Assembly: GCA_001596155.1 (NCBI GenBank)
Contig: CP014771.1
Coordinates: 1 to 64,000 of the forward strand
Length of the DNA stretch: 64,000 bases
Source of the DNA: Hymenobacter psoromatis
GTDB taxonomy: Bacteria > Bacteroidota > Bacteroidia > Cytophagales > Hymenobacteraceae
Direction of reading: 5' to 3'
The notes under the pieces are model-generated. The model saw nothing but the letters and a program-made list of their open reading frames with translations, had not been told where the DNA came from and did no database searches. Shown here piece by piece: positions 1 through 64,000 of this stretch (positions within the stretch are counted from its first letter, which is position 1; the number at the start of each line of letters is the position of its first letter). Both the position numbers and the translations under genes were made by a program.

Positions 1-38
1 TAGTCAGTAGTCCCTGGTCATTTGTCGTTAAATAAAGT

Positions 39-913
39 ATGCCACCTATCTGTTTTATTTTCAATCCTATGGCCGGCACCGGTCGTCAGGCCGACTTTCC
101 AGCGCTGCTCCAACGCTACTTCGGAGGGGTGGCGGGTACCGATTACCTGCTGCGCCCCACCGAGCGGCCCGGCCACGCCACGGAGCTGGCCCGCGCTGCT
201 GCCCAGGCAGGCTGCCGGATTGTGGTGGCGGTGGGGGCGATGGCACCGTGAACGAAGTAGGCCAGGGCCTGCTGGGCCAGACCGGCGCGGCGCTGGGCAT
301 CGTGCCGCGCGGTTCGGGCAATGGGCTGGCCCGGCACCTGCGGGTGCCGCTGGGCCTGCCGGCGGCGTTGCGCCGGCTGCGGCAGCCCACTTTCAGCCGC
401 ATGGATGTGGGCACCATCAATGGCCGGCCGTTTTTTTGCACGGCGGGGCTGGGGTTCGACGCGCACGTGAGCCAGCACTTTGCGCGGGCCGGTTCACGCG
501 GGCTGAGCACGTATTTGCGGGTCACGATTCGGGAATATGGCCACTTCCGGCTCGTGCCGGTGGAAGTCGCGACCAATGGCCAGACCTTGGTCACCGACTG
601 CTACGTGCTGGCTTTTGCCAATGCCTCGCAGTATGGTAATAATGCCTACATCGCGCCGCAGGCCAACATTGAAGATGGCCTGCTCGATATGTGCCTCATC
701 GATGCCCTACCCCCCTGGCGGGCGCTGCAAGTGATGCTGGGCATGGCGCTGGGCACCATGCCGCGCACCGGCGGCGCGACCTACCGCCACACGCGGCACG
801 CCACAGTGCGCGCCGCCGCGCCACTGGGCTACCACGCCGACGGTGACTACCTGGGCCACGCCACCGAGTTTGAGGTGAGCCTGCTGCCGCTGGCGCTGGA
901 GGTGGCCGTGTAG
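39..913 (+). pseudogene. Diacylglycerol/lipid kinase family protein, frameshifted
   Basis: Two overlapping frames make one protein of the DAGK_cat lipid kinase family, which phosphorylates lipids using ATP. Frame 1 (39-251, 70 aa) carries the opening FNPMAGTG motif. Frame 2 (248-913, 221 aa) carries NEVGQGLLG and PRGSGNGLAR. The break lies in the nucleotide-binding loop: the family reads VVAVGGDGTVNE, but a run of only five G (233-237) gives VVAVGAMAP and a stop. One extra G would restore a 291-residue protein of normal family length. The frameshift is seen directly. Whether it is a real mutation, a sequencing error in a homopolymer or a phase-variable site cannot be told. The next gene follows after 72 nt on the same strand. 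Confidence 0.8.
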
Positions 914-985
914 GGGTGGGGGATAGGCCGATAATTATCCAGCCGCAAGCGCAGCAACAACCAGTAAATTAGCCTGATACTAAAG

Positions 986-1330
986 ATGAAAAACGACCCG
1001 TCGCGCCGCCAGGGGGTAGTGTATTCTACCAATCCCGAGTTCTCTTTTCAGACCGATGAGCCGGCCGGGGCCACCACCCTACCCCCCCGCCAGCAGCAGC
1101 TGCGCGTGCAGCTCGACAAAAAGCAGCGCGGCGGCAAGCAGGTGACGCTCGTGACGGGCTTCGTGGGCCGCGACGAAGACCTGCAAACCCTGGGCAAGCT
1201 CCTGAAAACTAAGTGCGGAGTAGGCGGCAGCGCCAAGGACAACGAGATAGTAGTGCAGGGCGACCTGCGCACCAAGGTGCTCGAAATTCTACTCAAAGAA
1301 GGCTACAAAGCCAAGCAGATTGGCGGCTGA
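986..1330 (+). CDS. SUI1/eIF1-type translation factor (YciH-like)
   Basis: A 114-residue protein whose C-terminal two thirds match the SUI1/eIF1 fold: QLDKKQRGGKQVTLVTGF, then LGKLLKTKCGVGGSAKDNE and VLEILLKEGYKAKQIGG. The family resembles the eukaryotic start-codon selection factor; the bacterial members' role in translation is not well defined. The N-terminal 40 residues are low complexity and probably unstructured. The gene stands alone and converges on the PspC gene, with a strong terminator hairpin just downstream. ATG 986 is the first start and gives a family-typical length. Confidence 0.85.
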   Translation: MKNDPSRRQGVVYSTNPEFSFQTDEPAGATTLPPRQQQLRVQLDKKQRGGKQVTLVTGFVGRDEDLQTLGKLLKTKCGVGGSAKDNEIVVQGDLRTKVLEILLKEGYKAKQIGG

Positions 1331-1350
1331 GGGTGGCTTGGGCTTCGACT

Positions 1351-1408
1351 AAAAAGGAGGGGGTAGGGAAGGTTAGCCGCGGCCAACTTTCCCTATCCCC
1401 TCCTTTTT
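1351..1408. terminator. Bidirectional terminator hairpin
   Basis: A 28-bp near-perfect stem with an A5 start and T5 end sits between the convergent SUI1 and PspC genes, so each strand has a U-tract. The left arm contains GGGGGTAGGG and the right arm CCCTATCCCC, making this one of several hairpins that include the G-rich motif. Confidence 0.8.
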
Positions 1409-1420
1409 GGCCGAAGCTGC

Positions 1421-4117
1421 TTAGTCCCGCGCTTCTTCCAGCGAGCTGTTGCCGCTGAGGTCTTTCTCAATGTGCTCGGGCTTGCCGGCGTAGCGCCCCC
1501 GGCTGCTGCCGCTGAGGTCGGCGGTGAGGCCATTGCTGGCGCGCACGGCGGCTTGCGAAGCGCCCGATAGTTTGAGGGTGGTGTTTTCGGTGCGCAGGTC
1601 CAGGCCCTCAAACTGGCTGGCGCTGGAGCCGTCCACGGTGAGGTTGTGGGCGGTGCCGCTCAGGGTGGCGTGGCTGGCGCCGCTCAGGCTCACGTCAAGG
1701 TTCGGCACGTCCACGTTGAGGCGGGCAAACGACGCGCCCGACACGTCGAGGCCCAGGTTTTCGTCGCGGAAGCCGCTCACGTCGGCCTGGCAGGCCCCGT
1801 TCAACTCCAGCTTCTGGAGGCGGGGTAGGGTGATGGTGACCAGAATGGGATGACTGGAGAAGCTAAAGCCCGAAAAGAAGCCGCGGTCGCGGTGGCGCAC
1901 CACCAGGCGGTCGCCGTCCACGCGCAGGCTCACCTGCTGGAGGTCCTGGGAGCTGCCGGCGGCCTCCACGTGGTAGCTGTCGCCCTGGCGCACCAGCACC
2001 CGGAAAGCGCCGTGGGTTTCAATCTCGGTGAAGTTGTCGGGGTTGTTCAGGTTTTTGCGGCCGTTGCCGTAGCTGCTCAGGTTGGTGTTGAATTTCGGGG
2101 CCTCGGTGCTGATGCGAATGTCGGGCTGGTCGCCGTCGGTGTTCACGCGCACCCGCATTTTGGTGCCGTTCAGGCCCAGGTCCACCACCTCGTCGTCGTT
2201 GTTATCGTCATTATCGCGGTCGGCGCGGTCGTTGTCCGAGTTGCCTTCATCGCCAGCGTTAGCAGGGCAATCCAGGCAGGTAAATTTACCCTCGCGGGTG
2301 AAGCGCGCCCGGTAGGGCCGGTCGCCGCCGGGACGGTGGCCACTGGTAAAATCATTGTCGTCAAGGTGTTCAATAAAGAGCGGCGTCAACCGATAGGTCT
2401 TGTCCAGCGGCAAGTGCAGCGTCAGGCTCAGCTTCTGGTCGCGGAACGCGGCGTTGCTTTTCAGCGTCGTGCCCTGGTCAAAAATGATGGTCGAATCGCG
2501 CTGATTGATGTGGTAGTCGATGGTCTGCTGCGCCGTGAGGCGCGCCGATTCCGGCGTACGGCCGCGGGCCTTAAATTCTTGTTCCACGAAAGGCGCGGCC
2601 CCGCTGTCGGCCGGTGCCAGGTTGATAGCTACCCACTGAAAATGGTCTTCCACGTTGCGCGAATCCAGCACGATGCCAGGGCCAGCAATGGGTTGCAGGC
2701 CCAGGGTAGTGTTATAGGTGCCTCTGGTCTGAAAATCGCGGGCCACCTGCAGGCCCGCCGCCGCGCTGCCCACCAAGGCCAGCAGCCACAGCCCCAACAG
2801 TACGCCTCTCGATGAGCGGCTCAGCACCGAGCGGCGCAACAGCAGGCGCACGCCTAACAACAACAGCCCCAGGCCCGGAATACCCAGCAGCAGCGCCCCG
2901 CTAATGGCCCCCCAGGGTGGCAGGTTGCGCACCACCGCCCCGAAGCTGTCATCAAACATAAAGCCATTGCTGGTGCGCTCCACCGCCGTGAAGGGAATAA
3001 TGCTCAGGGCCGCGCCCAGCAGCATCAGCACGCTAAACAGCCACGAGCCGCCCCAAAAAATTAGCAGCGCGCCCACTATCCAGCGCAGCAGCGTGCCAAT
3101 CAAACCCACCGCTGGCCGCGCCCCGCGCGCCGCGCTTTCCAGGTAAGTGCCAAGCGGCCGGTTGGGGGGGGTAGGGGCGCCATCGCCATCGAGCGCGCTG
3201 CTGCGCAAGTTGTTGTCAATGCCCGAAAGCGTGACGGCATCGCCGCGCATCTGCATCTTCTCCGACATCGTGCGGGCCTCCGGCACCACCGCCCACAGTA
3301 TGAGGTAGATAATCAAGGTTGAGCCGCCCAGAAACAAGCCTAGCAGCAACAGCACCCGTATCAGCACCACATCGGTCTGGAAGTACGCCGCCAGGCCGGC
3401 GGCCACGCCGCCCACCTTGCCCGTGTCGGTGTCGCGGAAGAGCTTGCGCCCGGTGAGCTTGCCGCCAAAGTCCAGCGTGTCAATGGGAGCCGGCGCGTCG
3501 TCGCGCTTGGGCAGCACTATCCATAAAATGCCGTAGAGAACGACCACCAAGCCAGGCAGGTCGAAGTCGCGGTCAAAAAGCCCAACACCGGGAAAGGGAA
3601 AGCGGTGCCGAAATAAATTGGGCAGCAGCACCAGCACCAGGAAAATCAGGCGCACCACCAGCGGGTTCACGCGGAAATACTGCGCCAGGCCGGCGCACAC
3701 GCCCGCCACTTTGCGATGCGCCAGGTCGCGATACAGGCGGCGGGGCTGGCCATCGGCGGCTTGGCCGTCGAAGGGGGGGGTAGGGCCGGTGGCGCGGCCG
3801 GAGCCGGAAGCAGTCGCGGCCGGCTCGGCATAGGCGGCATCTTCCTCGTCGGGCTCGGTGGCGAAGTCGCTGACGCGGCCCATCTTGGCCGTCAGCTCCT
3901 CCACGTCGGCCAGGGTAATAACCTGCTTGCTCACCGAGAGGCGCGCCGCGAACAGCTCGGCAATGCGGCCCTCAATATCGGCCACGATTTCTTCGTGGCC
4001 CTGGTAGCTGGCGAAGTGCGCCTTCACCTCCTGGAGGTAGCGGCTAAGTACTTCGTAGCCATCATCTTCAATGTGAAAGATGAGCCCCTGTAAATTGATG
4101 CTGATGTTCTTTTTCAT
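1421..4117 (-). CDS. PspC-domain membrane protein with GIN (DUF2807) C-terminus
   Basis: An 898-residue envelope protein. Residues 1-80 are a conserved cytoplasmic head (LQGLIFHIEDDGYEVLSRYL). Two PspC domains follow at about 125-205 (KVAGVCAGLAQYF) and 220-290 (KVGGVAAGLAAYFQTD), each with hydrophobic segments. More membrane segments lie at about 340-460. A long extracytoplasmic part ends in a beta-helical GIN/DUF2807 domain from about 700, rich in LSGAS/LSGSS repeats. PspC domains belong to membrane-stress responses; GIN heads are putative adhesin or polymer-binding modules. The PadR repressor gene lies 69 nt upstream on the same strand, so the two are probably one operon. Confidence 0.88.
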   Translation of the reverse strand: MKKNISINLQGLIFHIEDDGYEVLSRYLQEVKAHFASYQGHEEIVADIEGRIAELFAARLSVSKQVITLADVEELTAKMGRVSDFATEPDEEDAAYAEPAATASGSGRATGPTPPFDGQAADGQPRRLYRDLAHRKVAGVCAGLAQYFRVNPLVVRLIFLVLVLLPNLFRHRFPFPGVGLFDRDFDLPGLVVVLYGILWIVLPKRDDAPAPIDTLDFGGKLTGRKLFRDTDTGKVGGVAAGLAAYFQTDVVLIRVLLLLGLFLGGSTLIIYLILWAVVPEARTMSEKMQMRGDAVTLSGIDNNLRSSALDGDGAPTPPNRPLGTYLESAARGARPAVGLIGTLLRWIVGALLIFWGGSWLFSVLMLLGAALSIIPFTAVERTSNGFMFDDSFGAVVRNLPPWGAISGALLLGIPGLGLLLLGVRLLLRRSVLSRSSRGVLLGLWLLALVGSAAAGLQVARDFQTRGTYNTTLGLQPIAGPGIVLDSRNVEDHFQWVAINLAPADSGAAPFVEQEFKARGRTPESARLTAQQTIDYHINQRDSTIIFDQGTTLKSNAAFRDQKLSLTLHLPLDKTYRLTPLFIEHLDDNDFTSGHRPGGDRPYRARFTREGKFTCLDCPANAGDEGNSDNDRADRDNDDNNDDEVVDLGLNGTKMRVRVNTDGDQPDIRISTEAPKFNTNLSSYGNGRKNLNNPDNFTEIETHGAFRVLVRQGDSYHVEAAGSSQDLQQVSLRVDGDRLVVRHRDRGFFSGFSFSSHPILVTITLPRLQKLELNGACQADVSGFRDENLGLDVSGASFARLNVDVPNLDVSLSGASHATLSGTAHNLTVDGSSASQFEGLDLRTENTTLKLSGASQAAVRASNGLTADLSGSSRGRYAGKPEHIEKDLSGNSSLEEARD

Positions 4118-4186
4118 GAGAAAGGCCGCAGGCGCGAAGCGCGGCAGGTTAGGCTGAGAAAGGAGATTTGGCGAAAAAGAGAGGCA

Positions 4187-4525
4187 TTAAACAGGGCGGG
4201 GCGGCTGGCGAATAATGCCCACCGACAGCGCCATGTCCTCCCAGGTCTGGCGCAGCTCTTCCAAAAACTGGCGGCCGGCCGCCGTGAGCGTGTAGTATTT
4301 GCGGGGCGGCCCCGAGGTCGATTCCTTCCACACGTAGTCGAGCAAAGCGGCATTTTTGAGGCGCGTGAGCAGGGGGTAGAGGGTGCCTTCCACCACAATC
4401 ATGCGGGCGGCGGTCAACTCCTCCAGCATGTCGCTGGCGTAGGCCTCCCCGCGGCCAATAATCTCCAGGATGCAGAATTCGAGGATGCCTTTGCGCATCT
4501 GCACCTGGGTGTTCTCTAGTTTCAT
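4187..4525 (-). CDS. PadR family transcriptional regulator
   Basis: A 112-residue winged-helix repressor of the PadR type. It shows the family core: RKGILEFCILEIIGRGEAYA, then VVEGTLYPLLTRLKNAALL and RKYYTLTAAGRQFLEEL. It starts at ATG 4525 and is the first gene of a pair with the downstream PspC/GIN gene, a pairing often seen in Bacteroidota. It probably represses its own operon in response to envelope conditions (inference). Palindromic sequence over its promoter at 4558-4595 is a candidate operator. Confidence 0.9.
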   Translation of the reverse strand: MKLENTQVQMRKGILEFCILEIIGRGEAYASDMLEELTAARMIVVEGTLYPLLTRLKNAALLDYVWKESTSGPPRKYYTLTAAGRQFLEELRQTWEDMALSVGIIRQPPRPV

Positions 4526-4557
4526 GGGCGGTATGGGCTAGTAGTAGGTGAGGAACG

Positions 4558-4595
4558 GTACAAATGTACAACGGGTACTTTGTATTGCATAATAC
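4558..4595 (-). promoter_or_regulatory. Candidate promoter -7 box with PadR operator palindromes
   Basis: On the minus strand TACATTTG (4561-4568) matches the Bacteroidota -7 box TAnnTTTG about 35 nt before the padR start. It lies inside the palindrome GTACAAATGTAC (4558-4569). A second inverted repeat, GTATT-GCAT-AATAC, spans 4582-4595. No good -33 TTG box was seen. The operator role is inferred from position. Confidence 0.4.
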
Positions 4596-4745
4596 TCGGT
4601 GTAAAAATTTTCGTTGCCCGCCGCCATTTATTTTTTCGTCTTTCCTACCCCACCTGATTCTTTCGTCCAATGCCAGCCGCCACCAATCCTAAAAACACGG
4701 ACTAACTGCGCGCTAGCCAGTCACCTGCGCGTTTCTGGCTTCGCG

Positions 4746-4761
4746 GCGCGCGCGCGCGCGC
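4746..4761. repeat. (GC)8 dinucleotide tract
   Basis: Eight GC dinucleotides in the intergenic stretch between padR and the PorV/PorQ-like gene. Such tracts can slip or adopt Z-DNA; no function is evident. The rest of 4596-4819 holds nothing I recognise. Confidence 0.7.
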
Positions 4762-4819
4762 ACTATCCGGCAGTAACTTGCGTTGCTGCTCCATCTTATT
4801 TTTCAATTATTAGTTTGCT

Positions 4820-5965
4820 ATGCTAAAACTTTCCGCTTCGAGCCGCCCCTGGGCGGCAGGGTTGGGGTTGAGTGTGCTGCTAGGGCTGGCCGCCGCGCCC
4901 GCCGCCCGCGCCCAGACCAACACGCCCAAGTACAGCAACGAGTTTATGAACCTCGGGGCTGGTGCCCGCTCGCTGGGCATGGGCAAAACCCAGGTGAGCC
5001 TGGCCGACGATGCCACCGCCGGCTATTGGAACCCCGCCGCCCTCACCAACATCAAGGCCAAGTACGATGGCGTGCTGATGCACTCCGAGCTGTTTTCGGG
5101 GGTAGTGAAGAACGACTACGCCGCCTTTGCCATGCCGCTGGATGAGAAGAGTGCCATCGGCGTGACGCTGCTGCGCTCGGGCGTCGATAACATTGCCGAT
5201 ACTCGTTCGCTCATTAACGAGTACGGATATATTCAGTATGATAAAATCACGTATTTCTCGGTGGCCGACTACGCGCTGCTGCTCTCCTACGCCCGCAAGC
5301 TGGGCCCCGAGGGCCTGAGCGTGGGCGGCAGTGCCAAGGTCATTTACCGCAACGTGGGCAGCTATGCCAACGCCTACGGCTTCGGGGTGGATGTGGGCTT
5401 GCAATACAACCACAAAGGCTGGCGGCTGGGCCTGATGGCCCGCGACATTACAACCACTTTCAACGCCTGGAGCATCGACGCCGACAAGTTCAGGGCCAAC
5501 GCGATACCGGGCGAGGCTATTCCGACCAACACGACCGAGCTAACCCTGCCGCGCCTGGTGCTGGGCGCGGGCCGGCAGTTTAAGCTGCCCGCGCAGTTTA
5601 CGGCCCTGGTGGCCGTGGACCTGGAAGCCACCACCGATGGCCAGCGCAACACGCTCATCTCGGCCAAGCCCGTGAGCGTGGACCCGCGCGCGGGGGTAGA
5701 GTTTGGCTATCGCAACCTGGCCTTCCTGCGGGGGGGGGTAGGAAACTACCAGCAAATCGAGAATTTCGATAGGCAAAAGCAGTGGAAGGGCCAGTATAGC
5801 CTGGGGGTGGGCGTGGCCATCAGCGGCCTGCGCGTGGACCTGGCCCTCTCGCGCCTCGACGTGGGCGTGCAGGACGGTGCCTCGTCCCAAACCAACTCGC
5901 TCATTGTGAGCCTGGGCTACGGCCTGGGCAGCCGGGCCAGCACCGGGCTGCCCAGCATCAGATAA
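4820..5965 (+). CDS. PorV/PorQ family outer-membrane protein
   Basis: A 381-residue protein with a signal peptide (cleavage near ARAQT) and the family signature FMNLGAGARSLGMGKTQVSLADDATAGYWNPAAL, a FadL-like beta-barrel family. PorV and PorQ work with the type IX secretion system: PorV carries cargo from the translocon to the sortase. The next gene, 49 nt downstream, is a PorU2-like sortase, which supports a T9SS attachment role. A G8 tract at about 5731-5738 encodes RGGVGN in frame. I cannot tell PorV from PorQ with confidence. Confidence 0.85.
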   Translation: MLKLSASSRPWAAGLGLSVLLGLAAAPAARAQTNTPKYSNEFMNLGAGARSLGMGKTQVSLADDATAGYWNPAALTNIKAKYDGVLMHSELFSGVVKNDYAAFAMPLDEKSAIGVTLLRSGVDNIADTRSLINEYGYIQYDKITYFSVADYALLLSYARKLGPEGLSVGGSAKVIYRNVGSYANAYGFGVDVGLQYNHKGWRLGLMARDITTTFNAWSIDADKFRANAIPGEAIPTNTTELTLPRLVLGAGRQFKLPAQFTALVAVDLEATTDGQRNTLISAKPVSVDPRAGVEFGYRNLAFLRGGVGNYQQIENFDRQKQWKGQYSLGVGVAISGLRVDLALSRLDVGVQDGASSQTNSLIVSLGYGLGSRASTGLPSIR

Positions 5966-6014
5966 GGTGCGCGTTGCTGACTACTACTACTATAGCTGCT
6001 TAATTGGCTGAACT

Positions 6015-9000
6015 ATGAACAATCACTACCCCGCTGCGTGGCAGCATTTAGTCTATAAAGTAAAAACCTGGCGCGGCGCGTGCCTGCTCGTGCTGGCCTG
6101 CCTGCTGCTGAGCCCGGTGGCGCGGGCGCAGTCGGGCCCCTACGGCAACGAATGGATAGTGCCGGGCCAGCCGTATTATAAGATGAAGGTGTGGCGCGAT
6201 GGCCTCTATCGCCTCGACTACGCTTACCTGAGCAAACTCAGCGGCATCACGGGCGTGGCCCCGACGCAGCTGCAGCTGTGGCGGCGCGGCCGGGAAGTGG
6301 CCGTGTACCAGGGCGGCAGCGCCGCCGCGCTCGACAATACTACCTACCTCGAATTCTACGGCCAGCGCAACGACGGCGTGCTCGACCGCGACCTGTATAA
6401 GGTGCCCGCCGACCAGTCGCATCCATTTTATAGCTTCTACACCGACACGGCGGCCTACTTCATTACCTGGAGCGCCGGCCGGCCCGGCAAGCGCATGGCT
6501 CAGCCCGTGGCCGCCGGGGGTGCCCCGCACGCCTGGCGCATTCAGTCGGCACTCAAAGTATTTAATGATTGGTACATGGATGCGCCGAACACAGATTACT
6601 ATACCTGCCTGCCGTGGCTGGAAAGGGGCGAAGGGTTTTATTCGCATTATAATTTCACCGCCTCCGCTGTCAACGACAGCTTGTTGCGGGCGGTGGAGAC
6701 GGCCCCGGCGGCCCCGCTGCCAACGGCGGAGGTGCTGATACTGGGGGCCAGCATTCCGGACCAGCCAGCGGGCAAGCACCTAACCAGCGTGGGCGTTATC
6801 CCACCGGGCGGGGCCTACCGCGAGCTGGGCGTGCTGACCTACCAGAACTTCGATTTCCGGCGGCAGCGCTCCACGTTGCAGCGCGGCGACATCAGCGCCA
6901 CGGGGCAGGTGGAGATAAATGCTCGAGTAGTGCCCGTCTCTGGGAGTAGTGGGATACCCGACGCGTGGCGCTACGGTTTTGTGCGACTGACCGCGCCGCA
7001 GCAAAATGTTTGGTTTGCCGACCGCCGCAACCTGTGGTTTCAGAACGACTCCTTGCTGAGCGGGCCCGCTACGTATGAGATTGACAATATTCCGGCTACG
7101 GTAATTGGCTATGATATTCAGGACCCCTGGAACGTGCAGCGCATCGCGCCGGCGGCCGCCCAAACCCTGGGCAGCGCGGCCCGGCGATTTGTATTTCCAG
7201 GGGCCACGAGCGCGCAAACGCGCCGCTTGCTGCTCGCCGACGCCGCCCAAACTTTGGTGCCCGGCGCGCCGATTGCGGTGCATTTTCGGGTTATTGACCC
7301 CGTAAAGCCCAACTTCGTTATCATCACTCACCCCAAGCTGATGAGGGCGGCGGGCTCGGAGCCCAACGCGGCCCGCGCCTATGCCAGCTACCGCGCCTCG
7401 GCGGCAGGCGGCGGCTACGATACCCTGATGGTGACGGCACCACTGCTCTACGACCAGTTTCACTACGGCGAGCGGTCGCTGCTGGCGTTGCGGCACTTCG
7501 CGCTGTGGCTGAACGCGGCCGCGCCTGTTCAGACCAAATACCTGCTGTTGTTGGGCAAGGGCATACAGCCTGATGCCTATTATAACGATGACTCGCCCCC
7601 CACCACTACCCTAGGCCTGACGGCCGCCGCCACAACCCGAGTTCTGGGAGACCAGGGCGTGGACCTGGTGCCGGTTTCATCGCGGGCGGCGTCGGATGAC
7701 ATTCTTTCCAGCGACTGGCAGCACGACAACTTCGTGGCTAAGCTGCCCACGGGCCGCGTAGTGGCCGCTACCCCGCAGGAGGTGTTGGACTACCTTGCCA
7801 AACTGATAACGCACGAAGCGCTGGGCGTGGAAAGCTGGCGCAAAAATGTGGTGCATCTGGCAGGGGGTAAAAGTGCCTTGGATTTTCAAGAGTTTGGGGG
7901 CTACCTGGATGCGTATAAGCAAATCATTGAGCGGCCCTTATTTGGGGGGCAGGTGACAACCTTCCGGCGCACGACACTCGGCCTGCCGATAAGCATTAAC
8001 ATCTCGACTGAGCTGAATAATGGCCTCTCGCTCATTTCTTATTTCGGGCACGGCTCTACCAATACTTTCGATGTGAATCTCGGCGACATCAACGACCCGG
8101 TCAATAACTATCGCAACGCGGGCCGCTACCCGGTGCTCATGTATGATGGCTGTGATGCGGGAGCCTGCTTCTACAACGCTCGCTCATTTGGTACCGACTG
8201 GTTGCTGGCTCCTAATAAAGGTGCCATCGGGATGTTGGCCGAGACGGACTTTGCTTACGCCTACCTGCTCAACCCGGCCCAGAGCCTGCTCCACCAGCTC
8301 TTGTTCAACAATCCTGTCTGGTTTGGGCGGCCCGTGCCGGAGGTGCGCAACGAAGTGGTGCGCCGCTTGCAGAGTACGTCGCCCTACTTGAACAACCCTG
8401 CCGGGGCTGTGGACCTGCTAGCCACGCTGTGGCAGGGCGACCCGGCGCTGCGCCTCTACGCTCCCGCCAAGCCCGACTTCGTGGCCAACGGCGTGTCGAT
8501 GACGCCCGCCACGGTGGCCGCCACGGCCACCAGCTTTCAGCTGAATATTTCCGTGAGCAACCCCGCGCGCATCACCTTCGACTCGATTGAGGTGCGTATT
8601 ACGCGCAGCTACGCGTCGCAGAACGGGGCGGCGGCCCGCAAGTCGGACGTTTTCCTCAAGACGTTCCGCCAGGCCTGGCAGCGCGACACGACGTACACGG
8701 TTACGATTCCCAACTCGGGCAACGTGTTTGGGACCAATAAATTTCTGGTGGAGCTGGACTACCGTAATAAGGTAGCCGAGCTGAACGAAAACAACAACTC
8801 GGCCGAGCTCTCCTACACGTTTCTGCAAGGCGGGGTGACGCAGCTGACGCCAACGGAGTTTGCCATCGTGGCGAGCCCTACCCCCCGCCTGGTGGCCCAA
8901 AGCAACGACCTGGCCTCGCCCACGCGGGGCTACGATTTCCAGGTGGACTCGGTGGCGACCTTCGATAGCAAAGCCTTGCAGTCGAAGCCCAACCTGCAAG

Positions 9001-11240
9001 CGGCCGCCGTTGCCAGCTGGACCCCGGCGGCCCTGCTGCCGGCGGCCGGCCGCGACTCGGTGGTGTGGTACTGGCGCGTGCGTTTCACTACCCCCTCGGT
9101 GCAGGAGGATGGCAGCTGGCAAGTAAGCTCTTTCCGCATTATCACGAAGGCACTAACGGGCGGGTGGTCGCAGAGCCACAACGGGCAGTTCGACCGCGAC
9201 CAGCTGCAAAGCGTGGCGGTATCGACGCCCGGCAACCGCTGGAAATTTGCGGACCAGCAGCAGGCCTTGCAGCTACGCACCGTGGGCGGCGGGGGCGTGG
9301 GTAGCGGCCCTACCTTCAACATCAACAGTGGCTACGGCATCTTCACCGATGCCACCCAGCTGCCTTTCGTGGCCGATTGCGGCATCAATTCGCCCAACCT
9401 GCTCGTGGTAGTGCTCGACGAGCATTCGCTCAAGCGCCTGACCATTACGCAGGGCGGCCCCTACCTCACGTGCGGGCAGGGCAGCCAGACCTTCTACCAC
9501 TTTGGCAACGCTGCCGACTCTACCGACAACCTCAATAACAGCGCCACCCGGCAGGCCCAGCTTAAGACGTTCCTGAGCAACGTGCCCGATGGCGCTTACG
9601 TGGCCCTCATTAGCGAGAACCGGCTGCGCTACGCCAGCTTGCTACCCGTGTTGGGCAACTCGTTTTCGACTTTGCTCGGCAGCAAGCTCATTACTCAGCT
9701 CAAAAACGGTGACCCGTGGGCGCTGGTGGCGCAGAAGCGCGCCAGCGGCGGCCGCCTGGTGCAGGAGGTTGGCCCCGACCGCAGCCTGACGCAGGCCAGC
9801 TTCAGCCAAGTCGTTAACCTCAACACCATGCTCACTACCCCCGGCCAGGTTGGCAGCGTCACGAGCACGCTCATTGGCCCGGCCCAGAAGTGGCAGACGC
9901 TCTACAACACCATCCGGCGCGAAACGGCTACTTCGAGCTATACGCTGGTGCTGTCGGGCATTGATGCCACGGGCAAGGCCACGGTGCTGAACCCGAACGT
10001 GGGCCACCAACCCGTGGACCTGAGCAGCTACTCGACCACCACCTACCCCTACATGCAGCTGCAGCTGGCCCTGCGCGACTCGGTGAACCGGACGCCGCCG
10101 CAGCTCAAGCAGTGGCTCATTACCTACAAGGGCTTGCCGGAGGGCGTGGTGCGCCGCGACCTGGTAGCCTCGGCCGTGTATGATACGACGCGTATTAAAA
10201 ACCAGGCGCTTACTGTTGGGGTCATCAGCTTTCCGGTGAAGTTTGATAACGTGTCGCAGGAAGCTTTTGCCAGCCGCTTGCAGGTGCAGGTGCAGCTTAT
10301 CAACGTGGCCACGGGCCTGCCGGTGGCCAGCACTACCAAGCTGCTGCCGGCCCCGCGCGACCTGGGTGCCAACGACAGCGTGCTGACCGTGAACGTGAGC
10401 CTAAACGTGAAAGGGCTGTTTGGCCGGTTCATTCCGCGCGTGTTCGTCAATCCGCAGTTGCAGCCCGAGCTGTATTATTACAATAATATCCTGACGCTGA
10501 ATGCCTTCACGATTGGCGATACCAGCGTGCCGCCTACCCTCGACGTGGCCGTTGATGGCCGCCACATCCTGGATGGTGAGCTGGTGTCGCCCACGCCGGT
10601 TATCAGTATTCAGCTGAAAGACAGCGATAAAGTGCGCCACATTACGAAGGCTTCTAACTTCACGGTGTTTCTGCAAGGCCCCGGCCAGGCCACGGCCACG
10701 GCCATCGACGTAAACGGCCCGCTGGTCCATTTCAGCGTGGATAGCACGGCTGGCAGCGTGGCCCGCCTGGAATTCAACCCCAGCAAGCTGGCCGATGGCG
10801 TTTACACCTTGCGCGTGCAGGGCCGCAACCCGGCCAACGCCGCCGCCGCCGCCCAGGATTTTCAGGTGAAGTTTGAGGTAGTGAATGCCTCCACAATTAC
10901 CAACGTCTTTCCCTACCCCAACCCCGTGACCAGCAAGGCGCGCTTTGTATTTACGGTGACGGGCCAGGAGTTGCCGCGCAACATGAAAATCCAGATTATG
11001 ACCCTCACCGGCCGGGTCGTGCGCGAGATTTTTATGAGTGAGCTGGGCCCGCTGCACATCGGCAACAACATCACCGACTACGCCTGGGATGGCACCGACC
11101 AGTACGGCGACCGCCTGGCCAACGGCACCTACCTCTACCGCGTCTCACTCGACCAGTCGGGCGGCACCTTCGAGCGCCGCGCCACCGCCGGCGACCAAGC
11201 TTTCAAAAACGACTGGGGCAAGCTGGTCCTGCTGCGGTAA
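6015..11240 (+). CDS. PorU2-like type IX secretion sortase, peptidase C25 (gingipain-type)
   Basis: A 1741-residue secreted protein with an N-terminal signal (ends ARAQS). The C25 cysteine peptidase core shows the His-Cys pair: His679 in ISYFGHGSTN and Cys713 in MYDGCDAGACF. After it come a CARDB-like beta domain (LNENNNSAELSY near 930), long beta-rich segments, and a FlgD-like C-terminal domain (FPYPNPVTSKARF, then DYAWDGTDQYGDRLANGTY). Family knowledge: PorU-type sortases cleave the T9SS sorting domain and attach cargo to the cell surface; length and layout fit the long PorU2 branch. It probably forms an operon with the upstream PorV/PorQ-like gene. Confidence 0.85.
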   Translation: MNNHYPAAWQHLVYKVKTWRGACLLVLACLLLSPVARAQSGPYGNEWIVPGQPYYKMKVWRDGLYRLDYAYLSKLSGITGVAPTQLQLWRRGREVAVYQGGSAAALDNTTYLEFYGQRNDGVLDRDLYKVPADQSHPFYSFYTDTAAYFITWSAGRPGKRMAQPVAAGGAPHAWRIQSALKVFNDWYMDAPNTDYYTCLPWLERGEGFYSHYNFTASAVNDSLLRAVETAPAAPLPTAEVLILGASIPDQPAGKHLTSVGVIPPGGAYRELGVLTYQNFDFRRQRSTLQRGDISATGQVEINARVVPVSGSSGIPDAWRYGFVRLTAPQQNVWFADRRNLWFQNDSLLSGPATYEIDNIPATVIGYDIQDPWNVQRIAPAAAQTLGSAARRFVFPGATSAQTRRLLLADAAQTLVPGAPIAVHFRVIDPVKPNFVIITHPKLMRAAGSEPNAARAYASYRASAAGGGYDTLMVTAPLLYDQFHYGERSLLALRHFALWLNAAAPVQTKYLLLLGKGIQPDAYYNDDSPPTTTLGLTAAATTRVLGDQGVDLVPVSSRAASDDILSSDWQHDNFVAKLPTGRVVAATPQEVLDYLAKLITHEALGVESWRKNVVHLAGGKSALDFQEFGGYLDAYKQIIERPLFGGQVTTFRRTTLGLPISINISTELNNGLSLISYFGHGSTNTFDVNLGDINDPVNNYRNAGRYPVLMYDGCDAGACFYNARSFGTDWLLAPNKGAIGMLAETDFAYAYLLNPAQSLLHQLLFNNPVWFGRPVPEVRNEVVRRLQSTSPYLNNPAGAVDLLATLWQGDPALRLYAPAKPDFVANGVSMTPATVAATATSFQLNISVSNPARITFDSIEVRITRSYASQNGAAARKSDVFLKTFRQAWQRDTTYTVTIPNSGNVFGTNKFLVELDYRNKVAELNENNNSAELSYTFLQGGVTQLTPTEFAIVASPTPRLVAQSNDLASPTRGYDFQVDSVATFDSKALQSKPNLQAAAVASWTPAALLPAAGRDSVVWYWRVRFTTPSVQEDGSWQVSSFRIITKALTGGWSQSHNGQFDRDQLQSVAVSTPGNRWKFADQQQALQLRTVGGGGVGSGPTFNINSGYGIFTDATQLPFVADCGINSPNLLVVVLDEHSLKRLTITQGGPYLTCGQGSQTFYHFGNAADSTDNLNNSATRQAQLKTFLSNVPDGAYVALISENRLRYASLLPVLGNSFSTLLGSKLITQLKNGDPWALVAQKRASGGRLVQEVGPDRSLTQASFSQVVNLNTMLTTPGQVGSVTSTLIGPAQKWQTLYNTIRRETATSSYTLVLSGIDATGKATVLNPNVGHQPVDLSSYSTTTYPYMQLQLALRDSVNRTPPQLKQWLITYKGLPEGVVRRDLVASAVYDTTRIKNQALTVGVISFPVKFDNVSQEAFASRLQVQVQLINVATGLPVASTTKLLPAPRDLGANDSVLTVNVSLNVKGLFGRFIPRVFVNPQLQPELYYYNNILTLNAFTIGDTSVPPTLDVAVDGRHILDGELVSPTPVISIQLKDSDKVRHITKASNFTVFLQGPGQATATAIDVNGPLVHFSVDSTAGSVARLEFNPSKLADGVYTLRVQGRNPANAAAAAQDFQVKFEVVNASTITNVFPYPNPVTSKARFVFTVTGQELPRNMKIQIMTLTGRVVREIFMSELGPLHIGNNITDYAWDGTDQYGDRLANGTYLYRVSLDQSGGTFERRATAGDQAFKNDWGKLVLLR

Positions 11241-11244
11241 GGGG

Positions 11245-11332
11245 GTAGGGTGCGGGGCTTGCCCCCGCCCGGCGTTGAACAATTGAGGTCAGATTCGTTC
11301 AACGCCGGGCGGGGGCAAGCCCCGCACCCTAC
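11245..11332. repeat. Perfect 36-bp inverted repeat
   Basis: Arms 11245-11280 and 11297-11332 are perfectly complementary with a 16-nt loop. The stem is much longer than a normal terminator and begins with GTAGGGTGCGGGG. It lies between the convergent sortase and folA genes, so it may act as a terminator, but its length suggests a REP/MITE-like element. Confidence 0.85.
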
Positions 11333-11341
11333 TTCGTTTTC

Positions 11342-11839
11342 TTACCTTCTTCTCAGCGTTACGAAGCTGTAAGCCAGCGCGTTCTTCTCGTCGGGCTCGT
11401 GGCGCTCGCGGGTTTCCTCGCGCCAGTCGGTGGGCGAAAGGGTAGGGAAGAAGGTGTCGCCGTCGGGCACGGTGGTGTGCACTTCGGTGAGGTACACCAC
11501 GTCGGCGGCGGGCAGGGCCTGCCGGTAAATTTCGCCGCCGCCAATGATGCAGACTTCCTCGCCGCCGGGCTGCGCGGCGGCCAGCGCCAGCGCCTCGGGC
11601 AGCGAGTTGGCCAACAGCACGCCGGCCGGCGCCGGCCAGCCGGGCGTGCTGGTAATTACGATATTGGCCCGGCTGGGCAGGGGCCGCCCGATGCTCTCAA
11701 ACGTGCGCCGGCCCATCACCACGGGGTGGCCCAGGGTGTGCGTTTTGAAGTGCTTGAGGTCGGCGGGCAGGTGCCAGGGCAGCTGGCCTTGCCGGCCGAT
11801 TACGCCGTTGTCGGCGGCAGCTACGACGATGGAAACCAT
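11342..11839 (-). CDS. folA: Dihydrofolate reductase
   Basis: A 165-residue enzyme that reduces dihydrofolate to tetrahydrofolate with NADPH. Motifs seen: VVAAADNGVIGRQGQLPWHLPADL at the start, VVMGRRTFESIGRPLP, and IIGGGEIYRQALP. I place the start at ATG 11839 (MVSIVV), the normal family N-terminus; an upstream in-frame ATG at 11929 would add 30 unlikely residues. fmt lies upstream on the same strand, a fitting neighbour because both belong to one-carbon folate metabolism, but a hairpin separates them. Confidence 0.95.
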   Translation of the reverse strand: MVSIVVAAADNGVIGRQGQLPWHLPADLKHFKTHTLGHPVVMGRRTFESIGRPLPSRANIVITSTPGWPAPAGVLLANSLPEALALAAAQPGGEEVCIIGGGEIYRQALPAADVVYLTEVHTTVPDGDTFFPTLSPTDWREETRERHEPDEKNALAYSFVTLRRR

Positions 11840-11883
11840 GATTTCAGGTATTAAGTAGCAGTGAGTAACTGCTGTTACACAAC

Positions 11884-11921
11884 GGGGAGTAGCGCGAACT
11901 TTGTAGTTCGCGCTACTCCCC
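11884..11921. repeat. 17-bp perfect hairpin, TAGCGCGA family
   Basis: Arms GGGGAGTAGCGCGAACT (11884-11900) and its complement (11905-11921) with a 4-nt loop, between fmt and folA. It shares the GTAGCGCGA end with the larger hairpin at 19767-19857. Confidence 0.8.
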
Positions 11922-11987
11922 CTTGCCATCTCGAATAAGATAGGGCGGAACAGCAGTGAGCAATTAGTAGGGGCGAAAAGCTATTTT

Positions 11988-12920
11988 TTAGCTTAATTCC
12001 AGCTTGGTGCCGCGCAAAAACTCTTCGGTCGTGAGGCGCTTTTTGCCTTCGAGCTGCACTTCGAGCAGGTTGAGCCAGCCGGTGGGGGTAGCTACGCGCA
12101 GGTAGTGGCGGCCGTCGGTGGCCCAGGTGCCGGCGGGTGAGGTAGGGCCGAGCAGCGCGGCGGCGCGGAATACTTTCAGGCCCCGGCCATCGGGCAGGGT
12201 GGCGTAGGCGGCGGGCGCGGGCGCGAGGCCGCGCACCTGGTTCACCAGCTCGGCGGCGGGGCGCTGGAAGTCGAGCCGGCCGGTTTCCTTGGTCAGCTTG
12301 GGAGCGGGGCGCAGGTGGGGGGTAGGGGGCTGCGGCGTGCTGGGCGCGGTGCCCGCCGCAATGGCCGCCACCGTGCGCCGGCCCAGCGCCGCGCCCGCCA
12401 CCTTCAGTTTATCATATAAAGACCCAAAGTCATCGGCAGGCTCAATGGCAATTTTATCCTGCAAGATGAGGTCGCCGGTATCAATCTCGTGGCGCAGAAA
12501 AAAGCTACTCACGCCCGTTCCCTGGTCGCCGTGCATCAGCGCCCAGTTGATGGGAGCCGCGCCGCGATACTGCGGCAGCAGCGAGGCGTGGATGTTGACC
12601 GAGCCCAGGCGCGGCATGTTCCACACGGTTTCGGGCAGCATCCGAAAGGCTACTACCACTTGTAAATCAGCGGTATAGGTTTTCAATTCGGCCTGAAAAG
12701 CCGGGTCTTTAAGGTTAGTCGGTTGCAGCACGGGTAGGCCGTGGGCCAGCGCCGCCGTTTTCACGGCCGAGGCCTGCAATTGCCGCCCGCGCCCGGCGGG
12801 CCGGTCGGGTCCGGTGATGACGGCCACCACCCGCGCCTCGGGCATTGCGAGCAGGGTTTCGAGGGTGGGCACGGCGAAGTCGGGCGTGCCCATAAAGACG
12901 ATTCGGAGGGGAGCGGGCAT
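11988..12920 (-). CDS. fmt: Methionyl-tRNA formyltransferase
   Basis: A 310-residue enzyme that formylates initiator Met-tRNA using 10-formyl-THF. Seen: RIVFMGTPDFAVPTLETLL, the formyl-transfer signature NIHASLLPQYRGAAPINWAL, and GDTG-like EIDTGDLILQ. The C-terminal OB-like domain ends LTTEEFLRGTKL. I choose ATG 12920 (MPAPLRIVF), the family start; the longer in-frame ORF to 13049 would read through a dispersed repeat hairpin. Confidence 0.95.
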   Translation of the reverse strand: MPAPLRIVFMGTPDFAVPTLETLLAMPEARVVAVITGPDRPAGRGRQLQASAVKTAALAHGLPVLQPTNLKDPAFQAELKTYTADLQVVVAFRMLPETVWNMPRLGSVNIHASLLPQYRGAAPINWALMHGDQGTGVSSFFLRHEIDTGDLILQDKIAIEPADDFGSLYDKLKVAGAALGRRTVAAIAAGTAPSTPQPPTPHLRPAPKLTKETGRLDFQRPAAELVNQVRGLAPAPAAYATLPDGRGLKVFRAAALLGPTSPAGTWATDGRHYLRVATPTGWLNLLEVQLEGKKRLTTEEFLRGTKLELS

Positions 12921-12971
12921 TTTAGTGAAGAGATTAAAGCCGTTTAGGAAGTAGCCATAAGTTGCCTGAAT

Positions 12972-13061
12972 GTCATTCCGAGCTTGCCGAGAAATCTCGC
13001 TCGCGCCGTTCGGGTGTCGGTCAACGATGCGAGCGAGATTCCTCGGCAAGCTCGGAATGAC
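12972..13061. repeat. REP-like long hairpin, GTCATTCCGAGC family (copy 1)
   Basis: Arms 12972-13003 and 13030-13061 are nearly perfectly complementary over 32 bp (GTCATTCCGAGCTTGCCGAG core). The same family recurs at 20984-21090 and 24070-24205, with a related form at 60273-60369. It lies between fmt and the NamZ-like gene. Confidence 0.9.
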
Positions 13062-13121
13062 GGGCTGACGACTTCCTACAACAACTTCGTAAAATGGTCA
13101 CGCTACGCAAGCGTCGGCCTA

Positions 13122-14345
13122 TTATTTTTCAGGATACAACAAATACTTCTTGCGCAGCGCCTTGAACTGCCCCAGCCGCGGCTGCCAGCTGGCCCGGATG
13201 CTGGCTTCGGAGCGGCCCGCCACCACCTGCGCCCGCAGCGAGTCGGTGCCGGCCAGCTGCTCAAAATACTTCGTGAAGAAGTGCGCCTTGTCGGTGCTTT
13301 GCTGATAAAAATTGAGCAAATAGCGCACGCTGAAAAACTCGGCTGGCTCGCCGGGCGCTGGCTGGCGCAGGTCGAGGCCGTAGCAGAGCTGGCCATTCAG
13401 CGGGGGGGTAGGGGAGCCGGCGTTGGGGCGGGGCGTGAACTGGTAGGGCCGCGTGGCGGGCTGCGTGGGTGCCCCAATCACCTCAAATGGCCGGTCAGTG
13501 CCGCGCCCCACGCTCACGTTGGTGCCCTCAAATAAACAGATGCTGGGGTAGAGCGCCACCGCCCGCGCGGTGGGCAGGTTGGGCGATGGGCGCACCGGCA
13601 GGGGGTAGGGCGTGGCGTGGGTGTAGCCGCCCGCCACCGGCACCACCGTGAGCGGGCAGGCGCGGCCGCCGGCCAGCCATTTTTCGCCATTCATCATCTT
13701 CGCCAGCTCGCCCACCGTGAGGCCGTGGCAGATGGGCAGCGGGTCGAGGCCCACAAACGAGCGGTGCTTAGCCTCCAGCACGGGGCCATCGACTACCGCG
13801 CCGTTGGGGTTGGGGCGGTCGAGCACCACCACCGTTTTGCCCTGCTCGGCGGCGGCTTCCAGTATATAATGCAGCGTGCTGATGAAGGTGTAGAAGCGCG
13901 TGCCTACGTCCTGGATATCAAACACCAGCACGTCCACGTCGGCCAGCATCTCGGGGGTAGGCTTCTTGGTTTTACCGTACACCGAGCGCACGGGCACGCC
14001 GGTGCGGGCATCGTGGCCGTCGGCAATGGTGGCCCCGTCGGCCGCCTCGCCCCGAAAGCCGTGCTCGGGCGCGAAAATGGCCGTCAGGTTGACGCCCAAC
14101 GTTTTAAGTGTATCCACCAAATACGCGTTGCCGACACGCGAAGTCTGGTTCACGACCAGGCCCACGCGCTTGCCGCGCAGGGCAGGCAGGTAGCGGCCCA
14201 GCTGCGCCGCGCCCACCACTAGCGGCCGGGCGGGGGGGGTAGGGCGGGCCGCCGGGGCCGGGCGGCGGGCGGGCACATCGGCGCTGGCCTCGCCGTGGGG
14301 CGAGCAGGCGCCGAGGCCCGCCGCCACGAAAATCCATTTCATCAT
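13122..14345 (-). CDS. namZ: NamZ-like exo-beta-N-acetylmuramidase (DUF1343), lipoprotein
   Basis: A 407-residue DUF1343 protein. The short N-terminus ends in a lipobox (GLGAC), so it is probably lipid-anchored. Family motifs: GKRVGLVVNQTSRVG, IFAPEHGFRGEAADG, VLVFDIQDVGTRFYTFISTL, VVLDRPNPNG and FEGTNVSVGRGTDRPFE. Characterised members release terminal N-acetylmuramic acid in peptidoglycan recycling. Residues 27-42 are a proline/alanine linker. It diverges from the FtsX-type gene, with 61 nt between them. Confidence 0.9.
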   Translation of the reverse strand: MMKWIFVAAGLGACSPHGEASADVPARRPAPAARPTPPARPLVVGAAQLGRYLPALRGKRVGLVVNQTSRVGNAYLVDTLKTLGVNLTAIFAPEHGFRGEAADGATIADGHDARTGVPVRSVYGKTKKPTPEMLADVDVLVFDIQDVGTRFYTFISTLHYILEAAAEQGKTVVVLDRPNPNGAVVDGPVLEAKHRSFVGLDPLPICHGLTVGELAKMMNGEKWLAGGRACPLTVVPVAGGYTHATPYPLPVRPSPNLPTARAVALYPSICLFEGTNVSVGRGTDRPFEVIGAPTQPATRPYQFTPRPNAGSPTPPLNGQLCYGLDLRQPAPGEPAEFFSVRYLLNFYQQSTDKAHFFTKYFEQLAGTDSLRAQVVAGRSEASIRASWQPRLGQFKALRKKYLLYPEK

Positions 14346-14406
14346 GGCCCAAAAGTACCGTTGTTACTAAGAAGCGCCCAGCGCGGCCGTAGCTTTACGG
14401 CCACTC

Positions 14407-15621
14407 GTGAATACCGCCCGCTACATATCGCGCCGCATGGATGGCGCCGACACCGGCTCCTTTACCCATTCCGTTACGCGAATTGCCACGGTCAGCATTG
14501 CCCTGGGCATTGCCGTGATGATAGTGTCGTTCTCCATTCTGCACGGGTTTCGCGAGCAGATTCAGAACAAGATTTTCTCGTTTGGTGCCCACGTGCAGCT
14601 CTCGCGCTACGACACCAACAACTCGCTCGAAGTAGCACCCATCTCCGAGCCCCAGCTGCGGCGCGCGCTGGCCCGCTACCCCCAGGTGGCCTCCGTGCAG
14701 TCCTTCGCCCGCAAAACGGCCATCATTAAAACGCCTGACGAAGTGCTGGGCGTGGTGCTCAAGGGCGTGAGCGAGCGCCACGGCCCCAGCTCGATGCGCC
14801 AGAATATGGTGGCCGGCAAGTTCATCACCTTCGCCGATTCGGCAGCCAGCAACGACATCGTTATTTCGCAGAAAATAGCCGATAAGCTGCGCCTCAAAGT
14901 GGGTAGCAAGGCGCTGTTCTACTTCATTCAGCAGCCGCCGCGGGTGCGTCCGTTCCGGGTGTCGGGCATTTACCAAACCGGTCTAGACGAGTTCGATGAG
15001 GTGTACGTGCTCGGCGATTTGCGCCAGATTCAGGAGCTCAATGCCTGGCCCGACTCGTTGGTGGGCGGCCTTGAAGTGCGCCTGCGCGACTTTGCGCGGC
15101 TCGATGCCACCTTCGACCAATTCTACGAGCAACTGCCCTACGAGGTGCGCATCGAGAAAATAACCGACCAATACGCCCAGCTCTTCGACTGGCTCAACCT
15201 GCTGAACCGAAACGTAATTATCTTTTTGATACTCATTATTTTCGTCGCCACCTTTAATATGGTCGCCACCATTTTCATCATGATTCTGGAGCGCACCAAG
15301 ATGATTGGCATCCTGAAGGCCGTGGGCGCCACCGACAACCAAATTCGGGAAATGTTCTTCTTTCGCGGGCTATCCATTACCCTCAAAGGGCTCGTCATTG
15401 GTAATGTTATCGCGCTGGGATTCTGCGCGTTGCAGTATTATTTCCGTGTCATCCCGCTCGACCCCGAGAACTACTACATGGACCGCGTGCCCATTGCCTG
15501 GGACCCCACCGTGATGGTGCTGCTCAACGTGGCTACGCTCACCGCGTCCATCCTTTCGGTACTCATTCCTACCTACCTGATTGCGCGCATCAAGCCGATG
15601 GTCGCCATTCGGTTCGACTAA
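14407..15621 (+). CDS. FtsX-like/LolC-E type ABC transporter permease
   Basis: A 404-residue inner-membrane permease. One membrane segment at about 27-47 (IATVSIALGIAVMIVSFSIL) is followed by a periplasmic MacB-like domain (about 50-260). Three more segments form the FtsX domain: IFLILIIFVATFNMVATIF, the loop MILERTKMIGILKAVGAT, then two helices to the end. LolC/LolE use this layout to extract lipoproteins from the inner membrane. No ATPase gene is adjacent, so the partner is encoded elsewhere. Confidence 0.88.
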   Translation: MNTARYISRRMDGADTGSFTHSVTRIATVSIALGIAVMIVSFSILHGFREQIQNKIFSFGAHVQLSRYDTNNSLEVAPISEPQLRRALARYPQVASVQSFARKTAIIKTPDEVLGVVLKGVSERHGPSSMRQNMVAGKFITFADSAASNDIVISQKIADKLRLKVGSKALFYFIQQPPRVRPFRVSGIYQTGLDEFDEVYVLGDLRQIQELNAWPDSLVGGLEVRLRDFARLDATFDQFYEQLPYEVRIEKITDQYAQLFDWLNLLNRNVIIFLILIIFVATFNMVATIFIMILERTKMIGILKAVGATDNQIREMFFFRGLSITLKGLVIGNVIALGFCALQYYFRVIPLDPENYYMDRVPIAWDPTVMVLLNVATLTASILSVLIPTYLIARIKPMVAIRFD

Positions 15622-15916
15622 AGCGCTTGCGTGGGGTAGGGCCTGGAACCCAGCTTGTTTATGGCCTGTTAAGCCCGGCAACCCGACCAAAAAAGCCCGC
15701 TGGGAAACTGGAAATCAACTTTTTATCTCCTCATACTGTCATCCCCTTTTTTAGCGTTTACCCAATGCAAAGCGGCCGTTGGCCGATGGAAGAGGGGGTA
15801 GGGGGTGAAAAAAACCGTATCTTGCGGGTCCAAATAAAGCATTTTTCTACTTCGGGCGCATGCAACCAACCTGTCGCCCTGCTGCCTCTCAAGGGTATCA
15901 CAATCTTCTTTTTTTC

Positions 15917-17017
15917 ATGAAAAACCTCGTTCTACGAGCAAGCCAGCTGATGCTGGCACTAGTGCTGCTAGGCAGCCTCGGCCTCACTAGCTGCAAGTCT
16001 TCTGATTCTACCACCGTACTGGGTAACTGGACTCCAGCCAGTACGTTTAGCGGCGCGGCCCGCAGCAATGCCGTCAGCTTTGTTATCAATAACGTGGCCT
16101 ACGTAGGCACCGGTGTCGATATTAATGCCAAGAAATACAGTGATTTCTATTCACTAGACCCAGCTACCGGCGGCTGGAATAAAGTAACGCCATTGCCCGC
16201 TACCGCTGCCGCGCGCTACAACGCCGTAGCCTTCTCTGCCGCTGGCAAAGGTTACGTGGGCACCGGCTACGATGGGGTCAACCTGTTGAGTGACTTCTGG
16301 CAGTTTGACCCGACGGTTAATACCGTTACCACCACCACCACGGGCACCATGACCACGACGACGACTACCATCGGCAGCTGGAAGCGGGTGGCCGACTTTC
16401 CAACCCCGAACGGCTCGGGCCGCTACGGCGCGGTAGCCGCTAGCATCAGCGATATTGGCTACGTAGGCTGTGGCTACGACGGCAATAACGAGAATGACTT
16501 CTATAAATATGACCCCACTAAAAATACCTGGACGGCCTTGACGGCCGGCTTCCCCGGTAAAAAGCGTATTGGAGCAACCGCTTTCGTCATCAACGGTCAA
16601 ATGTACATGGGTACGGGTATTGACAATAACTTGTACGTAACGGATTTCTGGGCCTATAACCCGGTTGGCAACGGCACCTGGACTCAGAAGAACTACCTGG
16701 CCAACATCAGCAACTCGACAGGCTCGTATGATTACAGCGCCGTGGCGCGGGCCTACGCTTCTTCCTTCGTAGTTGGCAACCTGGGCTACGTAACGGTGGG
16801 CAGCAACAGCGCCGTGCGCGCCGACGTCCAGGCTTACGACCCTACTATGGACACCTGGACGGCTACCAACCCCTTCACGTTTACCGGCGGCGGGGCCGGG
16901 CGCAACTCAGCCGTGTCGTTTGGCATTGGTAACTACGGCTATGTGGGCACGGGCTACAACGGTAGCCAACGCTTCGATGATTTCTATAAATTTGACCCTA
17001 GTGCAGCGCAGCAGTAA
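15917..17017 (+). CDS. Kelch-repeat lipoprotein
   Basis: A 366-residue protein with a type II signal peptide (lipobox LTSC) and repeated kelch blades of the form YVGTGxD...DFYxxDPxxxxW, for example GYVGTGYDGVNLLSDFWQFDP and GYVGCGYDGNNENDFYKYDP. Five or six blades suggest a beta-propeller at the cell surface. A poly-threonine insert encoded by ACC/ACG repeats (about 16330-16372) interrupts one blade. I start it at ATG 15917 because that gives a clean signal peptide; an upstream in-frame ATG at 15860 does not. A DUF4270 lipoprotein follows after 16 nt. Confidence 0.85.
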   Translation: MKNLVLRASQLMLALVLLGSLGLTSCKSSDSTTVLGNWTPASTFSGAARSNAVSFVINNVAYVGTGVDINAKKYSDFYSLDPATGGWNKVTPLPATAAARYNAVAFSAAGKGYVGTGYDGVNLLSDFWQFDPTVNTVTTTTTGTMTTTTTTIGSWKRVADFPTPNGSGRYGAVAASISDIGYVGCGYDGNNENDFYKYDPTKNTWTALTAGFPGKKRIGATAFVINGQMYMGTGIDNNLYVTDFWAYNPVGNGTWTQKNYLANISNSTGSYDYSAVARAYASSFVVGNLGYVTVGSNSAVRADVQAYDPTMDTWTATNPFTFTGGGAGRNSAVSFGIGNYGYVGTGYNGSQRFDDFYKFDPSAAQQ

Positions 17018-17033
17018 CGCAGCGACGCGAACA

Positions 17034-18389
17034 ATGGCCAGCTGGCTCCGGGTTTCCTCCCGGAGCCGGCTGCCCTACGCCCTTCTGCTGGCGCTGGCGC
17101 TGCTGGCGGCCAGCTGCACCAAGGATGTCAGCGACATTGGGGTAGGGCTGCCCGACGCGCAGGCCAATACCGGGGCGTATCTCATCGATACCGTTACTAT
17201 CCGGACCTCCACGGTGTTGCGTGACTCGGTAATAACCTCCAACTCGGACAACCTGCTGGTGGGCCGCTACACCGACCCGCAGTTGGGCACGCTCACGGCT
17301 AAAAGCTTCTTTCAGGTGGGCCTGACCGATGCATTCCACCCCGACCCCACCTTCGTGTACGACTCCACGACGCTGGTGCTGCACGCGGCAACCCCCAAGA
17401 CGCCCGATAGCTACCTCTACGGCGACACCACCAAGACCCAGGCCTTGTTTGAGGTGCATCCGCTCATCGACCCCATCTCGCTAACCAAGCCGTCTTTCGC
17501 CTCGCCCAAGCTCACCAGCCTCAACTACGACTCGACTACGCTGCTTAACAGGGGCGGTGTAGCGCCCAGGGTGCGGACCCGACCCACGCAGACCATCTTC
17601 CGCTTGCCTTTGCAGGATGTTTTTGGCATGAAGCTGCTGTCGATGGGCCAGTTGGGCCTTCTTAATACCCAAGACCTGTTTGATAACTTTCTGCCGGGCC
17701 TGGTTCTTACGCCGGCCTCCGGCGACGACGCGGCTATCGTGCGGCTGAGTGTCTCGGCCACCGGCGCGGCGCTGATGCTCTACTACCACGACCCGACCAA
17801 TCCGACGGTAGCGCTTTCCAGCACGTTCTCGCTGGCAAATGGCAACCGGCACTTCTACCAGGTAAAGGCTGGCCGCAGCACGGCGGCCATCCGGAATCTG
17901 CCCACTACCTCGCTCCAGGCGGTCAATTCCTCCCTCACCGGGATGACTACCGTGGTCGAAGGAGCCCTGGGCCTGCAAACCCGGTTGGAGTTTCCCTACC
18001 TCACCGACTTGCAGCAGTTTGGGGCCAACCTCACCGTCACCAATGCCCAGATTACGGCCTTGGTGCCAGCTTCCACGCTTTCGCCATTCGTGCCGTTGCC
18101 ACCTAATCTCACGATTAGACTCACCGATGCCAACAACCATCCTACTGCCACTTACGTGGGTAGCGTGGCGTATGCTTCGGGGGTGTCGTCAACCACCGGC
18201 ATCGAACAAGGTTCGTACAATTGGGTGGTAACTGGTTATATACAAGGAGTTATCAACCGAACGATTCAGAATAATGGCTTCCTGATTTCTTCCGCCGCGC
18301 CGGCTCTTCCCAACCGGGCAATCCTGGGTGACTCACGCAACACGACCAATAAGCTCGCGCTGCGGATATATTTCATCACGGTAAAGTAA
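17034..18389 (+). CDS. DUF4270 family lipoprotein
   Basis: A 451-residue protein matching DUF4270, a Bacteroidota-specific lipoprotein family of unknown function. It has a signal peptide with lipobox (LLAASC), then the family opening DVSDIGVGLPD and LLVGRYTDPQLGTLTAKSF, and ends LALRIYF. ATG 17034 is chosen because the longer frame lacks a signal peptide and overlaps the kelch gene. The 16-nt gap to the kelch gene suggests cotranscription. A terminator follows. Confidence 0.88.
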   Translation: MASWLRVSSRSRLPYALLLALALLAASCTKDVSDIGVGLPDAQANTGAYLIDTVTIRTSTVLRDSVITSNSDNLLVGRYTDPQLGTLTAKSFFQVGLTDAFHPDPTFVYDSTTLVLHAATPKTPDSYLYGDTTKTQALFEVHPLIDPISLTKPSFASPKLTSLNYDSTTLLNRGGVAPRVRTRPTQTIFRLPLQDVFGMKLLSMGQLGLLNTQDLFDNFLPGLVLTPASGDDAAIVRLSVSATGAALMLYYHDPTNPTVALSSTFSLANGNRHFYQVKAGRSTAAIRNLPTTSLQAVNSSLTGMTTVVEGALGLQTRLEFPYLTDLQQFGANLTVTNAQITALVPASTLSPFVPLPPNLTIRLTDANNHPTATYVGSVAYASGVSSTTGIEQGSYNWVVTGYIQGVINRTIQNNGFLISSAAPALPNRAILGDSRNTTNKLALRIYFITVK

Positions 18390-18417
18390 GCAGTTGCTTC
18401 ACCGCGTTGGCCGCCGC

Positions 18418-18464
18418 AAAGGGGGTAGCAATTGCCGCGATGCGCGGAAATTGCTACCCCCTTT
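18418..18464 (+). terminator. Terminator hairpin after DUF4270 gene
   Basis: AAAGGGGGTAGCAATT pairs with AATTGCTACCCCCTTT across a short loop, followed by an AT-rich stretch. It closes the kelch-DUF4270 pair. Confidence 0.7.
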
Positions 18465-18519
18465 CATTATTATCGATAAAAGGGACAACTAAGCCTACCC
18501 CTCTTTCTGTTTAAGGAGG

Positions 18520-19245
18520 GTGTCTGACCTGCCTCTTGCCTCCGCCGCCCGCCCCGACCTGCTGCGCGTTTCCTACGACGATTACCGCGCCCTACCCGCT
18601 ATTGCCAACTCCGACCTGTCGCGCCTGCGCGATGCCCTCGACGGCCGCCCGCCCCGCCCCGACTCCGGCTCGGGTGCCCTGAGCTTCGGCACTGCCTTCC
18701 ACACGGCCCTGCTGGAGCCGGCCGACTACCAAGCCGGTCAGCCCGGCCTCAACGACACCCTCATTTGGTGGCTGGTCGAGGGCGTGAAGCTGAATACGGA
18801 GCTGAATCGCCTGCTCGAACACGGCGTGACCGAGCGTAGCGCCGTGTTCAGCGAGCCTACCACCGGCACGCTCTGCAAGCTGCGCGCCGACTTGGTGCTG
18901 GACCAGCCTGGCCAGCCCTACACCGTCGTTGATTTCAAAACTACCCTGGCCCGCGACGCCGACCACTTCCGGCTGCAATGCAGCCACTACGACTACGACC
19001 GCCAAGCCGCCTTCTACCTCGATGCCCTCCAGGCCGACCGCTTTCTGCTGGTAGGCGTGCAAAAAGTAGAGCCTTTCGGCGTTTTCCCCCTCGAAGTGCC
19101 TGCCGCTATGCTGGCCGAAGGCCGCCGCAAGTATATGCACCTGTTGCAATTGCTGCGCGCTCCCGCCACCGCCCCCGCCTACCGGGCCGAAGCCGTGCAG
19201 GCTGCCGCCGCCGCCCTGGGCCACGGTCAGCCGTCTGCCGGCTAG
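18520..19245 (+). CDS. PD-(D/E)XK nuclease, exodeoxyribonuclease VIII (RecE)-like
   Basis: A 241-residue protein resembling the C-terminal nuclease of RecE and related PDDEXK_12 proteins. Seen: a fixed N-terminal helix pair (YDDYRALPAIANSDLSRL), FGTAFHTALLEP, the catalytic Asp in LRADLVLD, the Asp-x-Lys in VVDFKTT, and QAAFYLDAL. RecE-type enzymes resect double-stranded DNA 5' to 3'. No recombinase partner or phage gene is nearby, so it is a stand-alone gene. The start is GTG 18520; AAGGAGG abuts it too closely to be a normal Shine-Dalgarno site. Confidence 0.75.
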   Translation: MSDLPLASAARPDLLRVSYDDYRALPAIANSDLSRLRDALDGRPPRPDSGSGALSFGTAFHTALLEPADYQAGQPGLNDTLIWWLVEGVKLNTELNRLLEHGVTERSAVFSEPTTGTLCKLRADLVLDQPGQPYTVVDFKTTLARDADHFRLQCSHYDYDRQAAFYLDALQADRFLLVGVQKVEPFGVFPLEVPAAMLAEGRRKYMHLLQLLRAPATAPAYRAEAVQAAAAALGHGQPSAG

Positions 19246-19380
19246 CCCAAGCGTTGGTTGTCGGGGAATTTGCTAAACAATTAGTTAGCCAAGCAAGTAC
19301 TGCTGGTAGTTGCCTGACGGCGACCCCCGTTGCTGGTCCGGTAACAAGGCCAGGCTGTTAGTATCCCTACCCTCTCCACC

Positions 19381-19677
19381 ATGAATACGGTTAAAAAAGC
19401 GCTACTGGTGCGCCTCGAAGTGAAGCCCGGCCACGAGCAAACCGTTGCGAATTTTCTGCGTGGTGCCCTGCCCATTGTGCAGGCCGAGCCCGCCACCTTC
19501 ACCTGGTACGCCTTGCAGCTGGGGCCATCCACCTTCGGCATTTTTGATACCTTCCCCGATGAAGAGGGCCGAAAAGCCCACTTGGCGGGCCAGGTAGCCG
19601 CGGCCCTGGGCACCCACGCCGACCTATGGGCCAGCCCCCCCGCCATCGAGATGGTAGATGTATTGGCCAATAAATAG
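19381..19677 (+). CDS. Putative quinol monooxygenase (ABM domain)
   Basis: A 98-residue antibiotic-biosynthesis-monooxygenase fold protein: ALLVRLEVKPGHEQTVANFL, then TFTWYALQLGPSTFGIFDTF and GRKAHLAGQVAAAL. These small dimeric ferredoxin-like enzymes oxidise quinols or other aromatics without a cofactor; the substrate here is unknown. Monocistronic, followed by a terminator. Confidence 0.85.
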   Translation: MNTVKKALLVRLEVKPGHEQTVANFLRGALPIVQAEPATFTWYALQLGPSTFGIFDTFPDEEGRKAHLAGQVAAALGTHADLWASPPAIEMVDVLANK

Positions 19678-19701
19678 TCGCTTACGCTAGACAAACTTGT
19701 T

Positions 19702-19740
19702 AGCCGCACCAGTGCCGTAGCGCGCCGGGGCGGCTTTTTT
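19702..19740 (+). terminator. Terminator after monooxygenase gene
   Basis: AGCCGC pairs with GCGGCT, followed by T6. The loop is long (about 22 nt). Confidence 0.6.
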
Positions 19741-19766
19741 GTTAATTAACTGCTGTCACGCGGTGA

Positions 19767-19857
19767 GCAGTAGCGCGATTTTTGTGAATCGCGTCCCCGC
19801 GCCGTTGGAATGGCTTTCACGGCGCGGGGACGCGATTTACAAAAATCGCGCTACTGC
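19767..19857. repeat. 39-bp hairpin, TAGCGCGA family
   Basis: Arms 19767-19805 and 19819-19857 are complementary apart from one G-T pair, with a 13-nt loop. The outer end GCAGTAGCGCGA recalls the hairpin at 11884-11921. It lies between convergent genes. Confidence 0.85.
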
Positions 19858-19898
19858 CCCAGCGGCGCTTTAGCGAAGAAAGCGCGTAACAGTAGTAA

Positions 19899-20918
19899 TT
19901 AAAAGCCAGCCAGCCCGTTAGCGGCCAACTCACGCAGCAGCTGCCCCAGGCCGGCTGGCTCTTGCAGCTGCCGCGCCAGATACTCCAGGTAGTCCGTTTC
20001 GGCCCGCAGGTCGCGCTTAATCTGGCGCAGGCGGGTGCGCTGCTGCTTTTCGGTGCCGCTCCAGGGCGCGTCTTCCACGGGGCGCTGGGCGGCGGCCAGC
20101 TCCTGCGCCAGCTGCGTCTGCTGCTGCGCCAGCGCGGCAGTGTAGCGCCGCAGCAACGCATTAGCTTCGGGGCTGGCGGCGGGGGTAGGGACCTCACTGG
20201 CAGCCAGCAACGCCAGCAAAGCGGCCAGGTCGCCGGCCGCGTAGGCCGCCGTAATGCGCTGCATCAGCGCCGTTTGGGCCTGCTGGGTGGCCGCATCGGC
20301 CTGGGCCGCCCGGTCGGGGTGGTGCAGGCGGGCCAGCTGCCGGTAAGCAGCCTTGGTGTTTTGCAGCAACGACTGGCCCTCGGCTTCGGCGGCCTGGGCC
20401 TGGGTAGCGTGGTGCAGCTTCTTGCGCTGCTGCCGACGGGCGCGGGCCGCCGCCGCCGCTTGCTCGTGCGGCAACTCGTGCGCAGTAGGCGGTTCGGCCG
20501 GCGAGAGGGGGGTAGGGGCCACCTCCTCGTCTGGCACGGGCGCAATAGGCGCGTAGCGCGCCAGTAGCTCGCCCTCATCCTCCCCAAAGCGCCTTTCCAG
20601 GCTGTGGGCATTATGCACTAGCAGCTCCGTCACCTGCATCGCCTCGGCGCGGTTGAGGTAGCCGTCGGTCAGGGCAAGTTCGAGCGGCGCGTACAGTGCC
20701 CGGCGGGCCGCTACGGCGGCGGCGGCTACCGGCCCCACCTGCCGCCAATACGTTTGGCGCGTAGCCGCCTGCGCCGCCCGCAAGGCGCTCAGCTGCGCGC
20801 GCAGCGCCTCAATAGCCGCCATCGCCGCGCGAAAGGCCTGCTGGGCCGGCGAGCCCACGGCCGCTGTCGCCACCCGGTCGGGCAGCCATTGGCGCTGGAG
20901 AAAAGTAGAATCAGTCAC
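19899..20918 (-). CDS. J-domain (DnaJ-like) protein
   Basis: A 339-residue, alanine-rich, mostly helical protein. A J-domain-like segment at about 185-235 contains NTKAAYRQLARLHHPDRA with the diagnostic HPD tripeptide needed to stimulate Hsp70 ATPase. The flanking regions look like coiled coils (QQQTQLAQELAAAQ, LRQIKRDLRAETDYLEYLA). It has no Gly/Phe or zinc-finger region, so it is not classic DnaJ. The Hsp70 partner and client are unknown. Confidence 0.7.
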   Translation of the reverse strand: MTDSTFLQRQWLPDRVATAAVGSPAQQAFRAAMAAIEALRAQLSALRAAQAATRQTYWRQVGPVAAAAVAARRALYAPLELALTDGYLNRAEAMQVTELLVHNAHSLERRFGEDEGELLARYAPIAPVPDEEVAPTPLSPAEPPTAHELPHEQAAAAARARRQQRKKLHHATQAQAAEAEGQSLLQNTKAAYRQLARLHHPDRAAQADAATQQAQTALMQRITAAYAAGDLAALLALLAASEVPTPAASPEANALLRRYTAALAQQQTQLAQELAAAQRPVEDAPWSGTEKQQRTRLRQIKRDLRAETDYLEYLARQLQEPAGLGQLLRELAANGLAGF

Positions 20919-20983
20919 GTTTCACAAAAATACGGCTCGGCGCCAGCCGGCGCTCAGGATATTTCTCACGAAACAAGCTGCCA

Positions 20984-21090
20984 AAAAGAATGTCATTTCG
21001 AGCTTGCCGAGAAATCTCGCCCGCCCCGTTGAACGACACCCGAATAGCTACGAGCGAAATTCCTCGGCAAGCTCGAAATGACGTTCTTTT
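20984..21090. repeat. REP-like long hairpin, GTCATTCCGAGC family (copy 2)
   Basis: Inner arms 20992-21019 and 21051-21082 (GTCATTTCGAGCTTGCC core) are flanked by AAAAAGAA and TTCTTTTT, which extend the stem. It lies downstream of nothing transcribed towards it and upstream of the rsr leader region. Confidence 0.85.
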
Positions 21091-21188
21091 TGCTTCTTAC
21101 TTCACGTGGCTGTCGAATTAATTAATGCGGTTTAATCGCATCACTTATCGTCTCTTGAAAAATAATTCAAAAATTATTCAACGAATAG

Positions 21189-21219
21189 TTGCGCAGGTAA
21201 AATAATTGCCCCACCTTTG
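21189..21219 (+). promoter_or_regulatory. Candidate promoter before a small leader ORF
   Basis: TTG at 21189-21191 and CACCTTTG at 21212-21219, spaced 20 nt, approximate the Bacteroidota TTTG / TAnnTTTG promoter. It would start a transcript about 15 nt before the small ORF at 21241. Confidence 0.4.
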
Positions 21220-21240
21220 TCACGCTAAACCCCAAACACC

Positions 21241-21321
21241 ATGTACCACCACCTGATAAGCTTGCGCAATTCGGATAAAAAGCAGCCAGAAAAGCTGCTC
21301 CGGCTCGGTACGTTTGCCTGA
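21241..21321 (+). CDS. Possible 26-aa leader peptide upstream of rsr
   Basis: An ATG-TGA frame of 26 codons (begins MYHHLISLRN, rich in Lys/Arg) sits about 20 nt after a promoter-like sequence and 28 nt before a strong intrinsic terminator. That layout resembles an attenuation leader or a short regulatory RNA. It lies 385 nt before rsr. There is no homology evidence; the coding status is a guess from context. Confidence 0.3.
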   Translation: MYHHLISLRNSDKKQPEKLLRLGTFA

Positions 21322-21348
21322 TTTTAGCTTCCGCTAAGACTGTCGCCG

Positions 21349-21375
21349 CCCGAGCCCTTGCAGCTCGGGTTTTTT
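21349..21375 (+). terminator. Intrinsic terminator in the rsr leader
   Basis: CCCGAGC-ccttgca-GCTCGGG followed by T6. A perfect 7-bp stem. It would end the short transcript from 21189 or act as an attenuator ahead of rsr. Confidence 0.75.
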
Positions 21376-21705
21376 GTTGTTAGCCGGTTATCAGCCGCTT
21401 AGCTCATTCTCCCGATGCCCATATTCCGCCCCAGCTTCCTGCCTGCCTATTCCCAGCCGCAGTTCGGCCTAGCCGGGCGGGATGGGTATCCCCGTGGTTT
21501 TTCTTCGTGGTTTCGACACCGGTAATTAATCGGTAAGACCCTTGCGATAGTAAAAGCCCAGCCTCGAATTCCGGGTTTTTTTGTGTCTGTTTCGCAAATA
21601 AAAATTAATTTTTATTTGCTCGGAAAAGGTATGTCCACTGCAAATTGATAAGCGATAAAACCGCAATTAATTCAGCTTATTTCCCATCCGCTACTTATTT
21701 GGGTT
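21376..21705 (+). other. AT-rich leader region before rsr
   Basis: 330 nt with no gene recognised. It contains a weak terminator-like sequence near 21552-21581 (AAAGCCC ... GGGTTTTTTT) and an AT-rich palindrome near 21597-21620 (AAATAAAAATTAATTTTTATTT), possibly the rsr promoter region. Confidence 0.4.
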
Positions 21706-23235
21706 ATGCGTTTCAACTTTAATTCTCGCAGCAACGCCGCGCCGGTTCGCAACCACGAAAACGCGCCGGCCTACCCCCTCACTCCGGCCCAGAAGCTGTA
21801 CGCCGCCGTGGCTACGGCCGCCCTCAGCGACCAGTTCTACGAGTCGGCCGATACCCGCTTGGTCCGCCTGCGCGAATTGGTGGCCCGCAGCGACCCGCGG
21901 TTTGTGGCCCGGCTGGCGGTGTATGCCCGCGAGCAGCTCTACCTGCGCTCGGTGCCGCTGGTGCTGGCCGTGGAGCTGGCCCGCCTGCACCGGGGCGACA
22001 ACCTGGTGAGCCGCTTGGTGGCGCGGGTGGTGCAGCGCGCCGACGAAATCCCCGAGCTGCTGGCTTTTTATGCCCAGGCCAATGGCCGCACCGGCGCGAA
22101 AGTCCTGGGTCGGCTCTCCAAGCAGATGCAGCACGGCCTGGCCCTGGCTTTCAACAAGTTCGACGCCTACCAGCTGGCCAAGTACGACCGTGACGGTGCG
22201 GCCGTGCGCCTCCGCGATGCCTTGTTCCTGGTGCATCCCAAGCCCCGCGACGAGGCGCAGCGGGCGGCATTCGACCAGCTCGTGGCCGGTACGCTGCCGG
22301 TGCCCTACACTTGGGAAACCGAGCTGTCGGCCGCCGGGCAAGTCGCCTACCCCTCGCCCGCCGAGCGGCAGGCGGCCGTCACTAGCACCTGGGAAACGCT
22401 GGTGGCCAGCCGCCGCCTGGGCTACATGGCCCTGCTGCGCAATCTGCGCAACTTGCTGGAAGCCAACGTAAACGCCGAAACGCTGGCCCTGGCCTGCGCT
22501 ACCCTCGCCGACGCCGGCCAAGTGGCCCGCGCCAGGCAATTGCCCTTCCGCTTCCTGGCTGCCTACCGCGAGGTGCTGGCCCTGGAAGTGGGCGCGGCAC
22601 CCCAGGTGCTGGCCGCGCTGGAGGCCGCTATTGGGGCCAGCGCCCGCAACCTGCGCGGTTTCGGGGCCAACACCCGCGTGGTGGTGGCCTGCGACGTGTC
22701 GGGCTCGATGCAGCAACCCATTTCGCCGCGCAGCAAAGTGCTGCTCTACGACGTGGGCCTGGTGCTGGGCATGTTGCTGCAAAGCCGTTGCCAGCACGTA
22801 GTTACCGGCATCTTTGGCAACACCTGGAAGCGGGTGGCGCTGCCCCAGGGCCAGGTGCTGCGCAACGTGCAGGAGCTGTACCGCCGCGAGGGCGAGGTCG
22901 GCTACGCTACTAACGGCCACCTCGTGGTGCAGGACCTGCGCCAACGCCGCGAGGTAGTGGATAAAATCATGATTTTCACCGACTGCCAGCTCTGGGACAG
23001 CGCCGGGCAAGGCAGCACGCTGGCCCAGGAATGGGCCGCTTACCGCGCCAACGTGGCTCCCCAGGCCCGCCTCTACCTCTTCGACCTGGCCGGCCACGGC
23101 ACCGCCCCGCTCGACGTGCGCGCCGAGCACGGCGTGGCCCTCATCGCCGGCTGGTCGGATAAAATCTTCGACGTGCTCGCTGCCCTCGAAAAGAAGGGTA
23201 GCGCGCTCACCGAAATCGAGAAAATTGAGCTATGA
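21706..23235 (+). CDS. rsr: Ro60 orthologue Rsr (TROVE and vWA domains)
   Basis: A 509-residue protein, the usual Ro60 length. The N-terminal 300 residues form the HEAT-like TROVE ring (YPLTPAQKLYAAVATAAL, KVLGRLSKQMQHGLALAFNKFD). The C-terminal von Willebrand A domain has an intact MIDAS motif from Asp330 (CDVSGSM) and FTDCQLWD. Ro60 proteins bind Y RNAs on the outer ring surface and misfolded RNA ends in the hole. Bacterial Rsr can use Y RNA as a tether and gate for PNPase. The four Y-RNA-like units directly downstream and rtcB after them make one RNA-surveillance locus. Confidence 0.93.
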   Translation: MRFNFNSRSNAAPVRNHENAPAYPLTPAQKLYAAVATAALSDQFYESADTRLVRLRELVARSDPRFVARLAVYAREQLYLRSVPLVLAVELARLHRGDNLVSRLVARVVQRADEIPELLAFYAQANGRTGAKVLGRLSKQMQHGLALAFNKFDAYQLAKYDRDGAAVRLRDALFLVHPKPRDEAQRAAFDQLVAGTLPVPYTWETELSAAGQVAYPSPAERQAAVTSTWETLVASRRLGYMALLRNLRNLLEANVNAETLALACATLADAGQVARARQLPFRFLAAYREVLALEVGAAPQVLAALEAAIGASARNLRGFGANTRVVVACDVSGSMQQPISPRSKVLLYDVGLVLGMLLQSRCQHVVTGIFGNTWKRVALPQGQVLRNVQELYRREGEVGYATNGHLVVQDLRQRREVVDKIMIFTDCQLWDSAGQGSTLAQEWAAYRANVAPQARLYLFDLAGHGTAPLDVRAEHGVALIAGWSDKIFDVLAALEKKGSALTEIEKIEL

Positions 23236-23248
23236 AAACGGAGCGGCC

Positions 23249-23279
23249 CGGCCGGGCAATCAAGCGGAAACCCCGGCCG
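23249..23279 (+). other. Hairpin after rsr stop codon
   Basis: CGGCCGGG (23249-23256) pairs with CCCGGCCG (23272-23279) over a 15-nt loop, 14 nt after the rsr stop. No U-tract follows, so it may be an mRNA 3' stabiliser or a processing signal rather than a terminator. Confidence 0.5.
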
Positions 23280-23397
23280 GTCGCGTGAGTCAGTAACTAG
23301 ACTGGGAATAAATTAATTTATTCGGGTGTACTGAAACTGGCAGACTAATTGTTATACCCTTCATACGAATCTGTGCAATGATTCCCGACTTAGGCAA

Positions 23398-23485
23398 ACG
23401 GCTGACCCCTTAATGGCAGCCGCTGGCCGGAACGGCTACCCGCCGGGGCCCTGTTTGCTCCGGCGGCCCGTTCCAAACCGGCCGC
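23398..23485 (+). other. Two strong hairpins upstream of the Y-RNA-like array
   Basis: CGGCTG...CAGCCG (about 23399-23422) is followed by a long stem-loop in which GGAACGG pairs with CCGTTCC and, inside it, CCGCCGG pairs with CCGGCGG (about 23428-23476). It lacks the TGCCRTAG signature, so I do not count it as a Y RNA unit. It could be a degenerate unit or a processing hairpin. Confidence 0.45.
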
Positions 23486-23498
23486 CAACTCCCTCTCT

Positions 23499-23616
23499 TT
23501 CAGGTGCCGTAGGTTCGGCGTTACTTCGTGGTTGTCGGTGCAAGCCGTAGGGTTCGAATCCCACCGTCGCTACCCCCTCGGGCGCGGCGGATACGCCGGC
23601 CGCTTGTCGCCCTGAA
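23499..23616 (+). ncRNA. Y-RNA-like unit A (T arm, no D arm)
   Basis: The terminal stem TTCAGG/CCTGAA (23499-23504, 23611-23616) encloses the conserved internal-loop strands TGCCGTAG (23505-23512) and GCTTGTCGC (23602-23610). An inner stem CGGCGT/ACGCCG follows, then TACTTCG, shared with units B and C. Inside is a tRNA T-loop mimic GGGTTCGAATCCC (23550-23562), then a 7-bp acceptor-like stem CCGTCGC/GCGGCGG (23564-23570, 23584-23590). The D arm seen in B and C is missing. Assignment as a Y RNA rests on the repeated signature and on its place between rsr and rtcB. Confidence 0.75.
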
Positions 23617-23649
23617 TCTGGAGAAATTTCAATTTGTCGCCTATCTAAA

Positions 23650-23788
23650 TTAGGTGCCGTAGTCCGGCCATACTTCGATTGCGATTCGCCAGGTCGCGGG
23701 TTCGAATCCCGTTGGCTGCTGCTTCGGTAGCGGCTGTAGCTCAGCTTGGTAGAGCAGGATACAGAAGGCCGGCCGCTTGTTGCCCCAA
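23650..23788 (+). ncRNA. Y-RNA-like unit B with a complete permuted tRNA-like module
   Basis: Signature strands TGCCGTAG (23655-23662) and GCTTGTTGC (23775-23783), inner stem CCGGCC/GGCCGG, then TACTTCG. Inside, in circularly permuted order: a 5-bp T arm with loop TTCGAAT (23696-23712); the acceptor 3' strand GGCTGCT (23714-23720); a closed cap G-C(TTCG)G-T; the acceptor 5' strand AGCGGCT (23729-23735), pairing over 7 bp; and a D arm GCTC/GAGC with loop AGCTTGGTA (23739-23755) that keeps the GG dinucleotide. The Ro stem takes the place of the anticodon arm, as known for YrlA-type Y RNAs that mimic tRNA. Confidence 0.85.
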
Positions 23789-23802
23789 GCAGATACTCCT
23801 AC

Positions 23803-23940
23803 CTAAACCGGTGCCGTAGTCGCGCCTTACTTCGTTCCAGACGATGAGATGCGGGTGCAAATCCCGCCCGCCGGCCCCGCCGGCGGTAGCGTAAGCCAGC
23901 AACGCGCATACGTAGGCGCGGCGCCCGTTGCCCGGTTTAG
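23803..23940 (+). ncRNA. Y-RNA-like unit C with permuted tRNA-like module
   Basis: Perfect 9-bp terminal stem CTAAACCGG/CCGGTTTAG (23803-23811, 23932-23940), followed at once by T5. Signature strands TGCCGTAG (23812-23819) and GCCCGTTGC (23923-23931). The inner stem pairs about 9 bp (CGCGCC/GGCGCG core). The tRNA-like module has T arm GCGGG-TGCAAAT-CCCGC (23851-23867), acceptor-like stem CCGCCGG/CCGGCGG (23868-23874, 23880-23886), TA, then D arm GCGT/ACGC with a 9-nt loop lacking GG (23889-23905). The variant T loop and D loop differ from unit B. Confidence 0.8.
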
Positions 23941-23976
23941 TTTTTATTACCTGTAATAAGCAGGTTATTACCTAGT

Positions 23977-24056
23977 TGCCGGATGCCATAGGCCCGCGTT
24001 CCTTCGACCTGTCACGTCGCCTTCTGGCCCGACGCGGGCCGCTTGTCGCTCCGGTA
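23977..24056 (+). ncRNA. Y-RNA-like unit D (Ro stem only)
   Basis: Terminal stem TGCCGGA/TCCGGTA (23977-23983, 24050-24056), signature strands TGCCATAG (23984-23991) and GCTTGTCGC (24041-24049), and a perfect 9-bp inner stem GGCCCGCGT/ACGCGGGCC (23991-23999, 24032-24040). The 32-nt loop starts TCCTTCG, like TACTTCG in the other units, but holds no T or D arm. It may be a Y RNA stripped to its Ro-binding part. Confidence 0.7.
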
Positions 24057-24069
24057 GTTTGTGGGTGAA

Positions 24070-24205
24070 GCTGATTGGAAAGCTGCCTACCCGTCATGCA
24101 GAGCTTGCCGAGGAATCCCGCTCGGGCCGTTCGGACATCGTTCTATGAAGCGAGCGAGATTCCTCGGCAAGCTCGGAATGACGTTCCGCCGAATTCCTAA
24201 TCAGC
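24070..24205. repeat. REP-like long hairpin, GTCATTCCGAGC family (copy 3)
   Basis: Arms 24092-24124 and 24151-24183 share the family core. The outer flanks GCTGATT (24070-24076) and AATCAGC (24199-24205) add a second nested stem. It lies between Y unit D and the rtcB start, and could separate their transcripts. Confidence 0.85.
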
Positions 24206-24240
24206 CGCATCACTAATTCCAACTTCTAAATCTCAAAACA

Positions 24241-25641
24241 ATGGCTTCTATTTTACGGGGCAATGACTTGCGGCAGCTCGGGTTTCCCGAGGGCCGCGCT
24301 ATTGGGCTGGCGCTGGCGCAGCTGCAACGCAAAGAATTCAAGCGCCTGACCCAGGCCGACCAGCTCGAATTGTTAGGAGCAATTCTGGCGACGCCCACCG
24401 ATTTCCTCACCGACCTGGCCTGGAGCCACACCGCTGCCGCGCTGCTACCCCCCGTGTCGCGGCACATCGAGCTGGTGGCGCGCAAGCCCTACGTCACCTT
24501 CGGCGCCGAGCACATCGAGGCCGGGGCGGTGCACCAGATGGAAACCGCCATGAAGCTGCCCGTGACCGTGGCCGGCGCGCTCATGCCCGACGCCCACCAC
24601 GGCTACGGCCTGCCTATCGGCGGCGTGCTGGCCACCGACAACGCCGTAATTCCCTACGCCGTGGGCGTGGACATTGGCTGCCGCATGGCGCTTTCGGTGT
24701 ATGACCTGCCGGCTAAATTCCTTACCCAGCGCGTGCAGGAAGTGCGCCACCTGCTGCTCGAAAACACCCGTTTCGGCAGCGGTCGGAGCTGGGAGCGGGG
24801 CCAGCGCCTCGACCACGCGGTGCTGCACAGCGACACGTTTCAGGCCATTCCGTTCCTGAAAAACAAGCTCGACCGCGCCGCCGAGCAGGTGGGCACGTCG
24901 GGCTCGGGCAACCACTTCGTGGAATTCGGGATTGTCGAAATCACTGACCCGGCCAACGAAATGGGCCTACCCCTGGGCCAGTATGTGGGCGTGCTCTCGC
25001 ACTCGGGCTCGCGGGGGCTGGGCGCGGGCATTGCCGAGCACTACACCAAGCTCGCCAAAAACGTGTGCCAGCTGCCCGGCGAGGCCCAGCACCTCGCCTG
25101 GCTGGGCCTCGACACCGAGGCCGGCCAGGAGTACTGGGCCGCCATGAACCTGGCCGGCGACTTTGCCTCGGCCTGTCACGACCAGATTCACCGCCGCCTG
25201 GCGCGGGCACTGGGCGAAAAGCCGCTGGCGAAAGTGGAAAACCACCACAACTTTGCCTGGAAGGAGCGCCTGGTCGATGGCCGCGAGGTCATCACGCACC
25301 GCAAGGGCGCGACCCCGGCCGGCGCGGGCGTGCTTGGCATCATCCCCGGCTCCATGACGGCCCCCGGCTTTATTGTGCGGGGTAGGGGCGCGGCGGCCTC
25401 ACTGTCTTCGGCCTCGCACGGGGCCGGTCGGCTGCTGTCGCGCACCCGCGCCAAAGCCGAAATCGGCGAAGCCGACCTGCGCCGGCAGCTCGCCGACCAC
25501 GGCGTGGAGCTGCTCGGCGGCGGCCTCGACGAAGCCCCGCAGGCCTACAAAAACATCCACACCGTGATGGCCAGCCAGCGCGAATTGGTGGAGGTGCTGG
25601 GCTCCTTCACGCCCAAAGTCGTGCGGATGGATGGCACTTGA
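24241..25641 (+). CDS. rtcB: RNA-splicing ligase RtcB
   Basis: A 466-residue RtcB-family ligase that joins 2',3'-cyclic phosphate and 5'-OH RNA ends using GTP and Mn2+. Metal- and GTP-binding motifs are intact: VGVDIGCRM (Asp144, Cys147), GTSGSGNHFVEF, LSHSGSRGLG, ENHHNFAW, and HRKGATPA with His353, the family's guanylylation residue. It ends SSASHGAGRLLSR and ELVEVLGSFTPKVVRMDG. There is no rtcA or sigma-54 regulator rtcR next to it, unlike the enterobacterial operon. Co-orientation with rsr and the Y-RNA-like array suggests RNA repair linked to Ro surveillance. Confidence 0.95.
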   Translation: MASILRGNDLRQLGFPEGRAIGLALAQLQRKEFKRLTQADQLELLGAILATPTDFLTDLAWSHTAAALLPPVSRHIELVARKPYVTFGAEHIEAGAVHQMETAMKLPVTVAGALMPDAHHGYGLPIGGVLATDNAVIPYAVGVDIGCRMALSVYDLPAKFLTQRVQEVRHLLLENTRFGSGRSWERGQRLDHAVLHSDTFQAIPFLKNKLDRAAEQVGTSGSGNHFVEFGIVEITDPANEMGLPLGQYVGVLSHSGSRGLGAGIAEHYTKLAKNVCQLPGEAQHLAWLGLDTEAGQEYWAAMNLAGDFASACHDQIHRRLARALGEKPLAKVENHHNFAWKERLVDGREVITHRKGATPAGAGVLGIIPGSMTAPGFIVRGRGAAASLSSASHGAGRLLSRTRAKAEIGEADLRRQLADHGVELLGGGLDEAPQAYKNIHTVMASQRELVEVLGSFTPKVVRMDGT

Positions 25642-25730
25642 AAAAAAGTTCCATCGGGATAAATCCGCTAAGCTTAAGCATTGCGTAAAGTATCATAAGC
25701 TCGTCAGAGCTGTATTTTCATAGCTCAGAA

Positions 25731-25760
25731 AAGCCCGCTGCCCTTGGCTGCGGGTTTTTT
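25731..25760 (+). terminator. Terminator after rtcB
   Basis: CCCGC...GCGGG followed by T6, about 90 nt after the rtcB stop. Its end overlaps the stop codon of the convergent MOSC gene. Confidence 0.75.
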
Positions 25761-26310
25761 ATTGCCCTTGCCCGTTGGCGTTAGGGGTGGGGGTAGGGGG
25801 CAGCACCCGCACGGCATCGCCCACCCGCAGGCGGCCGCCCTGGGCAATGTGCGCCGTGAGGCCGCCGTGCCCGCGCATGGCGTTGTAGCCGCCGGAGCCG
25901 AGTTCTTCCTCCATGCGCGAGCACGGGTGGCATTCGCCCGTGATATCCAGAATTACCTCATCGCCGATTTGAATCTGCCGTCCTTTGAGGGCCAGCAGGT
26001 TGAGGCCACTCACCACCAGGTTGCGGCGCAGGCGGCCGGGCGCCACCGGCTCGGCCAGGCCCAGAAAGCCCGCCACCGCCGCCAGATGCTCGTGCTGAAT
26101 AATGGTAATCTGGCGCTTGCCGCCGGCCTTGGAGCTGGCGTGGTCGCCGGCCAGGTGCCGGTCAGTAATTATGTCGGCTTCCGCCACGGACTCCGGCTCG
26201 GTGCGGCGCGCCGGGCGCCGGCCTATCCACTCCAGCCGGCCCACCTGGGGTAGGGTGGCCAGCAGCCGCGCCACCGTCGATTTATCATCCCCAAAAAAAG
26301 GAAAAGCCAT
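25759..26310 (-). CDS. MOSC domain protein
   Basis: A 183-residue MOSC domain protein, related to the C-terminal domain of molybdenum cofactor sulfurase and to YiiM. Seen: GRLEWIGRRPARRTEP, DRHLAGDHASSKAGGKRQITIIQHEHL, GRLRRNLVVSGLNLL and the Cys in ITGECHPCSRMEEEL. Such proteins bind Mo cofactor and act in sulfur transfer or N-hydroxylated-compound reduction. The exact substrate is unknown. It converges on rtcB, and a repeat cluster abuts its start. Confidence 0.85.
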   Translation of the reverse strand: MAFPFFGDDKSTVARLLATLPQVGRLEWIGRRPARRTEPESVAEADIITDRHLAGDHASSKAGGKRQITIIQHEHLAAVAGFLGLAEPVAPGRLRRNLVVSGLNLLALKGRQIQIGDEVILDITGECHPCSRMEEELGSGGYNAMRGHGGLTAHIAQGGRLRVGDAVRVLPPTPTPNANGQGQ

Positions 26311-26319
26311 ATAGGGTAA

Positions 26320-26422
26320 GGTAAGCTTTAGCTTGCCGGAAAAAAAGCGTGGTAAGCTTCAGCTTGCCGTGAGTAAACAGAAAAGAATGAGCCAGTCTTA
26401 AAACGGCAAGCTAAAGCTTACC
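26320..26422. repeat. GGTAAGCTTTAGCTTGCC repeat cluster (copy 1)
   Basis: Two direct units (26320-26338 and 26351-26369) and one inverted unit (26404-26422) of a 19-bp sequence GGTAAGCTT(T/C)AGCTTGCCG. The inverted unit abuts the stop codon of the downstream membrane protein. The same family recurs at 36131-36302. Confidence 0.85.
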
Positions 26423-26887
26423 CTACAGCTCATCAGGCGTGCCGAAGCCTGCCCGAATTTCGGGGTGGCTGATTTGCCCGCCCAGGTTGCCGGCGCGCGC
26501 CAGCATGCCAAAGCTGAGCACCGCGCCCAGCAGCGTGAGGCCCACCAGCAGCCGCGCCCGCGCCGCCCGCTGCCGCAGCTGCATGATAGTGAGCAGCGCC
26601 AGCGTGCCCGTGGCCACCAGCACCCAGTAGCCCGCCCGCGCCGCCTGCGCATGGTTTTGAATAAGCGCCTGGCTCACGCGCGGCATATCCCGCACCACTT
26701 TGGCCGCGCCAGGGCCCGTGAGCTGCGCCGGCAGGCCCACGGCCACGGCCAGCACCAGCGCCCACAGACCGGCCCGCAGCAGCGCGTCCTGCCGCTGCAG
26801 CAGGCCCGCCGCCAGTAGCAGGCTGCCCGCCAGCGCCCCAAAAATGGGCGCGTGATTAAAAAGAAGGTGCCAGTGCGCTTGGTTCAT
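26423..26887 (-). CDS. Four-helix membrane protein (DUF2231-like)
   Basis: A 154-residue protein with four predicted membrane segments. Conserved-looking polar motifs sit at the helix ends: HLLFNHAPIFGAL near the N-terminus, IQNHAQAARAGYW in the middle and AGNLGGQISHPEIR near the C-terminus. The histidine pattern recalls small cytochrome b561/DUF2231-type membrane proteins, but I cannot assign a function. Confidence 0.65.
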   Translation of the reverse strand: MNQAHWHLLFNHAPIFGALAGSLLLAAGLLQRQDALLRAGLWALVLAVAVGLPAQLTGPGAAKVVRDMPRVSQALIQNHAQAARAGYWVLVATGTLALLTIMQLRQRAARARLLVGLTLLGAVLSFGMLARAGNLGGQISHPEIRAGFGTPDEL

Positions 26888-26981
26888 AGTTGTCAGCTGT
26901 TGATTGCTGGTAGTTGATTGTTGAGCAACAGGGAAGCCCTACCCCCACGACTAGCAAGCAACACTCAAGGACCAAAAAATG

Positions 26982-27452
26982 TCAATCGGCGCGGTGGGCG
27001 GCCAGCTTGTCGTGGTGGTTGTCCTCGGCTTCTTCCACCGAATGGGTTTCGCCCAGGTCATTGTCGGCCCTGGCTTTGTCGGCTAATAAACAATAAAACT
27101 GGTGAATGAGCCTAATTTCTGCCTCCGAAAAATCCTGGGCGTTGATGAGGCGATTGCTCGCGCCTTTGGTGGCCGCCAGCAGTTCATTCAGTTTAAGATG
27201 TAATACCAGGGAATCTTTATTCTGCGCCCGCTGAATGAGGAAAACCATCAAAAAGGTAATAATAGTAGTGCCCGTATTAATAACAAGCTGCCAGGTTTCA
27301 GAATACTTAAACAGCGGCCCGGTCAGGGCCCACACCAGCACAATACCCACCGCTGCTACAAATACGGCGGTCGAGCCCGCCACTCTGGTAGTTTGCTCGG
27401 CAAAACGCCCAAAAAATGAATTTTTACCGAAAGCTTTGGGTGCGTCAGGCAT
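26982..27452 (-). CDS. Low-affinity iron permease family protein
   Basis: A 156-residue protein matching the low-affinity iron permease family: FGRFAEQTTRVAGSTAVFVAAVGIVLVWALTGP, SETWQLVINTGTTIITFLMVFLIQRAQNKDS and KLNELLAATKGASNRLI. Two membrane segments are evident; the C-terminal 40 residues are acidic and His-rich. I prefer ATG 27452; an in-frame ATG at 27479 would add nine residues. Iron transport is inferred from the family name, not tested in bacteria that I know of. Confidence 0.8.
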   Translation of the reverse strand: MPDAPKAFGKNSFFGRFAEQTTRVAGSTAVFVAAVGIVLVWALTGPLFKYSETWQLVINTGTTIITFLMVFLIQRAQNKDSLVLHLKLNELLAATKGASNRLINAQDFSEAEIRLIHQFYCLLADKARADNDLGETHSVEEAEDNHHDKLAAHRAD

Positions 27453-27566
27453 AAAAAAGGAGGTAGAGAAAATAAACACGCATTGGCTACTTTCTTGCCA
27501 ATTAGCGCGTAAGGTTTGGGCCGACTGATTATTTACGGGGTAGGGACAGCAAAAATCGGCAGTAGG

Positions 27567-27598
27567 TTTGAAAAAAACGATGAAGCGTAGTACATTTG
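27567..27598 (+). promoter_or_regulatory. Consensus Bacteroidota promoter of tRNA-Leu
   Basis: TTTG (27567-27570), a 20-nt spacer, and TACATTTG (27591-27598), an exact match to TAnnTTTG. It is the clearest promoter in the window and sits 65 nt before the tRNA. Confidence 0.8.
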
Positions 27599-27663
27599 CA
27601 CCCGCTTCGCCGCCTCAGCGAAGCCGGCCCCACCGGCCGAGTCCAAGTTGCCGATTGCCTTTT

Positions 27664-27745
27664 GCGCACGTGGTGAAACTGGTAGACACGCCACCTTGAG
27701 GGGGTGGTGCCTTCGGGTGTGGGAGTTCGAATCTCCCCGCGCGCA
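27664..27745 (+). tRNA. tRNA-Leu (anticodon GAG)
   Basis: An 82-nt type II tRNA with a long variable arm. D region TGGTGAAACTGGTAGACACGC, anticodon stem CCACC/GGTGG with loop TTGAGGG (anticodon GAG, reads CUC/CUU), variable arm TGCCTTCGGGTG, and T arm GGGAG-TTCGAAT-CTCCC. The acceptor stem GCGCACG/CGCGCGC has one A-C mismatch at the fifth pair. Discriminator A; CCA is not encoded. Confidence 0.93.
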
Positions 27746-27754
27746 CGCAAATCG

Positions 27755-27783
27755 AAAAGCCCACCGCAAGGTGGGCTTTTTTT
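27755..27783. terminator. Bidirectional terminator after tRNA-Leu
   Basis: AAAAGCCCACC-gcaa-GGTGGGCTTTTTTT, a perfect 11-bp stem with a U-tract on both strands. It serves the tRNA (+) and the NFACT gene (-). Confidence 0.85.
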
Positions 27784-27791
27784 GTAGCTGG

Positions 27792-29357
27792 CTATTTCTC
27801 AAACGGATTGCCGGGCACCACCAGCACCACCCGTTCGCGCTCCACCAGCACCTGGCCGGGCAGCGAGCCCTTGGGCTTGCGCACAAACTTCTTGGGCGTC
27901 ACCGTGACCGGGCACAGCGAGTCGTGCTGGCGCTTGGAGTACCAGCCCGCCAGCTGTGCCGCACGCGCTACCACCGGCTCGGGCACCGGCTGCCCCGCCC
28001 GGTGCCGAATGACCACGTGCGAGCCGCTCACGTCCTTGGCGTGCAGCCACAGGTCGTCCTTGTGGGCATATTTCTGGGTTAGTAGGTCGTTGTTCTGCGC
28101 GTTGCGCCCCACCAAGATGGTAAAGCCGTGGTCTTCGAACACCTTGAACGGTAGCTCGTTAGCGGCCTTGGCGAGGGGGGTAGGGTCGAGGGCGTGCAGC
28201 TTGCGCCAGGCGCGCAGGCCGCGCAGCTCGGCCAGGGCGGGCTGGTCGTCCAGCTCTTCCAGCAACACCAGTGCTTGCAGCGCTTCCGCCTCGCGGTCGG
28301 CCACGCGGGTTTGGAGCTGGCGCTCTTCAATTTGCTGATTCTTGGCCTTGCGATACAGGTTTTCGGCGGTGCGCTGGGGCTTTTCCAGCGGCTTTAGCTT
28401 GATGATTACCGACTCATTGGTGTAAAAATCGACTACCTCCACTTGGGCCGTGCCCGGCGCGATAGCGTGCAGATTAGCCATAATGAGGTCGGCGCGGCGG
28501 CGGTAGCCTGCCTCGTGGGCCAGCGCGTGCAGCCGCTGGCCCGCCAGGTGCGCGCTGGTGCTGGCCTCCTCGGCGCGGCGCGTTAGCAGCTGGCGCAGCT
28601 GGCGGCGCTCGGTTTCGAGGGCGCGGCGGGCCAGCGCCAGCGGCACAAAGCGCCGCAGCGCGCCAATGGGGTCGGCACCGGGCAGCGTGTCCAGCACTTC
28701 GCCCAGCGGCATCAGGCTGAGGCGCGTGCGGCCGTCGAGGAAGATGATATAGTAGTGCGCCGGGTTCTCCAGCTCCGCGAGCAGTTCGGTGGCGAGCTGC
28801 TGCTTTAGCGCGGCCGGGGTGGGGTCATAGCCGCGCTGCTCGCGCAGGAAGCGCGCCGGCAGGTCGGCCAGCGCGGGCGGCAGCTTGCCGGCTTCGCCGA
28901 TAATGAGGGGGGTAGGGGCCGCGGCGGGCACCAGGTCGGCATCAGTAGCATAGCGCTGATGAAACAACTGGGCCGGCGCGCCCGGCGTGGGCCGAAAAAT
29001 AGCATTCGGCCGGGGGCCATACAGCTTGAAAACCAGCGTCGCGGCGTCTTCCACGAACCTGAATTGCAGCACCCTATCCTGCGGCCACACCTCCACGCTG
29101 GCCACCGTGCGGCCCAGCAGCTCTGGCAATAAGTCCACCGAATTTTGGCGGGCGCGGTGGAAGGTTTCGGGCAGCGCCAAGGCCGGAAAAGCCGCGCCTA
29201 ATTGCGCTTTCAGCCAAAACTCAGTACCCGTTTCGCTCAGCAGGCCGATTACCAACTCGTCCTTCTCCTGCGAAAAGCAGCTGGCCACGCGGTAGCCGCG
29301 CAGTTGCTCGGTAAGAGCCGGGGCCAGCTGGCGCAGAAAATAGTAGTTGGTATGCAT
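27792..29357 (-). CDS. NFACT family protein (RqcH/Rqc2-like)
   Basis: A 521-residue protein with the NFACT layout. The NFACT-N domain begins MHTNYYFLRQLAPAL and includes VFKLYGPRPNAIF. A helical middle coiled coil covers about 250-380 (ALETERRQLRQLL, KNQQIEERQLQTRVADREAEAL). The NFACT-R domain follows at about 405-505 (ILVGRNAQNNDLLTQKYAHKDDLWLHAKDVSGSHVVIR). RqcH adds alanine tails to nascent chains on stalled 50S subunits. Length and domains fit, but I have not checked every catalytic residue. The adjacent minus-strand 167-aa gene may be cotranscribed upstream. Confidence 0.85.
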   Translation of the reverse strand: MHTNYYFLRQLAPALTEQLRGYRVASCFSQEKDELVIGLLSETGTEFWLKAQLGAAFPALALPETFHRARQNSVDLLPELLGRTVASVEVWPQDRVLQFRFVEDAATLVFKLYGPRPNAIFRPTPGAPAQLFHQRYATDADLVPAAAPTPLIIGEAGKLPPALADLPARFLREQRGYDPTPAALKQQLATELLAELENPAHYYIIFLDGRTRLSLMPLGEVLDTLPGADPIGALRRFVPLALARRALETERRQLRQLLTRRAEEASTSAHLAGQRLHALAHEAGYRRRADLIMANLHAIAPGTAQVEVVDFYTNESVIIKLKPLEKPQRTAENLYRKAKNQQIEERQLQTRVADREAEALQALVLLEELDDQPALAELRGLRAWRKLHALDPTPLAKAANELPFKVFEDHGFTILVGRNAQNNDLLTQKYAHKDDLWLHAKDVSGSHVVIRHRAGQPVPEPVVARAAQLAGWYSKRQHDSLCPVTVTPKKFVRKPKGSLPGQVLVERERVVLVVPGNPFEK

Positions 29358-29363
29358 GGCAAC

Positions 29364-29867
29364 TTAATCAGGTGGCTGTAGCTGCAGTTTCAACAGTGGC
29401 ACTAGTAGCAAGCGCGATTTCCTGACCTCGCGCCAGAAAGGCAACAGGATGACCGCAAAACCGAGCACAAAAAATATAAACGAAAGCATATTATCACTAC
29501 TGAAATATCCTTCTTCCCATGCTTGGAGAAGAAGAAGTCCAGCTAACATTCCCGTGATGCTTTCCCATATAAGCAAAAATAACAGCGCGTACCATGCTAA
29601 TCGATACCGTAGTTGTAGTTTACTACCTCCGTCGGTAGTAGCGCTCACGCGGCCCACTAAAACTAAGGGTGGCGACCTCATAAGGCTGACAAGAAGCTGA
29701 ATAGTGAATGTATTAGCCTCCACGTTTCCTTTGAAATTGTGGTTGATTTTCGGAGAACCAAACCCAATGTACTGGGTTAGTATCAGGTCGCTTCGTATCT
29801 GCCGCAGCAATGCGGCTGGGGATAGGGGTGAGCGATATTCTTCAGTAAACCACGGTAATAAGCGCAT
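29364..29867 (-). CDS. Hypothetical membrane protein
   Basis: A 167-residue protein I do not recognise. The N-terminal 85 residues look globular; two hydrophobic stretches (about 90-113 and 124-144) are separated by a short acidic loop. A basic tail follows. It is only 6 nt upstream of the NFACT gene and 10 nt after the MBL gene, so the three probably form one operon. Base composition is more AT-rich than its neighbours. Confidence 0.6.
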   Translation of the reverse strand: MRLLPWFTEEYRSPLSPAALLRQIRSDLILTQYIGFGSPKINHNFKGNVEANTFTIQLLVSLMRSPPLVLVGRVSATTDGGSKLQLRYRLAWYALLFLLIWESITGMLAGLLLLQAWEEGYFSSDNMLSFIFFVLGFAVILLPFWREVRKSRLLLVPLLKLQLQPPD

Positions 29868-29877
29868 TACACTACTC

Positions 29878-30645
29878 CTACCCCTCCACTGTTAGCCCGT
29901 CGTAAGCCAGCCGCACCCAGGGGGGTAGGGTAGCTTCCACCTCGCGGTGGCGGCCCAACTGGTGGCTGATGTGGGTGAGGTAGGCCCGCCGCGGCTTCAA
30001 CTCTTCCAGCACAGCCACGGCCTCACTCAGGCTGAAATGCGAAATGTGCGGCTCGTGGCGCAGCGCGTTGAGGACAATCGTGTCGGCCCCGCGCAACTGG
30101 TCCATCGTACTGTCCGGTAGCTGGTTAGCATCCGTCAAATAAGCTATATCGCCGATGCGGAAGCCCAGCACCGGCAGCTTATAGTGCAGGGCGCGCAACG
30201 GCTGCACGCGTAGGCCCAGCACCTCAAAAGGCTGTTGGTCGTCGGCAATGGGGTGCAGGCTCACCTGCGGCACGCCAGGATATTTGTGCTCCGCGAAGAC
30301 GTAGGCAAACTCCCGCTTGAGCTGCTCCAGCACCCGTGGCTCGGCAAAGATGGGCATCTCCTGCTGCTGCCGGAAGTTGAAGGCCCGCACGTCGTCGAGG
30401 CCCGCCGTATGGTCCTTATGCTCGTGCGTGAACAGGATGCCATCGAGCTTGCCGATGTGCGCCCGCAACATCTGCTGCCGGAAGTCAGGACCCGTGTCGA
30501 TAACCAAGCTGCGGCCTTCTACTTCCAGATGCACCGATACGCGCAGCCGCTGGTCGCGGTGGTCGAGCGAGCGGCACACGGGGCAGGAACACCCAATCAT
30601 GGGCACCCCTGACGAAGTGCCCGTACCCAAAAAAGTAAGTCTCAT
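29878..30645 (-). CDS. MBL-fold metallo-hydrolase (PhnP-like)
   Basis: A 255-residue metallo-beta-lactamase-fold enzyme. It opens MRLTFLGTGTSSGVPMIGC with CSCPVC, has the metal motif FTHEHKDHTAGLDD, then YLTDANQLPD and YLTHISHQLGRH. The GTGTSSGVP start and zinc-type CxCxxC element resemble PhnP-type phosphodiesterases and related hydrolases common in Bacteroidota. The substrate is unknown. Confidence 0.85.
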   Translation of the reverse strand: MRLTFLGTGTSSGVPMIGCSCPVCRSLDHRDQRLRVSVHLEVEGRSLVIDTGPDFRQQMLRAHIGKLDGILFTHEHKDHTAGLDDVRAFNFRQQQEMPIFAEPRVLEQLKREFAYVFAEHKYPGVPQVSLHPIADDQQPFEVLGLRVQPLRALHYKLPVLGFRIGDIAYLTDANQLPDSTMDQLRGADTIVLNALRHEPHISHFSLSEAVAVLEELKPRRAYLTHISHQLGRHREVEATLPPWVRLAYDGLTVEG

Positions 30646-30647
30646 AT

Positions 30648-30735
30648 TTTTTTAAGCTGTTGGCTAGTAGTCATTAGCTTCTGTCGCTTGAACGAAAGCT
30701 AACAGCTAGCGGCTACTAGCCAACAGCTTAAAAAA
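30648..30735. repeat. Nested 23-bp inverted repeat
   Basis: Arms 30648-30670 (TTTTTTAAGCTGTTGGCTAG) and 30713-30735 are perfect complements. A second small stem, TTAGCTT/AAGCTAA, sits inside. Both strands carry a T-tract, so it can serve as terminator for the response regulator gene upstream. Confidence 0.8.
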
Positions 30736-30739
30736 GCAC

Positions 30740-31138
30740 CTAGCCTACGTACTGCCGCACTACCCGCACCAGCGCATCGAAATCGAGCGGCTTGGGCAAA
30801 TAATCGGTGATGCCGGCCTCGCGAAACTGCTCCAGCGAGTAGTTATTGGCGTTGCCCGTGATGGCAATAACGGGCAGTTGATTGATGCGCGGGTCGGCGT
30901 GGTTGCGGATATCCTTGGTGCATTCGAGGCCGTTTTTTATCGGGATATTGATGTCCATCAACACACCGTCAACGGGCTCACTGTCCAGCTTACTCTCCAG
31001 CTGGCGCAGCACTTCGCCCCCATTTTTGGCTAATACAATCTTGTACTTCTGCTGCTCCAGTATTTTACGGGTCAGGCTCAAGATAACTGAGCTATCCTCG
31101 GCAATAAGAATGGTTTTGGGTTGAGATTCGGAATCCAT
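30740..31138 (-). CDS. Single-domain response regulator
   Basis: A 132-residue CheY-like receiver domain with the acidic pair in LIAEDSS, phospho-acceptor Asp62 (VLMDINIP), the conserved Thr/Ser region VIAITGNA and Lys in YLPKPLD. It has no output domain. It follows the hybrid histidine kinase by 96 nt on the same strand, so it is likely the kinase's diffusible phosphorelay partner. Confidence 0.9.
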   Translation of the reverse strand: MDSESQPKTILIAEDSSVILSLTRKILEQQKYKIVLAKNGGEVLRQLESKLDSEPVDGVLMDINIPIKNGLECTKDIRNHADPRINQLPVIAITGNANNYSLEQFREAGITDYLPKPLDFDALVRVVRQYVG

Positions 31139-31234
31139 GAAAGAAGTGAAATGGTAGTGGGCAAAGAAAGTTTATAACAGGACTAGGTAATAACCAATGA
31201 ATTCTACTAAATGTCAATAATATTCTTGTAAAAT

Positions 31235-34834
<3,600 letters not shown>

Positions 34835-34874
34835 TGGGGGCTGTTTTTTTCAGCAGTGCACCAGCGGGGTTAGT

Positions 34875-34908
34875 TTTGGGCTGAATTTACGACGGACGCG
34901 TCATTTTG
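34875..34908 (+). promoter_or_regulatory. Candidate promoter of the glycosyltransferase gene
   Basis: TTTG (34875-34878) and TCATTTTG (34901-34908), spacer 22 nt, approximate the Bacteroidota promoter. If real, the first in-frame TTG (34906) cannot be the start codon. Confidence 0.35.
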
Positions 34909-34917
34909 TATTCCTGT

Positions 34918-36141
34918 GTGGCCAAATTAGTTGCCCGAGCGGCTTCGCGCATCGTGCTGGCCGCCACTACCGACCTCAACTACGACCAGCGCATGCAGCG
35001 CATCTGCGGCAGTCTGGCGCGGGCCGGCTACGCGGTGCAGCTGGTGGGCTGGCAGCGCCCGGCCTCGGTGCCGCTGGCCCCGCAGCCCTACGCCCAGCAC
35101 CGGCTGCGGGGCTGGTTTCAGCACGGTAAGCTGTTTTATATCGAGTATAACCTGCGGCTGCTGACTTACTTGCTAGGCCAGCGCGCCGCAGCCTGGAGCT
35201 GCGCCGACCTCGACGCGGCCCTACCCACCTGGCTGCGGGCCCGACTCAGCGGCCAGCCGTTCGTGTACGACGCGCACGAGTTTTTTACTGAGGTGCCCGA
35301 GGTGGTGAACCGGCCCCGCGTGCAGCGCGCGTGGCAGTGGGTAGAGAATTTTATCGTGCCCCGCGCCCGGCTGCGCTACACCGTAGGCCCGGCGCTGGCC
35401 CGGCTTTTTGAGCAGCGCCATCCCGGCTGCGCGTTTTTTGTGGTCAGAAATGTTCCTTCGTCTCAGGTTCCTGGTTCCTCGTCCCTGGTTCCTAGTTCGC
35501 TCAATGACCAAAAACCGATAGCTGACAACCAGAAACCAGGAACCAGGGAGTCAAAAGGACTACCAACCTTACTATACCAGGGCACCCTCAACGTGGGCCG
35601 CGGCCTAGCCGAGCTGCTGGCCGCCATGCCGCAGGTGCCGGCGCGGCTAGTTATTTGCGGGGAGGGCGACTGCTCGGCGGCGTTGCGGACGCAAGCCGCG
35701 CGGCTAGGGCTGCTGGCCGCGTCGGGGCAATATCCGGCGGGGCAGGTCGAGTTTCGGGGCTACGTGCTGCCCGAGGCGCTGCGGGCGCTCACGGCCCAGG
35801 CCACGGTAGGCGTCATGCTGCTCGAAAACATCGGCCTGAGTTATTATTACTCGCTGGCCAACAAATTCTTCGACTACGTACAGGCTGGAATTCCGCAGCT
35901 CTGCATCGACTTTCCCGAGTATCGCGCCCTCAATGCACAGTACGAAGTAGCCGTGCTGGTGCCCGACCTGGCACCCGCTACCTTGGTGGTCGCCCTGGCC
36001 CGGCTGCTGCCCGGCGGCCAGCCCGGCCCCTACTACGAGCAGCTGGCCGCCAACTGCCGCCGCGCCCGCACCGAATGGAGCTGGCAGCAGGAAGAAAAAA
36101 AGCTGGTGCATCTCTATGATGAGCTACTGCGGGTAGGGTAA
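34918..36141 (+). CDS. GT-B glycosyltransferase with a repeat-derived internal insert
   Basis: A family GT4-like glycosyltransferase of about 407 residues: FVYDAHEFFTEVPEVV and PRARLRYTVGPALARL in the N-terminal domain, LLYQGTLNVGRGLAELL, RLVICGEGDC, and YYYSLANKFFDYVQAGIP with the donor-binding Glu region in the C-terminal domain. Between the domains, codons from about 35455 to 35565 come from an inverted-repeat sequence (CCCTGGTTCC and its complement) read in frame as a Ser/Pro-rich linker. The start is uncertain: GTG 34918 is preferred over TTG 34906, which overlaps a promoter-like box. The last three codons lie inside another repeat hairpin. Confidence 0.8.
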   Translation: MAKLVARAASRIVLAATTDLNYDQRMQRICGSLARAGYAVQLVGWQRPASVPLAPQPYAQHRLRGWFQHGKLFYIEYNLRLLTYLLGQRAAAWSCADLDAALPTWLRARLSGQPFVYDAHEFFTEVPEVVNRPRVQRAWQWVENFIVPRARLRYTVGPALARLFEQRHPGCAFFVVRNVPSSQVPGSSSLVPSSLNDQKPIADNQKPGTRESKGLPTLLYQGTLNVGRGLAELLAAMPQVPARLVICGEGDCSAALRTQAARLGLLAASGQYPAGQVEFRGYVLPEALRALTAQATVGVMLLENIGLSYYYSLANKFFDYVQAGIPQLCIDFPEYRALNAQYEVAVLVPDLAPATLVVALARLLPGGQPGPYYEQLAANCRRARTEWSWQQEEKKLVHLYDELLRVG

Positions 36142-36302
36142 GCTTCAGCTGGTCGTGGAAAGGAATGTGCGGTGAGCTTTAGCTTGCCGTTTGTCAGCAC
36201 CTGTGCCTCATGCCCGGCAGGCTAAAGCCTACTCTACCCCCCTCGGCGAGCTAAAGCTTACCACACATTCCTTTCCACGACCAGCTGAAGCTTACCCTAC
36301 CC
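36131..36302. repeat. Large inverted repeat with GGTAAGCTTTAGC units (copy 2)
   Basis: Outer arms 36131-36169 and 36264-36302 are 39-nt perfect complements. Inside are further units of the GTAAGCTTTAGCTTGCC family. The left arm includes the last codons of the glycosyltransferase and the right arm ends 2 nt before the miaA ATG. Confidence 0.88.
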
Positions 36303-36304
36303 GC

Positions 36305-37228
36305 ATGTTTTCAACCGAATTCCTTACGCAGCTCGACCCTACCCCTGCCGACCCGCGCCCCGTGCTGCTGGCCGTGGCCGGCCCCACTGCCGTGGGCAAA
36401 ACGGCCCTTACCGTGGCGCTGGCCCAGCAGCTGGGCACCGAAATCGTATCGGCCGACTCGCGCCAGTTTTTTCGCGAAATGAGCATTGGCACGGCTAAGC
36501 CCACGCCGGCCGAAATGCAGGGGGTAGGGCACCACTTCCTTGATTCGCACAGTATTACCCAGGACTACAGTGCCGGCCGCTTTGCTGCTGAGGCGCAAGA
36601 ACGGCTGCGGGGGCTGTTCGAAAAACACCCGGTAGTGATTGCCACGGGCGGCTCGGGGCTGTACTTACAGGCCCTTACCGATGGCCTCGACGAGTTGCCG
36701 CCCGTGCCGCCCGCCGTGCGCCAACAGCTGCAACACGAGCTGCAAACCCACGGCCTACCCCCCCTCGTGGCCGAGCTGGCGCGCCTCGACCCCGTGGCCC
36801 ACGCCCGCCTCGACCTGCAAAATCACCAGCGCGTGCTGCGCGCTCTGGAAGTGACGCGCGGCACCGGGCAACCCTTTTCCAGCTTCCACCGGGGGCCGGC
36901 CGCCGTGGCGGCGCTGGCGGCCGCGCGGCCCTGGCGCGTGGTAAAAGTGGCGCTTACCCGGCCGCGCGAAGCGCTGTACCAGCGTATCGACCAGCGCGTG
37001 GAGCACATGCTCGACGCGGGTCTGCTGGCCGAAGTCGAAGGCTTGCTGCCCTTCCGCCATCATCAGGCCCTGCAAACGGTGGGCTACCAGGAACTGTTTG
37101 GCTACCTCGACGGCGCTTACGACTATGCCGAAGCCGTGCGCCTGCTCCAGCGCAACACCCGCCACTACGCCAAGCACCAGCTCACCTGGCTCCGCCGCGA
37201 CCCGGAGTATTTTAAGTATGAATTATGA
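36305..37228 (+). CDS. miaA: tRNA dimethylallyltransferase
   Basis: A 307-residue MiaA, which adds a dimethylallyl group to A37 of tRNAs reading UNN codons. Seen: P-loop AGPTAVGKTAL, SADSRQFFREMSIGTAKPT, VIATGGSGLYLQAL, LQTVGYQELFGYLDG and RNTRHYAKHQLTWLRRD. ATG 36305 fits the family start; the longer in-frame ORF from 36191 translates the upstream repeat. Its 3' end overlaps an AT-rich hairpin shared with pfkA. Confidence 0.95.
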   Translation: MFSTEFLTQLDPTPADPRPVLLAVAGPTAVGKTALTVALAQQLGTEIVSADSRQFFREMSIGTAKPTPAEMQGVGHHFLDSHSITQDYSAGRFAAEAQERLRGLFEKHPVVIATGGSGLYLQALTDGLDELPPVPPAVRQQLQHELQTHGLPPLVAELARLDPVAHARLDLQNHQRVLRALEVTRGTGQPFSSFHRGPAAVAALAAARPWRVVKVALTRPREALYQRIDQRVEHMLDAGLLAEVEGLLPFRHHQALQTVGYQELFGYLDGAYDYAEAVRLLQRNTRHYAKHQLTWLRRDPEYFKYEL

Positions 37229-37294
37229 ATGGTAAATTATGAATTGAAATAAAGATTTATAAAATTCATGATTCATCATTTATTATTTATACTT
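37214..37294. repeat. AT-rich 32-nt inverted repeat joining miaA and pfkA ends
   Basis: Arms 37214-37245 and 37263-37294 pair imperfectly (AAGTAT-AAT-ATGAAT type). They contain the last codons of miaA and reach the pfkA stop codon. Probably a bidirectional terminator derived from a dispersed ATGAATTATGAATT repeat. Confidence 0.7.
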
Positions 37295-38264
37295 AAACAG
37301 AGAGTATCTCCACCATTCGCATAAAGCTCTGGTTGATAACTTTACGCTTGTTGATGGTGTCTTCGAAGGGCGTGTACATGAGTTTGCGGTCCACGATGCC
37401 GGCCATCACATTCTTCATGCCGTTGAGCAGGCCCTCCACGGCCGCGATGCCGAGCTGCGAGGCCAGCAGGCGGTCGGAGGCCGTGGGCGAGCCGCCGCGC
37501 TGGATGTGGCCCACGATGGTGACGCGCGTATCGAGCTGCGGAAGCGCCTCTTTCACGCGCTTGGCCACTTTGTGCACGTTGCCTTCTTCCTCCCCCTCAG
37601 CCACGATAACGATAAACGAGGTTTTGTGGCGGGCATAGCTGCTTTGCAGCGACTCGATAACGGCCTCCACGCTCATGGCCGTTTCGGGCACCATCACGAT
37701 TTCGGCCCCGCCGCCGATGGCGCACGGAATAGCGATGTAGCCCGAGTCGCGGCCCATTACCTCCACAAAAAAGCAGCGGTCGTGCGAATCAGCCGTGTCG
37801 CGAATCTTGTCGATAGCCTCCAGCGCCGTGTTCACGGCCGTGTCGTAGCCAATGGTGTAGTCGGTGCCGTAGAGGTCGTTGTCGATGGTGCCCGGCGCGC
37901 CCACCGTTGGAATGCCGAATTCCTGCTCAAAAATGTTGGCCCCCGCAAACGTGCCGTTGCCGCCAATTGCCACCAGGCCCTCAATACCGTGGTTCACGAG
38001 TTGGTCGAAGGCCTGCTGCCGCCCCTCCTTGGTCATGAACGTCTGCGAGCGGGCCGATTTCAGAATCGTGCCGCCGCGCTGCACCGTATTCGAAACCGAG
38101 GCCGAATCCATGCGCACGAACTCCCCCTTAATCATGCCGCTGTAGCCGCGCATAATGCCGTAAACTTCGATGCCGTGGTAAACGCCCGCCCGCACCACCG
38201 CCCGCAGGCAGGCATTCATGCCAGGAGCGTCGCCCCCGCTGGTAAAAACCCCAATTCTTTTCAT
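37293..38264 (-). CDS. pfkA: 6-phosphofructokinase
   Basis: A 323-residue ATP-dependent phosphofructokinase, the committed step of glycolysis. Seen: RIGVFTSGGDAPGMNACLRAVVR, RGYSGMIKGEF, GIEGLVAIGGNGTFAGA, VGAPGTIDNDLYGTDYTIG with the catalytic Asp, VEVMGRDSGYIA and GHIQRGGSPTASDRLLAS. Length and motifs are normal. Confidence 0.96.
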   Translation of the reverse strand: MKRIGVFTSGGDAPGMNACLRAVVRAGVYHGIEVYGIMRGYSGMIKGEFVRMDSASVSNTVQRGGTILKSARSQTFMTKEGRQQAFDQLVNHGIEGLVAIGGNGTFAGANIFEQEFGIPTVGAPGTIDNDLYGTDYTIGYDTAVNTALEAIDKIRDTADSHDRCFFVEVMGRDSGYIAIPCAIGGGAEIVMVPETAMSVEAVIESLQSSYARHKTSFIVIVAEGEEEGNVHKVAKRVKEALPQLDTRVTIVGHIQRGGSPTASDRLLASQLGIAAVEGLLNGMKNVMAGIVDRKLMYTPFEDTINKRKVINQSFMRMVEILSV

Positions 38265-38486
38265 AAAACAAAGTCAGCTAAAGCGCCCCGTGCCAACCTA
38301 ACGGTGACTTACGCGCCGCAAAGGTCGTAAGGCCGCCGCACTTGCCGGACGGACTTTGTGGATTTAACCCCGACATTTTTGCGTTTCCTACGTAAAAGGC
38401 CCGATGATTACGTAACAGACACTTGGTTATTAGGGTTTTTTAGCTTACTTTTCGGTATCCCACCGCCCACCTTCACTCTCCCTTCC

Positions 38487-38933
38487 ATGTTTGGTTTTTT
38501 CGAAAACGAGCAGGCCAAAAAAATAAAAGGCCACCTCTGCAATCTCGCCGCTCTCGCCAAAGCTGACGGCCATGTTGACGACCGTGAAATGAATTTTATC
38601 ATTACCGTCGGGAAAAAGAACGGGGTGTCAGCCGGTGAAGTGCGCAAGCTCGTCAACGGTAATTCCGACTGCCTTTCCGACCTGCCCAGCAACGATTCGG
38701 AACGCTTCGACCAGATTTTCGACCTCGTTGATATGATGCTGGCCGATGGCATCGTGGATGAAACGGAAATGGATTTTTGCATTATGATGGCCGAGAAGCT
38801 GGGCTTCCGCCAAGCCATCGTGAGCGTGCTGGTGCGCAAGATTTCGCAGGGCGTAAAAGACGCCGTACCGCGCGAGCGCGTAAAGGATGAAAGCCTGTCT
38901 TTCCTGAATCATAACCCGCTACCCCAGCGGTAA
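38487..38933 (+). CDS. TerB-like (tellurite-resistance fold) protein
   Basis: A 148-residue acidic helical protein with TerB-like features: HLCNLAALAKADGHVDDREMNFI, then VDMMLADGIVDETEMDFCIMMAEKLGF, two helix pairs each with an Asp-rich metal-binding-like loop. The start ATG 38487 (MFGFFENEQ) is the family-like N-terminus; the longer frame from 38358 has no support. The function of stand-alone TerB domains is unclear, possibly metal or stress sensing. Confidence 0.75.
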   Translation: MFGFFENEQAKKIKGHLCNLAALAKADGHVDDREMNFIITVGKKNGVSAGEVRKLVNGNSDCLSDLPSNDSERFDQIFDLVDMMLADGIVDETEMDFCIMMAEKLGFRQAIVSVLVRKISQGVKDAVPRERVKDESLSFLNHNPLPQR

Positions 38934-38938
38934 ATCTC

Positions 38939-39096
38939 AACCACGGATTCGTCGGATTTTGTGGGTGATTCCCTTGTTGCTTCAGAGAAAGCCTCACCCC
39001 ATATAAAAAGGCTGCCCCACAGGCAGCCTTTTTGGTGCGTTTGGATAATCGCCCACAAAATTCGATTAATCCGAAAAATCCGACGAATCCGTGGTT
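38939..39096. repeat. Long nested inverted repeat with internal terminator
   Basis: Outer arms AACCACGGATTCGTCGG (38939 onward) and its complement ending 39096, with further pairing of TTTTGTGGG and CCCACAAAA. Inside is a clean terminator, GGCTGCC-loop-GGCAGCC with A5 and T5 (39005-39033). It separates convergent genes and touches the aminotransferase stop codon. Confidence 0.85.
39005..39033. terminator. Bidirectional terminator
   Basis: AAAAAGGCTGCC and GGCAGCCTTTTT with a 5-nt loop, between the TerB-like (+) and aminotransferase (-) genes. Confidence 0.85.
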
Positions 39097-40283
39097 CAGA
39101 CAGTTTGAATGGCGCGCAGCAGTCCCGCCAGCGCCGCGTCAATCTCGGCCTCAGTGATGGTAAGCGGCGGCGCGATGCGCAACGAGTTATCGCAGAACAA
39201 AAACCAGTCGGTCAGGACGCCCTCCTCGGCCAGCGCGCGGTCAATAATCGGCTTGAGCACCTCAAACGAGTCAAATTCCACGGCCATTAGCAGGCCGCAG
39301 TTGCGCACCGCCCGGATGGCCGGGTGCACCAGCCCGGCGCGCAGCCGCGCCGCCTTGGCCGCCACGCCCGCCAGCAGTTTTTCTTCCTGAATAACTTGGA
39401 GCGTCGCCAGCGACGCCGCGCAACTCACCGGATGCCCGCCAAACGTGGTGCAGTGCCCCAGAATCGGGTTGGTCTGGAAGCCCACCATAATCTCGGGCGA
39501 CGAGATGAAGGCCCCAATCGGCATGCCGCCGCCCATGCCCTTGGCGCACACCAGAATATCGGGCACCACCCCAAACTGCTCGAACGCCCACTGCGTGCCC
39601 GTGCGCCCAAAGCCGCACTGAATCTCGTCCAGAATTAGCAGCGCGCCCACCGCCGTGCAGCGCGCCCGCACGGCGGGCAGGTAGCCGGGCAGGGGTAGGC
39701 GCACGCCGGCCTCGCCCTGAACGGTTTCGAGCACCACGGCGGCCGTGTTTTTGGTGATTAACTCTAAGTCGGCCAGCTCGTTGTAACGCAGGTGTGTCAC
39801 GTCGGGCAGCAGCGGCCGGTAGCTGTTCTTGAAGCCCTCGGAGCCCGTGATGGACAGCGCGCCGTGCGTAGAGCCGTGGTAGGCATTGAGGGCCGAAACC
39901 AGGCCCGTGCGGCCGGTGTGGCGCTTGGCCAGCTTGAGCGCGCCCTCAATGGCCTCGGTGCCCGAATTGGTGAAGTACACCGTGTCGAGCGGGGGGGGTA
40001 GGGTGGCGGCCAGCGCGTGGGCCAGCCGCGCCGGCGGCGCCTGCACAAGCTCCCCGTACACCATCAGGTGCAGGTATTTATCGAGCTGGTCCTGAATGGC
40101 TTGCAGCACCCGCGGGTGCCGATGCCCCACGTTGCTGACGCCGATGCCCGAAATTAAATCCAGGATGGGGCGGCCTTCCGGCGTGTACATATACACGCCC
40201 TCGGCCCGCTCGATTTCCAGCAGCAGCGGAAACTCGGACGTCTGGGCCTGGTGGCGCAAAAAAAGTTGGCGGGGCGTAAGCAT
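39096..40283 (-). CDS. Class III (PLP-dependent) aminotransferase
   Basis: A 395-residue fold-type I aminotransferase of the acetylornithine/4-aminobutyrate group. Seen: LDLISGIGVSNVGHRHPRV, YFTNSGTEAIEGALKLAKRH, ILDEIQCGFGRTGT and the PLP lysine in VCAKGMGGGMP, followed by TTFGGHPVSCAA. The substrate cannot be set from sequence alone. No arginine-pathway genes are nearby. It overlaps the upstream repeat by one base. Confidence 0.9.
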   Translation of the reverse strand: MLTPRQLFLRHQAQTSEFPLLLEIERAEGVYMYTPEGRPILDLISGIGVSNVGHRHPRVLQAIQDQLDKYLHLMVYGELVQAPPARLAHALAATLPPPLDTVYFTNSGTEAIEGALKLAKRHTGRTGLVSALNAYHGSTHGALSITGSEGFKNSYRPLLPDVTHLRYNELADLELITKNTAAVVLETVQGEAGVRLPLPGYLPAVRARCTAVGALLILDEIQCGFGRTGTQWAFEQFGVVPDILVCAKGMGGGMPIGAFISSPEIMVGFQTNPILGHCTTFGGHPVSCAASLATLQVIQEEKLLAGVAAKAARLRAGLVHPAIRAVRNCGLLMAVEFDSFEVLKPIIDRALAEEGVLTDWFLFCDNSLRIAPPLTITEAEIDAALAGLLRAIQTV

Positions 40284-40325
40284 AATGCCCGCAAAGGTAC
40301 CGCCGCCGGGCAGGGGTAGGGCCGG

Positions 40326-40814
40326 CTACGGCTCGGTAACCGGTGCCGGGGTGCCCGGCCGGGCCGCCACGCGTTGCAGCACCTCCTTGGTAAAGTCGCG
40401 CTCGGCCTGATACAGCTCCGCTACCTGGCGCATGGTCAGCAGCTTCTGCAAGCGGTCGAAATAGTTTTTCTCCAAATCCAGCTGCTGCCGGCGCAGAGCA
40501 AAATCCTGGGTGAAGTTGTCGCGGAGCTGGGCATCGCTCAGGGTGGGGTTTTTGGCCTCGTTGCGCAGCAGCCGCGCCGCGCGATTTAACTCGCGGCGGC
40601 GGCCCACGAATTCATTATACACCGGCCAGAAGCGCTGAGCCTCGTCCTGGGTTAAGGTCAGGCGCGAGGTAATGAAGGCGATTTTGGCGTTGTCGAGCTG
40701 ATTAAGGCGTCCACCCTGGCCGGGCCGGGCGCGCCCCTGCGCCCGCGCCGGCTGGCCAGCCAGCAGCGCCGTGAGGCACCAGCTACTCAGTAATAAGAAA
40801 CGTAAGCTATTCAT
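40326..40814 (-). CDS. Spy/CpxP-like periplasmic protein
   Basis: A 162-residue exported protein with a signal peptide (cleavage near ARAQG) and a helical body: LTLTQDEAQRFWPVYNEF, RRRELNRAARLL, YFDRLQKLLTMRQVAEL. This helical LTxxQ-type pattern is typical of small envelope-stress sensors or chaperones found downstream of ECF sigma factor genes in Bacteroidota. It is the third gene of the sigma / membrane protein / Spy-like run. Confidence 0.75.
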   Translation of the reverse strand: MNSLRFLLLSSWCLTALLAGQPARAQGRARPGQGGRLNQLDNAKIAFITSRLTLTQDEAQRFWPVYNEFVGRRRELNRAARLLRNEAKNPTLSDAQLRDNFTQDFALRRQQLDLEKNYFDRLQKLLTMRQVAELYQAERDFTKEVLQRVAARPGTPAPVTEP

Positions 40815-40832
40815 AGCAAATAAGTTAAAAGC

Positions 40833-41285
40833 CTAGAGCATTGCCGGGCCCTCCGTAGGCTGGGCATCGAGCGCTTCGGTCAGCTCAGTGGGTGAAGAGT
40901 GTAAGTACTGCCGCGTAATGCCCAGGTGGCGCGTCGGTAACTCCGCCAAGTCGAGCATATCAAGGTGGGTTTCGCCGCTGGTGAGGTAGTCCACCAGCTG
41001 CTGCTGCGGCACGGCATCGAGCGCCACCGAAGGGGTAGCCACGCTCAGCGGCGCGCTCCCCAGCCACATGGAGGCCGCAAACGTGCCCAGCAGCACCGTA
41101 GAGGCTAGGCCCGTGCGCACGTACATGGGCGCCTGCCACAGCCGCATCAGCAGCGGCCGGCGCGCCGGCACCGCCACCTGCGCCATGATGCGCGTGGGCA
41201 ACTGCTCGAAGTAGCCCGCTGGCGGGCTGCTCAGCGGCTGCATGCCGCGCCGGGGGTGCTGGTCAAGTCGAAAAGGAGGTTTCAT
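40833..41285 (-). CDS. Putative anti-sigma-like membrane protein
   Basis: A 150-residue protein with one membrane segment (about 65-85, TGLASTVLLGTFAASMWLG), a proline-rich cytoplasmic N-terminus and a short periplasmic tail. No zinc-binding anti-sigma motif is visible. Its place between an ECF sigma gene and a Spy-like gene suggests it restrains the sigma factor. ATG 41285 is preferred over the upstream 41312. Confidence 0.6.
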   Translation of the reverse strand: MKPPFRLDQHPRRGMQPLSSPPAGYFEQLPTRIMAQVAVPARRPLLMRLWQAPMYVRTGLASTVLLGTFAASMWLGSAPLSVATPSVALDAVPQQQLVDYLTSGETHLDMLDLAELPTRHLGITRQYLHSSPTELTEALDAQPTEGPAML

Positions 41286-41315
41286 GAACAGTAGATGGAA
41301 AAAGCGGCCCAAGGT

Positions 41316-41888
41316 TTAATCCGCGTCGTCGGTAGAAAAGCCCGGACTGTCGGCAGCCGTAACGTATTCCTCGATTTTGCGGGCGGCGTGGTGGTAGCTG
41401 GCCTTCAGCGCGCCCACGCTGGTGCCAGTCACCTCAGCCATCTGCTCATACGGCATCTCGTCGTAGTAGCGCAGGTTAAATACTAGGCGCTGCTTGTCGG
41501 GCAGCCGCAAAATGGCCCGTTGCAGCTTCAACTCAATTTCGTCGCCCGCAATGGCGGGGTCGGCCTCCAGCTTGGCGGCCAGCTCGGCCCCCACGTCGTT
41601 AAGGGGTAGGAAAAACCTGCGCCGCTTACTCTGCAAAAAACTCAGGCACTCATTGGTGGCAATGCGGTAAATCCAAGTGAACAGCTGGGCATCCTGCCGA
41701 AAATTCTCCAGGTTCTTCCACACTTTTACGAACACATCCTGCGTGAGGTCGTCGGCATCGTCGTGGTCCACCACCATCTTGCGCACGTGCCAATACACCT
41801 TCTGCTGATACTTGCGTACCAGCTGGTTAAAGGCTAGATTACGGCTAGCCGGCTCGTGAAACTTAGCGAGGATTTCGTGGTCTTCCAA
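41316..41888 (-). CDS. ECF RNA polymerase sigma factor
   Basis: A 190-residue sigma-70 family protein with region 2 (HDDADDLTQDVFVKVWKNLENF, TWIYRIATNECLSFLQ) and region 4 (LPDKQRLVFNLRYYDEMPYEQMAEVTGTSVGALKASYHHA). It directs transcription of an envelope-related regulon, probably including its own operon with the two downstream genes. Confidence 0.92.
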   Translation of the reverse strand: MEDHEILAKFHEPASRNLAFNQLVRKYQQKVYWHVRKMVVDHDDADDLTQDVFVKVWKNLENFRQDAQLFTWIYRIATNECLSFLQSKRRRFFLPLNDVGAELAAKLEADPAIAGDEIELKLQRAILRLPDKQRLVFNLRYYDEMPYEQMAEVTGTSVGALKASYHHAARKIEEYVTAADSPGFSTDDAD

Positions 41889-41950
41889 ACGCGGAGTGGG
41901 GGCGGGGGTAGCGGTTGGACGGTGGCCGGGGGGTAGGGTTTAACGGACGG

Positions 41951-42274
41951 CTACTCTACCAAGGCCGCTACCAATTCCCGCACCTGTTGGTCGCTGATAC
42001 TAGCCTGCTCCGACTTGTCATAAATAGCCAGCAGGAAAACGGTTTCGCCCACCACCCGCACGTAGATAATAACGCGGGCCCCGCCACTTTTACCCGTGCC
42101 CTTGCTGGCAATTGCCAGGCGAATCTTATAACAGCCCCGGCCGATAGATTTGCCCAAAGTTGGGGTAATCAGTAACTGCCCGTTGAGCTCGCGCAACTCC
42201 CCGGCAAGCGAGGCATACTTCTTTAGCAACGGCTTAAGCTGGTGCCGAAAGGGCGGGATGGGGGTAATTGTCAC
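41951..42274 (-). CDS. RelE/ParE-like toxin
   Basis: A 107-residue basic protein with a RelE-superfamily pattern: PPFRHQLKPLLKKYASL, LGKSIGRGCYKIRLAIASKGTGKSGGARVIIYV and VFLLAIYDKSEQASIS. Such toxins cleave mRNA on the ribosome. It overlaps the upstream antitoxin gene by 4 nt (ATGA), a standard translational coupling of TA pairs. Confidence 0.8.
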   Translation of the reverse strand: MTITPIPPFRHQLKPLLKKYASLAGELRELNGQLLITPTLGKSIGRGCYKIRLAIASKGTGKSGGARVIIYVRVVGETVFLLAIYDKSEQASISDQQVRELVAALVE

Positions 42275-42546
42275 GCTTGGTTAGCACTGATTTCAGCCGC
42301 TTCCTCTGCCAGAATTTCAGCTTTCAGTTCGTCCAGCATTCCGTCCAAGTCTTGCGTAGGTATGGGCGCTTCGCCACGGGTGATTTTATTGACCCACCCC
42401 ACGGACTCGGCCAGCTCGGCCAGCAATTGCTCGTTGGCGGCTGGCCTACTGGGCTTGGGCGACTTTACTTTCACCCGCTTGATGCCTTTTACCAGCTCCA
42501 ACACGCGGGCCACGTCCTTGTCGGGCACTTCGAGCACAATTTCCAT
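42271..42546 (-). CDS. Antitoxin of the RelE-like pair
   Basis: A 91-residue acidic protein beginning MEIVLEVPDKDVARVLELV, ending in a helix rich in Glu/Ala (LDELKAEILAEEAAEI), which is typical of the toxin-binding tail. The start is ATG 42546. No DNA-binding fold is obvious. It precedes and overlaps the toxin gene. Confidence 0.75.
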   Translation of the reverse strand: MEIVLEVPDKDVARVLELVKGIKRVKVKSPKPSRPAANEQLLAELAESVGWVNKITRGEAPIPTQDLDGMLDELKAEILAEEAAEISANQA

Positions 42547-42610
42547 AAGTAGTTTTTCTGAGTAGTAACTAGCAAGATACGAAACAACGGAACCGGGACA
42601 AAGTGCTCGC

Positions 42611-44032
42611 TCAGCGCCCAAAAATGCTCAGCGAAGTCGTTTGCGCCGAGCGAATGGTGAAGTTGCGCACGTCCGTAAACTTGCTGGCGTTGCTGTTCGC
42701 CGTGCGAAAAACCAGCCGGTACGCGCCCGGCTGCATGGCCAGGTTGAGCTTGCTGCTGCTCTCGGGCAGGTTATAAATCCAGGTCTGCGACTCGTCGTCG
42801 TTGAGCTTGTAGATGCTGCCAAACCCTTTCAAATCCGAAGTAATATTGAGCGTGCCCGGCGCGGCGTAGCTCACGGTTGCGGTCTGGCCCTGGCGCACGG
42901 TCACGCGCTGGGTGCTGCGCGGCAGCGTCAGGATTTCCACCTCGTAAGTGCCAGCCAGCAGCTTCTGGCGGCTGCCGAAGGGTAGGGATAGCGCGGTGGC
43001 CGGGCTACCCGCCGCCCGCACCACCGCCTGCACTACCCCCCCGTAGGGATTGGGCGAGATACTGGCCGGCTGCAAGTGCAGGGTGCCCTGCGGCGTCTTG
43101 AAATTCAGGACGTTAGTGCGGCCCGCCTTGATAGGAATATTAGCCTGCCGGATGGCCGGCACCGTGTTGATAATGAGGTCGTAGCTCTGCAAGGCATCAA
43201 TATCTACCACGTCGGCCTTGCCCTGGGCGTCGCGGTAGTGCACGTAATTGTACTCCGGCTGCCCGGTCACGTTGTTCACAAACGTCATGTTCACGTTCGA
43301 CTCCACCGGCCGGCCGGCCTCGTCGGTTAGGTTCACGGCTACCGTGGTTTTGGCCAGCGTCTGGGCAATCACGTCGTTGAGCACCGTTTGGAAGGTCTTG
43401 ACCTCCGCCGCATTGTAGTATTTACCCAGGCATTCGAGCGCCCGCCCGAAGTCCTTCTCCGCCCCAATCCCAATCACAAAGGGCTTCAAAAAAACGTGCT
43501 TGCGCTGCAACGCCAGCGAGGCCGCGCAGGGGTCGCCCTTGCACGACTCTACCCCATCCGTAATGAGCAGCAGCACGTTGCGCGACGCTTTATCCTGCGG
43601 AAAATCCTTAGCCGACTGCTCCAGCGAGTAGGTAATAGGCGTATTGCCCTGCGCCTTTAGCGTCTTGAGCCGCGCCTTAATGGCGGCCGCGTTCTTGGGC
43701 GCGAAGGGCACTTCGAGGCGCGAGTCTTCGCAGTTTTGCTCGGCGTTGGGATGCTGGTGGCCATACACGCGCAAGCCCAACTCCAGGTTGGGGTAGGTGT
43801 TGAGCGAGTCGGCCATCTTGGCCAGCAGGCGCTTGGCCACTTCCCAGCGGGGCTTACCCTCCCAGGGCGCCATCATCGAGCCCGATGCATCGAGCAAAAA
43901 TAAAATGCGCGTGACCTTGGGCTTGTCCGGCGGCGCGTTCTGCGCCCGGCTTTGCAGCGCGAAAATGAACAGCACGTAACCCAGCAGTAAGCGGACTGCA
44001 CAACGAGCAAAAGGTCTGAGCGGGAATAACAT
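42611..44032 (-). CDS. Secreted von Willebrand A domain protein
   Basis: A 473-residue exported protein (signal peptide ends ALQSRAQ). The vWA domain at about 40-230 has a MIDAS motif (LFLLDASGSMM), GNTPITYSLE and LLITDGVESC. The C-terminal half is beta-rich, with repeated carboxypeptidase-regulatory-like segments (VAVNLTDEAGRPVESNV, GAYRLVFRTAN). It may bind surface or matrix ligands. It is unrelated to the TA genes on both sides. Confidence 0.85.
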   Translation of the reverse strand: MLFPLRPFARCAVRLLLGYVLFIFALQSRAQNAPPDKPKVTRILFLLDASGSMMAPWEGKPRWEVAKRLLAKMADSLNTYPNLELGLRVYGHQHPNAEQNCEDSRLEVPFAPKNAAAIKARLKTLKAQGNTPITYSLEQSAKDFPQDKASRNVLLLITDGVESCKGDPCAASLALQRKHVFLKPFVIGIGAEKDFGRALECLGKYYNAAEVKTFQTVLNDVIAQTLAKTTVAVNLTDEAGRPVESNVNMTFVNNVTGQPEYNYVHYRDAQGKADVVDIDALQSYDLIINTVPAIRQANIPIKAGRTNVLNFKTPQGTLHLQPASISPNPYGGVVQAVVRAAGSPATALSLPFGSRQKLLAGTYEVEILTLPRSTQRVTVRQGQTATVSYAAPGTLNITSDLKGFGSIYKLNDDESQTWIYNLPESSSKLNLAMQPGAYRLVFRTANSNASKFTDVRNFTIRSAQTTSLSIFGR

Positions 44033-44178
44033 CGGCGAAATTTACGCCGCTGGCGCGGGTTTAGCCCAACGCTATTGCGGCGTAATTTCAGCTATTTACG
44101 GGTTGTTCTCTGTCGCTAGAATCCGCAGGTAGAAAATGAATTGACTGCCTGCACCTTTCTTATTCAACTTATAGAAAT

Positions 44179-44583
44179 TCACTGCGCCCAATTAACCAGG
44201 CGCAAACCCTCAATCCGCTCGAAATGCCGGGTATTGTTGGTAGCAAGCTGCAAATTATTAGCCAGCGCGATACCCGTAATAAGGGTGTCAGTCGGGCCAA
44301 TGCTTTGGCCACGGCTGCGCAAAGTAGCTTCAATCTGCGCCGAAATAGCCACGCTTTCTATTGTGAGTGGCACTACTTGATGCAACGCCGCCAACTGCTG
44401 AAACTGCCGCATCTGCTGCCGCGCATCGCGGTAGAGCAAGCCACTAAGCGATTCATAATAGATGATAATGCTGAATTGCAACACGCCGTTGGCTACCATA
44501 TACTGCCGGGCCTGCTCCACTACCAGCGGCTGCCGCCGCGGCAAAAGCGACACGCTATCGGTATCAAGCAGCGCGAGACTCAT
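44179..44583 (-). CDS. vapC: PIN-domain toxin VapC (copy 1, intact)
   Basis: A 134-residue PIN-domain RNase. Acidic residues seen: Asp in LLDTDSVSL, Glu in IIYYESLSGL, Asp in GPTDTLITGIAL; it ends ATNNTRHFERIEGLRLVNW. VapC toxins cut tRNA or rRNA. It overlaps the upstream vapB-like gene by 20 nt. A second vapC with the same length and motifs, split by insertion sequences, lies 1 kb upstream, so the module is duplicated. Confidence 0.88.
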   Translation of the reverse strand: MSLALLDTDSVSLLPRRQPLVVEQARQYMVANGVLQFSIIIYYESLSGLLYRDARQQMRQFQQLAALHQVVPLTIESVAISAQIEATLRSRGQSIGPTDTLITGIALANNLQLATNNTRHFERIEGLRLVNWAQ

Positions 44584-44827
44584 CGTCCAGGAAGGGGGTA
44601 GGGCGGGTAAATAATTCAGCCCGCAGCCGTTGCTGATGCGCCATAATATCGTCCCATACCTCGGCTGGCAGCTCGTCGGTATTTTCCAGAATGCACATGG
44701 TTTCGTCGGCTAGTTTCTGGTTGGTCGCCTGCTTTTCTTTCAGCGTTTGCAACAGCCGATGCACTTCTTCCCGGTGTTGCGGCGATACCTACTGGAGTTC
44801 TTGGATAATCGTTTCGAGGGTTACCAT
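44564..44827 (-). pseudogene. vapB: VapB-like antitoxin (copy 1) with a premature amber codon
   Basis: Read from ATG 44827 the frame gives MVTLETIIQEL as in copy 2, then hits TAG at 44789-44791 (codon 13). The frame after it continues VSPQHREEVHRLLQTL to the stop at 44564, parallel to copy 2. Reinitiation at GTG 44764 would give a 66-residue antitoxin with the C-terminal toxin-binding part (LRAELFTRPTPFLDDE). So it is either disabled or shortened, while its toxin gene is intact. Confidence 0.75.
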
Positions 44828-44910
44828 AGTGTCAGGTTTTTAGGTAGCCTAAGTTACGAGGATTTCCATCAGCGGCTCAAGTAGCGGCGGGCTTCGGTTT
44901 TTGCCGGTTA

Positions 44911-45126
44911 TTAAGTCGCACTGGACTTGAACAGCTGCGGATAAATGGTCCGTTGCTCGTAGTAATAAATTAACGCTGTCAGCACCTCAAATTCATCGCG
45001 CACATCCTGGCTAGGTGAATTATAGGCTTGGGCTACCAATAATTCATCTAATCGCAGATGCGCTTGCGCTAATTCCTCATTGGAGCGAATGGGCGAAACG
45101 GTCGTAATCGTTTGAAGCGCGAGCAT
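44911..45126 (-). CDS. Short HigA-like antitoxin lacking its HTH
   Basis: A 71-residue protein directly downstream (10 nt) of higB. The N-terminal pattern (RSNEELAQAHLRLDELLVAQ, DEFEVLTALIYYYEQ) resembles the N-terminal part of HigA antitoxins, but the XRE helix-turn-helix that normally follows is absent: the frame stops at 44911. It may be a truncated antitoxin that still binds toxin but not DNA, or a decayed one. Confidence 0.6.
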   Translation of the reverse strand: MLALQTITTVSPIRSNEELAQAHLRLDELLVAQAYNSPSQDVRDEFEVLTALIYYYEQRTIYPQLFKSSAT

Positions 45127-45136
45127 AACAGGGGAA

Positions 45137-45430
45137 TTAAATAGTAGCTACGTCTAGTAAATCATAGGCACTGTGCGGGCCAATGAAGCGAATAAACAGC
45201 GTGCGTACCCGGTAGATAATCAAGACAACTAGCCGATACTTGTTGCCACCGATGTTAAAGACTACGCGGTCGTTGGCAACCAGCGAGGCATTAGGGTAAA
45301 CTGCTTTCAACTCATTGGGCGTTCCCCAATCGGCTTGTTCCACAGTCGTTATCCACTGGCTTAGGCTGGCGCGGGCATCGGGGTAAGCTTCGATAAACTC
45401 CCGCAACGGCTGTAGTTTGATGATAACCAT
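45137..45430 (-). CDS. higB: HigB family toxin
   Basis: A 97-residue RelE-superfamily mRNA interferase. HigB hallmarks are seen: LREFIEAYPDARASLSQWI, EQADWGTPNELKAVYPNASLV and VVFNIGGNKYRLVVLIIY. The start ATG 45430 matches the family; an in-frame ATG at 45451 adds seven residues. Gene order toxin first, antitoxin second is normal for higBA. Confidence 0.88.
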   Translation of the reverse strand: MVIIKLQPLREFIEAYPDARASLSQWITTVEQADWGTPNELKAVYPNASLVANDRVVFNIGGNKYRLVVLIIYRVRTLFIRFIGPHSAYDLLDVATI

Positions 45431-45489
45431 AAACGAAAAGTAGTAAATCAATTTCTCCCCGCCACCGATAAATCATCGTCCACTTCCTC

Positions 45490-45675
45490 TCAGTGCAGCC
45501 CGGCCGGGCCGCCGCCGATGGTCACTTGTTGCCGTTGCTCGGGCCGGGCCGCCAGCAGCCTCGGAAACCAGAGCAGCGGCACGCTCACCGTGCGGCCATC
45601 GGTGAGTTGCACGTGCATAGTGCTATCATCGAAGCTAACGGCTTGGGCGAGAGCGGTGGTGGGGTAGTAACTCAT
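45490..45675 (-). CDS. DUF2442 protein
   Basis: A 61-residue DUF2442 protein: VSFDDSTMHVQLTDGRTVSVPLLWFPRLLAA. These small proteins often accompany TA modules and are thought to act as antitoxin-like partners; function is unproven. ATG 45675 overlaps the stop codon of the disrupted vapC copy 2 (ATGA), so it was the third gene of that operon. A degenerate second copy lies at 48126-48214. Confidence 0.8.
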   Translation of the reverse strand: MSYYPTTALAQAVSFDDSTMHVQLTDGRTVSVPLLWFPRLLAARPEQRQQVTIGGGPAGLH

Positions 45676-46592
45676 TGCGTCCAATTAACCAGTTGCAAGC
45701 CCGCTATCCGCTCATAATGCCGGGTATTGTTGGTGGCTAAAACAAGCCCGTTGGCCAGTGCTACCCCCGCGATTAAGGTATCAGTATGCTCAATGCTTAA
45801 ACCACGCCGGCGTAAATCGGCCTCAATCTGCGCCGCAATGGCTGCCGATTCTGCCGTTACAGGCAGCAGGTTGCTTAGAAGCTGTTTGAGTTAAATTTGA
45901 GGTAAAACCCTCTTATTTTCTTTATGCGTCAAAAATCTTATACTTCGGATTTATCTGAGCGGGATTGGCAGCGAATTTTACCGTTGATTGTGGTGCGGCG
46001 CACCAGTAAATGGCCCCTGCTGGACGTGTTCAATGGTATCTTATACGTGCTGAAAAACGGGTGCGGCTGGCGCGATATACCCGGCGATTTTCCACCTTGG
46101 CAAACTGTTTATTTCTACTTTGGCAAGTGGGAGAAAGAAGGCTTGTTTGAAAGTATAAACGCTTGTTTAAACGTTGATTACCGCGAGAGTGTAAAAAAAA
46201 TGCTTGTCCAAGCGCCGTGATTATCGACTCCCAAAGCGTGAAAAATTCGGCCACCAGCACCACGCATATCGGCTTTGATGGGGGCAAACTTATCAAAGGC
46301 CGTAAGCGCTTCGTCGTCGCCGATACGCTCGGCAATGTGCTGGCCAGCAAAGTGACGGCCGCCAATGCCCATGATGGGCAGACGGCCATCCAGTTCTGGG
46401 ACGACTTACTCGCCCATAACGTCCTGCTGCAGGAAGTCAAAATCATTTATATTGATGGCGGCTTTCGCGGCGAATTTGTGGACCACATGGCTAATAAGTA
46501 CGGAATTCGGGTGGAGGTGCCCACGCAGATAGTGCGCCAGCGGAAGGGCTTTTGCATCCATGCCAAGCGCTGGATTGTTGAGCGCACACTAG

Positions 46593-47410
46593 AGCGTGAG
46601 GACAATTATCGAAGCCAATCTATGGCTGCTGCCATATGCCAAAAAGCCAGAAACGAAACAACGGTTTTTTCATAGCGCGTTGCCAGTCGTCGGTATTGCT
46701 TGAGGCGACCGAAAAACCGCTCTATTTTGTTGCGGTCGCGGTAGGTTTCTTCGTCTATCGAGGCTGGCTCCAGTCGGTTGGGACGGTTCGGAATGACCGC
46801 CTCGATGCCCTGTTGGGCGCAATAAGCGCGGGTTTCATCGCTATCATAAGCCGTGTCAGCCAGTACTTTACCCGGTGCCAAGTCCGCCAGTAGTGGCAGG
46901 GCCTGCGGGCTATCACCGGCCTGGCCTTCAGTGGCTATCAGGCGCACGGCGTTGCCTAAGGCGTCGACGCAGCCGTGGATTTTGGTGCCGATGCCGCCCC
47001 GGCTGCGGCCCAGGCACTCGGTAACGGGGTCGCTTTTTTTTGGCCAGCCGAATGCTGGTGGGCCCGCACGACTGTCGAATCGAGCATGACCCAGTCCAAA
47101 TCCGGCGTTTTGACGGCCTCAAATAAGCGGAGCCAGACCCCTTTTTGGGCTAATCGGCGAAAGCGTTTGCAAACGGAATTGGTCTTGCCAAAGCGTTCAG
47201 GCAAGTCGGCCCACGGACAGCCGGTACGCGCAATCCAGAGTACAGCGTTGAAAAACAAGCGATTATCTGTAGCCGTCACGCCACAATCGGTGGCTTTGCC
47301 GGAAAGGTGAGGGGCGACCAAGGCCCAAGTGGCATCGGAAACTTCGTGACGGCGCATAAATCAGAAATTAACAACAAAGATATATTAACCGGCGTTATTG
47401 TCCTCACGCC
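46593..47410. mobile_element. IS5-family element IS-B nested in IS-A
   Basis: 818 bp with ends AGCGTGAGGACAATTA (left) and GGCGTGAGGACAATAA (right end, complement). Target duplication CTAG at 46589-46592 and 47411-47414. Both ends and the duplication are intact, so it inserted recently relative to IS-A. Confidence 0.92.
46606..47357 (-). CDS. IS-B transposase (two frames, -1 frameshift)
   Basis: Frame 1 (47357-46956) begins MRRHEVSDATWALVAPHLSG with DUF4096-like NAVLWIARTGCPWADLPERFG and the first catalytic Asp in WVMLDSTVVRAHQHSAG. After an A8 run (T8 on the plus strand, 47034-47041) a -1 shift leads into SDPVTECLGRSRGGIGTKIH and on through frame 2: VLADTAYDSDETR, then RNKIERFFGRLKQYRR, giving a DDE transposase of about 250 residues. 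No other break, so it may be active. Confidence 0.88.
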
Positions 47411-47719
47411 CTAGCCTGGGTTACGAATAACCGCAGATTAGCAAGATGTTACGAAAGAAAAATAGCCAGTGAAAATGCTTTTATCTTACTAAGTAATAGT
47501 AGAAGAATAGTCAAGAAAATTTAACCCAAACAGCTTCTTAACGAAAGGATGGCTCGCAGGCGGCCCAACTGCGTGCGGGCATCGCGATACAGCAGGCCGT
47601 TCAGGGCCTCGTAGTAAGTGATTACGCTTACCTGAAGCAGTCCGTGCGCCAATCCATAGGTTTCTGCCCGCTTGCTGACAAGGAGATTACGACGCACCAA
47701 CTCGGACACAATGGCGGTG

Positions 47720-47983
47720 TCAAGCAGGGTGGGCTTCATCATCCATAAACGGATTGGGGCGCGTAAATAACTCAGCCCGTGTGCGCTGCATGTGGGCCTC
47801 CACGTCTGCCCAAGCCTCCGGGCTAAGGTCATCGGGGCCAGTCAGTAGCTCGTGCAGCCTGGCCGCTATTGCTTCGTTGGAAACAGGGGTAGGTAATAGG
47901 GTTTGCACCAGTTCATGCACTTTGTCCAGATGCTCGGGCGGCACCTGGTGGAGTTCTTGGATAATCGTTTCGAGGGTTACCAT
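47720..47983 (-). CDS. vapB: VapB-like antitoxin (copy 2)
   Basis: An 87-residue antitoxin: MVTLETIIQELHQVPPEHLDKV, a central helical part, and the toxin-binding tail RTRAELFTRPNPFMDDE. It is intact, unlike copy 1, but its vapC is split by IS-A. The upstream 50 bp are nearly identical to those before copy 1 (around 44828-44870), so the whole promoter and module were duplicated. Confidence 0.8.
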   Translation of the reverse strand: MVTLETIIQELHQVPPEHLDKVHELVQTLLPTPVSNEAIAARLHELLTGPDDLSPEAWADVEAHMQRTRAELFTRPNPFMDDEAHPA

Positions 47984-48125
47984 AGCGCCGGGTTTTTAGG
48001 TAGCCTAAGTTACGAAGGTTTCAGGTAGCGGCTTAGGTAGAGACAGGCTTAGTCCGCTTTATAGATTGTGGCTAATTTCCCCCGCTAATAGCCCCGCCAA
48101 TGACAAATCCTTATCCAGTTCCTCC

Positions 48126-48214
48126 TAGTGCAGCCCGCGCCCACCGCCGCCGATAGTTACTTGTGCCCGCTGCTCGGGCCGGGCCGCCAGCAGCCTCGGA
48201 AACTAGAGGAGAGG
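48126..48214 (-). pseudogene. DUF2442 remnant
   Basis: About 90 nt similar to the 3' part of the DUF2442 gene at 45490 (GCTCGGGCCGGGCCGCCAGC shared), but with stop codons and no start. It marks an older duplication of the TA cluster. Confidence 0.65.
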
Positions 48215-48255
48215 CGCTCTAAATACTTAGAGTTTCAACTTGATTTCATGTAAAA

Positions 48256-48726
48256 TCACTTACTCTTGATGTAAGTCTTGTTACCATTGCCATTAATATA
48301 ATATCTGCCTCCGCGTGGCCCAGTTTGAATAATTTGGCTATTTTCTGAAGTTTTTGTCGGATTTGTTATGTCGAAAGCTTTACGTAAATAAGCACTTCGA
48401 CTTCTGTAATTGATTGATGAAATGAGTACAAATACTGGTCTACTGTCAGTATAATTTACTTTATACCAAGGCCCATTGCTGCTGAGTGTTCGAACTTTAA
48501 TATCTGGCGGTATAACTCCTAATGGTGTTGACATAGAATCAGGCGAAGCGTAATAGTAGACTTCCCTTGATGAGGGTGTTTTGATTGATTCGCTAACTGG
48601 TTTTTCACAGGCAGAAAAATTATCTACCGTTAACGTATAATCTTTTGAATTCACCCCACGATGCATAGAATTAGAACAAGAAAAAGCTAAACCACAGTAA
48701 AGAAATATAATTAAGCTATTTTTCAT
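48256..48726 (-). CDS. Small lipoprotein with C-terminal GPRGGRYY...NKTYI motif
   Basis: A 156-residue exported protein with a lipobox-like signal (LAFSCSN). The body has an SH3-like stretch (REVYYYASPDSMSTPLGVI, NGPWYKVNYTDSRPVFV). The last 20 residues, TGPRGGRYYINGNGNKTYI, resemble short basic adaptor motifs found at the ends of viral and secreted toxin proteins (PF08789-like). Base composition is clearly more AT-rich than the surrounding genome, suggesting recent transfer. ATG 48726 is the only start giving a signal peptide. Confidence 0.65.
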   Translation of the reverse strand: MKNSLIIFLYCGLAFSCSNSMHRGVNSKDYTLTVDNFSACEKPVSESIKTPSSREVYYYASPDSMSTPLGVIPPDIKVRTLSSNGPWYKVNYTDSRPVFVLISSINYRSRSAYLRKAFDITNPTKTSENSQIIQTGPRGGRYYINGNGNKTYIKSK

Positions 48727-48750
48727 GCAAGGTAATAATAAGAGGTTGCG

Positions 48751-48795
48751 AAAAAACCCCCGCGCCAGCCTCATAAGCCAATGCGGGGGTTCTTT
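48751..48795 (-). terminator. Terminator after icd
   Basis: ACCCCCGC / GCGGGGGT stem over a 19-nt loop; read on the minus strand it ends in T6, 24 nt after the icd stop. Confidence 0.8.
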
Positions 48796-48818
48796 ATCAA
48801 TTGGCAACCGCCAAATTA

Positions 48819-50084
48819 CTACATATTCTTCACAATCTCCTCCCCAAACTCGCTCGTTTTGAGGAGGGTAGCGCCTTCCATCTGGCGCTCGAAGTCGTAG
48901 GTGACGCGCTTGCTTTCGATGGCGGCTTCGAGGCCCTTGTTAATGAGGGCGGCGGCTTCTTTCCAGCCCAGGTGCTCCAGCATCATCACGCCCGAGAGGA
49001 TGACCGAGCCGGGGTTCACCTTGTCCTGGTTGGCGTATTTGGGCGCGGTGCCGTGGGTCGCCTCGAAGATGGCGTGGCCGGTCAGGTAGTTGATGTTCGC
49101 GCCCGGCGCGATGCCGATGCCGCCCACGATGGCCGCCAGCGCGTCGGAAATGTAGTCGCCGTTCAGGTTCAGGGTCGCTACCACCGAGTACTCGGCGGGG
49201 CGCAGCAGAATCTGCTGTAGGAAAGCATCGGCGATGCTGTCCTTGATGATGAGCTTGCCTTGGTCCTGGGCCTGCTTTTGCAGGGCGTCGGCCACGGCCA
49301 CACCCTGCTTGGCCACGATTTTATCGTACTGCGCCCAGGTAAACACCTTAGAGCCAAACTCCTTCTCGGCCAACTCGTAGCCCCAGGTTTTGAAAGCCCC
49401 TTCGGTAAACTTCATGATGTTGCCCTTATGCACCAACGTCACTGACGGCAGCTTGTGCTCCAGGGCATACTTGATGGCGGCGCGCACGAGGCGCTCGGTG
49501 CCTTCCTTGCTCACCGGCTTGATGCCGAACGACGACGACTCGGGGAAGCGAATCTTCTTCACGCCCATCTCGTCTTGCAGGAATTCGAGCATTTTCTGGG
49601 CCTGCGGCGTGCCGTTCATGTACTCGATGCCGGCGTAGATATCCTCCGTGTTTTCGCGGAAAATGACCATGTTGGTCAGCTCCGGGTGCTTCACCGGCGA
49701 GGGTACGCCGTCGTAGTAGCGCACGGGGCGCACGCAGGCGTAGAGGTCCAGCTCTTGGCGCAGGGCCACGTTCAGCGAGCGAATGCCGCCGCCGACGGGG
49801 GTAGTGAGCGGGCCTTTGATGCCCACCAGGTATTCGCGGAAAGCGTCGAGGGTTTCGGTCGGCAACCAGTTGTTGAGCTGCTTGAAGGCTTTTTCGCCGG
49901 CCAGCACTTCCTTCCACATTAGCTTCCTTTTGCCGCCGTAGGCTTTTTCTACCGCCGCGTCGAATACGAGCTGCGCGGCGCGCCAAATGTCCGGACCCGT
50001 ACCGTCGCCCTCGATGTAGGGAATAATCGGTTGGTCGGGTACGTTCAGCTTGCCATTTTTAATGGTGATTTTCTGCTCTGCCAT
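48819..50084 (-). CDS. icd: NADP-dependent isocitrate dehydrogenase
   Basis: A 421-residue TCA-cycle enzyme converting isocitrate to 2-oxoglutarate. Motifs: [63 protein letters not shown], and [21 protein letters not shown] with the catalytic Asp. Monocistronic, with a terminator after it and a long REP-like hairpin before it. Confidence 0.96.
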
Positions 50085-50148
50085 GAGGAAAAAGGTTGTC
50101 TATTTAATCGTTATTCAGGTTCGGGTGGGAAGTCAGTGTTAAATCGTT

Positions 50149-50260
50149 GTCCTTGCGAGCGAAGCGCGGCAATCGCACCGGAACGATTCTAGAACGAGCT
50201 AGCGAAACGACCGGTGCGAGTATCGTTCGGATGCGATTGCCGCGCTTCGCTCGCAAGGAC
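50149..50260. repeat. 29-bp perfect hairpin (GTCCTTGCGAGCG family)
   Basis: Arms 50149-50177 and 50232-50260 are perfect complements (GTCCTTGCGAGCGAAGCGCG...). Inside, ACCGGAACGAT-like sequence forms a second partial stem. It sits between the M16 protease and icd genes. Confidence 0.88.
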
Positions 50261-50269
50261 AAAAATTAT

Positions 50270-53200
50270 TTAATACCCAAAAATCTCTTTTAGGGTAAGT
50301 TGTTGAACGGCACCGTACTTGGCCAATTCCTTGAAATTCAGTCTATCCTTGGAGCCGATAACCAGAATAACCTGGTTCTGCCCCCGGATTTTAGCCTGCT
50401 GAAATTTCTGTAGTTCGGCAAACGTCATGTTTTGGGTTTGGTCGTACACGTCGCGGCGCACGTCATAATCGAGGCCCAGGCGGCGCGCGCGCTCGTAGCT
50501 GAGCAGCACGCCTTCGTGGGTGATGCGTTCGGTGGCGATGCTGTTGCGGATACTTTGCTTAGCAATGGCCAGGTTGGCGTCGGCCAGCGGCATGTCGGTT
50601 AGCAGGCTTTCCATGCCGCTCATGGCCTCGGGCAGCTTGTCGCTCTGCGTGCCGATGTAGCTCACGATGTAGTTGGAGCGCCCGGTTTTATCAGCATTCG
50701 CGTAGCGCGACATGGCCGAGTAGGCCAGCGCCTTGCTCTCGCGCAAATCCTGAAACACGATGCTGCCCATGCCGCCGCCGAAGTACTCGTTGTACAGCGC
50801 CACCGTCGGGACCATTGCTTTATTATAAATGTCGCCCTTGGTTAGGAACAGGATTTCAGCCTGCACCATGTTGTAATCGACCCAGTAAACCTTTTTATTT
50901 TTCAAAGGTTGCTCGGCAAAATCCTTAGCAGCTGGGTCTGGCTTTAGGACGGCAGGGGTCTGGTGTTTGGTACGGATAACGTTCGTAATACCAGTGACTT
51001 CGCGCGGCCCATAATACAACACGCGGTGCTGGTAGGTGGGTAGGGATTTTAGCAGCGCCGTTAGTTTCTCCGGCTTCAGCATCTTCAACTGCGCCTCGGA
51101 TACCACATCCGTAAACGGATTGCGCGGGCCGTACTTGGCGTAGTTCAGCATGGCCTGATTCAGAATCACGCCCTTGTTGAGCTTGGCATCCTGGCGTTGC
51201 TTCAAAATGCCGGCCACCTGGTTTTTGAGGGCCGCCGCGTCGAGGCGCGGACTATTGAGCAGCTGCTCAAACAGCTTGAGCGCCGGCTCCAGGTTGCTAT
51301 CCAGCCCGCTGAGGCTGATGAGCACGCGGTCCTGGCTGCTGCTGACGGCGAACGAACAGCCCAGCTTGTAAAACTCCTGCTGCAGCTGCGCCGCCGAATA
51401 TTGGCTGGTGCCGAGGTACTGCAAATAATCCGTGGCTACGTCAAGCAGCGGGTTATTATTAGTACCCAGGTCGATGGCGAAGAACAGACTGAACAGACCG
51501 TTCTCGGTATTCTTCGTGTAGTAGAGGGGTAGGCCGGGCTTTATTTCGGCCGTCTGAATATCCTTTTTATAATCGATAAAAACCGGCTTCAACTCGGTGC
51601 TGGGCAGCTTCGACACTTCGGTGTAGAAAACCGAAGCCGCGTCGCGGTTGGCCGGCACCGGCGTAATGGCGGGCTTAATCACCTTCACCGTATTGGGGTC
51701 CTTGCCGGTGCGCTTAAACACCGCCACGTAATCCTGCCCGTAGTTATCGTTAGCAAATTTGATGATTTCCGCCTTCGTAATGGTCGCAAAATCAACATCC
51801 TGCCGCACGTAGTCGGCCCAGCTCACGCGCTCGATAAACGACTCGTACATGGCCGAGGCGCGGGCCTCGTTGCTTTCGTAGCTCTTGGTGCGGCTCAGCT
51901 GCTCGTTGTTGACGATGGCCGGGATGAGCCAGTCGGGGAAGTCGCCGCGCTTCACCTTCTCCACCTCGGCCAGCATGAGCCCTTTCACGTCTTCCAGCTG
52001 CTGGCCCTGGCGCGGCGTGCCGTAGAGCACGTGCGTCGAGTAGTCGTCGTTGAGGTCGGCGAAAGTCTGGGCTTGCAGCACTTTCTGCTGCTGATTCAGG
52101 TCGAGGTCGAAGAGGCCGGCCTGGCCGTTGGTCAGGATTTTGTCCATCATGCGCAGGCGCAGGCCGTCGCGGGTGGCCTTGCCGGGCAGGCGGTAGCCCA
52201 GCATCACGTTTTCCGACGCCGGCCCCACTACCTCCTTCACGAGGGGGGTAGTAATCGGCTTCTCCACCGGCGCGGTGAAGGTGGGCACCGGCTTGCTTGG
52301 TAATTCCCCAAAGTACTTGTCAATCAGCCGGATGGTCTGGTCATAATCCAGGTCACCGCTCAGGCAGAGCGCCATGTTGCCGGGAACATAATATTGGCCG
52401 AAGTACTTTTTAATCTCAGTAATCGACGGGTTTTGCAGGTGCTCAATCGTGCCGATGGTAGTTTGGGTGCCGTAGGGGTGGGTAGGGTAGAGGCTGGCGT
52501 TCAGCGTCTCAAACTCCTTGTTGAAATCCGAGTCCAGGCCCCGATTCTTCTCCTCATACACTGCCTCCAACTCGGTATGAAACAGGCGCGGCACCATTTC
52601 CTTGAGGCGCTCGCTCTGCACGGCGGCCCACTTTTCGAGCTGGTTGCTCGGAATATCTTCCTGGTAAACAGTCTCTTCGTTCGAGGTGTGCGCGTTCGAG
52701 CCCTTGGCCCCGATGCTGCCCATCAGCTTGTCATACTCGTTGGGGATGGCATAGCGCGCCGCTACCCCCGAGATGGAGTCAATCTGGTGATATGTCCGCT
52801 TGCGGGCCAACGGGTCGTTGCGCTCGCCGCGATACGTTTCGTACAGCGCCTCAATCTTATCCAACTCCGGCTTTTCCTTGCTCCAGTCCTTGGTCCCGAG
52901 CCGCGAAGTGCCCTTGAACACCATGTGCTCCAGGTAATGCGCGAGGCCGGTGGCCGTGGCCGGGTCGTTCTTAGAGCCGGCGCGCACGGCCAGATATGTC
53001 TGAATGCGCGGCGCGTTCTTGTAGTCTGACAGGTAGACTTTTAAGCCATTAGCCAGCGTATACACGCGCACACCGAGCGGGTCGTTGGGCGCGGTCTCGT
53101 AGCGGTATTCCGGGGGGGTAGGGACCGTGGCGGGGGCAACGGCGGCGGCCGTAACGGCGGGCTTACTCGATTGACACTGCGTAGTGAGGCCGAGGGCGGC

Positions 53201-53278
53201 CAGCGCGGGCAGCAGGAGTAACAACGGTCGATTCACAAACAGGGTAGTCAGAGCGCGAGGGATTTGCAATAAGGGCAC
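50270..53278 (-). CDS. M16 family zinc protease (two-domain, lipoprotein-like)
   Basis: A 1002-residue insulinase/pitrilysin-family protease. The zinc motif HYLEH (His114, Glu117, His118) is followed by the distal Glu in LEAVYEEKNRG. The N-terminus is hydrophobic with a Cys (LTTQC), consistent with a lipoprotein. The C-terminal half repeats the M16 fold without the zinc motif (inactive domain), giving a closed-chamber peptidase in the periplasm. A proline/alanine linker at 40-56 contains a G-rich motif on the complementary strand. Confidence 0.9.
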   Translation of the reverse strand: MPLLQIPRALTTLFVNRPLLLLLPALAALGLTTQCQSSKPAVTAAAVAPATVPTPPEYRYETAPNDPLGVRVYTLANGLKVYLSDYKNAPRIQTYLAVRAGSKNDPATATGLAHYLEHMVFKGTSRLGTKDWSKEKPELDKIEALYETYRGERNDPLARKRTYHQIDSISGVAARYAIPNEYDKLMGSIGAKGSNAHTSNEETVYQEDIPSNQLEKWAAVQSERLKEMVPRLFHTELEAVYEEKNRGLDSDFNKEFETLNASLYPTHPYGTQTTIGTIEHLQNPSITEIKKYFGQYYVPGNMALCLSGDLDYDQTIRLIDKYFGELPSKPVPTFTAPVEKPITTPLVKEVVGPASENVMLGYRLPGKATRDGLRLRMMDKILTNGQAGLFDLDLNQQQKVLQAQTFADLNDDYSTHVLYGTPRQGQQLEDVKGLMLAEVEKVKRGDFPDWLIPAIVNNEQLSRTKSYESNEARASAMYESFIERVSWADYVRQDVDFATITKAEIIKFANDNYGQDYVAVFKRTGKDPNTVKVIKPAITPVPANRDAASVFYTEVSKLPSTELKPVFIDYKKDIQTAEIKPGLPLYYTKNTENGLFSLFFAIDLGTNNNPLLDVATDYLQYLGTSQYSAAQLQQEFYKLGCSFAVSSSQDRVLISLSGLDSNLEPALKLFEQLLNSPRLDAAALKNQVAGILKQRQDAKLNKGVILNQAMLNYAKYGPRNPFTDVVSEAQLKMLKPEKLTALLKSLPTYQHRVLYYGPREVTGITNVIRTKHQTPAVLKPDPAAKDFAEQPLKNKKVYWVDYNMVQAEILFLTKGDIYNKAMVPTVALYNEYFGGGMGSIVFQDLRESKALAYSAMSRYANADKTGRSNYIVSYIGTQSDKLPEAMSGMESLLTDMPLADANLAIAKQSIRNSIATERITHEGVLLSYERARRLGLDYDVRRDVYDQTQNMTFAELQKFQQAKIRGQNQVILVIGSKDRLNFKELAKYGAVQQLTLKEIFGY

Positions 53279-53465
53279 AAAGGTAGAAGTTCGTACGGGG
53301 AATAAAAAACAAAAAATTCAATTCCGCTGGGTTACCTTTCGCGGTTGGGCCAGAACGAGTAGTAGCTTAAAAGACACGCATTTGCGCCAAATCGTTGCGG
53401 CTGTTCGCAATAAAGGCCGGGTTGCCGCGTCCACCGGGGCACATTTAATTTCCCTTATCTCTCCA

Positions 53466-54290
53466 ATGGCTCAGACTGTTTTTATCACTGGCACCTCAAC
53501 CGGAATCGGGGCGGCCACCGTGCGGCTTTTTGCCGCGCGCGGCTGGCAGGTAGCCGCCACCATGCGCAACCCCGCCGACGCCACATTCAGCGACTTGCCC
53601 GGCGTGCGCGTGTACGCGCTCGACGTGACGGACGCCGCTTCCGTGCAGCAGGCAGTGGGCCAGGCGCAACACGATTTTGGCCGGCTCGATGTGCTCGTCA
53701 ACAACGCCGGCTACGGCCTGGTGGGGCCGTTTGAAACGGCCACGCCGGCCCAGATTCAGCAGCAGTTTGCCACCAATGTGTTTGGCGTTTTTGCCGTGAT
53801 ACAGGCCGTGCTGCCGGCCATGCGCGCCCAAAAATCCGGCGTTATTCTCAACATTACCTCGGTGGGCGGGCGCACGGGCTTTCCGATGAACTCGCTCTAC
53901 CACGCCACCAAGTTTGGGCTCGATGGCTTTTCGGAGTCGCTCTGGTACGAGCTGGCCCCCTTTGGTATTCAGGTAAAAGTGGTTGCCCCCGGCGGCGTGG
54001 CCACCGATTTTGCCGGCCGCTCCCTGCACATGACGGCCAATCCCAACGACGACACCAACCCCTACGCTGGCCAGATGCGGGCTGTGCTCGACGCCTTCAG
54101 CAGCCGGGGCGGGGCCGCCTCGCAGCCCGAGCAGATTGCCGAAGTCATCTACCAGGCCGCTACCGATGGCACCACGCAGCTCCGCTACATCGCCGGGGCC
54201 GATGCCCAGGGCCTGCTGGCCACCAAGGCTAAAATGCCAGAGAGCGACTTTATGCAGATGATTCAGCAGAATTTCTCGGGTAATCAGTAA
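53466..54290 (+). CDS. Short-chain dehydrogenase/reductase
   Basis: A 274-residue SDR: TVFITGTSTGIGAATVRLFA (nucleotide-binding TGxxxGIG), VLVNNAGYG, ILNITSVGGRTG with the catalytic Ser, and YHATKFGLDG with the Tyr-x-x-x-Lys pair. The substrate is unknown. The start ATG 53466 begins MAQTVFITG; the longer frame has no support. It converges on the LLM oxidoreductase gene. Confidence 0.92.
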   Translation: MAQTVFITGTSTGIGAATVRLFAARGWQVAATMRNPADATFSDLPGVRVYALDVTDAASVQQAVGQAQHDFGRLDVLVNNAGYGLVGPFETATPAQIQQQFATNVFGVFAVIQAVLPAMRAQKSGVILNITSVGGRTGFPMNSLYHATKFGLDGFSESLWYELAPFGIQVKVVAPGGVATDFAGRSLHMTANPNDDTNPYAGQMRAVLDAFSSRGGAASQPEQIAEVIYQAATDGTTQLRYIAGADAQGLLATKAKMPESDFMQMIQQNFSGNQ

Positions 54291-54291
54291 G

Positions 54292-54360
54292 GGGTAGGGC
54301 ACGCTACAGAACGGTCATGCTGAACGCCAACATAACCGTTCTGTAGCGTGCCCTACCCCC
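54292..54360. terminator. 25-bp perfect hairpin between convergent genes
   Basis: Arms 54292-54316 and 54336-54360 are perfect complements and begin GGGGTAGGGCACGC. The loop holds GTCATGCTGAACG, echoing the GTCATGCTGAGC repeat at 60273. Probably a bidirectional terminator built from a dispersed repeat. Confidence 0.75.
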
Positions 54361-54365
54361 CTATG

Positions 54366-55388
54366 TTACTGTAATAATGGACGCACGCGGCTACCCAGCA
54401 GCTCGATGGCGTGCAGCAGTTTTTCGTGCGAGAGGTTGGCGTTATCCATCTGGAACGTGACCCGTGAAATGCCGCCCAGCGCCTGGCTGTGGCGGTTTAT
54501 TTTCGCGGCTACCTCCTCGGGGCCGCCCACCAGCAGCGCGCCGTGCGGCCCGGCCACGGCATCAAACTGCGCCCGCGTGACCGGCGGCCAGCCGCGCTCC
54601 TTGCCAATGGCGGTGAAGGTTTGGGCGTAGCCGGGGTAAAATTCGGCCACGGCTTGTTCGGTGCTATCGGCCACGTAGCCCAGCGAGTGCAGGCCCACTG
54701 GCAGCTGCTCGGGGGCGAAGCCCGCGCGGCGGCCAGCCTCGCGGTATAAGTCCACGAGGGGCCGAAAGCGGTGCGTTTCGCCGCCGATAACGGCCACCAT
54801 CAGCGGCAGGCCCAGGGTGCCGGCCCGCACAAATGACTCGGGCGTGCCGCCTACCCCCAGCCAGATGGGCAGCCGCGCCTGCATCGGCCGCGGGTACACG
54901 CCCTGCCCGGTGAGGGCCGGCCGGTGCTTGCCGGTCCAATGCACGTGCTCTTCGTCGCGCAGGCGCAGCAGCAGGTCAAGCTTTTCTTCAAATAGCGCGT
55001 CGTAGTCGCGCAGGTTCAGCCCAAACAGCGGAAAAGCCTCCGTAAACGAGCCGCGCCCGACCACCATCTCCACGCGCCCCTGGGCAATGAGGTCGAGGGT
55101 AGCAAACTGCTGAAACACCCGCACCGGGTCGGCCGCGCTAAGTACGGTCACGGCGCTGGTCAGCCGGATTTGCGTGGTGCGGGCGGCGGCGGCCCCCAGA
55201 ATCACGGTCGGGGCCGAGTCCAGGAACTCGCGGCGATGGTGCTCGCCCAGCCCAAACACGTCGAGCCCCACCGCGTCGGCGTGCGCGATGCGGTCGAGCA
55301 GCTGGCCCATTGCCTCGGCCCCACTTTGGGCCGGGGTAGTGCCGAAGCCCATATTGGCGGCGGCAAAGCTGTCTATTCCAAGTTGCAT
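54366..55388 (-). CDS. LLM class flavin-dependent oxidoreductase
   Basis: A 340-residue luciferase-like monooxygenase: DVFGLGEHHRREFLDSAPTVIL, IRLTSAVTVLSAADPVRVFQQFATLDLIA, GRVEMVVGRGSF and IWLGVGGTPESFVRAG. Members use FMN or F420; nothing here sets the cofactor. Substrate unknown. Confidence 0.9.
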   Translation of the reverse strand: MQLGIDSFAAANMGFGTTPAQSGAEAMGQLLDRIAHADAVGLDVFGLGEHHRREFLDSAPTVILGAAAARTTQIRLTSAVTVLSAADPVRVFQQFATLDLIAQGRVEMVVGRGSFTEAFPLFGLNLRDYDALFEEKLDLLLRLRDEEHVHWTGKHRPALTGQGVYPRPMQARLPIWLGVGGTPESFVRAGTLGLPLMVAVIGGETHRFRPLVDLYREAGRRAGFAPEQLPVGLHSLGYVADSTEQAVAEFYPGYAQTFTAIGKERGWPPVTRAQFDAVAGPHGALLVGGPEEVAAKINRHSQALGGISRVTFQMDNANLSHEKLLHAIELLGSRVRPLLQ

Positions 55389-55590
55389 AAGTCAGGATTG
55401 GGTTGATGCGGTAAGGCCGCGTTTAAGAGATTTTCGCCTCCTACCCCCGTCATCAAAGAGCAAGAGCTGAAGACTGTTAAGTAGTTGGGATTGTGAGCGG
55501 AAGCCACGTTCCACGGAAGAAATAGCGAACCCAGGAAATCCGGTCGGAAATAAGCATTGGCGCGACGTTTTGGTTGTCAAGAGCCCTTAA

Positions 55591-55626
55591 AAAAGCAAGC
55601 CCGGCCAACGTGCGGTTGGTTGGGCT
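55591..55626 (-). terminator. Terminator after the DEAD helicase gene
   Basis: Read on the minus strand: AGCCC...GGGCT with an inner AAC/GTT stem, then a T6 tract. Confidence 0.5.
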
Positions 55627-55657
55627 CACAGTTTATCAGCTAAAAACAGCCACTTTA

Positions 55658-57343
<1,686 letters not shown>

Positions 57344-57465
57344 AGGTTCAGCTTTATGAAAAATGAATGAAAAAGAGCTGACCTTGCGTTTCCCGGCCAG
57401 CAAACCGCTTGATTTAGAACAAAGGTAAGCTCAATAAGTGCCTCGCTTACGCCTACCTTCGCCCC

Positions 57466-58206
57466 ATGTCCCTTGACCGTTTTTCGGAGCAAGCCGCCCA
57501 GTACGCCCGTTATCGCCTCTCCTACCCACCCGAACTCTACGCCTGGCTGCTGCCACAGGTGCCCAACCGCCTGCGGGCCTGGGACTGCGCCACCGGCAAC
57601 GGCCAGGTGGCCACGGTGCTGGCCGACTATTTTCGCGATGTAGAGGCTACCGACCTCAGCGCCAGCCAGCTAGCCGAAGCCGAGGAGCGGCCCAATATTC
57701 ATTACCAGGTAGCCACGGCCGAGCACACGCCCTTCCCCGACGACTATTTTGACCTGATTACCGTGGGGCAGGCCGTGCACTGGTTCGACCAGGAGGCCTA
57801 TCACCGCGAGGTGCGGCGCGTGGCCGGCCCCGGCACCGTGCTGGCCGAGTGGGGCTACCAGTTTTGCTACACCGACCAACCGGGCCTTAACCAAGTGCTC
57901 AAGCAGTTTTACGACGAAACGTCGGCCCCTTACTGGGATGCCAACCGCCGCCATGTTGAAAACAAGTATGCTGAGCTGCTCTTTCCGTTTGCTCGGGTGC
58001 GGCAGGCTCGGTTTACTGTGACCAAGCACTGGCAGTTAGCCGATATGCTGGGCTACCTGCGCTCGTGGTCGGCCACTGCCAACTATGCCCGGCAGCACGA
58101 CGGGGCCGATATGGTGCTGCTCGTAGCCGACGAGCTGGCGCGCCAGTGGGGGGTAGGGGAGCGAGAAGTAGTATTTCCCATATTTGCGCGGGCCGGCGTA
58201 GTGTAA
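57466..58206 (+). CDS. Class I SAM-dependent methyltransferase
   Basis: A 246-residue protein with a Rossmann methyltransferase core: FSEQAAQYARYRLSYPPEL, WDCATGNGQVATVLADYF (SAM-binding motif I), VEATDLSASQLAEA, and PDDYFDLITVGQAVHWFDQEAYHREV. This resembles the TMT1/Crg1-like family of small-molecule methyltransferases. The substrate is unknown. A 71-codon ORF and a CoA-transferase gene follow on the same strand. Confidence 0.9.
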   Translation: MSLDRFSEQAAQYARYRLSYPPELYAWLLPQVPNRLRAWDCATGNGQVATVLADYFRDVEATDLSASQLAEAEERPNIHYQVATAEHTPFPDDYFDLITVGQAVHWFDQEAYHREVRRVAGPGTVLAEWGYQFCYTDQPGLNQVLKQFYDETSAPYWDANRRHVENKYAELLFPFARVRQARFTVTKHWQLADMLGYLRSWSATANYARQHDGADMVLLVADELARQWGVGEREVVFPIFARAGVV

Positions 58207-58226
58207 TGAATCAGTAATCTTTTTCG

Positions 58227-58442
58227 ATGAAAGCTAAAAAAATTCTCTGCCTGCCCGTCGGTTGGAAAGTGCGCGTGAAGCTGTCGGCCACTGGTACTTA
58301 TACCGTGCTACTCTTCAAGCAGCAGCAAGTTCGCATGGAGTTGATGTGCCAGAAAGCCTCCATTGCGATGGCCGTGTGGGAATGCGTAGCCTGGGCGTCG
58401 CGGGTGCAAACCGATAAAAAGCTACTATATCCATTAACCTGA
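58227..58442 (+). CDS. Small hypothetical protein
   Basis: A 71-residue ORF starting MKAKKILCLPVGWKVRVKL. It lies 20 nt after the methyltransferase gene and its TGA overlaps the next gene's ATG by one base, which suggests translational coupling. No family recognised. It may be real, but codon choice is less GC-rich than its neighbours. Confidence 0.45.
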   Translation: MKAKKILCLPVGWKVRVKLSATGTYTVLLFKQQQVRMELMCQKASIAMAVWECVAWASRVQTDKKLLYPLT

Positions 58443-59566
58443 TGACTGCTACCCTGCCCTTTGACGGCCTGCGCGTGCTGGAGCTGGCTACCGTGCTGGC
58501 TGGCCCGCAAGTGGGCCAGTTTTTTGCCGAATTGGGGGCAGCGGTGCTGAAAATAGAATCGCCCGCCGGCGACGTAACCCGCACCTGGCGCACCGCCGGC
58601 GACGACCCCGAGAGCAGCGTGTCGGCCTATTTTGCCGCCTCCAACTGGGGCAAAACTTCGCTGGTGCTCGACCTGACCCAGCCCACCGCGCAGGCCGAGC
58701 TGCACCGGTTGGCCGCCCAGGCCGATGTGCTGGTGGCCAGCTTCCGGCCCGGTGCTGCCGAGCAGTTGGGCGCCGGCCCTACCCCCCTGCTGGCCCTCAA
58801 CCCGCGCCTCATCTACGCGCACCTCACGGGCTACGGCCCCGCCAGCCCGCGCGTGGGCTACGATGCCGTGCTCCAGGCCGAAACCGGTTTTATGCACCTC
58901 AATGCCGCTGGCCCGGCCGACCCGCCCCAGAAAATGCCGGTGGCTTTTATTGATTTATTCGCCGCGCACCAGCTCAAAGAAGGCATCCTTACGGCACTCT
59001 ACCAGCGCGAAAAAACCGGCCTGGGCGCGCTAGTGGAAGTGAGCCTGCACGACAGCGCGCTAGCCTCGCTGGCCAACCAGGGCGCTACCTGGCTCACCAC
59101 CGGCCACGACCCCGTGCCGCTGGGCTCGGGCCACCCCGGCATTGTGCCCTACGGCACCGTTTACCGCGCCGTCGAGGGCCAGCGGCTGGTGCTGGCCGTG
59201 GGCACCGACGCGCAGTTTCAGCAATTGTGCCTGGTGCTCATGCGCCCGCACTGGGCCGCCGAGCCACGCTTCGCTACCAACCCTGCGCGGGTGCGCCACC
59301 GCCAGGCGCTCGAAGAGCTGCTGCTGGTGCGCATCGCGGAGCTCAACGGCGCGGCCCTGCTGCACGAGCTGGCCCGCCTGGGCGTGCCGGCCGGCGCGGT
59401 GCGCTCGGTGGGCGAGGCCCTGGACCAGGATGCGGCGCGGGCCATGCTGCTGCCCCCGGCGGCTGCCTTTCCCTACCCCGGCCTGCGGACCGTAGCGTTT
59501 CGCAGCTCGGCCTGGCCCACTGCCGCTACCTTGCTGCCCCCCTCGCCGTTGCCCGAGGGGGGGTAG
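58442..59566 (+). CDS. CaiB/BaiF family (class III) CoA-transferase
   Basis: A 374-residue protein: FDGLRVLELATVLAGPQVGQFFAELGAAVLKIE, LVLDLTQPTAQAELHRLAAQADVLVASFRPGAAEQLG, LIYAHLTGYGP, and IDLFAAHQLKEGILTALYQRE with the family's catalytic Asp. Class III enzymes move CoA between carboxylic acids; the acid is unknown. It is slightly shorter than usual at the C-terminus, ending in Pro-rich residues coded by a GGGGGTAGG-type motif. Confidence 0.88.
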   Translation: MTATLPFDGLRVLELATVLAGPQVGQFFAELGAAVLKIESPAGDVTRTWRTAGDDPESSVSAYFAASNWGKTSLVLDLTQPTAQAELHRLAAQADVLVASFRPGAAEQLGAGPTPLLALNPRLIYAHLTGYGPASPRVGYDAVLQAETGFMHLNAAGPADPPQKMPVAFIDLFAAHQLKEGILTALYQREKTGLGALVEVSLHDSALASLANQGATWLTTGHDPVPLGSGHPGIVPYGTVYRAVEGQRLVLAVGTDAQFQQLCLVLMRPHWAAEPRFATNPARVRHRQALEELLLVRIAELNGAALLHELARLGVPAGAVRSVGEALDQDAARAMLLPPAAAFPYPGLRTVAFRSSAWPTAATLLPPSPLPEGG

Positions 59567-59720
59567 GCGCGGTAATTGGACAAGCGCCGCCTTGCAGCGC
59601 CTTCCCAGGCTTTACCGTTGAGGTAATACATTATTCCTCGCCAAGTAATGTAGAAGAGAAGGAAAAGGATAATCTGCTCAAAACCACAGAAGCGTTGGTG
59701 CGCCTGCGCGCCCTGAAACT

Positions 59721-60173
59721 CTAGTTATCGTCGCGCCCGCTGGCGAGGCCGGGAGGCGGCGTGCCCTGATTGCCGCGCACCGTAGGAATGCCCATCTTCT
59801 CCTCGCGCTTCTGCTGGTAGCGCGCGAATTGGGGAGCGGTAAGCACGTCCTTGAGCTGCTCCAGGCGCGCCAATCCAATATCCTCGATATAGCCGCGCAG
59901 CTTGATGGGCTCCTGACGGTAGCGCACGCGGGCTGCCTCCAGGTTGCGCACCGAGTTAGTGTTAATTACCCGGACTTTTTCAACCTGGGCGGGGCTTAGG
60001 CTGAGCGCCTGCGTCATATTAACGGTCAGCGATTCAACCCGGTCGGCCACCGAGCTAAGCCGGGGCGATACGGGTTCAGTGGGCTTAATAACCGCCGAAG
60101 CCAACTGAGCCATTACCGGCGTGGCGGCCAGCGAAATGCCAGCGGCGACCAGAAACATAGGAAAGGGGCGCAT
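59721..60173 (-). CDS. Periplasmic helical protein (Spy-like)
   Basis: A 150-residue exported protein with a signal peptide (ATPVMAQ). The body is helical: LSLSPAQVEKVRVINTNSVRNLEAARVRYR, then LARLEQLKDVLTAPQFARYQQKREEKMG. The pattern resembles LTxxQ/Spy-type periplasmic proteins, but similarity is distant. Single gene; no sigma gene nearby. Confidence 0.6.
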   Translation of the reverse strand: MRPFPMFLVAAGISLAATPVMAQLASAVIKPTEPVSPRLSSVADRVESLTVNMTQALSLSPAQVEKVRVINTNSVRNLEAARVRYRQEPIKLRGYIEDIGLARLEQLKDVLTAPQFARYQQKREEKMGIPTVRGNQGTPPPGLASGRDDN

Positions 60174-60272
60174 AATATAAAAAGTATCGTAAAAATTACG
60201 TAAAGGCTACTTTGGAACGAATGCCTGGTGCAGGCTAAGTACCCGTTGCTAATTAGTTTGCTATAAAAGAAC

Positions 60273-60369
60273 GTCATGCTGAGCTTGCCGAAGCATCTCT
60301 ACCACGAGAGTAATCTCAACGTTTAGAGTGAGTTACGCAGTAGAGATGCTTCAGCAAGCTCAGCATGAC
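60273..60369. repeat. 30-bp hairpin (GTCATGCTGAGC variant of the REP-like family)
   Basis: Arms 60273-60302 and 60340-60369 pair with one G-U. Core GTCATGCTGAGCTTGCCGAA, related to GTCATTCCGAGCTTGCCGAG of copies 1-3. It sits just downstream of the IS110-type transposase gene. Confidence 0.88.
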
Positions 60370-60399
60370 CGTCTACTTTACCATGAACTGTGTTAGAAT

Positions 60400-61389
60400 T
60401 TAAGAGGCCTGGGCCAGTTTCGAGCAAAAATCAGCTTGGTAGGGCACACCCGATTTGATAATAGCAAAGGCCTGCTTGAGGAGTTTGTTGCAGACGGCAA
60501 TCAGGGCTAGTTTCTTGTTCTTGCCTTTGGCCACTAGGCGGTCAAAAAGGGCCGCACAAGCCACGTTCGTTTTCTTGGCCGAAAAGCTGCACATAAAGAG
60601 CTTGCCGCGAATCAGCCCCCCACCCATTTTGGTGATGCGCACCTTCCCGCGGATACTCGTGCCCGAGGTATGCTCGCGGGGGGAGAGACCGGCTAAGGCA
60701 ATGACTTGCCGGTAGTTATCGAAGTGAGTGAAGCCGCCGACAAAGAGCAGTAGCATGCCCGCTGTTTTGCGCCCAATGCCAGGAATGGAGCACAACAGCG
60801 TCATTTCCTGCGCAAAGCGCCGTTCTAACAGGGCCAGTAGTTCGGCCTCTACCGCTTCCACTTGCTGCGTTAAGGTCTTGAGCAGCTGCTGAAGCCGTTT
60901 CAAAGCGAGTTTGCTCACAATAGGTTGGTGCTGTAAGGCTTCCAACGAGTTGCTAATCATCACTTTTTGCTTGAGTAACTGCTCATTGACCTGTTCTAGG
61001 TGCCGGCACTCGACCAGGACCGCTTCGTCCGGCTGCCAGACTTTCAACGGCTGTTGCTGACCATAGCGCAACAACCACTGCGCATCTTTGCGCTCGCTTT
61101 TGCCCTTACCTAAGTGCAGTTGAATGAAGCGTCTAATTACCAGCGGATTGAGCACGGCCACCTGTCCGCCCTGTTCATGCAGGTAGTAAGCCAGGGCCAG
61201 ATTATAGGTGCCCGTGGCTTCCATCACAAACTGGCACTGCCCGCCGCACGCCTTCACTAGCTGCTGAAAGCCCGCTTTGGTATTGCTGACTTCCAGGTGC
61301 TTAATCTGGTCATTTACTTGATAACAGACGGCCAGCGTGGCTTTGCTCACGTCCAGGCCGACAACGGGTAACGAAGAGGCGATAACCAT
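60400..61389 (-). CDS. IS110-family transposase (DEDD type)
   Basis: A 329-residue transposase. The N-terminal RuvC-like DEDD domain shows VVGLDVSKATLAV, the Glu in FVMEATGTYNLALAYYL and Asp in GKSERKDAQWLLRYG. The C-terminal Transposase_20 domain shows LCSIPGIGRKTAGMLLLFVGGF and LAGLSPREHTSGTSIRGK with the conserved Ser region. Complete and uninterrupted. IS110 elements lack classic inverted repeats, and I could not fix their ends. Confidence 0.93.
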   Translation of the reverse strand: MVIASSLPVVGLDVSKATLAVCYQVNDQIKHLEVSNTKAGFQQLVKACGGQCQFVMEATGTYNLALAYYLHEQGGQVAVLNPLVIRRFIQLHLGKGKSERKDAQWLLRYGQQQPLKVWQPDEAVLVECRHLEQVNEQLLKQKVMISNSLEALQHQPIVSKLALKRLQQLLKTLTQQVEAVEAELLALLERRFAQEMTLLCSIPGIGRKTAGMLLLFVGGFTHFDNYRQVIALAGLSPREHTSGTSIRGKVRITKMGGGLIRGKLFMCSFSAKKTNVACAALFDRLVAKGKNKKLALIAVCNKLLKQAFAIIKSGVPYQADFCSKLAQAS

Positions 61390-61501
61390 TAAGTACAGCA
61401 GTAAAAGAGTGGAGAAAAAGTAGTAAAAAAGGACTTCTAGGGTGTCTTTTACTATCCTGATACAGGCTCGGTGGCCTACTGGAACTGTCCAAAGTGACCC
61501 T

Positions 61502-61570
61502 AAAAAAGAGCGGGGATTGTCATGTTAAACGGGCTCCAACGCCCCATAAGATTAGAATCTTATTCCGCTC
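61502..61570 (-). ncRNA. Candidate IS110-associated structured RNA
   Basis: On the minus strand, GAGCGG (61565-61570) pairs with CCGCTC (61508-61513) and is followed by T6. Inside are hairpins AAGATT/AATCTT and GGGC/GCCC. It lies 112 nt upstream of the IS110 transposase start, where IS110-group elements are known to encode a bridge RNA. It could instead be a terminator of a gene end. The rest of 61390-61705 shows no gene. Confidence 0.35.
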
Positions 61571-61705
61571 CTTTCCTTTCATTGGCCCAAATTAGAGGGC
61601 GTACCTGAACATAGGATAAAGTATTTGCCAACGGGTACTTAGATTACGCTAAATCGCTAACGCTGGCAACTACCATTTTGGTGCCGAAGATAGCAATTGC
61701 ACAAA

Positions 61706-61732
61706 AAAAGCCGCTGATTTCCAGCGGCTTTT
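61706..61732 (-). terminator. Terminator of the Sus-like operon
   Basis: AAAAGCCGCTG/CAGCGGCTTTT with a 5-nt loop; on the minus strand it ends in T7, 45 nt after the SusE-like stop. Confidence 0.85.
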
Positions 61733-61776
61733 CATGAAAAATGCAATTTGTTCTAGCATAAGAACCTTGCCGTCGA

Positions 61777-62604
61777 TTACTTAATGGTAAACGTTCCCCC
61801 AGTTGATTTACCGGTCGCATCGAAAGAGCCGGGCGTTAGTAAGATGGTATAAGTGCCATCAGCAGCAACGCTTAGGTTTCCACCATCTTGCGTTAGTGCG
61901 CCACCAGTAGGGACAGCGCCGCCCAGGTTAGCCGTCCAGTCGCTGTTAAAGCGAAATTTATAGCCGGCTGGGCTGGTGCCGGCCAGTGCTTTAATTGGGC
62001 CTTTATACGAATACGTTTTGCTGGCACAATCGTAGGTCATCACTACATCGGTGCTCCACCCGCTTATCGCGTCACCAATAAGGCTCCAGGATTTGGCTGG
62101 TTGCGCGCAGTACACGTACGTGGTGGCCGCCAGCGGTACTACATTAGAAAAAGAGGTAGAATTGGAGGCGTAGCTGGCATTGAGTCGAACTTCTACATCG
62201 GTAGCGGTGCCGGGAGTGAGACCCAGGTTAATGAGCGCCGTATTTAGGTCGCTTACCGTCACGGTAGTAGTCGAAGCCCCGGTTGTTGAAGCACTGCCAG
62301 CCACAATAGAAACCGGCGTAGTGAAATTACTCCCCTTTTTGGCGAACTGCAGATAATACGTGATGGCAGGCAAAGTCGCCGTATTGTCGGAGATGCTCAA
62401 GGACTTAACCGGCGTCCAGGTAAACGTTATCGCGGTGTTAGCAGCATTAGCCTGAGTCAGGGTAACGGTGGTAGCCGAAGCGGTGAGCGTAGGGCTATTG
62501 GAAGGCGTAAGGATGGTGCGTACTTCGTCCTTTTTGCAGGAGGAGAAGCTAATGGACGCGAGCGCAAGTGCTCCAGCCGCGATTCTGATAATCCAAGGTT
62601 TCAT
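61777..62604 (-). CDS. SusE domain lipoprotein
   Basis: A 275-residue outer-membrane lipoprotein (lipobox ISFSSC, then KKDE). The SusE N-terminal Ig-like domain spans about 35-165 (SPTLTASATTVTLTQANAANTAITFTWTP, TVTVSDLNTALINLGLTPG). A C-terminal starch-binding-like domain follows (WSLIGDAISGWSTDVVMTYD, AGYKFRFNSDWTANLGG). It binds glycans at the surface and assists SusC/SusD uptake. It follows the SusD gene on the same strand. Confidence 0.88.
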   Translation of the reverse strand: MKPWIIRIAAGALALASISFSSCKKDEVRTILTPSNSPTLTASATTVTLTQANAANTAITFTWTPVKSLSISDNTATLPAITYYLQFAKKGSNFTTPVSIVAGSASTTGASTTTVTVSDLNTALINLGLTPGTATDVEVRLNASYASNSTSFSNVVPLAATTYVYCAQPAKSWSLIGDAISGWSTDVVMTYDCASKTYSYKGPIKALAGTSPAGYKFRFNSDWTANLGGAVPTGGALTQDGGNLSVAADGTYTILLTPGSFDATGKSTGGTFTIK

Positions 62605-62645
62605 GTAAAGCAGTGGCTAGTGGGTGAAGAAATACTATCCGACGA

Positions 62646-62702
62646 ATTTCTCAGAACTCGGAATCGTTTCACTCAGCGAAACGATTCCGAGTTCTGAGAA
62701 AT
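62646..62702. repeat. 25-bp perfect hairpin between susD- and susE-like genes
   Basis: Arms 62646-62670 and 62678-62702 (ATTTCTCAGAACTCGGAATC...) are perfect complements with a 7-nt loop. Lying inside an operon, it may reduce or stabilise downstream expression. Confidence 0.88.
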
Positions 62703-62715
62703 ACCGTAGTAAAAA

Positions 62716-64000
62716 CTAGTAACCGGGATTTTGCACCAGGTTAGTATTAATGCTCAACTCGGAAGAAGGCAATGGGAATAGCTGAAGGTGGTCATCCACA
62801 CTGTTACCATTGATAGAGGTTCCCCCCTTCCACTGCCAGTTATAGTTATTAGTGAACTTGCCGAAGCGAATGAGGTCGGTGCGGCGGGTGGCCTCCCAGT
62901 GCAATTCCCGCGAACGCTCGTCCAGGAAAAACTGGAAGTTGTTAGCAGTCAGCGTCGCGGCCGTTACGGCACCGGCCGTGCCGCCAGGTTGGCCCTTGAA
63001 AGCCCGGTTGCGCACAGTGTTCACGTACTGCAAGGCCAGACCAGCATCGCCGGTGCCCCCGCGCGAAACGGCTTCGGCATACGTTAGGTACATGTCGCCT
63101 AGCCGAAGCATGGGGTAGTCAGTATCCACAAAAGTGGCATCTGAGCCCGCTGCGCCGGCTGAGGTAACATTGCGGAATTTTATGGGTACGTAGCCGTTAG
63201 AAAAGTCGGTGAGTGAAGTAACATTCAGCGTCTGACCAACAACGTGGAAGCTGCCGCGTTCGTCAGCGGCCGTGTCGGGAAACTGCGTAAAAAGGCTGGG
63301 GGTAGCCCTGGTGCCACCCCAGCCACCCCCAATCCCGTAAGGAATTGGGCTCCAGTCAGTGCCGGCAGTACCCGAAACCGAAGCGTGGGTCAGGAAAGTG
63401 GTGCCACCATAGGATTGAGTCGTCTTGCCATCGAACACGACCGGGAAAATAACTTCCGTATTGTTCTGGTTATTATCAGCCAAAAACAGCTTGCCATAGC
63501 CGTTCTTAACTAATGGAGAACCAGTGGCTGCGTTAGGTAGCAGGGAGTAGCCCGCATCGATTACTTTCTTGGCATAGGTGGCCGCATTGTTGTAGCAAGC
63601 GGGAGCCGCGCTGGTTCCGGCGTAGGTTACGCCATTCAGGTACATTTTAGCCAGCAGCGCATAGGCGGCAGCCTTGTCGGCCCGGCCATACTCATTGGTG
63701 CGGGGGGCGAGTAGCGCGCCGTCAATGGCTTGCAGCTCCGACTCGATATACTTGTACAAGTCGGCCCGGCTAATCTGCTTGGGCAGGGTTGATGTGCCAA
63801 TGGAACTGTTTTCATCCGCGAAAGGCGGGTTGCCATACAGGTCCATCGCGTGGTAGTAAGCCAAGGCCCGCAGGAAACGTACTTCGGCCCGATACGCCGC
63901 AATATTGGCCGCTTCGGCGCTTGAAATACCCCGCGAGGCCAGTTTGGCATCGGTAGATTCCTGCAGGTAGCTGTTGCAGATAGTTATCTCATACAGCAGG
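62716..64000 (-). CDS. RagB/SusD family nutrient-uptake lipoprotein (5' end outside the window)
   Basis: The last 428 codons of a SusD homologue. The open frame runs on past base 64000 (coding LLYEITICNSYLQES upstream of the first internal Met). Seen: EVRFLRALAYYHAMDLYGNPPF, the TPR-like AAAYALLAKMYLNG, DYPMLRLGDMYLTYAEAVSRGG, VRNRAFKG and FLDERSRELHWEATRRTDLIRFGKF. SusD proteins cap a SusC porin and bind the glycan or peptide substrate. A SusC gene is expected beyond the window. Confidence 0.93.
   Translation of the reverse strand, partial: LLYEITICNSYLQESTDAKLASRGISSAEAANIAAYRAEVRFLRALAYYHAMDLYGNPPFADENSSIGTSTLPKQISRADLYKYIESELQAIDGALLAPRTNEYGRADKAAAYALLAKMYLNGVTYAGTSAAPACYNNAATYAKKVIDAGYSLLPNAATGSPLVKNGYGKLFLADNNQNNTEVIFPVVFDGKTTQSYGGTTFLTHASVSGTAGTDWSPIPYGIGGGWGGTRATPSLFTQFPDTAADERGSFHVVGQTLNVTSLTDFSNGYVPIKFRNVTSAGAAGSDATFVDTDYPMLRLGDMYLTYAEAVSRGGTGDAGLALQYVNTVRNRAFKGQPGGTAGAVTAATLTANNFQFFLDERSRELHWEATRRTDLIRFGKFTNNYNWQWKGGTSINGNSVDDHLQLFPLPSSELSINTNLVQNPGY

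Follow-up and report, generated by a model that had tools for sequence, protein, structure and literature searches.

A four-unit Y-RNA-like array lies between rsr and rtcB in the 64,000-nt stretch of Hymenobacter psoromatis DNA analysed here (contig CP014771.1, hereafter the window), and its long modules are circularly permuted tRNAs. The array was confirmed with a covariance model, and the computation gives a conserved array with covarying helices, a permuted tRNA order and anticodon-like loops. Most likely, the units are adaptor RNAs through which one Rsr can present a range of tRNA surfaces to enzymes that act on tRNA, possibly as decoys.

The rsr-rtcB interval and its four units

All features described here are on the forward strand. 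Gene rsr (21706-23235) encodes a 509-aa Ro60 orthologue with TROVE and vWA domains, both Pfam scores being above the cut-off (PF05731, 91.1 bits; PF25045, vWA_Ro60, 29.4 bits). A protein database search found 5680 Rsr relatives among 8000 proteins scored, and two solved structures only, 9l5y and 9kop, matched Rsr by sequence, each named just 'TROVE domain-containing protein'. Gene rtcB (24241-25641) encodes a 466-aa RNA ligase (PF01139, 276.5 bits). The interval between the two genes is occupied by the four units, 0.26-0.82 kb downstream of rsr. Among the components of an rtcBA RNA repair operon, rtcB is present, and neither rtcA nor the RtcR activator was found: a Pfam search of the whole genome gave 0 matches for RtcA (PF01137) and 0 for RtcR (PF06956), as the first-pass annotation had proposed. 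The same genome encodes a PNPase domain. A promoter and terminator scan found none, but such a scan is uninformative here because Bacteroidota promoters differ. The palindrome at 24092-24185 matched the Rfam entries MIR403, AaHKsRNA41, mir-584 and mir-1822; these were dismissed as chance matches to a palindrome with arms that are repeated at three sites of the window.

The covariance model, R1, was built from one unit class whose training set included unit 2 and none of units 1, 3 and 4. It found all four units with E-values of 1e-38 (unit 2), 7.6e-25 (unit 3), 3.8e-12 (unit 1) and 4.2e-10 (unit 4), the next best value in the window being 0.55 for a single chance match. This bears out the first-pass annotation, which had read the interval as four tandem units sharing a Ro-stem signature, that is, as Y RNA genes in four forms of differing completeness beside a Ro60 gene and next to rtcB. 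The motif on the 5' side is TGCCGTAG in units 1, 2 and 3 and TGCCATAG in unit 4, the motif on the 3' side is GCTTGTCGC, GCTTGTTGC, GCCCGTTGC and GCTTGTCGC in units 1 to 4, respectively, and CTTCG follows the inner 5' stem strand in all four. No Rfam family reached its gathering score anywhere in the window, the tandem repeat finder did not report the array, and ARAGORN found no tRNA gene in it. Single-sequence folding failed to recover the tRNA-like shape of the units, and the folding energies of units 1 to 3 were not unusual (z = 0.33, 0.18 and -1.78; unit 4, -2.93). Three of the four units showed no significant stability, and covariation was relied on instead.

What distinguishes the units is the portion of a tRNA that each copies, in circularly permuted order, and several carry an anticodon-like hairpin; the first-pass annotation had noted neither point. 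Unit 2 (23649-23789; R1, 131.6 bits) is a complete permuted tRNA-like module. Its Ro upper stem (23664-23669/23767-23772), supported by the pair counts, is followed by an anticodon-like hairpin CGA-UUGCGAU-UCG (23676-23688), seen in the hairpin-loop and ARAGORN analyses, which ARAGORN calls Arg (gcg) once the unit is de-permuted and whose loop is one base off that of the host tRNA-His. The T arm GCGGG-UUCGAAU-CCCGU (23696-23712) was defined in alignment A1. It precedes an acceptor-like stem (23713-23736) with double-sided changes in 8 of 8 pairs among 35 sequences, which ends in a loop with no free CCA end. The D arm GCUC-AGCUUGGUA-GAGC (23739-23755) is conserved but without covariation evidence, its helix being invariant in A1. 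Unit 3 (23806-23937; 86.6 bits) has the same permuted order of T, acceptor and D arms with a weak, degenerate D arm; it carries an anticodon-like hairpin UCG-UUCCAGA-CGA (23832-23844; Trp cca by ARAGORN once de-permuted) and a T arm (23851-23867). Units 1 and 4 do not have this full arrangement. Unit 1 (23499-23616; 45.4 bits) consists of the Ro stem, a GNRA-like hairpin CGGU-GCAA-GCCG, a T arm at about 23548-23564 and an acceptor-like stem that closes the module; a D arm was not seen in it and a 7-nt anticodon-like hairpin was not found. Its cluster comprises 39 units in 34 loci, the window included, with related variants also inside. Units 1 and 2 retain the T loop UUCGAAU. Unit 4 (23978-24055; 38.8 bits, class alignment A2) is a Ro stem with an anticodon stem-loop only, CGAC-CUGUCAC-GUCG (24005-24019), and has no T or D arm; its loop is identical to that of tRNA-Asp(GUC) of this genome.

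Conservation, covariation and permuted tRNA order

The motif pair is conserved in related rsr loci, as the first-pass annotation required of its reading: 80 Bacteroidota rsr loci, those ranked best among 313, contain 400 R1 matches, and 42 of 61 genomes of the same genus contain at least three, although some of these matches may be tRNA genes. The idea that a four-member array is exceptional was not upheld, since 69 of the 80 loci have at least four motif units and one phage has six; a four-member array is not exceptional. In the abstract of Chen et al. 2014, likely Y RNAs are reportedly placed near Ro60 in over 250 species, with at least one Y RNA per species said to bear a tRNA-like domain, so that loci with several Y RNAs may well be in print already.

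The 5' motif had 448 matches, including those without a matching 3' stem, in 354,044 bases downstream of the 80 rsr genes (452 with the four of the window). The opposite strand of this DNA gave 31, and 501,391 bases upstream of the genes gave 69. Later unit counts use the 414 of the 452 matches that have a stricter motif ending. As a genome-wide marker the 5' motif alone was rejected, because its 10 matches, 3 of them inside the array, are no more than the 13 of a reversed control pattern. On the fetched DNA, rtcB is downstream of rsr in 61 of the 80 loci (including all 41 of L003-L043), upstream in 5 and absent from 14; among the latter two groups, Pontibacter and Rufibacter loci retain the units. 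A PARG-like gene occurs in 24 and a PcfJ-like gene in 27 of the 80 loci, and the defence-system library PADLOC offered no model for Rsr, for RtcB or for either the PARG-like or the PcfJ-like protein of locus L005. Beside TROVE genes of two phages, R1 found six matches in Caulobacter phage CcrColossus and three in Brevundimonas phage Papperlapapp. These arrays are upstream of the TROVE gene, whereas that of the window is downstream of rsr, and nothing annotated rtcB lies within 3 kb on either side.

A class filter fixing the CTTCG-to-CC distance within a few bases let 48 units through, and alignment A1 contains 35 of them. Over the 36 pairs of A1, 96.9% of cells are paired (shuffle mean 83.7, slid controls 34.7-47.3), and 162 cells have double changes (shuffle mean 36.6). 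In the short class, A2, which holds 24 of the 26 units of the unit-4 cluster, 98.5% of cells are paired and double changes number 38 versus 9.7. The two units omitted from A2 as diverged are from L025, which is without the Asp loop, and L035, which carries CCUUCUU. The long stem formed by the two unit ends, with the conserved motif, consists of two helices with compensatory changes in both A1 and A2; such changes are located in the Ro stems, the T arm and the acceptor-like stem, and the invariant columns of A1 include D-arm and T-loop positions. These compensatory changes, together with conservation both phylum-wide and among phages, make it scarcely credible that the array is functionless tRNA pseudogene debris, clear as the resemblance to tRNA is; that reading is already refuted unless the alignments are wrong.

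The permuted order was examined with ARAGORN in the units with a detectable T arm and acceptor-like stem (278 and 276 in two runs). With an arbitrary joint, 96 of 278 units were recognised as tRNAs when de-permuted, compared with 1 in natural order, 10-19 when mispaired and 0 when shuffled; the anticodon calls of this run were disregarded because the joint was arbitrary. When the junction was varied, 128 of 276 units were recognised in tRNA order versus 51, 52 and 54 mispaired and 0 shuffled, and the anticodon called was that of the anticodon-like hairpin in 52 of the 70 units having one.

Anticodon-like loops

Hairpins with a 7-nt loop were found in 103 of 367 contexts, compared with 14-44 for other loop sizes and about 22 in shuffles, these counts and those of ARAGORN not being independent because the units of the 80 loci are related. 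The remaining 264 contexts have no 7-nt hairpin in this position, and the counts for 5-nt loops (40 contexts) and 9-nt loops (44) are likewise above the shuffles. Exact host anticodon loops beginning 0-4 nt past CTTCG occur in 80 of 414 units, which represent 56 distinct contexts and 12 loops. In 1000 sets with randomised anticodons the means were 11 units, 8 contexts and 4.7 loops; none of the sets reached the observed units or contexts and one reached the loop count. By eye, the exact-loop reading of CUGAAAA (Phe, short units) and CUCCAAA (Trp) was dropped, there being mostly no adjacent stem, and a Flavobacterium match to UUCCUAA, which sits in the Ro stem, looks like chance.

In the A1 class, 13 different anticodons occupy positions 34-36 across 32 aligned units, whereas U33 and A37 are maintained. 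The hairpin itself is present in 32 of 35, a figure partly selected because the class filter fixes the CTTCG-CC spacing, so that the 367-context count is the fairer test. In the A2 class the tRNA-Asp loop is largely kept, G34 and U35 each being present in 21 and C36 in 22 of 24 units. Leu-, Ser- and Gln-like units each have one tRNA as clearly the best fit, and in CcrColossus both halves of one unit are Ser-like and an exact tRNA-Asn loop is also present. Isotype agreement between the two halves has a mean correlation of 0.20 versus 0.05 when permuted, and is clear only for some classes. It exceeds the locus's own permutation mean in 31 of 34 loci and reaches p of at most 0.1 in 5 of 34, a low p being impossible in 20 of the 34 because these have three units each and a floor of 0.167. 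Units 2 and 3 of the window are ambiguous in isotype, and neither of their loops, UUGCGAU and UUCCAGA, matches a host tRNA loop exactly. At the level of titles and abstract openings, none of the papers listed dealt with anticodon loops or with sets of isotypes in Y RNAs of bacteria, and novelty is provisional.

Relation to known Y RNAs and possible function

The array resembles YrlA (Rfam RF02553, Salmonella and others), which also has a Ro stem formed from its two ends, a gene adjoining rsr and rtcB, and a permuted module running from T arm through closed acceptor stem to D arm. The covariance search proposed in the first-pass annotation succeeded with a model built from one unit class, which finds the array and its relatives, and fell short with Rfam: unit 2 aligned to YrlA end to end at 35.7 bits (E 6.8e-6), below the gathering score of 69, which no unit reached in the window or in 12 related loci scanned. 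Unit 2 differs from YrlA by the extra anticodon-like hairpin on its 5' side, while unit 1 is without the D arm and unit 4 without the whole tRNA core. In the available text on YrlA, only D, T and acceptor arms are named for its tRNA-like domain, and the RNA is modified by DusA and TruB (PMC8394870). The Salmonella rsr-yrlBA-rtcBA RNA repair operon likewise groups rsr, Y RNA genes and rtcB, but by its name has two Y RNAs rather than four (PMC7790460). No RtcA or RtcR was found in the present genome, and the PARG-like and PcfJ-like genes of related Bacteroidota loci are additions not shared with that operon. Hughes et al. 2020, in the text available, raised the possibility that YrlA is a decoy for an anticodon nuclease, while Salmonella YrlA was not cut by the nuclease (PMC7790460).

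Taken together, these features make it fairly probable that this is an operon-like Rsr locus supplying four Y RNAs with an Rsr-binding stem of the common type and differing effector ends. The four small RNA genes would yield a set of Y RNAs. In units 2 and 3, the Rsr stem would be inserted into the 5' strand of the anticodon stem of a module with anticodon-like hairpin, T arm, loop-closed acceptor stem and D arm; unit 1 would retain the T arm and closing stem, and unit 4 just the tRNA-Asp-like anticodon stem-loop. By analogy with known bacterial Y RNAs, we infer that the shared stem is the part held by Rsr, leaving the free module to dock a partner. The modules may act as tRNA substitutes that engage enzymes recognising tRNA when RNA is damaged, a suggestion we put at somewhat short of an even chance. 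They would then draw anticodon nucleases off real tRNAs, or hold tRNA enzymes at Rsr beside RtcB, and the anticodon variability in one class would fit a shifting set of attackers. More tentatively, the arrays could be Ro60-bound libraries of decoys that mimic several tRNA isotypes in circularly permuted form, bear anticodons and have the Ro stem at the site cut by anticodon nucleases. Bacteria and jumbo phages would use them to blunt tRNA-cutting toxins or defence nucleases, the anticodons changing between species with the attackers.

A possible but not probable alternative, compatible with the adaptor reading, is that each Y RNA serves, as in Deinococcus, to tether Rsr to PNPase or a different RNase for the degradation of structured RNA, broken tRNA among it. 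General tRNA shape would then suffice and the anticodon loops would not be read. Tethering of Rsr to PNPase by a Y RNA is a bacterial mechanism described in the available texts (PMC8394870, PMC4726728), and the Deinococcus Rsr-Y RNA-PNPase complex (RYPER) shares with the present locus an Rsr with a Y RNA. A D. gobiensis plasmid has an R1 match (3.7e-23) beside a TROVE gene, which differs in being single in the 7 kb fetched and without a 7-nt anticodon-like hairpin. The PNPase domain of the genome and the invariant D-arm and T-loop positions in A1 also agree with tethering. However, one tether would suffice, and the anticodon-stem-loop-only units with their conserved G, U and C, the exact host loops and the Leu-, Ser- and Gln-like bodies are left unexplained.

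It is unlikely that the modules are a by-product of descent, captured from tandem tRNA genes, with the anticodon-like loops as remnants under weak selection. The permuted order would arise if the 3' half of one tRNA gene were followed by the 5' half of the next, and outside the array R1 has its best genomic match across a tandem tRNA-Lys gene pair (48.9 bits, model positions 29-114). But free remnants would be expected to lose frame, whereas U33 and A37 persist despite the variation at 34-36, and the 24 aligned units of A2 mostly preserve the Asp loop. More doubtful still is that the units are substrates of RtcB or signals for processing. The array transcript would then be cut and joined, for instance by RtcB together with tRNA enzymes, and its RNAs would report on repair or regulate it. 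The frequent position of rtcB downstream of rsr fits this, as does the lack of an RtcR for sensing tRNA halves; the units of Pontibacter and Rufibacter nevertheless persist where rtcB is upstream or absent on the fetched DNA.

Outside Deinococcus, to our knowledge, little is settled about what Ro60 and Y RNAs do in bacteria. Should one Rsr serve a set of Y RNAs copying different tRNAs, anticodon loops included, the purpose of the tRNA-like domain becomes directly testable, since each unit predicts a tRNA and therefore candidate partners or nucleases. R1 and the unit classes provide an annotation handle where Rfam at gathering scores reports nothing. The adaptor reading of the array, if true, would tie Ro60 to tRNA damage and repair, and the phage arrays would tie it to conflict between phage and host.

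The array between rsr and rtcB

The rsr gene (21706-23235), encoding the Ro60 orthologue, and the RNA ligase gene rtcB (24241-25641) lie on the same strand, and both scored over their Pfam cut-offs. The gap of about 1 kb between them held no convincing gene. The first-pass annotation had placed four Y-RNA-like units in this gap, and this was confirmed in the sequence, TGCCRTAG, CTTCG and GCYYGTYGC being common to all four. A covariance model, R1, was built from 35 long units of one class, that of unit 2. In the window it matched unit 1 (23499-23616, E 3.8e-12), unit 2 (23649-23789, E 1e-38), unit 3 (23806-23937, E 7.6e-25) and unit 4 (23978-24055, E 4.2e-10), with a single other match at E 0.55. 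In the whole genome, where 150 of 2815 candidates were scored, R1 gave at least 23 matches at E <=1. Those listed were units 1-3, 19 at tRNA genes (placed by comparison with predicted tRNA positions) and a further one, with E 0.25, at another site. Unit 4 was not among them.

Downstream of the rsr genes of the best 80 of 313 loci encoding an Rsr relative, the 5' motif occurred 448 times in 354,044 bases (452 with the window's four). The opposite strand of these stretches had 31 occurrences, and 501,391 bases upstream had 69; all three counts include matches without a matching 3' stem. A stricter motif filter kept 414 units, with at least four in 69 of these best 80 loci; a few of the matches are inside rtcB or past the array. 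Over the same best 80 of 313 loci, R1 found 400 matches at E <=0.01, 300 of them itemised, including its training set (35 units minus the window's one), and over 27 Bacteroidota rsr loci it found 66. Among 61 genomes of the same genus, 46 had a match at 1e-7 or better and 15 had none; 42 had at least three. Match numbers of this kind may take in tRNA genes; in the window's own genome, one of the four matches is a tRNA gene. TROVE was found in 28 of 395 sampled Bacteroidota genomes.

The nearest named rsr locus, L003 of Hymenobacter sp. UV11, is 93% identical (the window's own record was possibly left out). Among the seven units of L003 is a Leu-like one that is absent from the window, so the window's array looks reduced by comparison.

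Several further features of the region were observed. Between units 1 and 2, at 23633-23641, TTTGTCGCC resembles the residual 3' end of a deleted unit, and L003 has two extra units at the corresponding place. A palindromic repeat with arms containing AGCTTGCCGAGGAATC occurs at 12981-13052, 21001-21073 and 24092-24185 (6 arm matches in the window, 0.01 expected), one copy lying upstream of rsr and one between the array and rtcB. An NFACT (RqcH-like) gene adjoining a tRNA-Leu gene is located on the opposite strand about 2 kb past rtcB (27792-29357).

Fold and permuted tRNA order

The structure model of the long-unit alignment comprises two helices of the Ro stem (the probable Rsr-binding stem), an anticodon-like hairpin, a T arm, an acceptor-like stem, a D arm and a two-pair helix linking the hairpin to the D side. 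In this alignment 96.9% of cells were paired, against 83.7% in shuffles and 34.7-47.3% in slid versions, and 22 of 36 pairs had changes on both sides. Double changes were seen in six of seven pairs of the Ro upper stem and in all eight of the acceptor-like stem. The hairpin was paired in 88.7% of cells, the shortfall arising because some rows have it shifted by one base. Neither the two-pair helix nor the D arm showed any variation, so neither offers covariation evidence. In the short-class alignment, to which unit 4 belongs, 98.5% of cells were paired, five of eight Ro upper-stem pairs had both-sided changes and the anticodon hairpin was nearly invariant. Minimum-energy folding of single units did not recover the long-unit structure, and the folding stability of units 1-3 was not unusual.

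A long unit runs from the Ro 5' strand through the anticodon-like hairpin, the variable region, the T arm, the loop-closed acceptor stem and the D arm to the Ro 3' strand. Judged from sequence, the tRNA-like module has the layout of a tRNA whose anticodon stem is opened and whose acceptor end is closed. When modules were set back into tRNA order with the Ro stem omitted, ARAGORN recognised 96 of 278, versus one in natural order, 10-19 with halves swapped among units and none when shuffled. When many positions of the joint were tried, ARAGORN recognised 128 of 276, versus 51, 52 and 54 for mispaired halves and none for shuffled ones. It is already known (PMC11472068) that, allowing for a circular permutation, a bacterial Y RNA can be superposed on tRNA. 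Tandem tRNA-Lys genes in the window's genome (G000:C3:1478084-1478226) match R1 over model positions 29-114, as the 3' half of one gene and the 5' half of its neighbour together reproduce the permuted order; tandem tRNA genes are a possible origin of the module.

Anticodon-like hairpins and isotypes

In 367 distinct contexts directly after CTTCG, stems of at least three Watson-Crick pairs closed loops of 4, 5, 6, 7, 8, 9 and 10 nt in 17, 40, 18, 103, 20, 44 and 14 cases, while shuffled contexts gave means of 21-23 at every size and a maximum of 32 for 7 nt. The 103 contexts with a 7-nt loop had U33 in 87 and a purine at 37 in 82. In 80 of 414 units, an exact anticodon loop of a tRNA from the window's genome (41 distinct loops) begins 0-4 nt after CTTCG, against an average of 11 for random-anticodon sets in the same frame; because of the relatedness of the units, neither these nor the hairpin counts represent independent events. 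In the long-unit alignment, whose class filter favours such hairpins, 32 of 35 units form one with three pairs, with U33 in 31, A37 in 30 and 13 different anticodons at 34-36, UUU being the commonest (14).

Exact Lys, Asn, Gln, Glu and Ile tRNA loops are present in members of this class, and an exact His loop occurs outside the class filter (L042, 8376; R1 120 bits). The short class largely keeps the tRNA-Asp loop CUGUCAC (24 of 26 cluster members; among the 24, U33 24, G34 21, U35 21, C36 22, A37 16 and C38 18). Unit 4 carries this exact host loop; the loops of unit 2 (UUGCGAU) and unit 3 (UUCCAGA) had no exact match among the 41 host loops.

With acceptor and anticodon loop left out of the scoring, one tRNA was clearly the best fit for Leu-like (e.g. 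L003, L012, L020, L039), Ser-like (L023, L036) and Gln-like units (L046, L074, L079). For many others, including the window's units 2 and 3, the assignment is ambiguous, the tRNA body being shared among them. The two halves agreed on isotype within a locus more than the permutation mean in 31 of 34 loci, with p <=0.1 in five, 20 of the 34 having three units and so being unable to reach 0.1. Earlier work had already established that Y RNAs adjoin rsr and rtcB and that they mimic tRNA by permutation. What provisionally goes beyond the published descriptions consulted is the presence of an anticodon-like hairpin, of members with only a stem-loop or only a T arm, and of mixed isotype sets.

Neighbouring genes, other lineages and possible role

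Six TROVE-gene loci outside Bacteroidota were compared with R1. Caulobacter phage CcrColossus yielded six units, Brevundimonas phage Papperlapapp three, a Rhodococcus plasmid two and a Deinococcus plasmid one. The two best matches of a Halobaculum plasmid were at tRNA genes and the others were weak (E 0.016 and 0.03); the Pseudomonas plasmid locus had no match at E <=1. Five of the 12 units have a 7-nt hairpin of at least three pairs after the CTTCG position, and one more hairpin starts elsewhere. In CcrColossus and in Rhodococcus, a UCGA/UCGA stem closes the Asn loop; in another Rhodococcus unit, the Pro loop UUUGGGA is closed by a stem of three pairs. Given these phage and plasmid units, both array and hairpin extend beyond Bacteroidota. 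The GenBank tRNA-Gln of CcrColossus (2155-2222) lies inside a Y RNA unit (2151-2315) and is probably a misannotation.

Similarity to proteins of locus L005 placed a microbial-type PARG gene between rsr and rtcB (PF10021, Pfam-tested in L005, 6855-7703) in 24 of the best 80 of 313 loci, and showed a PcfJ-like gene in 27 of these 80 (PF14284, Pfam-tested in L005 and L053; L005 9293-10591, L003 7723-9030 and 25 more loci), eight downstream of rsr and the others upstream. The same comparison found neither in the window. The downstream PcfJ-like genes stand between rsr and rtcB, and L012, L014, L028, L035 and L039 have a second rtcB-like stretch downstream of the first. The position of PARG suggests that Ro60 and RNA repair are linked to ADP-ribose removal. 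The window's genome has two RtcB genes and, as the first-pass annotation held for the locus, no RtcA or RtcR was found by profile search of the whole genome.

Comparative analysis establishes the predicted shape and conservation of the array RNAs. According to passages in PMC7790460, PMC8394870 and PMC4726728, the Y stem is bound by Rsr, and the latter two describe PNPase as able to be tethered by Y RNA; a PNPase domain is present in the window's genome. That the modules are tethers needing tRNA shape only is rather unlikely, and this explanation overlaps with engagement of tRNA enzymes or a decoy function, which we tentatively favour as the main role. Parts of PMC8394870 report that tRNA enzymes modify the tRNA-like domain of YrlA, and a passage in PMC7790460 names a decoy role of YrlA as a possibility. 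One Rsr would be equipped with a set of modules displaying different tRNA surfaces.
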